Below are positions 1-40,212 of a stretch of DNA of 40,212 bases, in pieces. Location: the NCBI GenBank assembly GCA_944376715.1, contig CALWDO010000026.1:1-40212 (forward strand), written 5' to 3'. The DNA comes from an uncultured Lachnoclostridium sp. Its GTDB lineage: Bacteria > Bacillota > Clostridia > Lachnospirales > Lachnospiraceae. Under the pieces are notes generated by a model. That model had not been told where the DNA came from, ran no database searches, and saw only the letters and a list, made by a program, of their open reading frames with translations. Position 1 is the first letter of the stretch; every line of letters begins with the position of its first letter. Made by a program: the position numbers and the translations under genes.

Positions 1-22
1 GGATTATATTTCGCACGTTTCC

Positions 23-71
23 GTTTCTCTGTTGAGAAACTCCAACGTACTCAACTGGGTCTACCCGACCC
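23..71. repeat. Cluster of three short inverted repeats at left edge
   Basis: Three dyads lie within 50 bp: GTTTCTC-tgtt-GAGAAAC (23-40), GTTGAG...CTCAAC (31-36 with 50-55) and GGGTC-taccc-GACCC (57-71). The first two share bases 31-36 and so cannot form at once, as in an attenuator or in a mobile-element end. Function is unknown and the element is cut by the window edge. Confidence 0.4.
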
Positions 72-78
72 ATATATT

Positions 79-117
79 AAAAAAGCCGGCATCCGGATTT
101 TACTCCTTCAGCCAGCT
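79..117 (-). terminator. Leftward intrinsic terminator
   Basis: On the minus strand the arms AGCTGGC and GCCGGCT (117-111 and 90-84) form a 7-bp stem with one G-U pair and a 20-nt loop, followed by six T residues (84-79). It could end transcription of the membrane-protein gene whose stop is at 238, or of a short RNA from the minus-strand promoter at 160-188. Confidence 0.5.
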
Positions 118-159
118 TCTCATCTATCTCAACACCATACACACTTACTTTCTATATAT

Positions 160-188
160 ATTGTATCACTGGTTGAGGCTGCGGACAA
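160..188 (-). promoter_or_regulatory. Candidate minus-strand promoter (TTGTCC-17-TACAAT)
   Basis: Read leftward there is a -35 TTGTCC (188-183), a 17-bp spacer and a -10 TACAAT (165-160). The transcript would start near 153 and meet the terminator at 117-79 within about 75 nt. It could be a leader of a gene beyond the left edge or a small RNA. No gene product is visible in this stretch. Confidence 0.4.
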
Positions 189-237
189 ACACTTAGTTTA
201 CATAATATCATATGTTTGGAAGGTATAGTTCGCTGAC

Positions 238-1521
238 CTACGTTTCCACCTTTATAGCATTGGGATAAATCTTCTCCAGCTTCTCATCGTCATACTTTTC
301 ATCCATCACCTGCTGCCAGGTATGTTCCGCCGGAATGCCTCTGCTGCGCTCGTCCTGCCGCACCAGTGCAAGGAACGATACAGCCATGTTGCAGACCATA
401 AATATGATCACCACCCAGGTAATCAATTTCCCTAATCTTTTAGGTATCTTCTCAATCCAGTCCGAAAATTTCGGATAAAGCGCTTTGAACCAGATCACCG
501 CCGCGAAGCCCCAGAAAAAGCAATACAAAAGATTGATCCTTCCTCCCAGGTTAAACGGGATCTTGCTGTAGTCCCAGAACACCGTACCAAACATAAGCTC
601 TGTCATGACACTGCACAGATACTCATATGCGCCTCCCAGTACGGTACCTGTCAAAAACAGGAACATACTGGAACGGTCTTTATACCGATACAGCATCACT
701 GTCACAAGAGCGATCGCCAGACCCCAGACAATACTGAAAGGCCCCCAGACCAGACTGCTCCGACTCATCCACACTCCGGCGGTAATCCGGCAGAAGATCG
801 TCTCTGTTATATCTCCCAACAAAGATCCGATGAAAAAGAGCAGTACAACCTTATAGAAACTGCATCCGAAAGCAAACGCCGATGCGTCACTCTTCTCATA
901 CTCTTTTCTTCTTGGATATGCTCTTTCAAATCTGCCGTTTACCAGAATATAAAGCTTTTCTCCAAGTCTGCCGCTCATCCTCATAAACCAGGAATCTACC
1001 AGCTCCCAGTTTTTGTTCTGTTTTTCCTTTCCTGCTATCACGATCAATGTGGCGAGGATATCCACCGACAGCAGCGCAATCAAAATCCAGACCAGAACAA
1101 CTCCGGCTGCAGACGGAAGCATCCGATACAGTCCCAGCAAAAAAGGATTGACCCAGCGGACGCAGACAAGCCCTAAAAATCCCCAAAGCATGGACATGGG
1201 AAAGCAGATATAACCGTCCAGGTTCCATTTTATATTTGAATAGTCCCACCATTTTTCATGATAAAACCATTCTATTACATGTCCGGCAACCCATTCCGCC
1301 ACAGTAGACAAAATTGCAGAACTGCAGAACAGCCAGAACAAAGGCAGATCTCCGTAAAACACCGTCAGCACTACAAGAACCGCTCCATACAGCACGCAGA
1401 ACGGACCGTTGACCAGACCTCTGTTGACAAACCTCTTGTTTTTCCATGCGGCCATTAAAGTTTCCAGAATCCATCCGCCAAATGACCCTGCAAAAAACAG
1501 CCATATCAATTCGTAATTCAT
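238..1521 (-). CDS. Duplicated-domain membrane protein, putative ABC-transporter type IV (CmpB) family
   Basis: This is a polytopic membrane protein of 427 residues. It resembles the PF06541 putative ABC-transporter type IV (CmpB) family of Clostridia, whose transport role is assigned only by similarity. Two homologous halves are visible. Residues about 3-60 contain FFAGSFGGWILET and then NRGLVNGPFCVLYG; the second half repeats this as FFIGSLLGDITET and SSLVWGPFSIVWG. Each half starts with a glycine-rich helix ending in an acidic E-T and continues with hydrophobic helices. The ATG at 1521 was chosen because AAAGGAAAGAG precedes it; a longer frame runs upstream to 1608 without a ribosome-binding site. 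No ATPase or substrate-binding partner is adjacent, so a classical ABC transporter role is doubtful. Confidence 0.75.
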   Translation of the reverse strand: MNYELIWLFFAGSFGGWILETLMAAWKNKRFVNRGLVNGPFCVLYGAVLVVLTVFYGDLPLFWLFCSSAILSTVAEWVAGHVIEWFYHEKWWDYSNIKWNLDGYICFPMSMLWGFLGLVCVRWVNPFLLGLYRMLPSAAGVVLVWILIALLSVDILATLIVIAGKEKQNKNWELVDSWFMRMSGRLGEKLYILVNGRFERAYPRRKEYEKSDASAFAFGCSFYKVVLLFFIGSLLGDITETIFCRITAGVWMSRSSLVWGPFSIVWGLAIALVTVMLYRYKDRSSMFLFLTGTVLGGAYEYLCSVMTELMFGTVFWDYSKIPFNLGGRINLLYCFFWGFAAVIWFKALYPKFSDWIEKIPKRLGKLITWVVIIFMVCNMAVSFLALVRQDERSRGIPAEHTWQQVMDEKYDDEKLEKIYPNAIKVET

Positions 1522-1592
1522 ACGTCTCTTTCCTTTTCTGTATACTGAATTTATCTGCTCTGATTCTAATATGATTCCCCATTTTCCCGGTA

Positions 1593-1605
1593 TGGACAAT
1601 GTCCA
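1593..1605. promoter_or_regulatory. Palindrome TGGACA-A-TGTCCA, candidate operator
   Basis: A 13-bp perfect dyad lies between the divergent membrane-protein and nitroreductase genes. A further ATGTCCA half-site occurs near 1639. The half-site matches the one in the palindrome of the folT promoter (25740-25757), but in everted order. Confidence 0.35.
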
Positions 1606-1668
1606 CATTCTGTCACATTTTTCCTCAGATTTCTATCAATGTCCAAAAACTTTCCGACTTGCCGGTTC

Positions 1669-1697
1669 TTGCTTTCAGCAGGCCTTCGTGATACAGT
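1669..1697 (+). promoter_or_regulatory. Promoter of nitroreductase gene (TTGCTT-17-TACAGT)
   Basis: The -35 TTGCTT (1669-1674), a 17-bp spacer and the -10 TACAGT (1692-1697) sit 35 bp upstream of the ATG at 1732. Confidence 0.45.
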
Positions 1698-1731
1698 AAA
1701 AATAATAGCATTGATTGAAGGAGGTTTTCAT

Positions 1732-2262
1732 ATGAGCGAAAAAAATGCTGTTCTGGAGAACATCCAGTCAAGGAGAAGTATACGTAAATTTAAACCGGAC
1801 ATGATTCCCGGGGAGATCCTGGACCAGATCCTGGAAGCCGGGACCTGTGCTCCTACCGGCATGAACCGGCAGTCCCCGATTATTATCGCAGTCACAAACA
1901 AAGAAGTGCGGGACCGCCTGTCCGCCCACAACGCGCGTATCATGGGAAACAATGCCGATCCCTTCTACGGCGCGCCCGTCGTATTAATCGTATTGGCTGA
2001 CAAAAACTGCCCTACCCATGTGTATGACGGAAGTCTGGTAATGGCAAACCTCATGCTGGCCGCGCACGCATTGGGAATTGGCAGCTGCTGGATCCACCGT
2101 GCCAAAGAAGAATTTGAAGAGCCGGAGGGAAAAGAAATCCTGGACTCTCTGGGAATTAAAGGGGATTACGAAGGTATCGGGCACTGCGTCCTGGGTTATG
2201 TAGACGGAGAATATCCGAAACCGCATGAAAAGAAAGAAAACTGGATCTATCATATCGATTGA
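1732..2262 (+). CDS. Nitroreductase family protein
   Basis: This is a cytosolic FMN-dependent oxidoreductase of the nitroreductase superfamily, 176 residues. It would reduce nitro or quinone-like compounds with NAD(P)H; the physiological substrate cannot be told from sequence. The N-terminal SRRSIRKFK motif (residues about 15-23) is the usual FMN phosphate-binding signature, and the C-terminal part carries GIGHCVLGYVDGEYP, the typical glycine-rich closing segment. The ATG at 1732 was chosen because GAAGGAGG lies 8 nt upstream; the frame is open further upstream to 1639 without a ribosome-binding site. The gene stands alone and is followed by a hairpin at 2279-2306. Confidence 0.85.
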   Translation: MSEKNAVLENIQSRRSIRKFKPDMIPGEILDQILEAGTCAPTGMNRQSPIIIAVTNKEVRDRLSAHNARIMGNNADPFYGAPVVLIVLADKNCPTHVYDGSLVMANLMLAAHALGIGSCWIHRAKEEFEEPEGKEILDSLGIKGDYEGIGHCVLGYVDGEYPKPHEKKENWIYHID

Positions 2263-2278
2263 TCCTGAGAATCTCAGC

Positions 2279-2306
2279 CCCCGGACAATAACGGTATTGT
2301 CCGGGG
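2279..2306 (+). terminator. Hairpin between convergent genes
   Basis: CCCCGGACAATA (2279-2290), loop acgg, then TATTGTCCGGGG (2295-2306) form a perfect 12-bp stem, followed by TACTGTTTTCC. The T-tract is weak, but the place (20 bp after the nitroreductase stop, facing the convergent aldo/keto reductase) fits a terminator. Confidence 0.6.
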
Positions 2307-2321
2307 TACTGTTTTCCGGAT

Positions 2322-3416
2322 TTATTTTTTGAAATACGCCGCGATCTCTTCCATCCGTTTCATCTGGTCCACCTTGAACGGGCAGCGATCGTTGCAGTGT
2401 CCGCACTGCACACAATCGGAAGCATGCTTTTCCAGATTATCATAATGATCTGCGGCAAGCGCATCTCCCATCTTTGCCAGATCATAATACTTATTGATCA
2501 GGGCAATATCCAGTCCTGCGGGACATGGATGGCAATGATTACAGTACACACAGTTCCCAACCGCATTTTTCGGTGTAAAAGTACCGATCACAGAATAATC
2601 TCTTTCCTCCGGAGACGCGTCGAAAAAGCCCAGCAGTTTTTTCATATTTTCAAGGCTGCTCACTCCCGGCACTACTGTAAGGACTCCCGGCTTGTCCAGA
2701 GCATACTGAATACACTGATACTGGGTCAGAGCATTTCCGAACGGCGAGGCTTTGGCATCCAGCAGCTGCCCTCCGGAAAATGGTTTCATGACGGAGATCC
2801 CCACGCCCTCCTTCTGGCAGCGGCGGTACATTTTCATCCTTTCATCAGAGCTTCCGTTTGCATAATCACCTTTCTGGTAGTCATATGCCGGATTAATAGA
2901 AAACATAACCATATCTACCATACCGGTATCCAACGCAAGATTCACCAGTTCCGGCGTATGGGAAGAAATTCCGATGTGACGTACAACCCCTTCATCCTTC
3001 ATATGAAGCAAGTGATCCAGAGCACCGTTTTCCCGGTAGGCGTTCCAGTCTGAACTTTCATCCAGACAATGGATAAAGCCGTAATCAATATAGTCCGTGC
3101 GAAGCTGCCCAAGCTGCCAGTCCACTGACTTTTTTATTGTCTCCGCATCGGTAGTCCACCCATATTTTCCGGTGGAATATTCCGCCCCAAAATGTACCTG
3201 ATAGATCATCTTATCACGCACCTTTTCAAACGCTTTTCCATAGAGCGCATATCCTTCGGCAGAAGACGCAACTGTATCTACATAATTTACTCCATTTTCA
3301 TAAGCCAGTTCCAGAGCTTCTGCCGCCTCTTCCTCCGGCGCTTCCGTAATGTAACCGGAACCGATGCCGATTACGCTGATCCTGTCCCCGGTTCTCTGAT
3401 TGATCCTGTATTCCAT
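2322..3416 (-). CDS. Aldo/keto reductase with C-terminal 4Fe-4S ferredoxin domain
   Basis: This is a 364-residue oxidoreductase of the COG1453 type: an aldo/keto reductase TIM barrel (residues 1-280) followed by a dicluster ferredoxin tail. The tail has CVYCNHCHPCP (first cluster) and CVQCGHCNDRCPF (second cluster), so electrons could come from or go to ferredoxin-like partners. The barrel keeps the Asp at residue 47 and the His in FIHCLDE. By eye the usual catalytic Tyr (five residues after the Asp) is Ser and the usual Lys is Gln in YQVHF (residue 73). An AGGAGGAGATAGGAG stretch precedes the ATG. It is the second gene of a MerR-AKR operon (gap 13 bp). Substrate unknown. Confidence 0.85.
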   Translation of the reverse strand: MEYRINQRTGDRISVIGIGSGYITEAPEEEAAEALELAYENGVNYVDTVASSAEGYALYGKAFEKVRDKMIYQVHFGAEYSTGKYGWTTDAETIKKSVDWQLGQLRTDYIDYGFIHCLDESSDWNAYRENGALDHLLHMKDEGVVRHIGISSHTPELVNLALDTGMVDMVMFSINPAYDYQKGDYANGSSDERMKMYRRCQKEGVGISVMKPFSGGQLLDAKASPFGNALTQYQCIQYALDKPGVLTVVPGVSSLENMKKLLGFFDASPEERDYSVIGTFTPKNAVGNCVYCNHCHPCPAGLDIALINKYYDLAKMGDALAADHYDNLEKHASDCVQCGHCNDRCPFKVDQMKRMEEIAAYFKK

Positions 3417-3429
3417 CTCCTATCTCCTC

Positions 3430-3780
3430 CTACTTCATTTCTTTTCGTATTCTGTATCTGAGATCATCCAGCCGTTCCAGCTGTCTCTCTCTGATATGAA
3501 TCTCATCCAGCGCAGCTCTTCGTTTTCTGTCCAATATGGCAAGACGTTCTTCATCCGTATGTCCGCTCTCCAATGCCAGCCTCATATAATTTTCTATCTC
3601 GCCGGAATCAAACCCGATATCGTGCAGCGTCATGATCAAACTCAGTTTTTCCAGATCGGAGTCATCATAATTCCATTCCCCCATGACTTTTTTCACCGCT
3701 CCGCATAATCCCCATCCCTCATACTCACGGAGAATATCCAAAGGGATCCGGTAACGTGCGCTGGCTTCCTCTATCGTCAT
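3430..3780 (-). CDS. MerR family transcriptional regulator
   Basis: This is a small DNA-binding regulator of 116 residues. It begins MTIEEASARYRIPLDILREYEGWGL, a MerR winged helix-turn-helix, and ends in a charged dimerisation helix (residues about 70-116). No C-terminal effector domain or conserved cysteines are seen, so the signal cannot be named. The ATG at 3780 was chosen because AGGAGG lies 8 nt upstream; an ATG 21 nt earlier (3801) has no site. The gene is upstream of the Fe-S aldo/keto reductase and probably controls it and itself through the dyad at 3808-3831. Confidence 0.8.
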   Translation of the reverse strand: MTIEEASARYRIPLDILREYEGWGLCGAVKKVMGEWNYDDSDLEKLSLIMTLHDIGFDSGEIENYMRLALESGHTDEERLAILDRKRRAALDEIHIRERQLERLDDLRYRIRKEMK

Positions 3781-3807
3781 GTACCCTGCCTCCTGTTGCA
3801 TAAAAAT

Positions 3808-3831
3808 AGGTATTCCATCTTTGGAACACCT
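3808..3831. promoter_or_regulatory. Candidate MerR operator (9-bp inverted repeat)
   Basis: AGGTATTCC-N6-GGAACACCT: two 9-bp arms with one mismatch around a 6-bp spacer, 28 bp upstream of the MerR start. The size and symmetry fit a MerR dimer site in the promoter of the MerR-AKR operon. Confidence 0.5.
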
Positions 3832-3866
3832 ACATTCTACCGCCTTACCATGCGTGCGTCTAATAC

Positions 3867-4757
3867 TTATATCAAATCAACGCCCATGCCCGAAACGTAT
3901 TTTCTGGCATAAGACAAGAAAACCGACGTAGCCGGAGAAAAAGCCTGGGTTTTCTTCCATGCCAGTACCGTCCGTGACTCGATGCGGGGGCGAAGCGGAC
4001 GGAAACAGATACCCGGATAACTGCAGTCCAGGCGGATCGTCACGGCGATCCCGATCCCGCTTTTCACCATCGACGCAATATTATACTGAAGATTGCCGCT
4101 GGCCACGCTTTCCACCTGACCGGCATATTCTCCCATCCACAGAGCCAGTTCTTTCTGCACCAGCTCCCTTTGACTGGATATCTGTGAAAAGCCTGCGAGA
4201 TCTTCCGGCACAATATATTCTTTCTGCGCCAGTTCAGAATCTTCGCGAATCAACACGCCCCACTCTTCTTTTCCCGGCATATGTAGAAATTCATAACGGC
4301 TGATATCCACCGGCTCCATTAAAAGCCCCATATCCAGAACGCCGCTTTCAATCTGCTCTTTAATCGCATCCGCGTTGCCGCTGTAAATGGAAAACCGCAC
4401 GCCGGGATTCACTTTTCTAAAAGAAGCGATCAGGTCGGACAATATGCGGGAGCTCTGGAATTCCCCGCTTCCGATGGAGATCTCTCCCGTCAGTCCCTCG
4501 TTCCTGTATAAAAAATCTTCCTGAGTCCGGTCTGCCAGAGAAACAATCTCCTGAGCCCTCCTTTTCAAAAACAGACCGTCTTCCGTCAAAACAATATTGT
4601 GCTTTCCTCTGTGAAAAAGACTGACCCCCAGTTCCTCTTCCAGCTGCATCATCTGACGTGATAAAGTCGGCTGGCTGATATGCAGAAGATTGGCTGCCCG
4701 GGTGATATTTTCTTCCCTTGCCACCATCAAAAAATATTTTAAAACACGTATTTCCAT
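3867..4757 (-). CDS. LysR family transcriptional regulator
   Basis: This 296-residue protein has the normal LysR length. The N-terminal winged helix-turn-helix (residues 1-60) shows MEIRVLKYFLMVAREENITRAA followed by HISQPTLSRQMMQLEEELG, typical of the family. Residues about 90-290 form the periplasmic-binding-protein-like effector domain. The inducer is unknown. It is transcribed divergently from the sstT-type symporter gene, which is its likely target. A -10 like TATAAT (minus strand, 4810-4805) lies 48 bp upstream of the start, and GGAGC precedes the ATG. Confidence 0.88.
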   Translation of the reverse strand: MEIRVLKYFLMVAREENITRAANLLHISQPTLSRQMMQLEEELGVSLFHRGKHNIVLTEDGLFLKRRAQEIVSLADRTQEDFLYRNEGLTGEISIGSGEFQSSRILSDLIASFRKVNPGVRFSIYSGNADAIKEQIESGVLDMGLLMEPVDISRYEFLHMPGKEEWGVLIREDSELAQKEYIVPEDLAGFSQISSQRELVQKELALWMGEYAGQVESVASGNLQYNIASMVKSGIGIAVTIRLDCSYPGICFRPLRPRIESRTVLAWKKTQAFSPATSVFLSYARKYVSGMGVDLI

Positions 4758-4831
4758 GTATGCTCCTTCCCGTGCTGACCTTGCAAAAATATACAGGCTA
4801 TAGCATTATATTATCACAATTTCCATACTCT

Positions 4832-4847
4832 TTCCACTTCCCTGGAA
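4832..4847. promoter_or_regulatory. Weak dyad TTCCA-N6-TGGAA, possible LysR box
   Basis: A 5-bp inverted repeat in the LysR/sstT intergenic region, upstream of the sstT -10 element. It resembles the short interrupted dyads bound by LysR proteins, but short dyads are expected by chance. Confidence 0.25.
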
Positions 4848-4909
4848 TATGGCAAAAATGCCTAAAATAACAGTTTTGACAAATTATTATCCTATGGTTG
4901 TCTTTCTTG

Positions 4910-4918
4910 TGTTATACT
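4910..4918 (+). promoter_or_regulatory. Extended -10 promoter of sstT (TG-T-TATACT)
   Basis: TGTTATACT forms an extended -10 element 38 bp upstream of the sstT start. No good -35 hexamer lies at 17 bp, which fits a promoter that needs an activator such as the divergent LysR protein. Confidence 0.45.
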
Positions 4919-4955
4919 AGTCGCATCGACACTATTTTTGTAAAGGATGAAACAT

Positions 4956-6170
4956 ATGAAGAAAATCATTGAAAACTGGAATCAGATCAGTCTGATTAAG
5001 AAAATTATATGCGGTCTTGTCGCGGGCGTAATCCTCGCGCTGGCTGTTCCGCAGCTGACTGTTATCTCACTGCTGGGAGATCTGTTCGTAGGCGCTTTGA
5101 AAGCCATAGCCCCGCTGCTGGTACTTTTCCTGGTCATGGGAGCGCTGGCCAACCAGAGAGAAGAAAAACAGAGCAACATTAAACGCATTATCTTTCTCTA
5201 TCTGCTTGGCACCTTTCTCGCAGGATGCGTAGCCGTCGCGGCCAGCTTTCTGTTCCCGGTCACTATCGCGCTTACAGACAGCGCGTCCGCAACCGCCCCT
5301 CCCAGCGGAATCGGAGAGGTCGTCAACAGCCTGCTCATGAGCCTTGTATCCAATCCCGTGGACGCGCTCGCTAATGCCAACTACATCGGTATCCTGGCGT
5401 GGGCTGTTCTTCTGGGTATTGCGCTTCGAAAAGCAGGAGACGGCACAAAAAAAGCCATCTCCGAGATCTCCGACGCGCTTTCTCAGATTGTCCGCTGGGT
5501 CATCGCCTGCGCGCCGTTCGGCGTGATGGGACTGGTCTTTACCACCATTTCCCAGCAGGGTCTCGCATCTCTCCTGAGTTATGGCCGTCTGATCCTGCTG
5601 TTGGTGGGCAGTATGGCATTCGTAGCGTTTGCAGTGAATCCTGTTATCACCTTTATCGGTATCCGGAAAAATCCTTATCCGTTAGTGCTCAAATGTCTGA
5701 AAGACAGCGGCATCACAGCTTTCTTCACAAGAAGTTCCGCCGCCAATATTCCGGTTAATATGAAATTATGCGAAGAACTGGGGCTTGACCGGGATACTTA
5801 CGCCGTATCCATTCCGCTGGGTTCTACCATCAACATGGGCGGAGCTGCTGTCACGATCTCTACGCTGACGCTGGCGGCTGTCCATACATTGGGGATCCCG
5901 GTAGATATCCCCACTGCCGTCATACTCTGTGTCCTCTCCGCCATCAGCGCCTGCGGCGCTTCCGGAGTTGCAGGAGGCTCTCTCCTTCTGGTACCGCTGG
6001 CCTGCAGCCTGTTCGGGATCTCCGACGACATTGCCATGCAGGTAGTAGGCGTCGGCTTTATCGTAGGCGTTATACAAGACTCTTGCGAGACAGCTATTAA
6101 TTCCTCTACAGATGTGCTTTATACCGCGGTAGCTGAATTCTCCCGGCGAAGAAAAGAAAATCATGTGTAA
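4956..6170 (+). CDS. sstT: Serine/threonine:Na+ symporter, SstT type
   Basis: This is a membrane transporter of the dicarboxylate/amino acid:cation symporter family, 404 residues. The sequence has the family hallmarks: [14 protein letters not shown] (the serine-rich re-entrant hairpin), [14 protein letters not shown] (the NMGG cation/substrate motif) and a final [18 protein letters not shown] segment. These fit SstT, which imports serine and threonine with Na+, better than the glutamate carriers. The second ATG (4956) is preferred because GGA lies 8 nt upstream; the ATG at 4947 abuts the ribosome-binding site. A LysR gene is divergent and a bidirectional terminator follows. Confidence 0.88.
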
Positions 6171-6223
6171 AAACATCTGAGTACGTTTCGTACACATTCT
6201 GGCAATAATTATATTTATATCAT

Positions 6224-6265
6224 AAAAACCCTTACAAGGGGATTCACCGCTTGTAAGGGTTTTTC
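6224..6265. terminator. Bidirectional intrinsic terminator between sstT and tsf
   Basis: AAAAACCCTTACAAG (6224-6238) pairs with CTTGTAAGGGTTTTT (6250-6264) around a short loop. An A-run on one side and a T-run on the other let it stop both the rightward sstT and the leftward tsf transcripts. Confidence 0.9.
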
Positions 6266-6292
6266 TTTCAGAACATCAATGCAAAGTTCGCA

Positions 6293-7231
6293 TTACATAT
6301 TCATCTGTTTTGCAACTTCTGCCGCAAAGTCCTCGTTCTTCTTCTCCAGACCTTCGCCGGTCTCGAAACGTACAAAACCTTTGATCACGATATTGGCATT
6401 GTTAGCCTTTGCAACCTGCGCCACATATGCGGCTACATTCTGCTTTCCATCCTCAGCCTTCACATAAACCTGATCCATCAGGCAGATCTCTTTCAGCTCT
6501 TTGTTCAGACGGCCCATGATCGCGCCGTTGATTACTTTCTCCGGCTTACCGGCCATCTTCGGATCGTTCTCGATCTGAGTCTTAAGGATTTCCAGCTCAT
6601 GCTGTTTATACTCGTCATCTACTTCGCTGTCATAGGTATAGATCGGTTTCAGTGCAGCCACCTGCATAGCCACATTCTTAGCCATCTCTTTGATCTCGTC
6701 GTTGATCACATCTGTCTGTACATCTACCAGCACGCCGATCTTTCCGCCTGCATGGATGTAGGAAGCAATGAATCCGTTCTCCTCTACCACCTGCTGGAAA
6801 CGGCGGATATTCATGTTCTCACCGATCACAGCGATCTGAGCAGCCAGCTCTTCCTTCACGGTCTTGCTGGTGTCTTTTGCCCACGGCTCTGCAAGGAATG
6901 CTTCGATATCCGCCGCGGAAGTATTCAGCGCCTGTGCGGCTACATCTGCCACATAACCGCGGAATTTCTCATTCTTTGCCACGAAATCAGTCTCGGAGTT
7001 TACCTCCACTGCAACTGCTTTCTTCGCGTCTTCAGACAGAGCCGTCGCAACGATACCTTCAGCTGCGATACGGTTTGCCTTCTTCTGAGCGGTAGCCAGT
7101 CCTTTTTCTCTCAGGAAATCTACGGCTGCCTCCATATTTCCATCAGTTGCCGCCAGCGCTTTCTTACAATCCATCATACCTGCGCCGGTTGCTTCTCTTA
7201 ACTCTTTTACCATTGCTGCTGTAATAGCCAT
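6293..7231 (-). CDS. tsf: Translation elongation factor Ts
   Basis: EF-Ts is the guanine nucleotide exchange factor for EF-Tu in the cytosol. The 312-residue protein has the N-terminal UBA-like domain (TAAMVKELREATGAGMMDCKKAL, residues 4-26) and the core motif TDFVAKNE, where the DFVA loop contacts EF-Tu. The ATG at 7231 was chosen because an AGGAGG lies 8 nt upstream, although the frame stays open into rpsB. It follows rpsB by 25 bp, the near-universal rpsB-tsf order, and ends at the bidirectional terminator 6224-6265. Confidence 0.98.
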   Translation of the reverse strand: MAITAAMVKELREATGAGMMDCKKALAATDGNMEAAVDFLREKGLATAQKKANRIAAEGIVATALSEDAKKAVAVEVNSETDFVAKNEKFRGYVADVAAQALNTSAADIEAFLAEPWAKDTSKTVKEELAAQIAVIGENMNIRRFQQVVEENGFIASYIHAGGKIGVLVDVQTDVINDEIKEMAKNVAMQVAALKPIYTYDSEVDDEYKQHELEILKTQIENDPKMAGKPEKVINGAIMGRLNKELKEICLMDQVYVKAEDGKQNVAAYVAQVAKANNANIVIKGFVRFETGEGLEKKNEDFAAEVAKQMNM

Positions 7232-7256
7232 GATTATACTCCTCCTGTGGGATTGA

Positions 7257-7994
7257 TTACTCTGCCTGGATCTCTTCTTCTTCGGACTCCTCGTCCATAG
7301 CTTCCTCTGCTTCGCCCTGTCTAGCCTCGACAACTGCGTCTGCCATCTTGGAAACGATCAGTTTTACCGCGCGAATTGCATCGTCGTTGCCCGGGATCAC
7401 ATAATCCAGTTCTTCCGGATCACAGTTGGTATCGCAGATACCGATCAGCGGGATTCCCAGAGTATGAGCTTCCTGTACGCAGATTCTCTCTTTCTTCGGG
7501 TCTACAACGAAGATCGCATCCGGAAGACCCTTCATCTCTTTGATTCCGCCCAGGTTTTTCTGAAGCTTATCCATCTCTTTTCTCAGAGCGATGACTTCTT
7601 TCTTCGGCAGTACATCAAACGTACCGTCTTCTTCCATTGCCTCGATCTCTTTCAGTCTCTTGATACGGCCCTGGATTGTTTTGAAGTTGGTCAGCATACC
7701 GCCCAGCCATCTCTCATTTACATAGAACATACCGCAGCGCTCAGCCTCGGTCTTGATCGCATCCTGAGCCTGCTTCTTGGTTCCTACGAACAGAATGTTT
7801 CCGCCATTGGCTGCGATGTCTGCCACTGCCTTGTAAGCCTCGTCTACTTTTACTACGGATTTCTGCAGGTCGATGATATAGATACCGTTTCTCTCGGTAT
7901 AGATGTACTCAGCCATTTTCGGGTTCCATCTTCTCGTCTGATGTCCGAAATGTACGCCTGCTTCCAGTAACTGTTTCATTGAAATTACGCTCAT
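7257..7994 (-). CDS. rpsB: 30S ribosomal protein S2
   Basis: Ribosomal protein S2 of the small subunit, 245 residues. [27 protein letters not shown] is the S2 N-terminal signature, and [18 protein letters not shown] and [14 protein letters not shown] are further S2 blocks. The C-terminus is a strongly acidic tail (about 19 residues, mostly Glu). The ATG at 7994 has GGAGG 7 nt upstream; an earlier in-frame ATG (8009) lies at that site itself. Own promoter at 8148-8176, giving a 5' leader of about 145 nt. Confidence 0.98.
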
Positions 7995-8183
7995 TTTTTC
8001 TTCCTCCATTTTTGGTTTTTCTTCCGCCGGACTTTTTCTTCCTGAAGAACCCTTTCGGGCACCGCTTCCGGAATCCGTCCGCGTGATTATTGCGTAACAA
8101 CTGTCTTTTTGCGCCGGAAAAATATACCTGCACAGACAGCCTTATATACTATATCATACCGATTCTGACCAGTCAAGGAATTT
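7995..8183 (-). promoter_or_regulatory. rpsB promoter and structured leader
   Basis: On the minus strand TTGACT (8176-8171), 17 bp, TATAGT (8153-8148) form a good promoter just after the thiN stop. The leader contains a partly paired CTGTC...GACAG stem (8139-8101), a TTCCGGAA palindrome and a GCCC-GAAA-GGG hairpin. This may be an autoregulatory S2-binding leader; I do not recognise a described family. Confidence 0.55.
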
Positions 8184-8834
8184 TTAATCTCTGGATTCTA
8201 TCAGGATCAGGACGCCGCTTTCCATATGAATCTTAGCTTCTTCTCCGGATATTTCATTAGATACGCCAAGACTTGCGCTGCCCAGTACAGTGAAATGATA
8301 ATCTGTCAATGGATATTTCACTCCCCGCAGTGTCACGCCCGTCACATCGGTGGTGAATGGAATCAGGGAAAAATAGTCCCCGTACTGTTCCTTCCGGCTT
8401 AAAGTAAAATCCCCCCGGATCAGGCGGACCCGGTTATGGGTATCCAGTATCACACAGTCCGCTCCCTTTTCCAGAGCCAGATACATGGTCTGAATATTTC
8501 CAAGTACATGGTCGATCCGGCTTCCTGTGGCCCCCAGGATCGTGATATGGCTGCTTCCCAGTTCCAGAGCCAGCTCCACCGCAATCTGCGTATCTGTCGC
8601 GTCTTTCACCGGATTGTATTCCCGGATCTCTATGGTAGTATTCTGTCTGTACCATTCCAGGATCCTGTGGTCCAGCGTGTCAAAATCTCCTACAATATTC
8701 GTGGGTACAATATCATGCCCGTAACAGAAACCCAGTCCCTTGTCTACTGCGATTACTTTGTCAAATGCATTTTCTAAAATTTGGAGGGCAAATTCCTCCT
8801 GAATATCACCCCCCGTTAAAATCACCGTATTCAA
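8184..8834 (-). CDS. thiN: Thiamine diphosphokinase
   Basis: Thiamine pyrophosphokinase makes the cofactor thiamine diphosphate from thiamine and ATP. Motifs of the TPK fold are visible: VAVDKGL, NIVGDFDTLD (binds Mg/ATP), KDATDTQIAVELAL (catalytic acidic loop) and GATGSRIDHVLGN. A TTG start at 8834 (LNTVILTGG...) is preferred. It has GGGAG about 9 nt upstream in the end of rpe, gives 216 residues, and begins exactly at the first beta strand. An ATG start at 8882 would overlap rpe by 44 nt and add a non-conserved head. It is the last gene of the murE-thiN operon, as in Bacillus (yloS). Confidence 0.9.
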   Translation of the reverse strand: MNTVILTGGDIQEEFALQILENAFDKVIAVDKGLGFCYGHDIVPTNIVGDFDTLDHRILEWYRQNTTIEIREYNPVKDATDTQIAVELALELGSSHITILGATGSRIDHVLGNIQTMYLALEKGADCVILDTHNRVRLIRGDFTLSRKEQYGDYFSLIPFTTDVTGVTLRGVKYPLTDYHFTVLGSASLGVSNEISGEEAKIHMESGVLILIESRD

Positions 8835-8838
8835 CTGC

Positions 8839-9498
8839 CTATTCTCCCATGATTTTAAGAAAATCTTTTGTATTCTGCTCAATGTCTCCTTTGAAAATGG
8901 CAGAACCCGCCACGATCACATTGGCGCCCGCATCCAGAACTGTGCGAAGATTGTCCTTCTTAATGCCTCCGTCCACTTCGATATCCGTATCCAGGCCTCG
9001 TTCATCCAGCACGCGGCGCAGTTCCCGGATCTTTTCTGTGGATTCCGGAATATAGGACTGGCCTCCGAATCCCGGTTCCACAGTCATTAAAAGGATCATA
9101 TCTGCCAGACCCAGCACATCTTCCAGAACCCGGTTCGGCGTCTTCGGCTTGATCGTCACGCCGGCCTTCTTTCCGTGCTCTTTGATCTTATCCAGAGTCC
9201 TCTTCACATCACTGCACGCTTCATAATGCACCGTAATAATATCTGCGCCGCAGCGCACAAAATCATCAATATACCGGTCCGGATCCTGTATCATCAAATG
9301 TACGTCCAACACCATGTCCGTGATCTTTCTGACTGATTCCAGCACCGGCATTCCAAATGAAATACTGGGCACAAACAGACCGTCCATAACATCATAATGT
9401 AAATACGGGGATCCCGCTGCTTCCACGTGCTTAATATCTTCTCCCAGATGTGCGAAATCTGCGGATAAAATCGATGGTGATAAATAATTCTTTCTCAT
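8839..9498 (-). CDS. rpe: Ribulose-phosphate 3-epimerase
   Basis: This cytosolic enzyme interconverts ribulose 5-phosphate and xylulose 5-phosphate in the pentose phosphate pathway. The 219-residue TIM barrel begins YLSPSILSADFAHLGEDI and has the family motifs HYDVMDGLFVPSISFG, VHLMIQDPDRY, MTVEPGFGGQ and DGGI near the end. The ATG at 9498 has AAGGAG upstream and overlaps the rsgA stop by 4 nt (ATGA), showing translational coupling. The frame stays open upstream, but the extra residues overlap rsgA and look unrelated. Confidence 0.97.
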   Translation of the reverse strand: MRKNYLSPSILSADFAHLGEDIKHVEAAGSPYLHYDVMDGLFVPSISFGMPVLESVRKITDMVLDVHLMIQDPDRYIDDFVRCGADIITVHYEACSDVKRTLDKIKEHGKKAGVTIKPKTPNRVLEDVLGLADMILLMTVEPGFGGQSYIPESTEKIRELRRVLDERGLDTDIEVDGGIKKDNLRTVLDAGANVIVAGSAIFKGDIEQNTKDFLKIMGE

Positions 9499-10385
9499 GA
9501 ATATCTCCTTCCCTCTTTTTCCTGAAGCTCCTGAAAAAGGCAGGTGTAGCTGCCATAGCGTTCCCTGCTGATCTTTCCTTCTTCCACTGCCGCCTTGACC
9601 GCGCATCCCGGTTCTTTCATATGCACGCATCCCTGGAAACGGCAGGAGCCTTCATATTTTCGAAATTCCGGATAGCTGTAGCGAAGCTCCTCTTTTCCCA
9701 CTCCCACCAGATCCAGGGAACTGAAACCCGGCGTGTCAAAAAAATAACTGTCTTCTTCTATACGGAACAATTCGCTGTGCCGGGTGGTATGTTTTCCGCG
9801 GTCAATTTTTTCACTGATTCCTCCAGTCTCCATACCCGCATTCGGCACCAGCAGATTGGTCAATGTGGATTTCCCTACTCCGGAGGGCCCCGCCGCCGCG
9901 GTCACATGTCCGCGAAGAAGCCGTCGCAGGTCTTCTACTCCTTCTCCGCTTCGCGCACAGACAAAAAGCAGGGGGCTTTCGCATCCGGCATAGATACGCC
10001 GGAGTCGATCCAGCTCCCCGTCTGATACTTCGTCTTTTTTGTTAAAACAGATAATTGCAGGAAGATCCAGCCGGTCCATACTGATCAGGAAACGGTCCAG
10101 AAGCTGAAGATTAGGCTTCGGTTTCGCTGCCGCAAACACAACCAGCGCCTGATCCACATTCGCCACCGCCGGACGGATCAGCTCGCTTTTCCGTTCCAGA
10201 ATCCTTACCAGATTTCCTTCCCGGTCCGTTTCATCCAGGATCTCCATCTCCACATTATCCCCCACCAGAGGCTTGATCTTCTGATTTCGGAAGATCCCTC
10301 TGGCCCTGCATTCATAGACACCGCGGCCTTCTACATAGATATAGTAGAAGCCCGCGATTCCTTTTATTATCTTTCCCTGTACCAT
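9495..10385 (-). CDS. rsgA: Ribosome small-subunit-dependent GTPase A
   Basis: RsgA is a circularly permuted GTPase that helps late 30S subunit maturation. In the 296 residues an OB fold (1-70) comes first. The G motifs follow in permuted order: NKKD (115-118, G4), GPSGVGKST (166-174, G1) and DTPGF (217-221, G3). A zinc-binding tail then starts at CRFQGCVHMKEPGCAVK. The only good ribosome-binding site (AGGAGGG) is about 15 nt upstream of the ATG, longer than usual. It sits between the Ser/Thr kinase and rpe, as in Bacillus (cpgA). Confidence 0.96.
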   Translation of the reverse strand: MVQGKIIKGIAGFYYIYVEGRGVYECRARGIFRNQKIKPLVGDNVEMEILDETDREGNLVRILERKSELIRPAVANVDQALVVFAAAKPKPNLQLLDRFLISMDRLDLPAIICFNKKDEVSDGELDRLRRIYAGCESPLLFVCARSGEGVEDLRRLLRGHVTAAAGPSGVGKSTLTNLLVPNAGMETGGISEKIDRGKHTTRHSELFRIEEDSYFFDTPGFSSLDLVGVGKEELRYSYPEFRKYEGSCRFQGCVHMKEPGCAVKAAVEEGKISRERYGSYTCLFQELQEKEGRRYS

Positions 10386-10405
10386 TTAATCTGTTCTGAT
10401 CCCTC

Positions 10406-12541
10406 CTACGGCTGTGCGGTCGTCTGTGACTGCTGCGCAGCCGGATCCTGGGTAGTCGTCTGCTGGGAAGCAGATCCTGTGCTGACATAAATCGTTACCG
10501 TTCCATCCGGATCTACTTTGCCTTTCGGATCATATCTGGTCACATAGCCTTCCCCGACTGATTCGCTGCTCTCCGTCGCCTCTTTGATTGTGCCCTCAAA
10601 TCCGGCATCCCGAAGCGCTTCCGCCGCAGCTTCATAGTTCATATTAACCGTCACAGACGGAATCTGCACCTGCGCTCTTCCCAGGCTTACTGTAATCGTC
10701 ACCGTGCTTCCGGGATCCGCATAAGTTCCTCTGTCCGGATTTGTACTGATTACAAGCCCTGCCTGTACTTCATCGGAATAGACCTCATTAACATTTACTA
10801 CGAAACCATCGGAAGCCAGTTCACCCTGAGCCCGCGTCGACTCATGTCCGATCACATCAGTCACACTTACCCGTTTAGGACCGCTGCTCAACACCAGATT
10901 CACCGTCGTCCCCTTTGCCACTTTTGTATTGGCAGAAAGACTCTGGCTGATCACGGAACCGGCTGTTACAGTATCGCTGGCGCTCTCGGAAACAGTCCCG
11001 ACTTTCAATTCAGCCGCTTCCAGCATACTTCTGGCGTCTGCCTCCGTTCTTCCTGTCACATTCGGCACAATGGCCTGCTTTTCGTCCTCTTCCTTCTGAT
11101 CATTTGTCTGGGAAGAAGATCCGGAACCGGAACTGGTACCGGAGCCGGAGCCCGCGATCGTGACTTCCACGGAGCTTCCCACTTCCACCCGTTTGCCGCT
11201 CTCAACGCTCTGACGGATAATCTGGCCCGCAGAATATTCACTGGACTCTTCACTTCCCCCCAGGGTAACGCTTAATCCCAGTTCATCCAGCTCGATCCGG
11301 GCTTCTGTCATGGTTTTTCCGATCAGATTGGGCATTTCTACCGTATTAGCAGAACTCTGAGAATCTTCATCCTCCACATTTTCTTCTGTCTGCTGCTCTT
11401 CATCACTGTTGTTTCTGTTTCCGCCGCCAAGTCCTAAAGCTCTGGAGGCAAACAGAACCAAAACCACAACGATGATAACCGCCAGAGCGACGCCGGCGAT
11501 CGTCATGGCTCTCTCTACCGACGGGCTTAATCCTTCCTCGTCGTCCTCATCGTCGTCCTCATCATCATCGTATTCGTCTTCGTCATCCTCGTCCTCGTCG
11601 TCTTCCTCTTCTTCCGTAAAGCGCACTTTACGCCTCTCTTTTACTTTGGACGAGGTATCTTTATCCATAACTACAGTCTTGGCCTGTTCGTCCAGATCCA
11701 CCATCTGGACAAAATCTCCGTCCGGATCCAGCAGGGACTGTTTCAGATCCGCCAGCAGGTCTCCAATATCCTGATACCGGCGGTCCGGACTTTTCTGAGT
11801 ACATTTTTTGATGATCTGTTCCAGACTGTGAGGAATTTCCTTACAGTAAACGCTGGGAGGAACCATCTCTTCCTGCAGATGTTTCACTGCCACAGCCACG
11901 GCAGTCTCTCCGTCAAAGGGTACCCTGCCGGTCACCATCTCGTAGAGCACGATTCCCAGCGAATAGATATCGCTCCGGTGATCCACATAACCGCCTCTTG
12001 CCTGTTCCGGAGAAGCATAATGCACAGAGCCCATGGCGTTGGAAGTGGTCGTCTGAGATGTGGTCGCCTTGGCAATGCCAAAATCCGTAACTTTTACTTT
12101 TCCCTCTCTGGAAATAATAATATTCTGAGGTTTGATATCCCGGTGAACGATCTGGTTATTATGAGCGACCTCCAGCCCCGCCGATACCTGAATCGCTATG
12201 CTGGTCGCCTCTTTGATGGTCAGGCGTCCTTTCCGCTCTATATACTCTTTCAGCGTGATGCCTTCCACCAGTTCCATGACGATATAGTAGATTCCGTTTT
12301 CATCTCCCACGTCGTAAACATTTACGATATTCGGATGGGCAAGTCCCGCGGCAGCCTGCGCTTCTTCTTTAAACTTTTTCACAAACGCGTCGTTGCTTCG
12401 AAATTCTTCTTTCAGCACCTTCACTGCCACAAAACGATTCAGCTTATGATCTTTACCCTTATATACTTCCGCCATGCCGCCGACACCGATCTTCTCCAGA
12501 ATCTCGTATCGGTCTCCCACAATCGTCCCTATCTTAATCAT
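10406..12541 (-). CDS. prkC: Ser/Thr protein kinase with four PASTA domains (Stk/PrkC)
   Basis: This membrane kinase senses muropeptide or lipid II outside the cell and phosphorylates wall and growth proteins inside. The 711 residues are: kinase domain 11-270 (catalytic Lys 41 in VAVK, HRD 133-135, DFG 153-155), juxtamembrane acidic stretch 309-336 (nearly all Asp/Glu), one membrane helix about 345-366, four PASTA repeats from about 400, and a Thr/Gln-rich C-terminal tail. The ATG overlaps the stp stop by 4 nt, so kinase and phosphatase are co-translated. The acidic stretch is encoded by a GAY/GAR trinucleotide run (11532-11615). Confidence 0.97.
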   Translation of the reverse strand: MIKIGTIVGDRYEILEKIGVGGMAEVYKGKDHKLNRFVAVKVLKEEFRSNDAFVKKFKEEAQAAAGLAHPNIVNVYDVGDENGIYYIVMELVEGITLKEYIERKGRLTIKEATSIAIQVSAGLEVAHNNQIVHRDIKPQNIIISREGKVKVTDFGIAKATTSQTTTSNAMGSVHYASPEQARGGYVDHRSDIYSLGIVLYEMVTGRVPFDGETAVAVAVKHLQEEMVPPSVYCKEIPHSLEQIIKKCTQKSPDRRYQDIGDLLADLKQSLLDPDGDFVQMVDLDEQAKTVVMDKDTSSKVKERRKVRFTEEEEDDEDEDDEDEYDDDEDDDEDDEEGLSPSVERAMTIAGVALAVIIVVVLVLFASRALGLGGGNRNNSDEEQQTEENVEDEDSQSSANTVEMPNLIGKTMTEARIELDELGLSVTLGGSEESSEYSAGQIIRQSVESGKRVEVGSSVEVTIAGSGSGTSSGSGSSSQTNDQKEEDEKQAIVPNVTGRTEADARSMLEAAELKVGTVSESASDTVTAGSVISQSLSANTKVAKGTTVNLVLSSGPKRVSVTDVIGHESTRAQGELASDGFVVNVNEVYSDEVQAGLVISTNPDRGTYADPGSTVTITVSLGRAQVQIPSVTVNMNYEAAAEALRDAGFEGTIKEATESSESVGEGYVTRYDPKGKVDPDGTVTIYVSTGSASQQTTTQDPAAQQSQTTAQP

Positions 12542-13284
12542 ATCCTTACCTCACTGTCATCTATTTCAACCAGAACCACCGCGATATTATCCAGGCCGCC
12601 GTTTCGATTCGCTTTCATCAGAAGTTCGCCTCCGATCTCCTGCAAATCTTTATCCTGCCGGATAATCCGGAAAAGATCTTCATCTTCCACCATATTGCTC
12701 AGTCCGTCAGAGCAGAGCAAATATTTGCTTCCACTGTCCGCGTGGAATGGGAACAGATCAATCTCCGCCTCTTCCTGGATTCCCAGCGCTCTTGTGATAA
12801 TATTTTTGTCCGGGTGTCTTCTTGCCTCCCTGGGAGTCAGTTCTCCCTTTCTCACAAGCTCCGCCACCAGCGAATGATCTTCCGATATCTGGCGGATCCC
12901 TTCTTTTGAAATCTCATACAGACGACTGTCTCCGATATTCACCGCCAGGGCTTCACTGCCGAAGACAGTCAGCGCCACCAGCGTCGTGCCCATTCCCTGA
13001 TAGGCTTCATACTCCATAGATTTTTCATACAGGCAGAAGTTCGCATAACGCACCGCCTTCTGCAGAATCAGCGCAGGTCTGGTCTCTGTGCTCCTCTGTA
13101 TGGATCTGACGATCTGCTGTACCGCGTAAGAGGAAGCAAAATCACCTGCCCGGTGTCCTCCCATCCCGTCAGCTACAATATACAAGTTCGGCAGATTTCC
13201 CACGGGCGCATCGGAGGCATATACATAATCCTGATTTACTTTTCTCTTTCGTCCAATATCCGTCATGGCGACCGATGTCTGCAC
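12538..13284 (-). CDS. prpC: PP2C-family Ser/Thr phosphatase (Stp/PrpC)
   Basis: This Mn2+-dependent protein phosphatase reverses phosphorylation by the adjacent PASTA kinase. In 248 residues it shows the PP2C metal-binding motifs: NQDYVY, VADGMGGHRAG, NIGDSRLY, LLCSDGLSN and GGLDNIAVVLVEI, which supply the conserved Asp residues. The start is a GTG (13284) with AGGTGAG upstream; an internal ATG (MTDIGRKRK) six codons on is the alternative. It begins 11 bp after the rlmN stop and overlaps the kinase start by 4 nt. Confidence 0.96.
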   Translation of the reverse strand: MQTSVAMTDIGRKRKVNQDYVYASDAPVGNLPNLYIVADGMGGHRAGDFASSYAVQQIVRSIQRSTETRPALILQKAVRYANFCLYEKSMEYEAYQGMGTTLVALTVFGSEALAVNIGDSRLYEISKEGIRQISEDHSLVAELVRKGELTPREARRHPDKNIITRALGIQEEAEIDLFPFHADSGSKYLLCSDGLSNMVEDEDLFRIIRQDKDLQEIGGELLMKANRNGGLDNIAVVLVEIDDSEVRI

Positions 13285-13295
13285 AGGCTCTCACC

Positions 13296-14330
13296 TCACT
13301 TTTCTGTATCCATATAACTTTTGCGCAGCTGTCCGCACGCGCCGTCTATATCCCGGCCAATTTCCCTTCTAATAGTAACATTAATTCCCAATTTTTCAAG
13401 TTTATTTTTAAACCCGACCACTGCCGCATGTTTGGACTGCACATAATCCCGCTCCTTGATCGGGTTGACAGGGATCAGGTTCACATGTCCATGCAGCGGT
13501 TTTACCAGCCTTGCCAGTTCCTGCGCGTCCTCGGCAGAATCATTGACGCCTCCCACCAGACTGTATTCGAAGGTAATCCTTCTTCCGGTCTGCTCATAAT
13601 AATACCGGCACGCGTCCAGAACCTCGGGCAGCGAATATTTGTTTGCCACCGGCATCAGCGAACGCCGTTTTTCCTGGCTGGAGGCATGCAGCGAAAGCGC
13701 CAGCGTGATCTGCAGCTTCTCATCCGCCAGCTGTCTTATCCGGGGAACGATCCCGCAGGTGGACACCGTCACATTCCGCTGGCTGATATGCAGTCCTCCT
13801 TCGCAGGTCAGAAGCTTCAGAAAGCGGAGCAGCGCCTCATAGTTATCCAACGGCTCGCCGGTTCCCATGACCACCACATTATGCACCCGTTCTCCGGACC
13901 ATTTTTGAATCTGGTAGATCTGATCCAGCATCTCGGACGGAGTCAGCCCCCGCTCCAGCCCGTCCAGGGTAGACGCGCAGAAGCGGCAGCCCATACGGCA
14001 GCCTACCTGGGAAGATATACATACGGAATTTCCATGATGGTATTTCATCAGAACGCTCTCAATCGCATTTCCGTCGGACAGACGAAAAAGCAGCTTACTG
14101 GTGCCGTCGATTCTGGATGTCTGGATCTTCACCGGCTCCAGACGGGTTAATACATAGTTCTCCGCCAGCTTCTTCCGCAGCGCCACAGAGAGATCTGTCA
14201 TGTCCTCGAAGCGGTCTGCCAGTTTCTCATGCATCCAGCTGTAGATCTGTCTGGCACGGAACTTTTTTTCTCCCAGTTTTTCCATCTCCTGCTCCAGTTC
14301 TTCCAGAGTCATGGATTTGATATCAGTCAT
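13296..14330 (-). CDS. rlmN: 23S rRNA (adenine-2503-C2)-methyltransferase
   Basis: RlmN is a radical-SAM enzyme that methylates A2503 of 23S rRNA and A37 of some tRNAs. The 344-residue protein has CRMGCRFC (Cys 111, 115 and 118), which binds the 4Fe-4S cluster, the VVMGTGEPLDNYE SAM-binding stretch, and the late Cys in DGACGQLR that makes the methyl-transfer adduct. The usual length is about 345. The ATG overlaps the end of rsmB by 8 nt, with GGAG about 10 nt upstream. Confidence 0.96.
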   Translation of the reverse strand: MTDIKSMTLEELEQEMEKLGEKKFRARQIYSWMHEKLADRFEDMTDLSVALRKKLAENYVLTRLEPVKIQTSRIDGTSKLLFRLSDGNAIESVLMKYHHGNSVCISSQVGCRMGCRFCASTLDGLERGLTPSEMLDQIYQIQKWSGERVHNVVVMGTGEPLDNYEALLRFLKLLTCEGGLHISQRNVTVSTCGIVPRIRQLADEKLQITLALSLHASSQEKRRSLMPVANKYSLPEVLDACRYYYEQTGRRITFEYSLVGGVNDSAEDAQELARLVKPLHGHVNLIPVNPIKERDYVQSKHAAVVGFKNKLEKLGINVTIRREIGRDIDGACGQLRKSYMDTEK

Positions 14331-15615
14331 TCTGTCTTTTCTCCATCTTCGCTATATAAAACCCGTCCCAGGGATCCCTGCCGGGGAGCATCTGTATCTG
14401 CTCCTTCAGCACAAACGGGAAATGTTCCAGAAACCAGGACGTATTTCCTTCATTTTCCTCTTTGTGTACCGTACAGGTACTGTAAACCAGCGTTCCGCCC
14501 GGCTTCACATACTGCTGTACCGTCTCCAGGATCTGACGCTGAAGACGTACCAGTTCTTTTTCCTGTTCCTGCGTCATGCGGTATTTCAGATCCCGCTTTT
14601 TATTTAATACTCCAAGTCCCGAACAGGGAAGATCCGCCAGCACCACATCTGCTTTTTCCGCGGACGCTTCATCCGGCACCGTCGCGTCCCATTGTACCGC
14701 CCGGATATTCGTCATACCGCTGCGCGCGATATTCTCTTCGATCAGCTGTACTTTATATTCTGTCAGATCTCTGGCCTCTACCATGCCGGTTCCATCCAGC
14801 AGATCGGCCATGTGAAGACTCTTTCCTCCCGGCGCGGCACAGACGTCGATGCAGTAATCTCCCCTCTCAGGAGCCGCCTTCAGCACCGCCAGCATAGAGC
14901 TCACATCCTGCACCTGAAAAAGCCCTTCCCGGAAAGAGGGCAGCGCGGCCAGGTAATCATATCCGGAAATTTCAAGCGCGCAGTCCACGCCTTCCACGCT
15001 CTGAACGCACACCCCTTCCGAGACAAGCCGCTCCATAAGTTTTTCTTTGCTGATCCGGTGCAAATTCACTCTCACCGTGATCGGCCGTTCCTCATACTGA
15101 CTCTCCAGCATCCTGCGCGCCGTATCTTCTCCATATTCGTCGGTCCACTGCCGCACAATCCATTCCGGCGTAGAGTATCTCACCGACAGATCCGGATATT
15201 CCACCGAGCTCAGGTTTCTGGAAATATTGCGCAGTACTCCGTTGACAAATCCTTTCAGGCTGGAAAATCCTTTCTTTCCTGCCAGCTTTACCGCTTCATT
15301 GCAGACGGCGGCATCCGGTATCCGGTCCATATATTTTATCTGGTAAACGGACATCCGCAGTATCCCGCGGATCACCGGTTTCATCTTATGTACCGGAACC
15401 TTGGAAAACTGATTGATTATATAATCCAGTTCCAGCAGGCGTTCCACTGTTCCTTCCACAAGCCGGGTCAGGAACGCGCGGTCCTGTTTCTCCAGATACT
15501 GGTATTTTTCCAGGGCTCCCCGAAGGGCCAGATGGCTGTACTCTTTCTGTTCCGTTACCTCCAGAAGCACCTCCAGCGCCAGCCCCCGCACATTTAACTT
15601 TTCCCGGTCAGTCAC
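14323..15615 (-). CDS. rsmB: 16S rRNA (cytosine-967-C5)-methyltransferase
   Basis: RsmB methylates C967 of 16S rRNA. The 430-residue protein has a NusB-like RNA-binding domain (about 1-135) and a SAM-methyltransferase domain with DVCAAPGGKS (257-266, SAM), LADLPCSGLG (first catalytic Cys) and YSTCTVHKEENE (second Cys, nucleophile). The GTG at 15615 was chosen because GGAGGAAG lies 8 nt upstream and it overlaps the yugP stop by 8 nt; an upstream ATG (15684) would add 23 residues encoded inside yugP. A neighbour of fmt/def as in most Firmicutes. Confidence 0.95.
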   Translation of the reverse strand: MTDREKLNVRGLALEVLLEVTEQKEYSHLALRGALEKYQYLEKQDRAFLTRLVEGTVERLLELDYIINQFSKVPVHKMKPVIRGILRMSVYQIKYMDRIPDAAVCNEAVKLAGKKGFSSLKGFVNGVLRNISRNLSSVEYPDLSVRYSTPEWIVRQWTDEYGEDTARRMLESQYEERPITVRVNLHRISKEKLMERLVSEGVCVQSVEGVDCALEISGYDYLAALPSFREGLFQVQDVSSMLAVLKAAPERGDYCIDVCAAPGGKSLHMADLLDGTGMVEARDLTEYKVQLIEENIARSGMTNIRAVQWDATVPDEASAEKADVVLADLPCSGLGVLNKKRDLKYRMTQEQEKELVRLQRQILETVQQYVKPGGTLVYSTCTVHKEENEGNTSWFLEHFPFVLKEQIQMLPGRDPWDGFYIAKMEKRQND

Positions 15616-16306
15616 GGTCTCTTCCTCCAAACAGCAGGAAAAGCCGGAGCAGGGACAGTACGGACGCCAATGCCGCCGCCACATATGTCAGCGCCGCCGC
15701 GGAGAGTACCTTTCTGGTCTGCTGCAGTTCCTCTTCCATCAGCATGTGACTGTCGCCCAGGATACGTACTGCTCTCGCGGAAGCGTTAAACTCCACCGGA
15801 AGCGTAACGATCTGAAACAGCGTTCCCAGGGCAAAACAAAGCAGTCCGATCTGGATTAATGTGTAGGAACTTCCGAAAAACAGTCCCAGAATGATGATCG
15901 GAATGGCCGCTTTGGTGCCGAAATTTGCCACCGGCACCAATGCGCTGCGGATCCGCAGCGGCGCGTAAGATTCTTCATCCTGGATCGCATGGCCGCACTC
16001 ATGGGCAGCCACGCCGATCGCGGCTACGGAAGCAGAGCCGTAAACACTGTCTGATAACCGCAGGACTCTGGCACGGGGATCGTAATGATCCGTCAGGTTT
16101 CCTCTTACATGTTCCACGGTTACATCATAGATGCCCGCACTGTTCAGGATCCTCCTGGCCGCCTCCGCGCCTGTCAGCCCGGAATAGCTTCTCACTTTTG
16201 AATATTTCTGATAAGTACTGTTTACTTTCGCAGACGCCCACAAAGAAATCACGACGCCGATCAAAACCAAAATATAAGTTGGGTCATAATAGAAATAAAA
16301 CGGCAT
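15608..16306 (-). CDS. yugP: Zinc metallopeptidase, YugP family
   Basis: This is a membrane-associated metallopeptidase of 232 residues (PF04298). An N-terminal membrane helix (residues 8-25), then AAHECGHAIQDE with the HExxH zinc motif, then three further hydrophobic helices towards the C-terminus. The biological substrate is not known. The ATG at 16306 has AGGAGG 8 nt upstream. It lies between fmt and rsmB, whereas in Bacillus yugP is elsewhere, so its presence inside the translation/cell-wall operon is a lineage feature. Confidence 0.92.
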   Translation of the reverse strand: MPFYFYYDPTYILVLIGVVISLWASAKVNSTYQKYSKVRSYSGLTGAEAARRILNSAGIYDVTVEHVRGNLTDHYDPRARVLRLSDSVYGSASVAAIGVAAHECGHAIQDEESYAPLRIRSALVPVANFGTKAAIPIIILGLFFGSSYTLIQIGLLCFALGTLFQIVTLPVEFNASARAVRILGDSHMLMEEELQQTRKVLSAAALTYVAAALASVLSLLRLFLLFGGRDRD

Positions 16307-16319
16307 AATTATCCTCCTG

Positions 16320-17255
16320 TCATGCTCCCAGAACCGTACCGGCCGACACGCTGTTGCCTCTGAGAAAAGCGCCCGCATCCATTCGCTTCTTTCCTTCCAG
16401 CTGCAGCTGCGTCACTTTCAGCGCGTCTTTTCCTGTCTGTACAGTCAGAGAATCTTTTGCAGTATTCAGTATCTCACCACATTCGCCCTTTGATGCATCC
16501 TGACGGACAACCTTGCACTCCCAGATTTTCAAAGTTTTTCCATTCAGTTTTGTATATGCGCTTGGCCAGGGATTCAGTCCCCGCACCAGCCGCTCGATGG
16601 ACTCTGCATCCTTCGTCCAGTCGATCTTTCCCATCTCCCGGGTCAGCATGGAAGCATAGGCAGTAGGCGATTCTCCCTGTTTTTCCGGAACAAGCGTTCC
16701 TTTTTCCAGTTTTTCCAGCGCTTTCACGCAAAGATCCGCCCCTACCCGGCTCAGTTTATCGAAAAGACTGCCTCCGGTTTCGTTTTCTTCCAGCGGCACT
16801 GTCTCTTTCAAAAGCATATCCCCGGTATCCAGCCCTTCGTCCATCTGCATGATGGTCACGCCGGATTCTTTCTCTCCGTTGATGACCGCCCACTGGATCG
16901 GCGCGGCCCCGCGGTATTTGGGCAACAGGGACGCATGCACGTTGATGCATCCATACCTCTTCATCTCCAGAATCGCCCTGGGAATAATCTGTCCGAAAGC
17001 AGCTACTACTATCACATCCGCCTCAACATTCCGCAGGTATTCGATGGATTCTTCCGCCCGGATCTTAAGCGGCTGATACACCGGCAGTCCCAGCTTCTCC
17101 GCCGCGGCTTTCACGGGTGTGGGAGAAAGCTCCTGTTTTCTTCCTTTGGGTTTGTCCGGCTGGCTCACCACCAGGGTCACTTCATGGCCGGCCTCATGCA
17201 GCGCGTTCAGAGTTCCCACCGCAAAATCCGGTGTTCCCATAAAGATCACTTTCAT
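16320..17255 (-). CDS. fmt: Methionyl-tRNA formyltransferase
   Basis: Fmt formylates initiator Met-tRNA with 10-formyl-THF. In 311 residues, MKVIFMGTPDFAVGTL opens the Rossmann formyltransferase domain, and INVHASLLPKYRGAAPIQWAVINGE with DEGLDTGDML holds the catalytic Asn-His-Asp set. The C-terminal OB-like domain binds tRNA. It is preceded by def (6 bp gap) and has GAGGAGG upstream of the ATG. Its 10-formyl-THF use links it to the folate genes elsewhere in the window. Confidence 0.97.
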   Translation of the reverse strand: MKVIFMGTPDFAVGTLNALHEAGHEVTLVVSQPDKPKGRKQELSPTPVKAAAEKLGLPVYQPLKIRAEESIEYLRNVEADVIVVAAFGQIIPRAILEMKRYGCINVHASLLPKYRGAAPIQWAVINGEKESGVTIMQMDEGLDTGDMLLKETVPLEENETGGSLFDKLSRVGADLCVKALEKLEKGTLVPEKQGESPTAYASMLTREMGKIDWTKDAESIERLVRGLNPWPSAYTKLNGKTLKIWECKVVRQDASKGECGEILNTAKDSLTVQTGKDALKVTQLQLEGKKRMDAGAFLRGNSVSAGTVLGA

Positions 17256-17261
17256 ATATGC

Positions 17262-17735
17262 TTAGTCCTCCTCTTCCACCACCGTATCATGGAGCTCGCC
17301 TTCCACAATATCGATGTAGAGCTTTCCATCCAGGTGGTCGCACTCATGGCAGATGGCTCTGGCCAGGAGCTCCTGGCCTTCCAGCTCATACCATTCGCCG
17401 TCCTCGCCCATAAATCTTACGGTAACGTCATTAGGCCTGGTAACAGTTCCTGCTTTTCCCGGAACACTCAGGCATCCCTCGTCTCCCGTCTGGGAGCCGG
17501 ACGTCTTTACCACCTGCGGATTGACCATTACCAGCGGACCTTCTCCCACGTCAATCACTACGATCCGTTTCAAAACGCCCACCTGCGGCGCTGCCAGTCC
17601 CACGCCGTTAGCCTCATACATGGTCTCCAGCATATCGTCGATCAGTTCCCTGATCTTCGGAGTCACCTCTTTTACTTCTTTGCTCGTCTTCCGAAGGATC
17701 GGATCTCCTTCATATCTTAAATTCCGAATTGCCAT
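17262..17735 (-). CDS. def: Peptide deformylase
   Basis: This metalloenzyme removes the formyl group from new proteins. Three motifs are complete in 157 residues: GVGLAAPQ (44-51), EGCLS (86-90, Cys metal ligand) and HECDH (130-134, two His ligands and catalytic Glu). The length and EGCLSVPG form fit the type 1 enzymes. AGGAGG precedes the ATG. It sits between priA and fmt, the common order. Confidence 0.97.
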   Translation of the reverse strand: MAIRNLRYEGDPILRKTSKEVKEVTPKIRELIDDMLETMYEANGVGLAAPQVGVLKRIVVIDVGEGPLVMVNPQVVKTSGSQTGDEGCLSVPGKAGTVTRPNDVTVRFMGEDGEWYELEGQELLARAICHECDHLDGKLYIDIVEGELHDTVVEEED

Positions 17736-17749
17736 AATCTCCTCCTAAA

Positions 17750-19987
17750 TCAATATACATTTAACGGATTCCAGTCATACTGTATATGGACCTCCTCCCA
17801 TACGGTCTCCTGTTCCGTTTCTTTTTCCAGTTTCTGTTTTATCTTCAGAAGCGTCCCTTCACTCTGGTGCTTCAGATAAATCACTCTTCGGTAAATATCA
17901 TTTTTTTTCGCCAGCGCGGCTTTCGCCGGACCGATCACAGACACCCCCGGCACATCCAGGTCCCGGATATATGCGCCCAGTTTCTCTGCCTGTTCTTCCA
18001 GCAGTTCTTCTTCTCTGCAGGACAAATAGATTCCCAGCATACTGTATACCGGAGGATATCCCAGCAACGTCCGGTACAGTATCTCCTGTTCATAAAACCC
18101 TTCATAATCCTGTCTGGACGCGGCCTGAATACTGTAATGATCCGGTACATAGGTCTGAATCACCGCCTCTCCCGGAAGGTCCCTGCGCCCCGCACGGCCT
18201 ACTGCCTGGGTCAGCAGCTGGAAAGTCCTTTCCGACGCGCGGTAATCCGACGCATACAGTGAAAGATCCGCCGCCAGAACTCCCACCAGCGTCACCCCCG
18301 GAAAATCGTGTCCCTTCACAATCATCTGCGTACCTACCAGCACATCCGCCTGCCCTTTTCCAAAAGCTGTCAAAATCTTTTCATAGCTTTCCTTGCTTCT
18401 GGTAGTATCATAGTCCATCCGCAGCACTCTGGCGCCGGGAAATACTTTCTGTACTTCCCTTTCAATCTGCTGTGTTCCTGCCCGGAACCCTGATATATAC
18501 GGCGAACCGCAGGAGGGGCAGACCTTCGGCATCTCTGTCTCATATCCGCAGTAATGGCACCTCAGCCTGCCGTCCCCGTGCAGGGACAGCGCCACATCAC
18601 AGTGCGGACACCGGATAGCCTTTCCGCAGGAACGGCAGGATACAAATCCCGCCAGTCCTCTCCGGTTCAGGAAAAGCATAATCTGCTGGTGTTTTCTCAA
18701 CCGGTCCTCCATGGCTTCCCGAAGCTTCCGGCTGAAAATACTGCGGTTTCCGGCCCGCAGTTCCTCCCTCAGATCCACTACCGGCACCTGCGGAAGGCTT
18801 GCCTCCCCGATCCGTTCATGCAGCCGGTAATATCCATATTCCCCGGAACGCGCCCGGTAGTAGCTGTCCGTGGAGGGCGTAGCGCTTCCCAGCACTACGA
18901 AAGCCCCGCACATCCCGGCTCTTTGAATGGCAGTTTCCCGCGCGTCATAGCGGGGAACATTCTCGCTTTTATAAGAACTTTCATGTTCTTCATCTATAAT
19001 AATAATCCCTATGTGTAAAAAAGGTGTGAACAATGCGGAACGGGGTCCGATCATCACATCGATTTTTCCTTCCCTGGCCCGCAGGTACTGATCATACCGT
19101 TCTCCATCCGACAAACGGGAATGCATGACTGAAACCCGTTCTCCAAAGCGTTCATAAAACCGGCCGACAGTCTGGAATGTCAGGGCGATCTCCGGGATCA
19201 GCACGATCGCCTGCTTTTTTTCCCGGATCACCCGGTCGATCAATTCCATGTATACTTCTGTCTTTCCGCTCCCGGTCACTCCATGGAGCAGATATGTCCT
19301 GCCGCCCTCTTTTTTATAACTATTCCAGATCCCGTCTGCCGCCAGCCTCTGAGCCTGATTCAGCACTATGGTCCTGGGCTGTTTCGAAAAACGTCCCTCC
19401 AGCGGGTTTCGATAACGGGTACTGGATTCCACCCGCAGAACTCCTGCCTCCTGAAATCCCTGCAGTACCGAAGAAGTAATCTTCAGTTCCTTTACGGAAC
19501 GGTCATAATCCAGATGTCCTTCTCTGCTCTCCAGCAGAGCCTCCAGCAGGCGTTCTTTTGCGCGGTAATGTTTCCTGCGGCACTCTTCCAGTAAGCACTG
19601 TGCGGTCTCCCGGTTCGCGGTCAGCACGATCTTTCGTTCCTGCCTCTGCCGGATCCTCTGTTTTACCGGGAGCACTGTCTTCAGCGCCTGATTCATGGTT
19701 GACCCGTAAGTCTCTTTCATCCAGGCCGCCAATGCGATCAACTGCGATTCGGCTGGCACGCTGCCGGGCACGATCCCGGTCAGCGCCTTTATCTTCTCGG
19801 AAGGGTAATCCGGTACGTCGGCGCCTCCCACCACGTATCCTTTCATCGGACGGTTGCCCGTCCCGAACGGGAAATTCACCTGCATGCCAATCCGGATCCG
19901 TCCTTTTAGTTCCGGAGGTACCCGATACTGAAAGATCCGATCCAGCTTTTCGTGGGAAATATCCACGATGACATTGACGAACTCCAT
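17750..19987 (-). CDS. priA: Primosomal protein N' (replication restart helicase PriA)
   Basis: PriA is a superfamily 2 3'-5' helicase that reloads the replisome at stalled forks. In 745 residues: N-terminal 3'-DNA-binding domain (1-105), Walker A GVTGSGKT (236-243), DEEH box (332-335), and a zinc region with eight Cys in four CxxC pairs (CRSCGKAIRCPHC and CHYCGYETEMPKVCPSC). The C-terminal helicase motifs include QAVGRAGR. Length is normal. It begins 2 bp after the murE stop. Confidence 0.97.
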   Translation of the reverse strand: MEFVNVIVDISHEKLDRIFQYRVPPELKGRIRIGMQVNFPFGTGNRPMKGYVVGGADVPDYPSEKIKALTGIVPGSVPAESQLIALAAWMKETYGSTMNQALKTVLPVKQRIRQRQERKIVLTANRETAQCLLEECRRKHYRAKERLLEALLESREGHLDYDRSVKELKITSSVLQGFQEAGVLRVESSTRYRNPLEGRFSKQPRTIVLNQAQRLAADGIWNSYKKEGGRTYLLHGVTGSGKTEVYMELIDRVIREKKQAIVLIPEIALTFQTVGRFYERFGERVSVMHSRLSDGERYDQYLRAREGKIDVMIGPRSALFTPFLHIGIIIIDEEHESSYKSENVPRYDARETAIQRAGMCGAFVVLGSATPSTDSYYRARSGEYGYYRLHERIGEASLPQVPVVDLREELRAGNRSIFSRKLREAMEDRLRKHQQIMLFLNRRGLAGFVSCRSCGKAIRCPHCDVALSLHGDGRLRCHYCGYETEMPKVCPSCGSPYISGFRAGTQQIEREVQKVFPGARVLRMDYDTTRSKESYEKILTAFGKGQADVLVGTQMIVKGHDFPGVTLVGVLAADLSLYASDYRASERTFQLLTQAVGRAGRRDLPGEAVIQTYVPDHYSIQAASRQDYEGFYEQEILYRTLLGYPPVYSMLGIYLSCREEELLEEQAEKLGAYIRDLDVPGVSVIGPAKAALAKKNDIYRRVIYLKHQSEGTLLKIKQKLEKETEQETVWEEVHIQYDWNPLNVY

Positions 19988-19989
19988 CC

Positions 19990-21474
19990 TTATTTTCCTT
20001 TCTTCTGTTCTTCCGCCAGTTCTTCCAGGACTTCCCGGATCAGGACTCTCTCATCCATCGGATATTTGACCCCTTTGATCTCCTGGTAATCCTCATGTCC
20101 TTTTCCGGCCAGGACGATCACATCTCCTTTCCTGCCATGGGAGATCACATAACGGATCGCTTCTTTGCGGTCTTTGATTTCTACGTATTTTCCGTCCGTC
20201 TTCGCCATGCCGATCTTAATATCGTCAATGATCGCCTGGGGATCTTCATATCTGGGGTTATCCGACGTGATCACAGTCAGATCCGCCAGTCTGCCGGACA
20301 CCTCTCCCATCTCATACCTGCGGAGCTTGGAACGGTTCCCTCCGCAGCCGAACACGCATACCAGCCGCTCCGGATGATATTCTCTCAGTGTTTCCAGCAG
20401 GCTCTCAAGACTCATGGCATTGTGCGCATAGTCAATCATCAGGATGAATTCATCCGACACCTTGACCATCTCGATCCGGCCTTTGACCTTCACTACCCGA
20501 AGCGCTTCTTTCAGGTCGGCTTCCGCCACCTTAAAATGCTCGCACACCGCAATGGCAACCAGAGAATTATATACGCTGAATTTACCCGGGATGTCGATCT
20601 CCACATCCATATTGACTTTTCCGGACACCCGGTAACGGACTCCCATATATCCCGGGCGTCCTATCAGCTCCATATTCGACGCGCGGTAATCCGCTTTTTC
20701 TGAAAATCCAATCGTCTCTAATTCACAAGTATGTCCCTGCAGTACCATATCGAAATGAGGATCATCCACATTTGCGATGCCAATACGGCACTGTTTGAAT
20801 AAAAGGCCTTTGCATGCCGCATATTCTTCAAAGCTTGCATGCTCGCCCGGTCCGATATGGTCCGGAGACAGATTCGTAAATATCCCGATCTCAAACGGGA
20901 TTCCCGCTGTCCGGTGCATCATAAGTCCCTGAGAGGAAACTTCCATCACACATACCTGACATCCTTCTGTCACCATACGGGCAAAATATTCCTGGATCTG
21001 CCAGGATTCCGGCGTCGTATGGCTGGCCGGAATATGTTTCTCTCCGATGATGATCTCAATCGTCCCGATCAGTCCCACCTTGTATCCCGCGTGTTCCAGG
21101 ATCCCCTTTACCATATAGGTGGTCGTCGTCTTTCCTTTGGTCCCGGTGACGCCGATCACTTTCATCTTGTCTGCAGGATGATCAAACCATGCCGCGGAAA
21201 GAAGAGCCAGCGCATACCGGGTATCCTTTACCAGGATCAACGTCACCCGGTCCGGGACTGTCACCGGGCGTTCCGCCACGACCGCCGCCGCTCCTTTCTG
21301 CACAATCTCGTCCACATGTTCATGACTGTCATAAGAAGCCCCTTTGACACACACGAACAGACATCCTTCTGTTACTTTCCGGGTATCGCAGACCAGATCG
21401 CTGACCGTCCGGTCCGTATCCCCTTTTATCACTTCATACTGTAAGCCTTCCAGCAATTCCGAAACTGTTTTCAT
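19990..21474 (-). CDS. murE: UDP-MurNAc-tripeptide ligase, meso-DAP adding
   Basis: MurE adds the third stem-peptide residue in peptidoglycan synthesis. The 494-residue protein has the ATP loop GTKGKTT (111-117), the region of the carbamoylated Lys (YAACKGLLF, Lys 222) and the DNPR motif (405-408, TSDNPRYEDP) that marks enzymes using meso-diaminopimelate rather than lysine. GGAAGGAGGAG precedes the ATG. It heads the long leftward operon with a canonical promoter at 21539-21567 and is divergent from arcC. Confidence 0.96.
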   Translation of the reverse strand: MKTVSELLEGLQYEVIKGDTDRTVSDLVCDTRKVTEGCLFVCVKGASYDSHEHVDEIVQKGAAAVVAERPVTVPDRVTLILVKDTRYALALLSAAWFDHPADKMKVIGVTGTKGKTTTTYMVKGILEHAGYKVGLIGTIEIIIGEKHIPASHTTPESWQIQEYFARMVTEGCQVCVMEVSSQGLMMHRTAGIPFEIGIFTNLSPDHIGPGEHASFEEYAACKGLLFKQCRIGIANVDDPHFDMVLQGHTCELETIGFSEKADYRASNMELIGRPGYMGVRYRVSGKVNMDVEIDIPGKFSVYNSLVAIAVCEHFKVAEADLKEALRVVKVKGRIEMVKVSDEFILMIDYAHNAMSLESLLETLREYHPERLVCVFGCGGNRSKLRRYEMGEVSGRLADLTVITSDNPRYEDPQAIIDDIKIGMAKTDGKYVEIKDRKEAIRYVISHGRKGDVIVLAGKGHEDYQEIKGVKYPMDERVLIREVLEELAEEQKKGK

Positions 21475-21538
21475 TGTCTCCTCCTTCCGCCGTCCAGGGC
21501 GGAGTTCTGCGTTCCATTACATTTTGCACACTGGGCTC

Positions 21539-21567
21539 ATTATACCATACCCGGGCGGGTCTTGCAA
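21539..21567 (-). promoter_or_regulatory. murE operon promoter (TTGCAA-17-TATAAT)
   Basis: On the minus strand TTGCAA (21567-21562), 17 bp, then a perfect TATAAT (21544-21539). The -35 hexamer is palindromic and is also the -35 of the divergent arcC promoter. A small dyad ACCCG-GG-CGGGT (21549-21560) lies in the spacer. Confidence 0.8.
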
Positions 21568-21590
21568 TTTTCCTTTGCTGCTTATATAAT
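21562..21590 (+). promoter_or_regulatory. arcC promoter (TTGCAA-17-TATAAT)
   Basis: On the plus strand the same TTGCAA (21562-21567), 17 bp, then a perfect TATAAT (21585-21590), 36 bp before the arcC ATG. Both directions have ideal spacing. Confidence 0.8.
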
Positions 21591-21625
21591 GGACTCAAAT
21601 TAAACAGAAAACGAGGTATCTCCTT

Positions 21626-22555
21626 ATGAAGAAAAAGAAAGTCGTCGTCGCTCTCGGGCACAAAGCGCTGGGCGCCACGCTTCCGGAACAGCAGTCCGCT
21701 GTCAGACATGCCGCCAAAGCTATTGCGGATCTGGTGGAAGCCGACTGCCAGGTAGTGATCTCCCACAGCAACGCTCCTCAGGTAGGCATGATTCATACGG
21801 CTATGAATGAATTTGGAAAACAGCACCCGGGCTATACATTCGCTCCCATGTCTGTCTGCTCGGCCATGAGCCAGGGCTACATCGGCTACGACCTGCAGAA
21901 TGCTATCCGGGAGGAACTGTTGAACCGCGGTATCTCCTGCCCGGTCGCCACGATCCTGACACAGGTTGTCGTCAATCCATATGATGATTCTTTTTATAAA
22001 CCGGTGAAAATCATCGGACGCGTGATGACCAGGGAAGAAGCAGACGCAGAAGAAGAAAAAGGAAATTATGTGGTAAAAACAGAAGGGGGGTATCGACGTA
22101 TCGTCTCCGCGCCCAAGCCGGAAGACATCGTCGAAATCGAAGCCATCCGCACACTTTCAGACGCCGGACAGGTAGTGATTGCCTGCGGCGGAGGCGGCAT
22201 CCCGGTACTGAGACAGGGCAACCGCCTGAAAGGAGCCAGCGCCGTGATTGAAAAAGATCTGGCCAGCGGACGACTGGCAGAACTTCTGGACGCAGATATG
22301 CTGCTTCTGCTTACCGGAGAAAAGAAACTGTATCTGAACTACGGCAAAGAGAACAGCCAGCCGCTGGACACGCTGTCCGTGGAAAAGGCCCGGACTTACA
22401 TCGCCGAAGGCCAGTTCCAGGAAGGCTCCATTCTTCCGAAAGTAGTAGCCGCCGTTTCGTTTGTATCCGGCAAACCCGGACGTGTCACCGTCATTGCGGA
22501 TCTGGACGACGCGAAGGCGGCCATGGAAGAAAAGGCCGGCACTATTATCCGGTAA
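21626..22555 (+). CDS. arcC: Carbamate kinase
   Basis: Carbamate kinase makes ATP from carbamoyl phosphate and ADP, giving carbamate, or runs in reverse. The 309-residue protein belongs to the amino-acid kinase family and has VISHSNAPQVGMIH, SVCSAMSQGYIGYDLQNAI and VIACGGGGIPV (the family's glycine-rich signature). The first phosphate-binding loop reads VVVALGHKALGATLPEQ instead of the usual ALGGNAL. AGGT lies upstream of the ATG. No arginine deiminase or ornithine carbamoyltransferase gene is nearby, so the carbamoyl phosphate source is unknown. Confidence 0.9.
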   Translation: MKKKKVVVALGHKALGATLPEQQSAVRHAAKAIADLVEADCQVVISHSNAPQVGMIHTAMNEFGKQHPGYTFAPMSVCSAMSQGYIGYDLQNAIREELLNRGISCPVATILTQVVVNPYDDSFYKPVKIIGRVMTREEADAEEEKGNYVVKTEGGYRRIVSAPKPEDIVEIEAIRTLSDAGQVVIACGGGGIPVLRQGNRLKGASAVIEKDLASGRLAELLDADMLLLLTGEKKLYLNYGKENSQPLDTLSVEKARTYIAEGQFQEGSILPKVVAAVSFVSGKPGRVTVIADLDDAKAAMEEKAGTIIR

Positions 22556-22569
22556 CGGCCATTATATCA

Positions 22570-23334
22570 TCAGTGGTTTTTATCATAAATAATTTTCAGG
22601 CCTTTCAGCAGTAACGCATCATCTAAAATGATATCGTGGCGGCAATGGGGTATCAGCGCTTTCGCCAGTCCTCCGGTCGCCACGATTGTCAGCTTCTGCC
22701 CCATTTCTTCTTCCATGCGGTCAAGCATTCCGTCAATCAGCGCCGCATTTCCATAAAACACACCGCTCTTCATACAATCGATCGTATTTTTCCCGATCAA
22801 ACGGGCAGGCGGCTCTAGGCTGATCTTTGGAAGCTGCGCCGTTCTGGCTGTCAGGGTATCTGCTGCGATTCTCATTCCGGGAATAATCGCCCCTCCGATA
22901 TAATTCTTCTTCTCATCCACTACGCAGATAGTCGTCGCGGTACCCATATCAATGATCGCCGCCGGCACCGGATACTCGTGTACCACTGCCACCGCATTGA
23001 CGATACGGTCGCTGCCCACTTCCCTGGGATTATCCATGATAATATTCAGCCCGGTCTTTACCCCCGGTCCTACCACCATGACCTCTTTTCCCAGTACCTT
23101 CTCCACAGAACGTTTCACGATATTAGTGACCGGCGGTACCACCGACGAGATAATGCCCCCTTCCAGTCTGGAAAAATGAATATCGTATAATTCCAGCACG
23201 TTTTTAAAGCTGATGGCATACTCCAGTTCCGTCCTGGTCGAAACCGTTGACAACCTCTCTACAAAACAGATCTTATCTCCATCAATACATCCTACGACTA
23301 TATTTGTATTTCCAATATCTACTGCAAGTATCAT
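22570..23334 (-). CDS. coaX: Type III pantothenate kinase
   Basis: CoaX phosphorylates pantothenate, the first step to CoA. In 254 residues the ASKHA fold is marked by AVDIGNTNIVVG (phosphate 1), GSDRIVNAVAV, IDMGTATTICVVD (phosphate 2) and ATGGLAK (adenosine loop). The length is usual. GGGAG precedes the ATG. It is divergent from coaBC, so two CoA steps share the intergenic region 23335-23459; convergent with arcC. Confidence 0.96.
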   Translation of the reverse strand: MILAVDIGNTNIVVGCIDGDKICFVERLSTVSTRTELEYAISFKNVLELYDIHFSRLEGGIISSVVPPVTNIVKRSVEKVLGKEVMVVGPGVKTGLNIIMDNPREVGSDRIVNAVAVVHEYPVPAAIIDMGTATTICVVDEKKNYIGGAIIPGMRIAADTLTARTAQLPKISLEPPARLIGKNTIDCMKSGVFYGNAALIDGMLDRMEEEMGQKLTIVATGGLAKALIPHCRHDIILDDALLLKGLKIIYDKNH

Positions 23335-23419
23335 GTTATCTCCCTCTTTTCCAATCTTGAGACATTCGGATACTGTCTCCTCATATCAACATATAATGTA
23401 ACACATCCCGTCTGTTTTG

Positions 23420-23428
23420 TGATATACT
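23420..23428 (+). promoter_or_regulatory. Extended -10 of coaBC (TG-A-TATACT)
   Basis: TGATATACT lies 31 bp before the coaBC ATG; no clear -35 is present. Confidence 0.4.
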
Positions 23429-23459
23429 TTTTTTAAATATACACTTCTGGAGGCTCACT

Positions 23460-24653
23460 ATGCTGAAAAATAAATATGTCGTCCTGGGTGTGACCGGAAG
23501 CATCGCGGCCTACAAAGCCGCTTCTCTCGCCAGCGCCCTGACAAAGCTGCACTGTGACGTGCAGGTGATCATGACTGCCAACGCAGTCAATTTCATTAAT
23601 CCTGTCACATTTGAAACTTTGACCGGCAGAAAGTGCCTGGTAGATACTTTTGACAGAAACTTTTCTTTTGAGGTTGAACATATCTCTGTAGCCAAACGGG
23701 CAGATCTGGTCATGGTGGCCCCCGCTTCCGCCAATGTCATCGGGAAACTGGCCCACGGCATCGCCGACGACATGCTGACTACCACCTTAATGGCGTGTAC
23801 CTGTCCGAAACTGATTTCTCCTGCCATGAATACGGCTATGTATGAGAATCCGGTTCTGCAGGACAATCTCCATCTGCTGAAAAAATACGGATACCAGATC
23901 ATAGAACCGGCGTCCGGTCATCTGGCATGCGGAGACAGCGGGAAAGGAAAAATGCCGGAGCCGGATGAGTTATTGTCCTGGATCCTGAAAGAAATCGCCT
24001 ATAAAAAAGATCTGACAGGGAAAAAGATTCTGGTCACCGCCGGGCCCACTCAGGAGTCCATTGATCCGGTGCGGTTTATCACCAACCATTCCAGCGGCAA
24101 GATGGGATATGCCATTGCCCGTGCCGCCATGCTGCGCGGCGCTGACGTAACGCTGGTAACCGGCCCGGTATCCATTGCTCCTCCGCCTTTTGTGCGCGTT
24201 GTTCCGGTTCTGTCCGCAGAGGACATGTTTCAGGCCGTCACCTCTGTATCTGACAGCCAGGACGCCATCATCAAGGCTGCCGCGGTGGCCGATTATACGC
24301 CGCTCTCTGTCAGCGACCAGAAAGTCAAAAAGAAAGATGGAGACATGAGCATTGAGCTCAAGAGGACAAAAGACATTTTAAAGTTTCTCGGTGAACACAA
24401 ACCCGATGGACAGTTCCTGTGCGGTTTCTCCATGGAAACAGAAAACATGCTTCAGAATTCCCGGAAAAAACTGGAGCAGAAACATGTGGATATGATCGTT
24501 GCCAACAGCCTTCGTACCGACGGAGCCGGATTTGGCACTGATACGAACGTAGTGACACTGATCACCAGGGACAGGGAAGAGGAACTTCCTATCATGAGCA
24601 AGGACGAAGTGGCACACCAGATTCTGAACCGGATCTTCCCCGCTTCATGCTGA
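23460..24653 (+). CDS. coaBC: Bifunctional phosphopantothenoylcysteine decarboxylase / phosphopantothenate-cysteine ligase
   Basis: CoaBC makes phosphopantetheine from phosphopantothenate and cysteine. The 397-residue protein has an FMN-dependent CoaC half (1-180) with active His 74, PAMNTAMYENP (121-131) and substrate-recognition Cys 157 in ACGDSGKGKMPEP. The CoaB half (about 190-397) has TAGPTQESIDPVRFITNHSSGKMG and the KVKKKDGDMSIEL lysine motif. TGGAGG lies 6 nt upstream of the ATG. Followed by a strong terminator; divergent from coaX. Confidence 0.97.
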   Translation: MLKNKYVVLGVTGSIAAYKAASLASALTKLHCDVQVIMTANAVNFINPVTFETLTGRKCLVDTFDRNFSFEVEHISVAKRADLVMVAPASANVIGKLAHGIADDMLTTTLMACTCPKLISPAMNTAMYENPVLQDNLHLLKKYGYQIIEPASGHLACGDSGKGKMPEPDELLSWILKEIAYKKDLTGKKILVTAGPTQESIDPVRFITNHSSGKMGYAIARAAMLRGADVTLVTGPVSIAPPPFVRVVPVLSAEDMFQAVTSVSDSQDAIIKAAAVADYTPLSVSDQKVKKKDGDMSIELKRTKDILKFLGEHKPDGQFLCGFSMETENMLQNSRKKLEQKHVDMIVANSLRTDGAGFGTDTNVVTLITRDREEELPIMSKDEVAHQILNRIFPASC

Positions 24654-24672
24654 CAGACTGAAAAGGCCGTAT

Positions 24673-24709
24673 CCGGGACAGAATCGCTGTCCCGGCAGGG
24701 CCCTTTTTT
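24673..24709 (+). terminator. Intrinsic terminator after coaBC
   Basis: CCGGGACAG-aatcg-CTGTCCCGG (24673-24695) followed, after cagggccc, by TTTTTT (24704-24709). The flanks AAAAGGCC and GGGCCCTTTT may extend the stem. Confidence 0.8.
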
Positions 24710-24712
24710 CTC

Positions 24713-25558
24713 TTAAAAATCTTTTTCTTTCCCCGCTTTAAACACGCCGATCATCTCTCTGGTCAGACTGACTCCGTCGTCCTCCATGGGAATCTCTTCC
24801 CGTTCAAACCACTGTCCCACCGACAGTTCATTTGTGTCCAGAGTGATTGTAGTGTCTCCGTCCACCTCACAGAAAAAACCGCACAGAAGCGTGGAGGTAA
24901 AAGACCAGGGCTGGCTTTTATAATAACGGATATTCTTTACTTTCAACCCCACTTCTTCCATCACTTCTCTGGCCACAGTCTCTTCCAGAGTCTCGCCAAT
25001 CTCTGTAAATCCGGCCACCAGTGCATAATTAACCGTGCGTCCTTCCCGCGGCGCGTATTTGGTCAGCAGAAGCCGATTCCCATCCGTCACCGCCACGATG
25101 ACTCCCGGACAGATCTTGGGATAAACCGTATTGCCGCATTCCCTGCACCGTACCATCCGCTCCGCAAAATCCGGCGTCAAGGGTTTGCCGCAGCGGCCGC
25201 AATAACGGTTGGCGCGATACCATTCGTCCAGCTGTTCTCCGGTAATCCCGGCAAAAGCAAGATAACGTGGACGCGCTGTCCGGAAGACGGATGAACTCTC
25301 CCATTCATATCCTTCCGGCGCAATATCCAGTCCCTCTTTCAGGAGGAAAAAGTGCTCGCCGCTGACGCTGAACAGATAGGTCAGATCCGGATCCATATGT
25401 TCATCTATAATCTCTTTTAACTTCGGGTAACGGATCTGTCCGTTCTCGAACCGGCAGAGTACTTCTCTCTCCCGGTAAATCAAAATCCAATCTTCGGCTC
25501 CCGGTTCCATCTCCACATAATGATTGTCAAATTTCTTAGGCGCAATATCCTGTATCAT
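24713..25558 (-). CDS. nudC: NAD(+) diphosphatase, NudC type
   Basis: NudC hydrolyses NAD(H) to NMN(H) and AMP and can remove NAD caps from RNA. In 281 residues: a zinc ribbon with Cys 120, 123, 138 and 141, the Nudix box (183-205, ending REVMEEVGL), and the NudC motif SQPW at 215-218. The motif continues SQPWSFTSTLL, where SQPWPFPxS is the usual form, so it is slightly degenerate. GGAGG lies 9 nt before the ATG. Own promoter at 25661-25689. Confidence 0.92.
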   Translation of the reverse strand: MIQDIAPKKFDNHYVEMEPGAEDWILIYREREVLCRFENGQIRYPKLKEIIDEHMDPDLTYLFSVSGEHFFLLKEGLDIAPEGYEWESSSVFRTARPRYLAFAGITGEQLDEWYRANRYCGRCGKPLTPDFAERMVRCRECGNTVYPKICPGVIVAVTDGNRLLLTKYAPREGRTVNYALVAGFTEIGETLEETVAREVMEEVGLKVKNIRYYKSQPWSFTSTLLCGFFCEVDGDTTITLDTNELSVGQWFEREEIPMEDDGVSLTREMIGVFKAGKEKDF

Positions 25559-25609
25559 AGTTCCAGTCCTCCGCTTTCTCTGATGTAATTTTCCGAACTT
25601 TCACGGATC

Positions 25610-25652
25610 GAGGCGGTCTCTTCCGGTGACAGCCGGCAATTTTCACCGCCTC
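25610..25652 (-). other. Stem-loop in nudC 5' leader
   Basis: On the minus strand GAGGCGGT (25652-25645) pairs with ACCGCCTC (25617-25610); an inner CCGG/CCGG pair lies between. It sits in the 5' untranslated region of nudC. Confidence 0.4.
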
Positions 25653-25660
25653 ACCGTAAT

Positions 25661-25689
25661 ATTATAATCGTCTGTTTTCGTTCATGCAA
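25661..25689 (-). promoter_or_regulatory. nudC promoter (TTGCAT-17-TATAAT)
   Basis: Minus strand: TTGCAT (25689-25684), 17 bp, TATAAT (25666-25661). The leader to the nudC ATG is about 95 nt. Confidence 0.7.
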
Positions 25690-25736
25690 TCATACATCTG
25701 CATTTTATGCTTTTTTCAGAAATGTACGGAAAGCTC

Positions 25737-25765
25737 TTGCATGTCCATATGGACATGTGTATAAT
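25737..25765 (+). promoter_or_regulatory. folT promoter (TTGCAT-17-TATAAT) with 18-bp palindrome
   Basis: TTGCAT (25737-25742), 17 bp, TATAAT (25760-25765). A perfect 18-bp palindrome, CATGTCCATATGGACATG (25740-25757), overlaps the -35 and fills the spacer, the position of a repressor operator. It is upstream of the THF riboswitch. Together with the nudC promoter this accounts for most of the gene-free stretch 25559-25923. Confidence 0.75.
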
Positions 25766-25766
25766 G

Positions 25767-25880
25767 AAGCATCATGCGAAGTAGAATCCGACGCGTCAAG
25801 TGTCCGTGGATGGGGAGTTGTCACGGGACGAAAAGCCGGACGAGCTTACGATGTCTGATTCGCACCCGTTGCTGCATATG
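25767..25880 (+). ncRNA. Tetrahydrofolate riboswitch
   Basis: The leader of folT matches the class I THF riboswitch. GTAGAATCC begins the aptamer. The GUCCGUG / CACGGGAC helix (P3) closes a loop with ATGGGGAGTTGT. ACGAA follows, and GAATC pairs with the distal GATTC (P2) before CGCACCCGTTGC. A short TACAT-ctcag-ATGTA hairpin and AGGAGG follow; no T-run is seen, so control is probably at translation initiation. The downstream ECF S-component is therefore a folate transporter. Confidence 0.88.
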
Positions 25881-25923
25881 AGTACATCTCAGATGTAGTA
25901 CGCAGATTCAGGAGGTGTATTTT

Positions 25924-26478
25924 ATGCAAATTTCAAAAGAAACAACAAATCTCAAATCACAGTTCAAAGCGCTGCGCAGTACCCAGGGGCTCTGCGTCTG
26001 CGGACTCTTGATCGCTATCTATGTAGTGCTGTCGCTTTTCAACATTCCGGTTTCTCAGGTTATCGAGATCCGGTTCGGTTTTCTGGTCTTTATCGCTGCC
26101 GGTATGATCGGCGGTCCGGTGATGGGCTTCACGGTAGGTTTTTTGGCCGATGTCGTCAACTGTCTGATCCGGGGATTCGCTTACTTTCCAGGATTCTCTT
26201 TTAATTATGGACTTCTTGGCGCTGTAAGCGGCTTAATTCTGTACCGTTCCCGCGTGGGCCGGAGCCGTGCCGTCTTATGCGCTCTGACGGAATACATAAT
26301 CAGCGTAACTTTGAGTACGCTCTGGCTTCATATTATGTACGGATATGAACTCAGAACTCTGATTATCAGCCGTTTCATCAAATGTACCCTTAGCTTTGTT
26401 GTCAACTCCATATTGATTTACGTATTTTTGGAAGCATTTCAGCGTATCGCGCATACCGCGCTGCCTGCGCGCCGATAA
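25924..26478 (+). CDS. folT: Folate ECF transporter S component FolT
   Basis: FolT is the membrane substrate-binding subunit of a group II ECF transporter. It captures folate and works with shared EcfA/A'/T components, which are not in this window. The 184-residue protein has about five or six hydrophobic helices; VSQVIEIRFGFLVFIAAGMIGGPVMGFTVGFLADVVNC and YFPGFSFNYGLLGAVSG are typical of the S-component fold. Folate specificity rests mainly on the THF riboswitch directly upstream. The ATG at 25924 has AGGAGG 8 nt upstream. Confidence 0.88.
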   Translation: MQISKETTNLKSQFKALRSTQGLCVCGLLIAIYVVLSLFNIPVSQVIEIRFGFLVFIAAGMIGGPVMGFTVGFLADVVNCLIRGFAYFPGFSFNYGLLGAVSGLILYRSRVGRSRAVLCALTEYIISVTLSTLWLHIMYGYELRTLIISRFIKCTLSFVVNSILIYVFLEAFQRIAHTALPARR

Positions 26479-26649
26479 TTTTCAGGAGATGGGAGACGGA
26501 ACTATGAAATTTCTCCGGAAGAGTTCTCCCTGCTCTTTTCTGTCTCCCACTGACCGCAGACAGTGTTCCTTTCCCGCGGCTTCTGAATATTCAGTCCAGG
26601 ATAAACAAATATCATTTTTTTCTCTGTTTTCGCCTGTCAAAGATTCTTT

Positions 26650-26685
26650 GCGTGACATTCCGGCCGGAATATGCCATGATATAAC
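26650..26685 (+). promoter_or_regulatory. Conserved promoter block 1 with 14-bp palindrome
   Basis: GCGTGAC-N8-CGGAATATG (26650-26673) precedes a -10 like TATAAC (26680-26685). It contains the perfect palindrome ATTCCGGCCGGAAT (26657-26670). The block recurs before the second XRE gene. The stretch 26479-26649 otherwise holds only a GGGAGAC...GTCTCCC inverted repeat (26491-26548). Confidence 0.5.
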
Positions 26686-26715
26686 CACAAAAACCCAAAA
26701 CGGGGAGGTGCTGTT

Positions 26716-27435
26716 ATGGCAAACGTAGGGAAAAACATTCGGGTTCTCAGAACAAAAAAGGGGATGACTCAGGATGAACTGGCAGAAAAGCTGTTTGTAA
26801 GCCGTCAGACTGTGTCCAATTATGAAAACGGAAAATCCAATCCGGATATCGACATGTTAATGAAGATTGCGGAGATCCTGAATACAGACGCCAATGCGCT
26901 GATCTACGGTATCCCTGTAAAACCGGATACAAAAAAGGAGCGGATCAAAAGCCTGGTGCTGCTGGCAATATTGGCATGCCTTGGTATTCTATTGTATTAT
27001 GTCTATTCTATTACACAGGAATGGATAAGACAGACATATAACTCGATTCCCTCCATGATTTTACATAATCTGGTTTTCCCCTGCTATTACCTGTTGACCG
27101 GATGGGGCGTCATGCGGGCCGCAGGGTGTTTCCTGCATGCCAGGCCTTTTTCGGGCAGAACGCCGCAGATCATTCACCGCGTACTTACAGCAGTTCTTTT
27201 GGGCATCCTGATCCTGATTCTTCCGGGATGCATTGCTATGGCCGCGGACTCTTTCACTCTTATGAGACTGCGCAATGCAGAAATTGATTACAGCTTCAGT
27301 GCCTCCTATTTTGACAAAATACCGGTCTGGGATTATCTGGCCCGGCATATCTTCTATTTTCTCCTTCGGATTCCCCCTTTCCTGTTCCTTGTCCCCGGCG
27401 CGGCCCTCTGGATCACAAAACCACGCAAATTTTAA
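26716..27435 (+). CDS. Membrane-bound XRE family regulator, paralogue 1
   Basis: This 239-residue protein has a Cro/C1-type helix-turn-helix (residues 5-60: VGKNIRVLRTKKGMTQDELAEKLFVSRQTVSNYENGKS) followed by LIYGIP and four predicted membrane helices (about 78-98, 114-137, 156-178, 208-234). DNA binding would be coupled to a membrane sensor; the signal is unknown. GGGGAGG lies upstream of the ATG. It is followed by a diverged copy 78 bp downstream. Confidence 0.85.
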   Translation: MANVGKNIRVLRTKKGMTQDELAEKLFVSRQTVSNYENGKSNPDIDMLMKIAEILNTDANALIYGIPVKPDTKKERIKSLVLLAILACLGILLYYVYSITQEWIRQTYNSIPSMILHNLVFPCYYLLTGWGVMRAAGCFLHARPFSGRTPQIIHRVLTAVLLGILILILPGCIAMAADSFTLMRLRNAEIDYSFSASYFDKIPVWDYLARHIFYFLLRIPPFLFLVPGAALWITKPRKF

Positions 27436-27455
27436 AGCTTATATATAGAAATCCC

Positions 27456-27486
27456 GCGTGACTTTACACGCGGAATATGGTACAGT
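27456..27486 (+). promoter_or_regulatory. Conserved promoter block 2 with inverted repeat
   Basis: GCGTGAC-N8-CGGAATATG (27456-27479) is followed by TACAGT (27481-27486). It overlaps the inverted repeat CCGCGTG-acttta-CACGCGG (27454-27473). The same block stands before the first XRE gene, so both may answer to one regulator. It could also act as a hairpin after gene 1. Confidence 0.45.
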
Positions 27487-27513
27487 AAAAACAAAAATTA
27501 TAGAAGGTGCAGT

Positions 27514-28182
27514 ATGTCGAGCATTGGAAAAAATATACAGATTCTCAGAATGAAAAAAAGAATGTCTCAGAATGATCTGGCGAAGAAAATATCTGTCAGT
27601 TTTCAGGATATTTCAGACTTTGAATCCGGCAAATCCGAGCCCGGTATTGACACACTGGTAAAAATTGCAGACATACTGGATACAGATGCAAATACTTTGA
27701 TTTACGGAATACCAGACGAAACCAATATCAAAACCAAGCGCGCCCAGATACTGTTTCTCCTGATTGTCCTTCTCTTCCTGGGCACCTTCCTGTCCCGGCT
27801 TCCTTACAGTCTTCAGATTTCAGACGGAACACGGCTGGATGCCACACCCCTGTTGTTTTTATATCCCCTGGTTTTACCCTGCTATTTTACGCTGACAGGA
27901 TGGATCATCATGCAGGCGGCCAGTTATTTTCTCCATGCCCGGCCTCTTTCCGGCAGATTTTGCAGGATCGTACATATTCTACTTTGCAATTTGCTGGGGC
28001 TCTACTGCATCCTCGTTCTTCTGGCAGATATTATTCTGCTTGGATTTTACGCTCCCTGGGTCAATGCCGCGGCAGGGATTTTCGCGGTTGCTGTGTTGCC
28101 GAATATACCACCTATATTCTTCATTCTGGGTGTTGCGCTCTGGATTACGAAGTCTTCTTTTCGCTCTTCTCCTCTTCCTTGA
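27514..28182 (+). CDS. Membrane-bound XRE family regulator, paralogue 2
   Basis: This 222-residue paralogue of the preceding gene keeps the helix-turn-helix (residues 5-60, SIGKNIQILRMKKRMSQNDLAKKIS) and the LIYGIP link, then four hydrophobic helices ending FFILGVALWITKS. Its recognition helix differs (SFQDISDFESGKS against SRQTVSNYENGKS), so it may bind a different sequence. Its last 38 nt overlap the convergent DUF1622 gene tail to tail. AGAAGG precedes the ATG. Confidence 0.82.
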   Translation: MSSIGKNIQILRMKKRMSQNDLAKKISVSFQDISDFESGKSEPGIDTLVKIADILDTDANTLIYGIPDETNIKTKRAQILFLLIVLLFLGTFLSRLPYSLQISDGTRLDATPLLFLYPLVLPCYFTLTGWIIMQAASYFLHARPLSGRFCRIVHILLCNLLGLYCILVLLADIILLGFYAPWVNAAAGIFAVAVLPNIPPIFFILGVALWITKSSFRSSPLP

Positions 28183-28483
28183 TCTCCCAGTGGATCAGGA
28201 ACGTCAGTGCCGCCCGCAGCGCGATGATGCCTGCCACCGTGCCGATCTCTCTCCAATCACGTACTACCACCGTACGCAGGATCTCGCTTCCCAGCTTAAA
28301 CTCCAGGCCCATGGCAAGCCCTTTGGCCAACGTAAGCTTCGTATCCGGAGACCGTCTCAGGTACAGATAAAATCCCCTGATGCCTGAAAAAATAATAATC
28401 CCTACGCCAATAAATTCAAATATCAGTATCGCCGCTTCTACAATATTATCCAGCAGCAGTTCCATTAAACTCAGTATATCCAT
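28145..28483 (-). CDS. DUF1622 family membrane protein
   Basis: This is a 112-residue protein with two or three hydrophobic helices: LLDNIVEAAILIFEFIGVGIIIFSGIRGFYLYL (9-41) and a later AGIIALRAALTFLIHWEI. The LAKGLAMGLEFKLGSEILRTVV core is typical of DUF1622 (PF07784), whose function is unknown. The C-terminus is a charged EEEKSEKK tail. The ATG at 28483 has GGGGGAAAAGGG upstream. Convergent overlap with the XRE paralogue 2 gene. Confidence 0.8.
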   Translation of the reverse strand: MDILSLMELLLDNIVEAAILIFEFIGVGIIIFSGIRGFYLYLRRSPDTKLTLAKGLAMGLEFKLGSEILRTVVVRDWREIGTVAGIIALRAALTFLIHWEIKEEEKSEKKTS

Positions 28484-28499
28484 CCCTTTTCCCCCGTAC

Positions 28500-28680
28500 A
28501 TGTTTTTACTCCGCAGTGCGCATCCATTTACCGTCTTTCGCACCGGCTGATGTTTTACCCCGCAGTGCACGCTCGCCTCCGCTTCGCTCCGGCTCGCTCA
28601 CGGGCTTCGCCCTATGGAATCCGACAAAACCTGCCGCTTTCATGCAAGCATGACGCGTCAGCCTTTACCGTCTTCTGCAC
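28500..28680. repeat. A-B-A-B imperfect repeats and palindromes between DUF1622 and MATE genes
   Basis: Unit B, ATGTTTT(T)AC-YCCGCAGTGCRC, occurs at 28500-28521 and 28550-28570. Unit A, TTTACCGTCTTTCGCAC, occurs at 28527-28543 and, as TTTACCGTCTTCTGCAC, at 28664-28680 over the MATE stop codon. Between them are a GC-rich stretch of CGCTCC/GCTCGC microrepeats (28570-28611), TCATGC-aa-GCATGA (28640-28653) and TGACGCGTCA (28651-28660). Its role is unknown. Confidence 0.55.
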
Positions 28681-30041
28681 TGCTCATTGCTTTCCTGAAC
28701 ATCATACCACTTACCGCTGGTATAGTGCAAGAGGGTAGGAACGGCGGAGATGATCCAGCCGGCGCAGACGCCCCACCAGAGCGTGGGAACGCCCAGTATG
28801 GGAACAAAAAGAAAGGTAAATGCTACCCGGATACCCAGGCTGCTCAGAGTCATACCCACGTACCACTTCATGTCCCCGGTCCCCTTGAACACATCTTTTA
28901 CAACCATATAGACGGCAAAGATAATCAGAAACGGTCCTGTGGCGCGCAGATATTCCGCTCCTACCGCTACCACGGCCGCGCCTCCATCTTCTTCTACAAA
29001 CCATCCGATGATCTGTTCCGGCGTCAGTTCCAGGAACAGTACCAGAAACGCCGTGAGAAGTCCTGTCACCCAGACGGACACCCGCACTCCGGCCCGTATA
29101 CGGTCCGGCTTTTTGGCACCCACATTCTGTCCCGTATAATTAGCCAGGGCGCTTCCCCAGTTAATTGGAATCAGAGAGACCAGGCTGATAGCTTTATTGG
29201 CCGCCGTACAGCCCGCCATGACCACTGCTCCAAAGCTGTTCGTCGCCGCCTGAACGCACACATTTCCTACGGATACCACCGACTGCTGCAGGGCCGCAGG
29301 CAGGGCGATCTTCATCATCTTCCAGAATTCTGTCAGGTCAAACAGGCGCTCCGCATGAGCCATATCCGCCTTTCGCATTCTCCGTTCCAAAACCAGCCAG
29401 GACAAAACAGTACAGACTGCCTGGGACAGGGTAGACGCCAGGGCCCCGCCCCGGACACCCATGGAACAATTTACGATAAAAAACAGATCTCCCGCCACAT
29501 TAAGAAAGAACGCAAGGATAAGAAAATACAGCGGCGTTCTGGAATCTCCCACCGCAATATACACGGCGTTCAGCGCATTATAGAGGAATATCACCACACT
29601 ACCCCAGAAATACACCGTCAGATAAGCGATGCTGTCTGCCATCACCTCGTCCGGCGTTAATACAAGCCGAAGAATGTCTTTTGCGAATATCTGAGTCAGC
29701 AGAGTAACAATCGCTCCGGCCGCCCCGGAGAAGAGGCAGATCGTCGTCATGCAGACTCTGATCTTCTCCTTTTTTCCCGCGCCAAAATACTGGGAAATCA
29801 CCACGGATGCCCCCAATGAAAGTCCGGACGCCAGCTGGATGACCACAGCAGTAATTGTCCCCGCTGAACCTACGGCTGCCAGGGCATTGGGGCCCAGATA
29901 ATTTCCCACGATCAGGCTGTCCACCAGATTGTAGAGCTGCTGGAACAGATTAGACAGGATCACCGGCACCGCGAACAGCAAAAGTACCCTGGCCGGACTG
30001 CCCTCTGTCATATCCAGCGTTCCCGCCTGTTTCTGTCCCAT
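28665..30041 (-). CDS. MATE family efflux transporter
   Basis: This is a 458-residue inner-membrane exporter of the multidrug and toxic compound extrusion family, with twelve predicted helices in two halves. The N-half has LFQQLYNLVDSLIVGNYLGPNALAAVG and the C-half NVCVQAATNSFGAVVMAG, both typical. Drug or metabolite specificity cannot be told. GAGGGGACGG precedes the ATG. It lies 73 bp downstream of the cobalt operon on the same strand and could be read through from it. Confidence 0.92.
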   Translation of the reverse strand: MGQKQAGTLDMTEGSPARVLLLFAVPVILSNLFQQLYNLVDSLIVGNYLGPNALAAVGSAGTITAVVIQLASGLSLGASVVISQYFGAGKKEKIRVCMTTICLFSGAAGAIVTLLTQIFAKDILRLVLTPDEVMADSIAYLTVYFWGSVVIFLYNALNAVYIAVGDSRTPLYFLILAFFLNVAGDLFFIVNCSMGVRGGALASTLSQAVCTVLSWLVLERRMRKADMAHAERLFDLTEFWKMMKIALPAALQQSVVSVGNVCVQAATNSFGAVVMAGCTAANKAISLVSLIPINWGSALANYTGQNVGAKKPDRIRAGVRVSVWVTGLLTAFLVLFLELTPEQIIGWFVEEDGGAAVVAVGAEYLRATGPFLIIFAVYMVVKDVFKGTGDMKWYVGMTLSSLGIRVAFTFLFVPILGVPTLWWGVCAGWIISAVPTLLHYTSGKWYDVQESNEQCRRR

Positions 30042-30114
30042 ACCGTCCCCTCTTTTCCTCTTTCCGCACTCCTGTTATTATCCTATGATATCAGGCACAA
30101 AAAGTATCCTTATC

Positions 30115-31788
30115 TTACTTTGAACTCATTTCTGCATCTGCTTCTTTCAGGTGTTTTACATAGAGTTTCCGGATACCCTCATATTCTCCAAGTCCTTTCA
30201 GGACACAGGAAACCTGAAATCCTTCCGCCTCGAACCGGCTTCTCCAGGAGTCCTCATCATTGCTGGACATGTCGTTGATGGCATGATCTCCGGCGACCAC
30301 CATAAAGGGCGCCAGTCTCACTTTAGTCGCCCCATACGCATGTACCAGCTTCATCAGTGTCTCCAGAGACGGATATGCCTCTACCGTTCCTAAAAACACA
30401 TTGGAATATCCCATATCCTTAAAGCGGTAATCCAGCGCCGCATAAATTGAGTTGGCATAATGTGTTGTACCATGTCCCATAAAAATCAGAGCTTCCCCTT
30501 CCGACAGGTCCTGGTATTCCTCCATCAAAGCATGAACCACTTCTTCAGAATCTTCCTCACTGGTCAGCAGTGGATTTCCAAATACAATCCTGTCAAAACG
30601 TCCCTGAAAAGCCAGCATATCCTGGATCATCCGGTCGTTTTCCACTCCGTTGATTACATGCGTGGGCTGTACCAGCACTTCTGTGATCCCGTCTTCCAGC
30701 ATCCTCTGCGCCGCTTCCGTCACCGTATCAATATGCACGCCGTCCCTTTTCTGGATCTTCCGGATAATCATGCCGCTGGTCCACGCACGGTACAAAGTAC
30801 AGTCCGGAAATGCGCGCCGGATATCGTCTTCTATGACATCGATGGTCTTCTCTCTGGTCTCATTGACACTGGTGCCGAAGCTGACCACCAGTATTCCTTT
30901 CTTGTTTTCTTTATTCATATCCCGTATTCCTCCTGTATATATGGGCCTCTCTGTCCGGGCGATATAATCTTCCAGTGTCTTCAGATTTCTCGGAAAAGGC
31001 AGATCCGCTTTCAGGATTCCTTTCCTGCACAGACTGTCAAACAATTTCAGTGCCGCCGGCTGTTCCAGGTTCGTCATCTCAAGAGCCGTCCGATTGGCAA
31101 AGACCTCTTCCGGACTTCCTGATACAAGCACCTTTCCTTCATGGAACAAAAAGACGTCGTCTGCCCAGCCATAGGCAAAATCCACATCATGAGTAGATAC
31201 CACTACGGTGATCCCTTCTTCCGCCAGCCGGTCCACAATCCGGCGCACCATCCCCGCATGCTTCGGATCCAACGCCGCCGCAGGCTCATCGAAGAAAATG
31301 ACCTCCGGACGCATTACGAGAATATCCGCGATGGATACCTGCTTTTTCTGTCCTCCGCTCAGCGCGTGTACCGGTTTGTGCCGGAAAGGCGTGATCTCCA
31401 GTTCACGTATCACCCGCTCCACTTCCTGTGCCGCTTCTTCATCCGGCACACCGAGATTCAGAATCCCGAAAGAGATCTCCTGATAAACACTGGCTGAAAA
31501 AAGCTGATTTTCCGGATCCTGGAACACGATGCCTACCTTGCGTCTCAGCTCCAGCAATCCCTTCTTATCATAGGATACCGGATTTCCGTCATAATATAAA
31601 GTCCCTTTCTTCGGTTTATGGATTCCGTTGCAGCACAGGAAAAACGTGGATTTCCCCGCTCCGTTGGCTCCCATCAGCGCGATCCTGTGCCCCTTCTTAA
31701 GTTCCAGGGACAAGCCCCGGAGCGCATGAGCTTCTTCTCCGTCATAAGAGAACCACAGATCCTCCGCTTTTATAATCACATCACCCAT
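30115..31788 (-). CDS. cbiO-cbiK: Fusion of cobalt ECF ATPase (CbiO) and sirohydrochlorin cobaltochelatase (CbiK)
   Basis: One frame of 557 residues codes two normally separate proteins. Residues 1-290 are CbiO, the ATPase of the cobalt ECF importer: Walker A GANGAGKST (40-48), Q-loop FQDPENQ, LSGGQ (143-147), Walker B FFDEPAAALD (165-174) and H-loop His 200. Residues 291-557 are a full-length CbiK, which inserts Co2+ into sirohydrochlorin for anaerobic B12 synthesis: GHGTTH (His 439, His 443), Glu 470, and His 502 in AGDHA, in spacing like Salmonella CbiK His145/Glu175/His207. No stop separates them. Met 291 has an AGGAGG 10 nt upstream, so a separate CbiK may also be made. The start overlaps cbiQ by 13 nt. 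Confidence 0.93.
   Translation of the reverse strand: MGDVIIKAEDLWFSYDGEEAHALRGLSLELKKGHRIALMGANGAGKSTFFLCCNGIHKPKKGTLYYDGNPVSYDKKGLLELRRKVGIVFQDPENQLFSASVYQEISFGILNLGVPDEEAAQEVERVIRELEITPFRHKPVHALSGGQKKQVSIADILVMRPEVIFFDEPAAALDPKHAGMVRRIVDRLAEEGITVVVSTHDVDFAYGWADDVFLFHEGKVLVSGSPEEVFANRTALEMTNLEQPAALKLFDSLCRKGILKADLPFPRNLKTLEDYIARTERPIYTGGIRDMNKENKKGILVVSFGTSVNETREKTIDVIEDDIRRAFPDCTLYRAWTSGMIIRKIQKRDGVHIDTVTEAAQRMLEDGITEVLVQPTHVINGVENDRMIQDMLAFQGRFDRIVFGNPLLTSEEDSEEVVHALMEEYQDLSEGEALIFMGHGTTHYANSIYAALDYRFKDMGYSNVFLGTVEAYPSLETLMKLVHAYGATKVRLAPFMVVAGDHAINDMSSNDEDSWRSRFEAEGFQVSCVLKGLGEYEGIRKLYVKHLKEADAEMSSK
30916..30934 (-). promoter_or_regulatory. Internal ribosome-binding site and ATG at the CbiO/CbiK junction
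   Basis: Minus strand: AGGAGG (30934-30929), 10 nt, ATG (30918-30916). The spacing and position suggest an ancestral cbiK start, still usable, inside the fused frame. Confidence 0.6.
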
Positions 31789-32558
31789 CCTGTCAACCTC
31801 CCTGCCAGCAAAATCAAAAGTACAAACTCAAACACGGCAATCGCCGCGATCTCCCGCGCTTTTGGCGGATAATCTTCCTTCAGCACCCGGATTGCCCCAT
31901 CATAACATCTGGCTTCCATAGCGTCGTACAGCGCGTTGGATTTCTTAAACGCCCTCAGAAGAAGCGCGGACGCCATCTGTCCGAAAGAATGATACGCCGT
32001 CCGGAAATCTTTGTTGCCCAGCCTTGCATTCTGCGCCGTCGTTATGGCGGAAGCAATATCCAGGAGAACAAAGATAAACCGGTAGATCAGAAGCATCAGT
32101 TCAATGATCAGTTTTGGGCAGCGGCAATACCCAAGAACGGTCAGAATATCCGTCATAGGTGTGGAAAGGCTCAGGAAATACAGGCAGGAAACTCCGGCCA
32201 GGGCTGTGACGATCAATCTCGCCGCCCTCACAGCTCCCGCGGCGCTTCCCGTTATATACCATTCTCCAACAGGCACTGCGAAAAGATCCAGCGGCGTCCC
32301 GGACAGATTAACCGCAATCGCCAGTGTACTGAGTACGAGAAATCCCAGAGGCCACAGAAGCATTTTCCCATAACGCGAGAAAGGGAGCCCTCCCTTTCTT
32401 ACGGTCAGGACCCCCATCGCTGCCAGAACTGCCGCCGAAATCACAAAGGATTGCCCCGCGATACAAATCAGCAGCGTAATGACTGCCAGTGCAAATTTTT
32501 CCGAAGCATTGACATAGCGCAGTCTGCTTGCATAACAGAATTTATCGATTGCTATCAT
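31776..32558 (-). CDS. cbiQ: Cobalt ECF transporter T component CbiQ
   Basis: CbiQ is the transmembrane coupling protein of the cobalt ECF importer. The 260-residue protein has about five helices and the two ATPase-contacting motifs of T components: AQNARLGN and AMEARCYDG (the Ala-Arg coupling helices). The start overlaps cbiN by 17 nt and its end overlaps the ATPase gene by 13 nt, so all are co-translated. Confidence 0.94.
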   Translation of the reverse strand: MIAIDKFCYASRLRYVNASEKFALAVITLLICIAGQSFVISAAVLAAMGVLTVRKGGLPFSRYGKMLLWPLGFLVLSTLAIAVNLSGTPLDLFAVPVGEWYITGSAAGAVRAARLIVTALAGVSCLYFLSLSTPMTDILTVLGYCRCPKLIIELMLLIYRFIFVLLDIASAITTAQNARLGNKDFRTAYHSFGQMASALLLRAFKKSNALYDAMEARCYDGAIRVLKEDYPPKAREIAAIAVFEFVLLILLAGRLTGWVM

Positions 32559-32877
32559 GTCCGTCTGCTTCCTTTTTCATCCATTTCTTCCGTTCTACGA
32601 GCCGTCCCATACAGAACGCAATGATGCCGACTCCGATTCCCGTCTGGATGCAGAAAAAGAGACTCTCTACCTCTCCGGGAAGTTCACCGCCAATCGCGGA
32701 TTCCAGCACCGGCGTGAACCAGGGCTCGTACTCGCCTCCCGTGATCTCTTTCACCATCACCGACCCTGCGTCATCGGACCCGCCGAACTGTGCGCCTCTT
32801 AAGGCAAACAGAGGCACTGCTGCGATCAGTACAACGGCCAGGATCAATACCAATACCGTCTTCGTATTTTTCGTCAT
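32542..32877 (-). CDS. cbiN: Cobalt ECF transporter subunit CbiN
   Basis: CbiN is the small membrane subunit that helps load Co2+ into CbiM. It has 111 residues: a first helix (8-26), an extracytoplasmic loop with GGSDDAGSVMVKEITGGEYEPWFTPV, and a second helix (about 78-95). The loop GGSDD-(x)n-PWF pattern is typical. One base separates it from cbiM, and GGGGAGG precedes the ATG. Confidence 0.92.
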   Translation of the reverse strand: MTKNTKTVLVLILAVVLIAAVPLFALRGAQFGGSDDAGSVMVKEITGGEYEPWFTPVLESAIGGELPGEVESLFFCIQTGIGVGIIAFCMGRLVERKKWMKKEADGHDSNR

Positions 32878-32878
32878 T

Positions 32879-33631
32879 CTACTTTTCCTCCCCGATAAAA
32901 CGAAGTTCTTTTAGTTCCGGGCTCGCATAAGCCTCCAGGCCGATCATAACCGCCACCGTGATCAGCCCCTCGATCACTGCCAGCGGGATCTGCGTCGGAG
33001 CGAATACTCCCAGGAATTTTATCAGGGAAGCTCCTATTCCGCCTGCCTCGGAAGGATAGCAGATGGCAAGCTGGAAACTGGTCACGCAGTATGTAAACAG
33101 GTCTCCCAGCGCCGCCGCCAGGAAGATGCCCACTCTCCGGTTCACATGGCATTTCTTCAGTAGCCAGAATACGCCGTAGGAAACAAACGGGCCGGCAATC
33201 GCCATGGAAAATGTGTTAGCCCCAAGAGTGGTCAGCCCTCCATGAGCGAGGAGCATCGCCTGAAACAGCAGGACGATGATTCCCAGTACAGATACCGCCG
33301 CCGGGCCAAAAAGGAGCGCCCCAAGCCCTGTCCCTGTCATATGGGAACAACTTCCCGATATTACCGACGGAATCTTCAGAGAGGAGATCACAAAGATAAA
33401 CGCGCCCGACATGGCGAGCAGGATCACAGTCTTTCGATGTTCATTCATGGTTCTGCGTATGGAAAAGAATCCCGCCGCCAGAAACGGAATGCAGAGGATT
33501 CCCCAAATTACACAATACTGTACCGGCAGATAGCCCTCCATAATATGCATGGCATTGGCCGCCGGAGCAATCCCGAAAGTAAGGGCAAACACAGCCGCCA
33601 GAGCCACTGTTCTTTTTTCTGTCTTTTTCAT
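32879..33631 (-). CDS. cbiM: Cobalt ECF transporter S component CbiM
   Basis: CbiM binds Co2+ at its processed N-terminus. The 250 residues start with a signal peptide (1-27, ending ANA) and then MHIMEGYLP; cleavage after Ala 27 would expose Met-His-Ile, whose amine, His and backbone bind the metal. Further motifs are SGSCSHMTGTGLGALLFGP and LAHGGLTTLGANTFSM. First gene of cbiMNQ(O-K). GGAGG is 13 nt before the ATG, rather far. Promoter at 33670-33698. Confidence 0.94.
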   Translation of the reverse strand: MKKTEKRTVALAAVFALTFGIAPAANAMHIMEGYLPVQYCVIWGILCIPFLAAGFFSIRRTMNEHRKTVILLAMSGAFIFVISSLKIPSVISGSCSHMTGTGLGALLFGPAAVSVLGIIVLLFQAMLLAHGGLTTLGANTFSMAIAGPFVSYGVFWLLKKCHVNRRVGIFLAAALGDLFTYCVTSFQLAICYPSEAGGIGASLIKFLGVFAPTQIPLAVIEGLITVAVMIGLEAYASPELKELRFIGEEK

Positions 33632-33669
33632 TCTGTCTTAATTTCCTCCGTTCTTTCGCAACTGATAGC

Positions 33670-33698
33670 ATTTTATCATTAATTCCGGTAAAAGTCCA
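33670..33698 (-). promoter_or_regulatory. cbiM operon promoter (TGGACT-17-TAAAAT)
   Basis: Minus strand: TGGACT (33698-33693), 17 bp, TAAAAT (33675-33670). The leader to the cbiM ATG would be only about 32 nt, too short for a cobalamin riboswitch. Confidence 0.5.
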
Positions 33699-33704
33699 TG
33701 TGCG

Positions 33705-33727
33705 AGATATAATATATTGTTATATCT
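33705..33727. promoter_or_regulatory. Inverted repeat AGATATAA-N7-TTATATCT, candidate operator
   Basis: A perfect 8-bp inverted repeat with 7-bp spacer just upstream of the cbiM -35 and 42 bp before the DUF6465 promoter. It could bind a metal-responsive dimer. Confidence 0.4.
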
Positions 33728-33768
33728 TGATTCATCTCCCGCAAAAATTAGGCTTCCGGCAGAATTTA

Positions 33769-33797
33769 TTGACAAATTCATTTTTTCTTTCTATAAT
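33769..33797 (+). promoter_or_regulatory. Perfect consensus promoter of DUF6465 gene (TTGACA-17-TATAAT)
   Basis: TTGACA (33769-33774), a 17-bp spacer and TATAAT (33792-33797) match both consensus hexamers in full, the strongest promoter in the window by eye. The leader is about 60 nt and ends with GAGGAGGAAATG. Confidence 0.88.
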
Positions 33798-33862
33798 CAT
33801 GTATGACCGAAATGCTTAGACATCTTAGGATTTTTATATGAGTTTTGAGGAGGAAATGAAAA

Positions 33863-34174
33863 ATGGCAAGACCAAAAAAAGCCACTACGGCTGCTGCAGC
33901 CGCACCGGCAAAGGCCGCTGAGACAAAAGCTGCTGCCACGACCGAGAAAAAGGCAGCTCCGAGAAAGACTTGCAAAACTTCTGTATGCGTAGAGATGAAC
34001 GGCTTAAGCGTTGCTGTTACCGATATCCAGAACGCAGTGAAGAAAGCGGTAAAAGATCAGGGCTTGGAAGCTTCTGAACTGAAAATCTACGTAAACGCCC
34101 AGGAACAGGCTGCTTACTATACCGTAGACGGAGAGGGCGGACAGACCTATAAAGTAGATCTGAAGACCTTATAA
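33863..34174 (+). CDS. DUF6465 family small protein with Ala/Lys-rich N-terminus
   Basis: This 103-residue protein has no known function. Residues 1-35 are low-complexity Ala, Lys, Thr and Pro (PKKA, AAPAKAAETKAAA), like basic tails of histone-like proteins. Residues 36-103 form a small folded domain beginning CKTSVCVEMNGLSVAVTDIQNAVKKAVKDQGL and ending YTVDGEGGQTYKVDL; two Cys lie close together (CKTSVC). GGAGG lies 9 nt upstream. It is a single-gene unit with a consensus promoter and its own terminator, so it is probably abundant. Confidence 0.8.
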   Translation: MARPKKATTAAAAAPAKAAETKAAATTEKKAAPRKTCKTSVCVEMNGLSVAVTDIQNAVKKAVKDQGLEASELKIYVNAQEQAAYYTVDGEGGQTYKVDLKTL

Positions 34175-34190
34175 TTCACATACAGACAGG

Positions 34191-34232
34191 AAAAACTGTC
34201 GTCGGATCTGTCATCTGACGGCAGTTTTTTTT
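34191..34232. terminator. Intrinsic terminator between convergent DUF6465 and AraC genes
   Basis: AAAAACTGTCGTC (34191-34203) pairs with GACGGCAGTTTTTTTT (34217-34232). The A-run and T-run make it usable in both directions; it overlaps the end of the AraC-type gene. Confidence 0.85.
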
Positions 34233-35110
34233 CTGTCTTTTCTGTATTCCAGAGGCGTGCATCCCATCTTTCTGCGGAATATCCTGGAATAATATCCCGG
34301 ATTTCCAAAGCCTACCAGACCTGCGATCTGGGTCACATCCATCTGGGTCTGGCGGAGCAGCTCCAGACTTTTCTCAATGCGGTAGTTAAGCAGATATTCA
34401 AACATTGTTTCATTCATACAGCGTTTAAACATACGGCAGCATTCGCTTTTGCACAGAGGAATCTGATCCGCCAATTCTTCCAGCGTAATTTTATCCATAT
34501 AATGCTTCTGAATATATTCCATGATTGTCCGGATCCGTTCCATATCCCTGCCGTACTCTTTTTTTTCTTCTCCTCCCACTTCCACGTGTTCAAAAATATT
34601 CCGCCATATCTCCAAAAGCTCGATCTGCATCTGTAATTCCATAGATACAGGACGTTCTTTATCCAATATCCGGATCTTTTCGATCCGCTCCAGGATCTGC
34701 CTCTGCCAGTCCGTCTCCGGTTCAAGCAGAATAGAGGCCAATGACGGATTTTTCAGGATGGGATCCGTATACTTTTCCTGGATAATACTGGAAGAATAAC
34801 CGTATAAAAAACGCGGATGCACCGTAACGGACAGATAACTGCAGTCCCCGCCCCCGATTCCGCGCCCGCTGTGCAGCATATTGGAATTGCAGAAAAGTCC
34901 CTGCCCCTTTTTCAGATGATAGAGACTGTCGTTCACCTGATAAGCGATCTCCCCATCCATCACCAAAGTCAGTTCCACTTCCGGATGCCAGTGCCACAAA
35001 AAAGAGCCCGTCTCAAAATAAGACAATCTCTCATAGCTGACCAGCAGCGGAAATCCATAATTCCCGTGGGACTTCAGTTCTTTTTTTTCCTGATCAATCT
35101 GTAATTGCAT
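34211..35110 (-). CDS. AraC family transcriptional regulator with cupin sensor
   Basis: This 299-residue regulator has an N-terminal cupin (about 20-110, LWHWHPEVELTLVMDGEIAYQVN, HLKKGQGLFCNSNMLHS). The C-terminal double helix-turn-helix (about 195-295) contains KITLEELADQIPLCKSECCRMFKRCMN and GFGNPGYYSRIFRRKMGCTPLEYRK. Such proteins usually sense a sugar. The divergent galK-galT operon is the likely target. Its promoter overlaps that of galK. AAGGA precedes the ATG by about 12 nt. Confidence 0.88.
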   Translation of the reverse strand: MQLQIDQEKKELKSHGNYGFPLLVSYERLSYFETGSFLWHWHPEVELTLVMDGEIAYQVNDSLYHLKKGQGLFCNSNMLHSGRGIGGGDCSYLSVTVHPRFLYGYSSSIIQEKYTDPILKNPSLASILLEPETDWQRQILERIEKIRILDKERPVSMELQMQIELLEIWRNIFEHVEVGGEEKKEYGRDMERIRTIMEYIQKHYMDKITLEELADQIPLCKSECCRMFKRCMNETMFEYLLNYRIEKSLELLRQTQMDVTQIAGLVGFGNPGYYSRIFRRKMGCTPLEYRKDRKKTAVR

Positions 35111-35149
35111 AAAATCTCAATATCCTTCCATTTTATGAGAATATTCTTA

Positions 35150-35178
35150 TTGATTTCTGTATCCGTTCTCATTATATT
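35150..35178 (+). promoter_or_regulatory. galK promoter (TTGATT-17-TATATT)
   Basis: Plus strand TTGATT (35150-35155), 17 bp, TATATT (35173-35178). Inverted repeat ATGAGAA...TTCTCAT (35135-35141 with 35166-35172) brackets it. Confidence 0.65.
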
Positions 35179-35200
35179 GAAATCAGAATCTGATTGTCAA
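35171..35200 (-). promoter_or_regulatory. AraC-gene promoter (TTGACA-18-TATAAT)
   Basis: Minus strand TTGACA (35200-35195), 18 bp, TATAAT (35176-35171). Its -10 overlaps the galK -10. The dyad AATCAGA-A-TCTGATT (35181-35195) fills its spacer and covers the galK start site. Confidence 0.7.
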
Positions 35201-35222
35201 CCACACAAAGGGGGAAAACATT

Positions 35223-36398
35223 ATGGCAGTATCTGTTCAGGAACTGAAAGACAAATTTAAGGAACTATTTGGCGGGGATGGAGAAATCCATGCTTACTTC
35301 GCGCCGGGACGCGTGAATCTGATCGGCGAACATACAGATTACAATGGCGGACACGTATTTCCATGCGCCCTGACCATCGGCACCTACGGGGTCATCCGTC
35401 CCCGTACGGACCGGAAGCTTCGCTTCTATTCTATTAACTTTTCTTCTCTGGGAATTATAGAAACTTCCCTGGACGATCTGGTTCCGGATGAAGCCGCGGA
35501 CTGGACCAATTATCCGAAGGGAGTTATGTGGACATTTGAGAAAAGAGGGTATCACCTCCCGGCTGGCGCCGATATCCTGATCTACGGAGACATCCCGGCA
35601 GGCAGCGGTCTCTCTTCTTCCGCATCTCTGGAGGTACTGACCGGCCTGATGCTGCGTGATACATTTGGTTTTGACATCTCCATGGTAGATCTGGCGCTGA
35701 TCGGACAGTATTCGGAAAATAATTTCAACGGTATGAACTGCGGGATTATGGATCAGTTTGCATCCGCCATGGGGAAGAAAGACTGCGCCATCTTTCTGGA
35801 TACCAGCACTCTGGAATACGAATACGCTCCCATCAAACTGCCGGACGCGAAAATCGTCATCACCAACAGCAAGGTAAAACACAGCCTGGTCTCCTCTGCC
35901 TATAACGACCGCAGGCGCGAATGCGAGACTGCATTGGAAGATCTTCAGAAAGTCGTGGATATCAAAACACTGGGAGACCTGACAGAGGAACAGTTTGAGC
36001 AGTACAAAGACGCGATCCAGGATCCCGTCTGCCGCAAACGCGCGAAACATGCCGTTTATGAAAATCAGCGCACAATTCGCGCGGTGCAGGCTCTGAAAGC
36101 CAATGACATTGAAACCTTCGGAAAATTGATGAATGAAACCCATGTATCGCTCCGGGATGATTTTGAAGTATCCTGCGCCGAGACAGACCTTCTGGCAGAA
36201 CTGGCCTGGAAAGTCCCCGGCGTACTGGGTTCCCGTATCACCGGCGGAGGATTCGGCGGATGCACCGTCAGCATCGTAAAAAATGAATCCGTGGATCTCT
36301 TTATCCGGTCCCTGGATAAACCTTACAAAGAGAAAACAGGACACAAGGCAGAATTTTATGTAGTGGATGTGGGCGACGGCGCACACGCTCTGGATTAA
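35223..36398 (+). CDS. galK: Galactokinase
   Basis: GalK phosphorylates galactose at C1, first step of the Leloir pathway. The 391-residue GHMP kinase has PGRVNLIGEHTDYNGG (28-43, galactose signature), the GSGLSSSASLEV ATP loop and GGGFGGCTVSIV near the end. AAGGGGG lies 8 nt before the ATG. It is followed by galT after 18 bp. Regulated probably by the divergent AraC-type protein through overlapping promoters. Confidence 0.97.
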   Translation: MAVSVQELKDKFKELFGGDGEIHAYFAPGRVNLIGEHTDYNGGHVFPCALTIGTYGVIRPRTDRKLRFYSINFSSLGIIETSLDDLVPDEAADWTNYPKGVMWTFEKRGYHLPAGADILIYGDIPAGSGLSSSASLEVLTGLMLRDTFGFDISMVDLALIGQYSENNFNGMNCGIMDQFASAMGKKDCAIFLDTSTLEYEYAPIKLPDAKIVITNSKVKHSLVSSAYNDRRRECETALEDLQKVVDIKTLGDLTEEQFEQYKDAIQDPVCRKRAKHAVYENQRTIRAVQALKANDIETFGKLMNETHVSLRDDFEVSCAETDLLAELAWKVPGVLGSRITGGGFGGCTVSIVKNESVDLFIRSLDKPYKEKTGHKAEFYVVDVGDGAHALD

Positions 36399-36416
36399 AG
36401 AAAGGAGATGCCATTC

Positions 36417-37904
36417 ATGTTGTCAGAACAAATCGCCGCTTTGGTGCAGTACGGAATTTCTTCCGGTCTGCTGCCGGAGTGCGAAAAAATATATACGACC
36501 AATCTACTTCTGGACCTGTTCAGAGAGGATGAATACACGGAACCGGAGACAGTTCCGGAAGAATCTCTGGAAACAATCCTGAAAAATCTTCTGGATGAAG
36601 CCTGCCGCCGGGGTATCATTGAAGACAGCATCACGTACCGGGATCTTTTCGACACAAAAATCATGAACTGTCTGACTCCCAGACCTTCCCAGGTACAGCA
36701 GACCTTCTGGCAGAAATACCAGGAATCTCCAGAAGCAGCCACAGACTATTTCTATAAACTCAGCCAGGACAGCGATTATATCCGCCGCTACCGGGTATGT
36801 AAGGACCAGAAATGGAAAGTAGATTCAGAGTATGGAGAGATAGACATCACCATCAATCTGTCCAAGCCGGAGAAAGATCCCAAGGCGATCGCCGCTGCCA
36901 GAAACAGTAAGGCCGCTGCCTATCCCAAATGCCAGCTCTGTATGGAGAACGAAGGATATGCAGGAAGGGTAAACCATCCTGCCAGAGAAAACCACCGGAT
37001 CATTCCGATCACGATCAACGGCAGCCGCTGGGGATTCCAGTATTCCCCCTATGTATATTACAACGAGCACTGCATCGTTCTGAACGGAGAGCATGTGCCC
37101 ATGAAGATCGACCGTGCGGCATTCATGAAGCTGTTCGACTTTGTGCGACAGTTTCCACACTATTTCCTGGGTTCCAACGCGGACCTTCCCATCGTGGGCG
37201 GATCGATCCTGAGCCATGATCACTTCCAGGGCGGCAACTATACTTTTGCCATGGCAAAGGCTCCCGTCGAAATTCCGGTGAGCATCCCCGGATACGAAGA
37301 TGTGGAATCCGGCATCGTAAAATGGCCGCTGTCTGTCCTTCGGATCCGCCATAAGGATCCGGAACGCCTGATCGACCTGGCGGATCATGTTCTGCAGGCT
37401 TGGAGAAATTATACCGACGCCGACGCATTTATCTTTGCAGAGACAGACGGGGAACCTCACAACACGATCACACCGATCGCCCGCAAAAAAGGAGACATGT
37501 ACGAGCTGGATCTGACGCTGCGGAACAATATTACCACCGAAGAACATCCTCTGGGCGTCTTCCACCCCCATGCCAGGCTCCATCACATCAAAAAGGAAAA
37601 CATCGGACTGATCGAAGTCATGGGACTGGCTGTGCTTCCTTCCCGCCTCAAAGACGAGATGGCAAAGCTGAAGGAATTCATCCTGGCCGGAAAAGACCCT
37701 GCCGCCGATGAAACACTGGCAAAACATGCAGACTGGGCAAAAGGATTCCTGCCCCGTTACAGCTCTGTTACGGAGGAAAACATTGACCATATCCTGCAGC
37801 AGGAGATCGGCCGGGTGTTCGTACAGGTACTGAAAGATGCCGGCGTCTACAAATGCACCAAAGAAGGACGGGAAGCCTTCCTGAAATTTATAAGGACTCT
37901 CTGA
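36417..37904 (+). CDS. galT: UDP-glucose--hexose-1-phosphate uridylyltransferase (class 2 GalT)
   Basis: GalT swaps UMP between UDP-glucose and galactose 1-phosphate. The 495-residue length and lack of the Escherichia coli-type zinc pattern fit the Gram-positive class 2 enzymes. SHDHFQGG is the active-site His-x-His motif, and an RIIPITINGSRWGFQYSPYVYYNEHCIVL block is characteristic. The ATG at 36417 is chosen (GGAG 9 nt upstream); the ATG at 36408 abuts the ribosome-binding site. Co-transcribed with galK; no galE is in the window. Confidence 0.95.
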   Translation: MLSEQIAALVQYGISSGLLPECEKIYTTNLLLDLFREDEYTEPETVPEESLETILKNLLDEACRRGIIEDSITYRDLFDTKIMNCLTPRPSQVQQTFWQKYQESPEAATDYFYKLSQDSDYIRRYRVCKDQKWKVDSEYGEIDITINLSKPEKDPKAIAAARNSKAAAYPKCQLCMENEGYAGRVNHPARENHRIIPITINGSRWGFQYSPYVYYNEHCIVLNGEHVPMKIDRAAFMKLFDFVRQFPHYFLGSNADLPIVGGSILSHDHFQGGNYTFAMAKAPVEIPVSIPGYEDVESGIVKWPLSVLRIRHKDPERLIDLADHVLQAWRNYTDADAFIFAETDGEPHNTITPIARKKGDMYELDLTLRNNITTEEHPLGVFHPHARLHHIKKENIGLIEVMGLAVLPSRLKDEMAKLKEFILAGKDPAADETLAKHADWAKGFLPRYSSVTEENIDHILQQEIGRVFVQVLKDAGVYKCTKEGREAFLKFIRTL

Positions 37905-37913
37905 TATTTTGCC

Positions 37914-37942
37914 TTGCAAAAAGGCAGGGAATCCGCTAAGAT
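37914..37942 (+). promoter_or_regulatory. Promoter of the ZTP-controlled purine operon (TTGCAA-17-TAAGAT)
   Basis: TTGCAA (37914-37919), 17 bp, TAAGAT (37937-37942), starting 10 bp after the galT stop; the aptamer follows at once. Confidence 0.65.
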
Positions 37943-37950
37943 AAAAGAAA

Positions 37951-38040
37951 GAGCTGCACGACTGGCGGAAAGCAGGATATCCTGTGGTAGGGAAACCTAC
38001 AGGGAGTGCAGATCATTAAGAAAGCCGACCGCCTGGGCGC
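37951..38040 (+). ncRNA. ZTP riboswitch (pfl motif)
   Basis: The ZTP/ZMP aptamer is recognised by GCACGACTGGCGG at its start and GCCGACCGCCTGGGC at its end, the hallmark of the pfl motif. CTGCAC (37954-37959) pairs with GTGCAG (38006-38011) as P1; between them is a TGTAGGTTTC-type hairpin. The 3' GCC(GACCGCC) strand forms the pseudoknot with the GGCGG loop when ligand binds. It leads into a terminator, so ligand turns expression on. Confidence 0.92.
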
Positions 38041-38072
38041 ATGCAGAATCTGCCTGCGTTCAGGCGGTTTTT
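38029..38072 (+). terminator. Riboswitch-controlled intrinsic terminator
   Basis: CCGCCTG (38029-38035) pairs with CAGGCGG (38061-38067), with inner CGCA/TGCG and GCAG/CTGC pairs and loop aat, then TTTTT (38068-38072). The CCGCC arm is part of the ZTP aptamer, so binding and terminator exclude each other. Confidence 0.9.
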
Positions 38073-38100
38073 CTGTGATTATCATCTTAAGGAGGAATCT

Positions 38101-38814
38101 ATGAGCTATTTATCCCTGGAACAGGAACTGAAAAACAACGCTTATCCCGGTCGCGGCATCGTCATCGGGCGGACGCCGGACGGCGCCCATGCAGTCACCG
38201 CTTATTTTATCATGGGACGCAGCGAGAACAGCCGCAACCGTATCTTTGCGGAAGAAGGGGACGGCATCCGCACACAGGCATTCGACCCCTCCAAGCTGGA
38301 AGATCCCAGCCTGATCATCTATGCGCCAGTCCGTGTGTTCGGAAATGATACTATCGTGACCAACGGCGATCAGACCGACACGATCTATGAGGGGCTCAGT
38401 AATCACCTGACTTTTGAACAGAGCCTGCGCTCCCGTGAATTCGAACCGGACGCTCCCAATTATACTCCCAGAATCTCCGGACTCCTGCACGTGGCCGATG
38501 GACAGTTCCATTATGCCATGTCTATTCTGAAAAGCGATCAGGGCGATCCCGCTTCCTGCCTGCGTTACACCTTTACCTATGAAAATCCAAAGGCAGGGGA
38601 AGGCCGTTTTATCCATACTTACATGCACGACGGCAATCCTCTTCCCAGTTTTGAAGGAGAACCTAAGACCGTGAATATTTCCGGCAGCATCGATGAATTT
38701 GCCGATATGCTCTGGAACAGCTTAAACGAGGATAATAAGGTCTCTCTCTTTGTCCGTTATATCCGGATCGCAGACGGAGCATTTGAGACCAGAATCATCA
38801 ACAAAAACCAGTAG
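38101..38814 (+). CDS. purO: IMP cyclohydrolase, PurO-type
   Basis: This enzyme closes FAICAR to IMP, the last purine step. The 237-residue protein is not the PurH N-domain but belongs to the PF07826 (archaeal PurO-like) family, with GRGIVIGRTPDGAHAVTAYFIMGRSENSRNRIF and YTPRISGLLHVADGQFHYAMSILKS. AAGGAGG precedes the ATG by 6 nt. It forms an operon with the formyltransferase (12 bp gap) and is controlled by the ZTP riboswitch. The two genes together do what bifunctional PurH does. Confidence 0.9.
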   Translation: MSYLSLEQELKNNAYPGRGIVIGRTPDGAHAVTAYFIMGRSENSRNRIFAEEGDGIRTQAFDPSKLEDPSLIIYAPVRVFGNDTIVTNGDQTDTIYEGLSNHLTFEQSLRSREFEPDAPNYTPRISGLLHVADGQFHYAMSILKSDQGDPASCLRYTFTYENPKAGEGRFIHTYMHDGNPLPSFEGEPKTVNISGSIDEFADMLWNSLNEDNKVSLFVRYIRIADGAFETRIINKNQ

Positions 38815-38826
38815 GAGGAATGAATC

Positions 38827-40005
38827 ATGAATGAACTGCAGTTAAAATACGGATGCAACCCCAACCAGAAACCTTCCCGGATCTTTATGGAAGACGGAAG
38901 CGACCTCCCTGTACAGGTACTGAACGGCAAACCTGGATACATCAATTTTTTGGATGCTTTCAACGGATGGCAGCTGGTCAGCGAGCTGAAAAAAGCCACC
39001 GGCCTTCCCGCCGCTACTTCTTTCAAGCACGTGTCTCCTGCAGGCGCCGCGGTAGGTCTTCCGCTGACCGACACCCTTGCCAAGATTTACTGGGTGGCTG
39101 ACCTGGGAGAACTTTCTCCGCTGGCATGCGCATATGCAAGAGCCAGAGGCGCTGACCGTATGTCCTCTTTCGGAGATTTTATCGCTCTTTCCGATATCTG
39201 CGACGCAGACACCGCAAAACTGATCAAGCGCGAAGTATCCGACGGAGTCATCGCTCCCGGATATACGGACGAAGCGCTGGAGATCCTGAAACAGAAGAAA
39301 AAAGGAAATTACAATGTAATCCAGATCGATCCGGATTATGTACCGGCTCCTTTGGAGAGAAAACAGGTCTACGGCGTCACTTTTGAGCAGGGACGCAATG
39401 AATTGAACATCAACGACGAGTTTCTGTCCAATGTGGTGACCGCCAATAAAGAGATCCCCGCGAATGCTCTGATGGACATGAAGATCGCCCTTATTACGCT
39501 GAAATATACCCAGTCCAATTCTGTCTGCTATGTGAAAGACGGACAGGCCATCGGCATCGGCGCCGGACAGCAGTCCCGCGTACACTGCACCCGTCTGGCC
39601 GGAAACAAGGCCGACAACTGGTACCTTCGCCAGGCTCCCCAGGTACTGAATCTGCCGTTTCTGGACACTCTGGGCCGCGCGGAACGCGACAACGCCATCG
39701 ATGTCTATATCGGAGAGGAATACATGGACGTGCTGGCAGACGGAGCATGGGAAAATATCTTCAAGGAGAAACCGGAAGTCTTCACCAGAGAGGCAAAACG
39801 CGCCTGGCTGGACCAGCTGCAGGATGTGACGCTGGGTTCCGACGCTTTCTTCCCGTTCCCGGACAACATTGAGCGTGCCCATAAGAGCGGCGTGAAATAT
39901 GTCGCGCAGCCGGGCGGATCCGTCCGCGACGACCAGGTTATCGCATGCTGCGACAAATACAATATGGCTATGGTATTTACCGGAATCCGCCTGTTCCATC
40001 ACTAA
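38827..40005 (+). CDS. purH: Phosphoribosylaminoimidazolecarboxamide (AICAR) formyltransferase, stand-alone
   Basis: This is the AICAR transformylase half of PurH without the cyclohydrolase domain, 392 residues. It uses 10-formyl-THF to formylate AICAR to FAICAR. LKYGCNPNQ starts the domain; Lys 67-His 68 (TSFKHVSPAGAAVG) are the catalytic pair; YTQSNSVCYVKDGQAIGIGAGQQSR and PGGSVRDDQVI are diagnostic. The cyclohydrolase function is supplied by the gene just upstream. The pair is followed by a strong terminator. Confidence 0.95.
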   Translation: MNELQLKYGCNPNQKPSRIFMEDGSDLPVQVLNGKPGYINFLDAFNGWQLVSELKKATGLPAATSFKHVSPAGAAVGLPLTDTLAKIYWVADLGELSPLACAYARARGADRMSSFGDFIALSDICDADTAKLIKREVSDGVIAPGYTDEALEILKQKKKGNYNVIQIDPDYVPAPLERKQVYGVTFEQGRNELNINDEFLSNVVTANKEIPANALMDMKIALITLKYTQSNSVCYVKDGQAIGIGAGQQSRVHCTRLAGNKADNWYLRQAPQVLNLPFLDTLGRAERDNAIDVYIGEEYMDVLADGAWENIFKEKPEVFTREAKRAWLDQLQDVTLGSDAFFPFPDNIERAHKSGVKYVAQPGGSVRDDQVIACCDKYNMAMVFTGIRLFHH

Positions 40006-40036
40006 TTTTAACACCAGCTTTTAATTAGCTGTATAC

Positions 40037-40080
40037 GGCAGGAGCCGCAAAACATTCCGTTTTGCGGCTCCTGCCTGTTT
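40037..40080. terminator. Strong intrinsic terminator after purH
   Basis: GGCAGGAGCCGCAAAAC (40037-40053), loop attcc, and GTTTTGCGGCTCCTGCC (40059-40075) form a perfect 17-bp stem, then TGTTTTGT. It faces the convergent rubrerythrin gene and may serve both. Confidence 0.85.
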
Positions 40081-40091
40081 TGTGCTCTATC

Positions 40092-40212
40092 TCAATAATT
40101 CTCTGCCTTCACCTCAAAATATGCCTGCGAATGGGCGCATACCGGACATACTTTCGGCGCTTCTTTTCCGATATGAATATGTCCGCAGTTGCCGCATTTC
40201 CAGATGGTATCT
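40092..40212 (-). CDS. Rubrerythrin, C-terminal part (cut by window edge)
   Basis: The last 39 residues of a leftward gene end NY-stop at 40092. They contain KCGNCGH and KVCPVCAH, the two CxxC pairs of a rubredoxin-like Fe(SCys)4 domain, then AYFEVKAENY. This matches the C-terminus of rubrerythrin, an anaerobe peroxide-reducing protein. The diiron part lies beyond the edge. Confidence 0.85.
   Translation of the reverse strand, partial: DTIWKCGNCGHIHIGKEAPKVCPVCAHSQAYFEVKAENY

Follow-up and report, generated by a model that had tools for sequence, protein, structure and literature searches.

The cbiO-cbiK fusion gene and its operon

The 40,212-nt stretch of Lachnoclostridium DNA analysed here (hereafter the window) carries on its minus strand, at positions 30115-31788, a single intact gene in which a CbiO ATPase and a class II cobaltochelatase (CbiK) are both complete. 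This gene, named cbiOK below, starts at an ATG and comprises 557 codons (557 aa) in a frame without a stop. An earlier note on this DNA had placed one uninterrupted CbiO-CbiK frame at these coordinates, correctly though without stating the strand, and had listed complete CbiO motifs and four catalytic residues of CbiK, all of which were found. The CbiO domain (residues 1-278; 30955-31788, minus strand) scores above the cut-offs of Pfam ABC_tran (residues 23-170, E = 3.5e-30) and TIGR01166 cbiO (232.5 bits against 211.8), and matches PDB 3gfo with an E-value of 1.6e-71. It contains the CbiO motifs GANGAGKS (40-47), VFQDP (88-92), LSGGQ (143-147), VIFFDE (163-168) and STHD (198-201). The CbiK domain (residues 294-557; 30118-30909, minus strand) matches PF06180 over residues 297-550, spanning profile positions 1-260 of 262 (E = 5.4e-86; 288.6 bits against a cut-off of 26.2), and PDB 1qgo with an E-value of 4.9e-65. 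His439, His443, Glu470 and His502 are all present in it. In the alignment with Salmonella CbiK (1qgo), His439 and His502 correspond to His145 and His207, the pair of active-site histidines given in PMC7689651. The NCBIfam CbiK equivalog NF047852 was matched at E = 1e-82, its cut-off not being reached (277.6 bits against 400); judged by its E-value, the domain is by a wide margin a relative of that family, not one named by its rule. The domain has in common with the class II sirohydrochlorin cobaltochelatase CbiK of Salmonella (1qgo, 2xwp) its full length and both catalytic histidines, and differs from it in being joined behind an ABC ATPase and in staying below the equivalog cut-off.

The two domains are connected by a linker of conserved length at about residues 279-293 (30910-30954, minus strand), including a Thr-Gly-Gly that reads a ribosome-binding site in frame. 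AlphaFold2 predicted two well-formed domains (mean pLDDT 84.8, pTM 0.55) and gave pLDDT values below 50 at residues 281-293; the linker is flexible in this model, which together with its conserved length would allow a CbiK to hang from each CbiO.

The fusion gene is the last of an operon with the order cbiM-cbiN-cbiQ-cbiOK, all on the minus strand: cbiM, for the substrate-specific S component (32879-33631; PF01891, and TIGR00123 above cut-off), cbiN (32542-32877; PF02553) and cbiQ, for the transmembrane T component (31776-32558; PF02361, and TIGR02454 above cut-off), which shares 13 nt with the start of cbiOK. Seventy-three nucleotides downstream of cbiOK lies a MATE transporter gene on the same strand. 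On the other side, a divergent DUF6465 gene (33863-34174, plus strand; PF20069) served as a fixed neighbour for locus comparison; a perfect TTGACA-17-TATAAT promoter match is located upstream of it at 33769-33797. Elsewhere in the window there are two ordinary riboswitches: one of the THF class at 25775-25873, upstream of a folate-type ECF S component, and one of the ZMP/ZTP class at 37948-38045, before 38041.

The order cbiM, N, Q, O is common to the window and the CbiMNQO cobalt ECF transporter (PDB 3gfo, 5x3x, 5x40), and the window encodes a CbiO with all its motifs alongside cbiM, cbiN and cbiQ, with CbiM and CbiQ above their family cut-offs. CbiO is predicted to transport cobalt with CbiMNQ. 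What sets the window apart is that its CbiO bears a C-terminal CbiK and that the operon has no separate cbiO. Adjacent but unfused cbiMNQO-cbiK operons, such as those of L041 (Clostridium cibarium), L196 and L203, have the same genes in the same order; there, unlike in the window, a stop codon and a spacer separate cbiO from cbiK.

Distribution of the fusion

Altogether, 39 distinct fused proteins were found in 39 genomes from 14 genera of one family; among cbiK genes that are not fused, 15 distinct ones adjoin cbiO and 155 stand elsewhere. A first draw from the family comprised 299 genomes, one per genus code, 166 of which had a CbiK-like match at E ≤ 1e-30, and the fusion was present in at least 12 of these 166, the window's own genome included, with lower-ranking matches among those listed being judged by frame length alone. 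In a second draw of 397 genomes, mostly the same ones, the fusion was present in 16 of the 64 with a match at E ≤ 1e-85 (the DNA was checked for 63, and G812 was assessed by frame length only). Within the window's own genus, 16 of 17 genomes matched at E ≤ 1e-75, three of them fused and 13 unfused. In the genus of G028 all 20 genomes carry the fusion (two on contig ends), and in that of G271 five of six genomes matched and all five matches were fused; the genera of G133, G250 and G179 comprise one genome each, and the genus of G237 two genomes with one match. A draw of 391 genomes from the class gave 36 with a match at E ≤ 1e-65, and, the window's own genome aside, none of the other 35 was fused (29 of these checked in DNA). 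Finally, the 80 best named loci included two fusions, L039 (Lachnoclostridium sp. An196) and L040, and 78 unfused genes; L039 and L040 are conspecific with own-genus genomes already counted, their CbiK being identical. The CbiO-CbiK fusion occurs in some gut bacteria. A second, different fusion of CbiK was seen in the same family, where genome G059 encodes CbiH and CbiK in one frame of 523 residues (L207, about 6389-7885, minus strand).

The draft assembly of the window genome, in 79 contigs, is 88% complete, and a stand-alone cbiK predominates in its genus, features that would also suit an assembly or sequencing error. Such an error is ruled out for practical purposes by the same open frame in L039 and L040 (97% and 91% in their best segments) and by 36 further distinct fused proteins. 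Nor do relatives all have two separate genes, which according to the earlier note would speak against the fusion: 39 fused proteins were found, although in the own genus only three of the 16 matched genomes are fused. No report of a CbiO-CbiK fusion was found in the literature searched, which covered a minority of subscription papers, nor is one mentioned in the accessible parts of PMC7689651, PMC2667541 and PMC8123684. Domain databases may nevertheless list the architecture.

A probable internal start at the junction

An AGGAGG motif (30929-30934, minus strand) lies 10 nt upstream of the ATG codon of Met291 (30916-30918, minus strand), from which a free CbiK of 267 aa could be translated. The earlier note had proposed an internal start at this point, and the comparison of the fused genes strengthens the proposal: at the junction, 29 of the 39 fusions have GGAGG or AGGAG 3-12 nt upstream of an in-frame ATG, GTG or TTG, whereas only 25 of the 1101 other in-frame ATG, GTG and TTG codons in the same 39 genes have GGAGG or AGGAG at that distance. 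The spacing at the junction is 10 nt in 28 of the 29 cases and 7 nt in one. The Gly-Gly pair that reads the motif in frame occurs in 30 fusions. Its first codon is GGA in all 30, while the second is GGA in 22, GGT in seven and GGG in one; the third base of the first Gly codon falls inside GGAGG, whereas the second Gly codon has its third base beyond the motif. Five codons downstream of the first Gly, the codon is GTG in 13, ATG in nine and TTG in six of these fusions (28 of 30 in total), with GAA and ATT once each, although TTG makes up just 7% of the Leu codons and GTG 30% of the Val codons in the fused genes. Across a tree built from the 39 proteins, the start codons interchange at least six times, the first Gly codon does not change and the second changes five times. 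Since the members of the fusion set are related by descent, the raw counts overstate their independence.

Two column controls gave a concordant picture. Start codons occupy the site in 28 of the 29 rows with Met, Val, Leu or Ile, compared with a mean of 24% over 81 mixed columns, and the sole column with a higher share is that of Met340, a mixed column with nearly all ATG. Likewise, GGA reaches 100% at Gly286 compared with a mean of 42% over 33 Gly columns, no other of which reaches 71%. The window gene differs from L040 in one of the seven codons at 285-291 and in 200 of 504 over the gene; by itself, the site in the window lineage, with its three species, is too young to prove constraint. Across the whole set, by contrast, the AGGAGG before Met291 is more than chance would be expected to leave, and the combination of a Shine-Dalgarno motif and a start codon is conserved across species (29 of 39, with the above controls). 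The earlier claim that the join lies at a former gene boundary is also supported.

The signals are missing in 10 of the 39 fusions (L013, L017, L019, L021, L208-L211, L233 and L237), and the change between internal start kept and lost takes four steps on the tree of the 39 proteins. This loss would be in keeping with an explanation in which the fused protein alone is made and the Shine-Dalgarno motif and start codon are leftovers of a formerly separate cbiK. So would the observation that genomes G258, G021, G271 and G150, which are without the signals, show one CbiK-like match each (E ≤ 1e-30); the tethered form therefore seems to be enough there, which suggests that a tethered CbiK works. Retention in 29 fusions, however, would be unexpected for mere leftovers, as would interchange among ATG, GTG and TTG and the constancy of the first GGA next to a second Gly codon that varies, and we regard this explanation as unlikely. 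Another possibility is that the in-frame GGAGG, which sits exactly within the linker, slows ribosomes between the two domains for folding and is not an initiation site; this would leave the start codons 10 nt downstream in 28 of 30 fusions unexplained and is considered very improbable. Folding of the mRNA over the internal site indicated no structure (z = +1.39; 186 of 200 shuffled sequences fold equally well or better).

Given the retention in 29 of 39 fusions, the interchange of start codons and the invariant first GGA, one gene probably gives both a tethered and a free CbiK. The second start seems real but is perhaps weak, because the 10-nt spacing is rare in stand-alone and adjacent cbiK genes (3 of 29 GGAGG cases, 7 nt being the commonest) and because these genes usually start with ATG (44 of 47), GTG and TTG being rarer than at the internal site. 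The earlier note had further suggested an ECF complex with mixed subunits. This does not follow, since the second start would free CbiK and not CbiO: nothing in cbiOK makes free CbiO, and every CbiO would carry a CbiK.

Bacterial genes with an in-frame internal start give a full and a short product. The cbiOK gene resembles this class in having a Shine-Dalgarno motif and a start codon within a long frame, and differs in that its signals seem to derive from a former gene boundary. On internal starts in fused genes, nothing relevant was found in the literature searched. The fusions form a clean series suggesting that the original start of a downstream gene can go on being used after fusion, one gene yielding two products, and the same series shows the outcome when that internal start is lost. 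One genome, G731, has a divergent fused CbiK without internal start as well as a stand-alone CbiK (L237, L238).

Origin of the window operon and possible role of the tether

The two halves of cbiOK have different nearest relatives. The window CbiK and its two sisters group with 12 stand-alone CbiKs, all from the own genus (SH-aLRT 98), with a 13th own-genus stand-alone CbiK on a long branch outside that group; the CbiK of L042 is identical to that of own-genus genome G309. For the window CbiO, the closest branch is the fused CbiO of G731 (97/95), followed by a set with 22 fused members and one unfused (90/84). An AU test on 89 of 131 rows, from which near copies and far or long rows had been omitted beforehand, rejected one common origin for the fused CbiK domains as a whole (p = 4.8e-6). 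Identities over 14 blocks gave no clear recombination break within the CbiK domain: own-genus rows lead most blocks, and fused rows from other genera lead or tie in some.

Gene neighbourhoods connect the window with the stand-alone loci of its genus. The DUF6465 gene, detected by tblastn, lies beside a stand-alone cbiK in four own-genus loci (L169, L172, L173 and L174), and in L169 the DUF6465 and cbiK alignments are 280 nt apart, compared with the 2921 nt holding cbiMNQO in the window. In L172-L174, L176 and L178, cbiK also has the window's folate-type transporter gene as a neighbour. No CbiO remnants, which would point to an earlier fusion at these loci, were seen by eye upstream of stand-alone cbiK in three frames at the 13 own-genus loci and some others. 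A cobalamin riboswitch (RF00174) is absent upstream of cbiM in the window (intergenic region 33632-33862), L039 and L040, and is absent from every own-genus stand-alone cbiK locus tested (10 of the 13), while it precedes cbiM in all 13 other fused operons tested (one per other genus) and in all five adjacent unfused cbiO-cbiK operons tested. The window operon looks secondarily assembled, because its CbiK is own-genus-like, its CbiO resembles that of fused operons in other genera, and the cobalamin riboswitch is lacking. The fused operon of this lineage was thus probably put together at a resident cbiK locus, most simply by insertion, ahead of the resident cbiK, of a transporter block that may have brought a fused cbiK with it. 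The reverse, with the other own-genus species having lost cbiMNQO, may also have happened.

The same genome has an anaerobic B12 pathway, contig C19 encoding CbiL, CbiH, CbiJ-CbiE-CbiT, CbiD, CbiP, CobD, CobT, HemC-CobA, CbiG and a CbiA-type protein and carrying a cobalamin riboswitch. Two of these are fused frames on the minus strand, CbiJ-CbiE-CbiT of 677 aa (L202:2974-5007) and HemC-CobA of 797 aa (L202:11817-14210). No cbiK was found among CbiK-like matches on this contig. The sole other CbiK-like match in the genome (L201:6315-7631, minus strand, contig C2) lies beside a FecCD-type transporter, with FeoB nearby. From what we take to be a lipobox, its product is a predicted lipoprotein, and it is close to the FetB family (heme-binding FetB, 9b86). 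As the B12 genes include no cbiK and the other match is a FetB-like predicted lipoprotein, cbiOK is likely the cobaltochelatase of this genome.

We therefore favour, as a fairly probable reading, a bifunctional cbiOK product on the importer, made in a tethered and a free form and catching cobalt early, with the window operon assembled at a resident cbiK locus. The gene would encode the ATPase component of the cobalt importer CbiMNQO, extended at the C terminus by a flexible linker and a sirohydrochlorin cobaltochelatase. Ribosomes starting at the first ATG would make the tethered form, and those starting at Met291, by means of a Shine-Dalgarno motif now read in frame as Gly-Gly, the free CbiK. 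Because the CbiMQO complex contains two CbiO, as described in PMC7689651, two chelatases would sit on the cytoplasmic side of every importer, and entering cobalt would on that account meet sirohydrochlorin early. The tether might hand cobalt over to the chelatase, the channelling that the earlier note had proposed, and the free CbiK would serve the remaining pool. Such an arrangement bears on how cells steer scarce cobalt to B12 rather than to other metal sites, and a natural importer-chelatase tether in 14 genera, beside relatives with the parts unfused, makes this question directly testable. A bolder version, which we put forward tentatively and think rather unlikely as a whole, is that importer and chelatase together make up a two-part machine for catching cobalt at entry, the dose of tethered and free CbiK being set by the ribosome-binding site within the coding sequence; in the window lineage, this machine would have been rebuilt when the cbiMNQO(K) block of a fused, riboswitch-bearing operon landed before the resident stand-alone cbiK, so that the tether was gained and the B12 feedback lost.

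The join could also be neutral, two operon genes of the same pathway having lost a stop codon and the tether bringing no benefit, since the free CbiK would do the work. The fusion label takes 10 changes on the CbiK tree and five on the CbiO tree, so that gain and loss of the fusion seem easy; the 15 distinct adjacent unfused cbiO-cbiK operons and the joining of CbiK to CbiH in one genome are likewise in line with a neutral join. We consider it a substantial possibility, though less likely than not; two observations speak against it: the fusion is kept throughout the genus with 20 genomes, and in 38 of the 39 fusions 21-23 residues lie between the CbiO tail motif and the CbiK core, even where the internal start has been lost.
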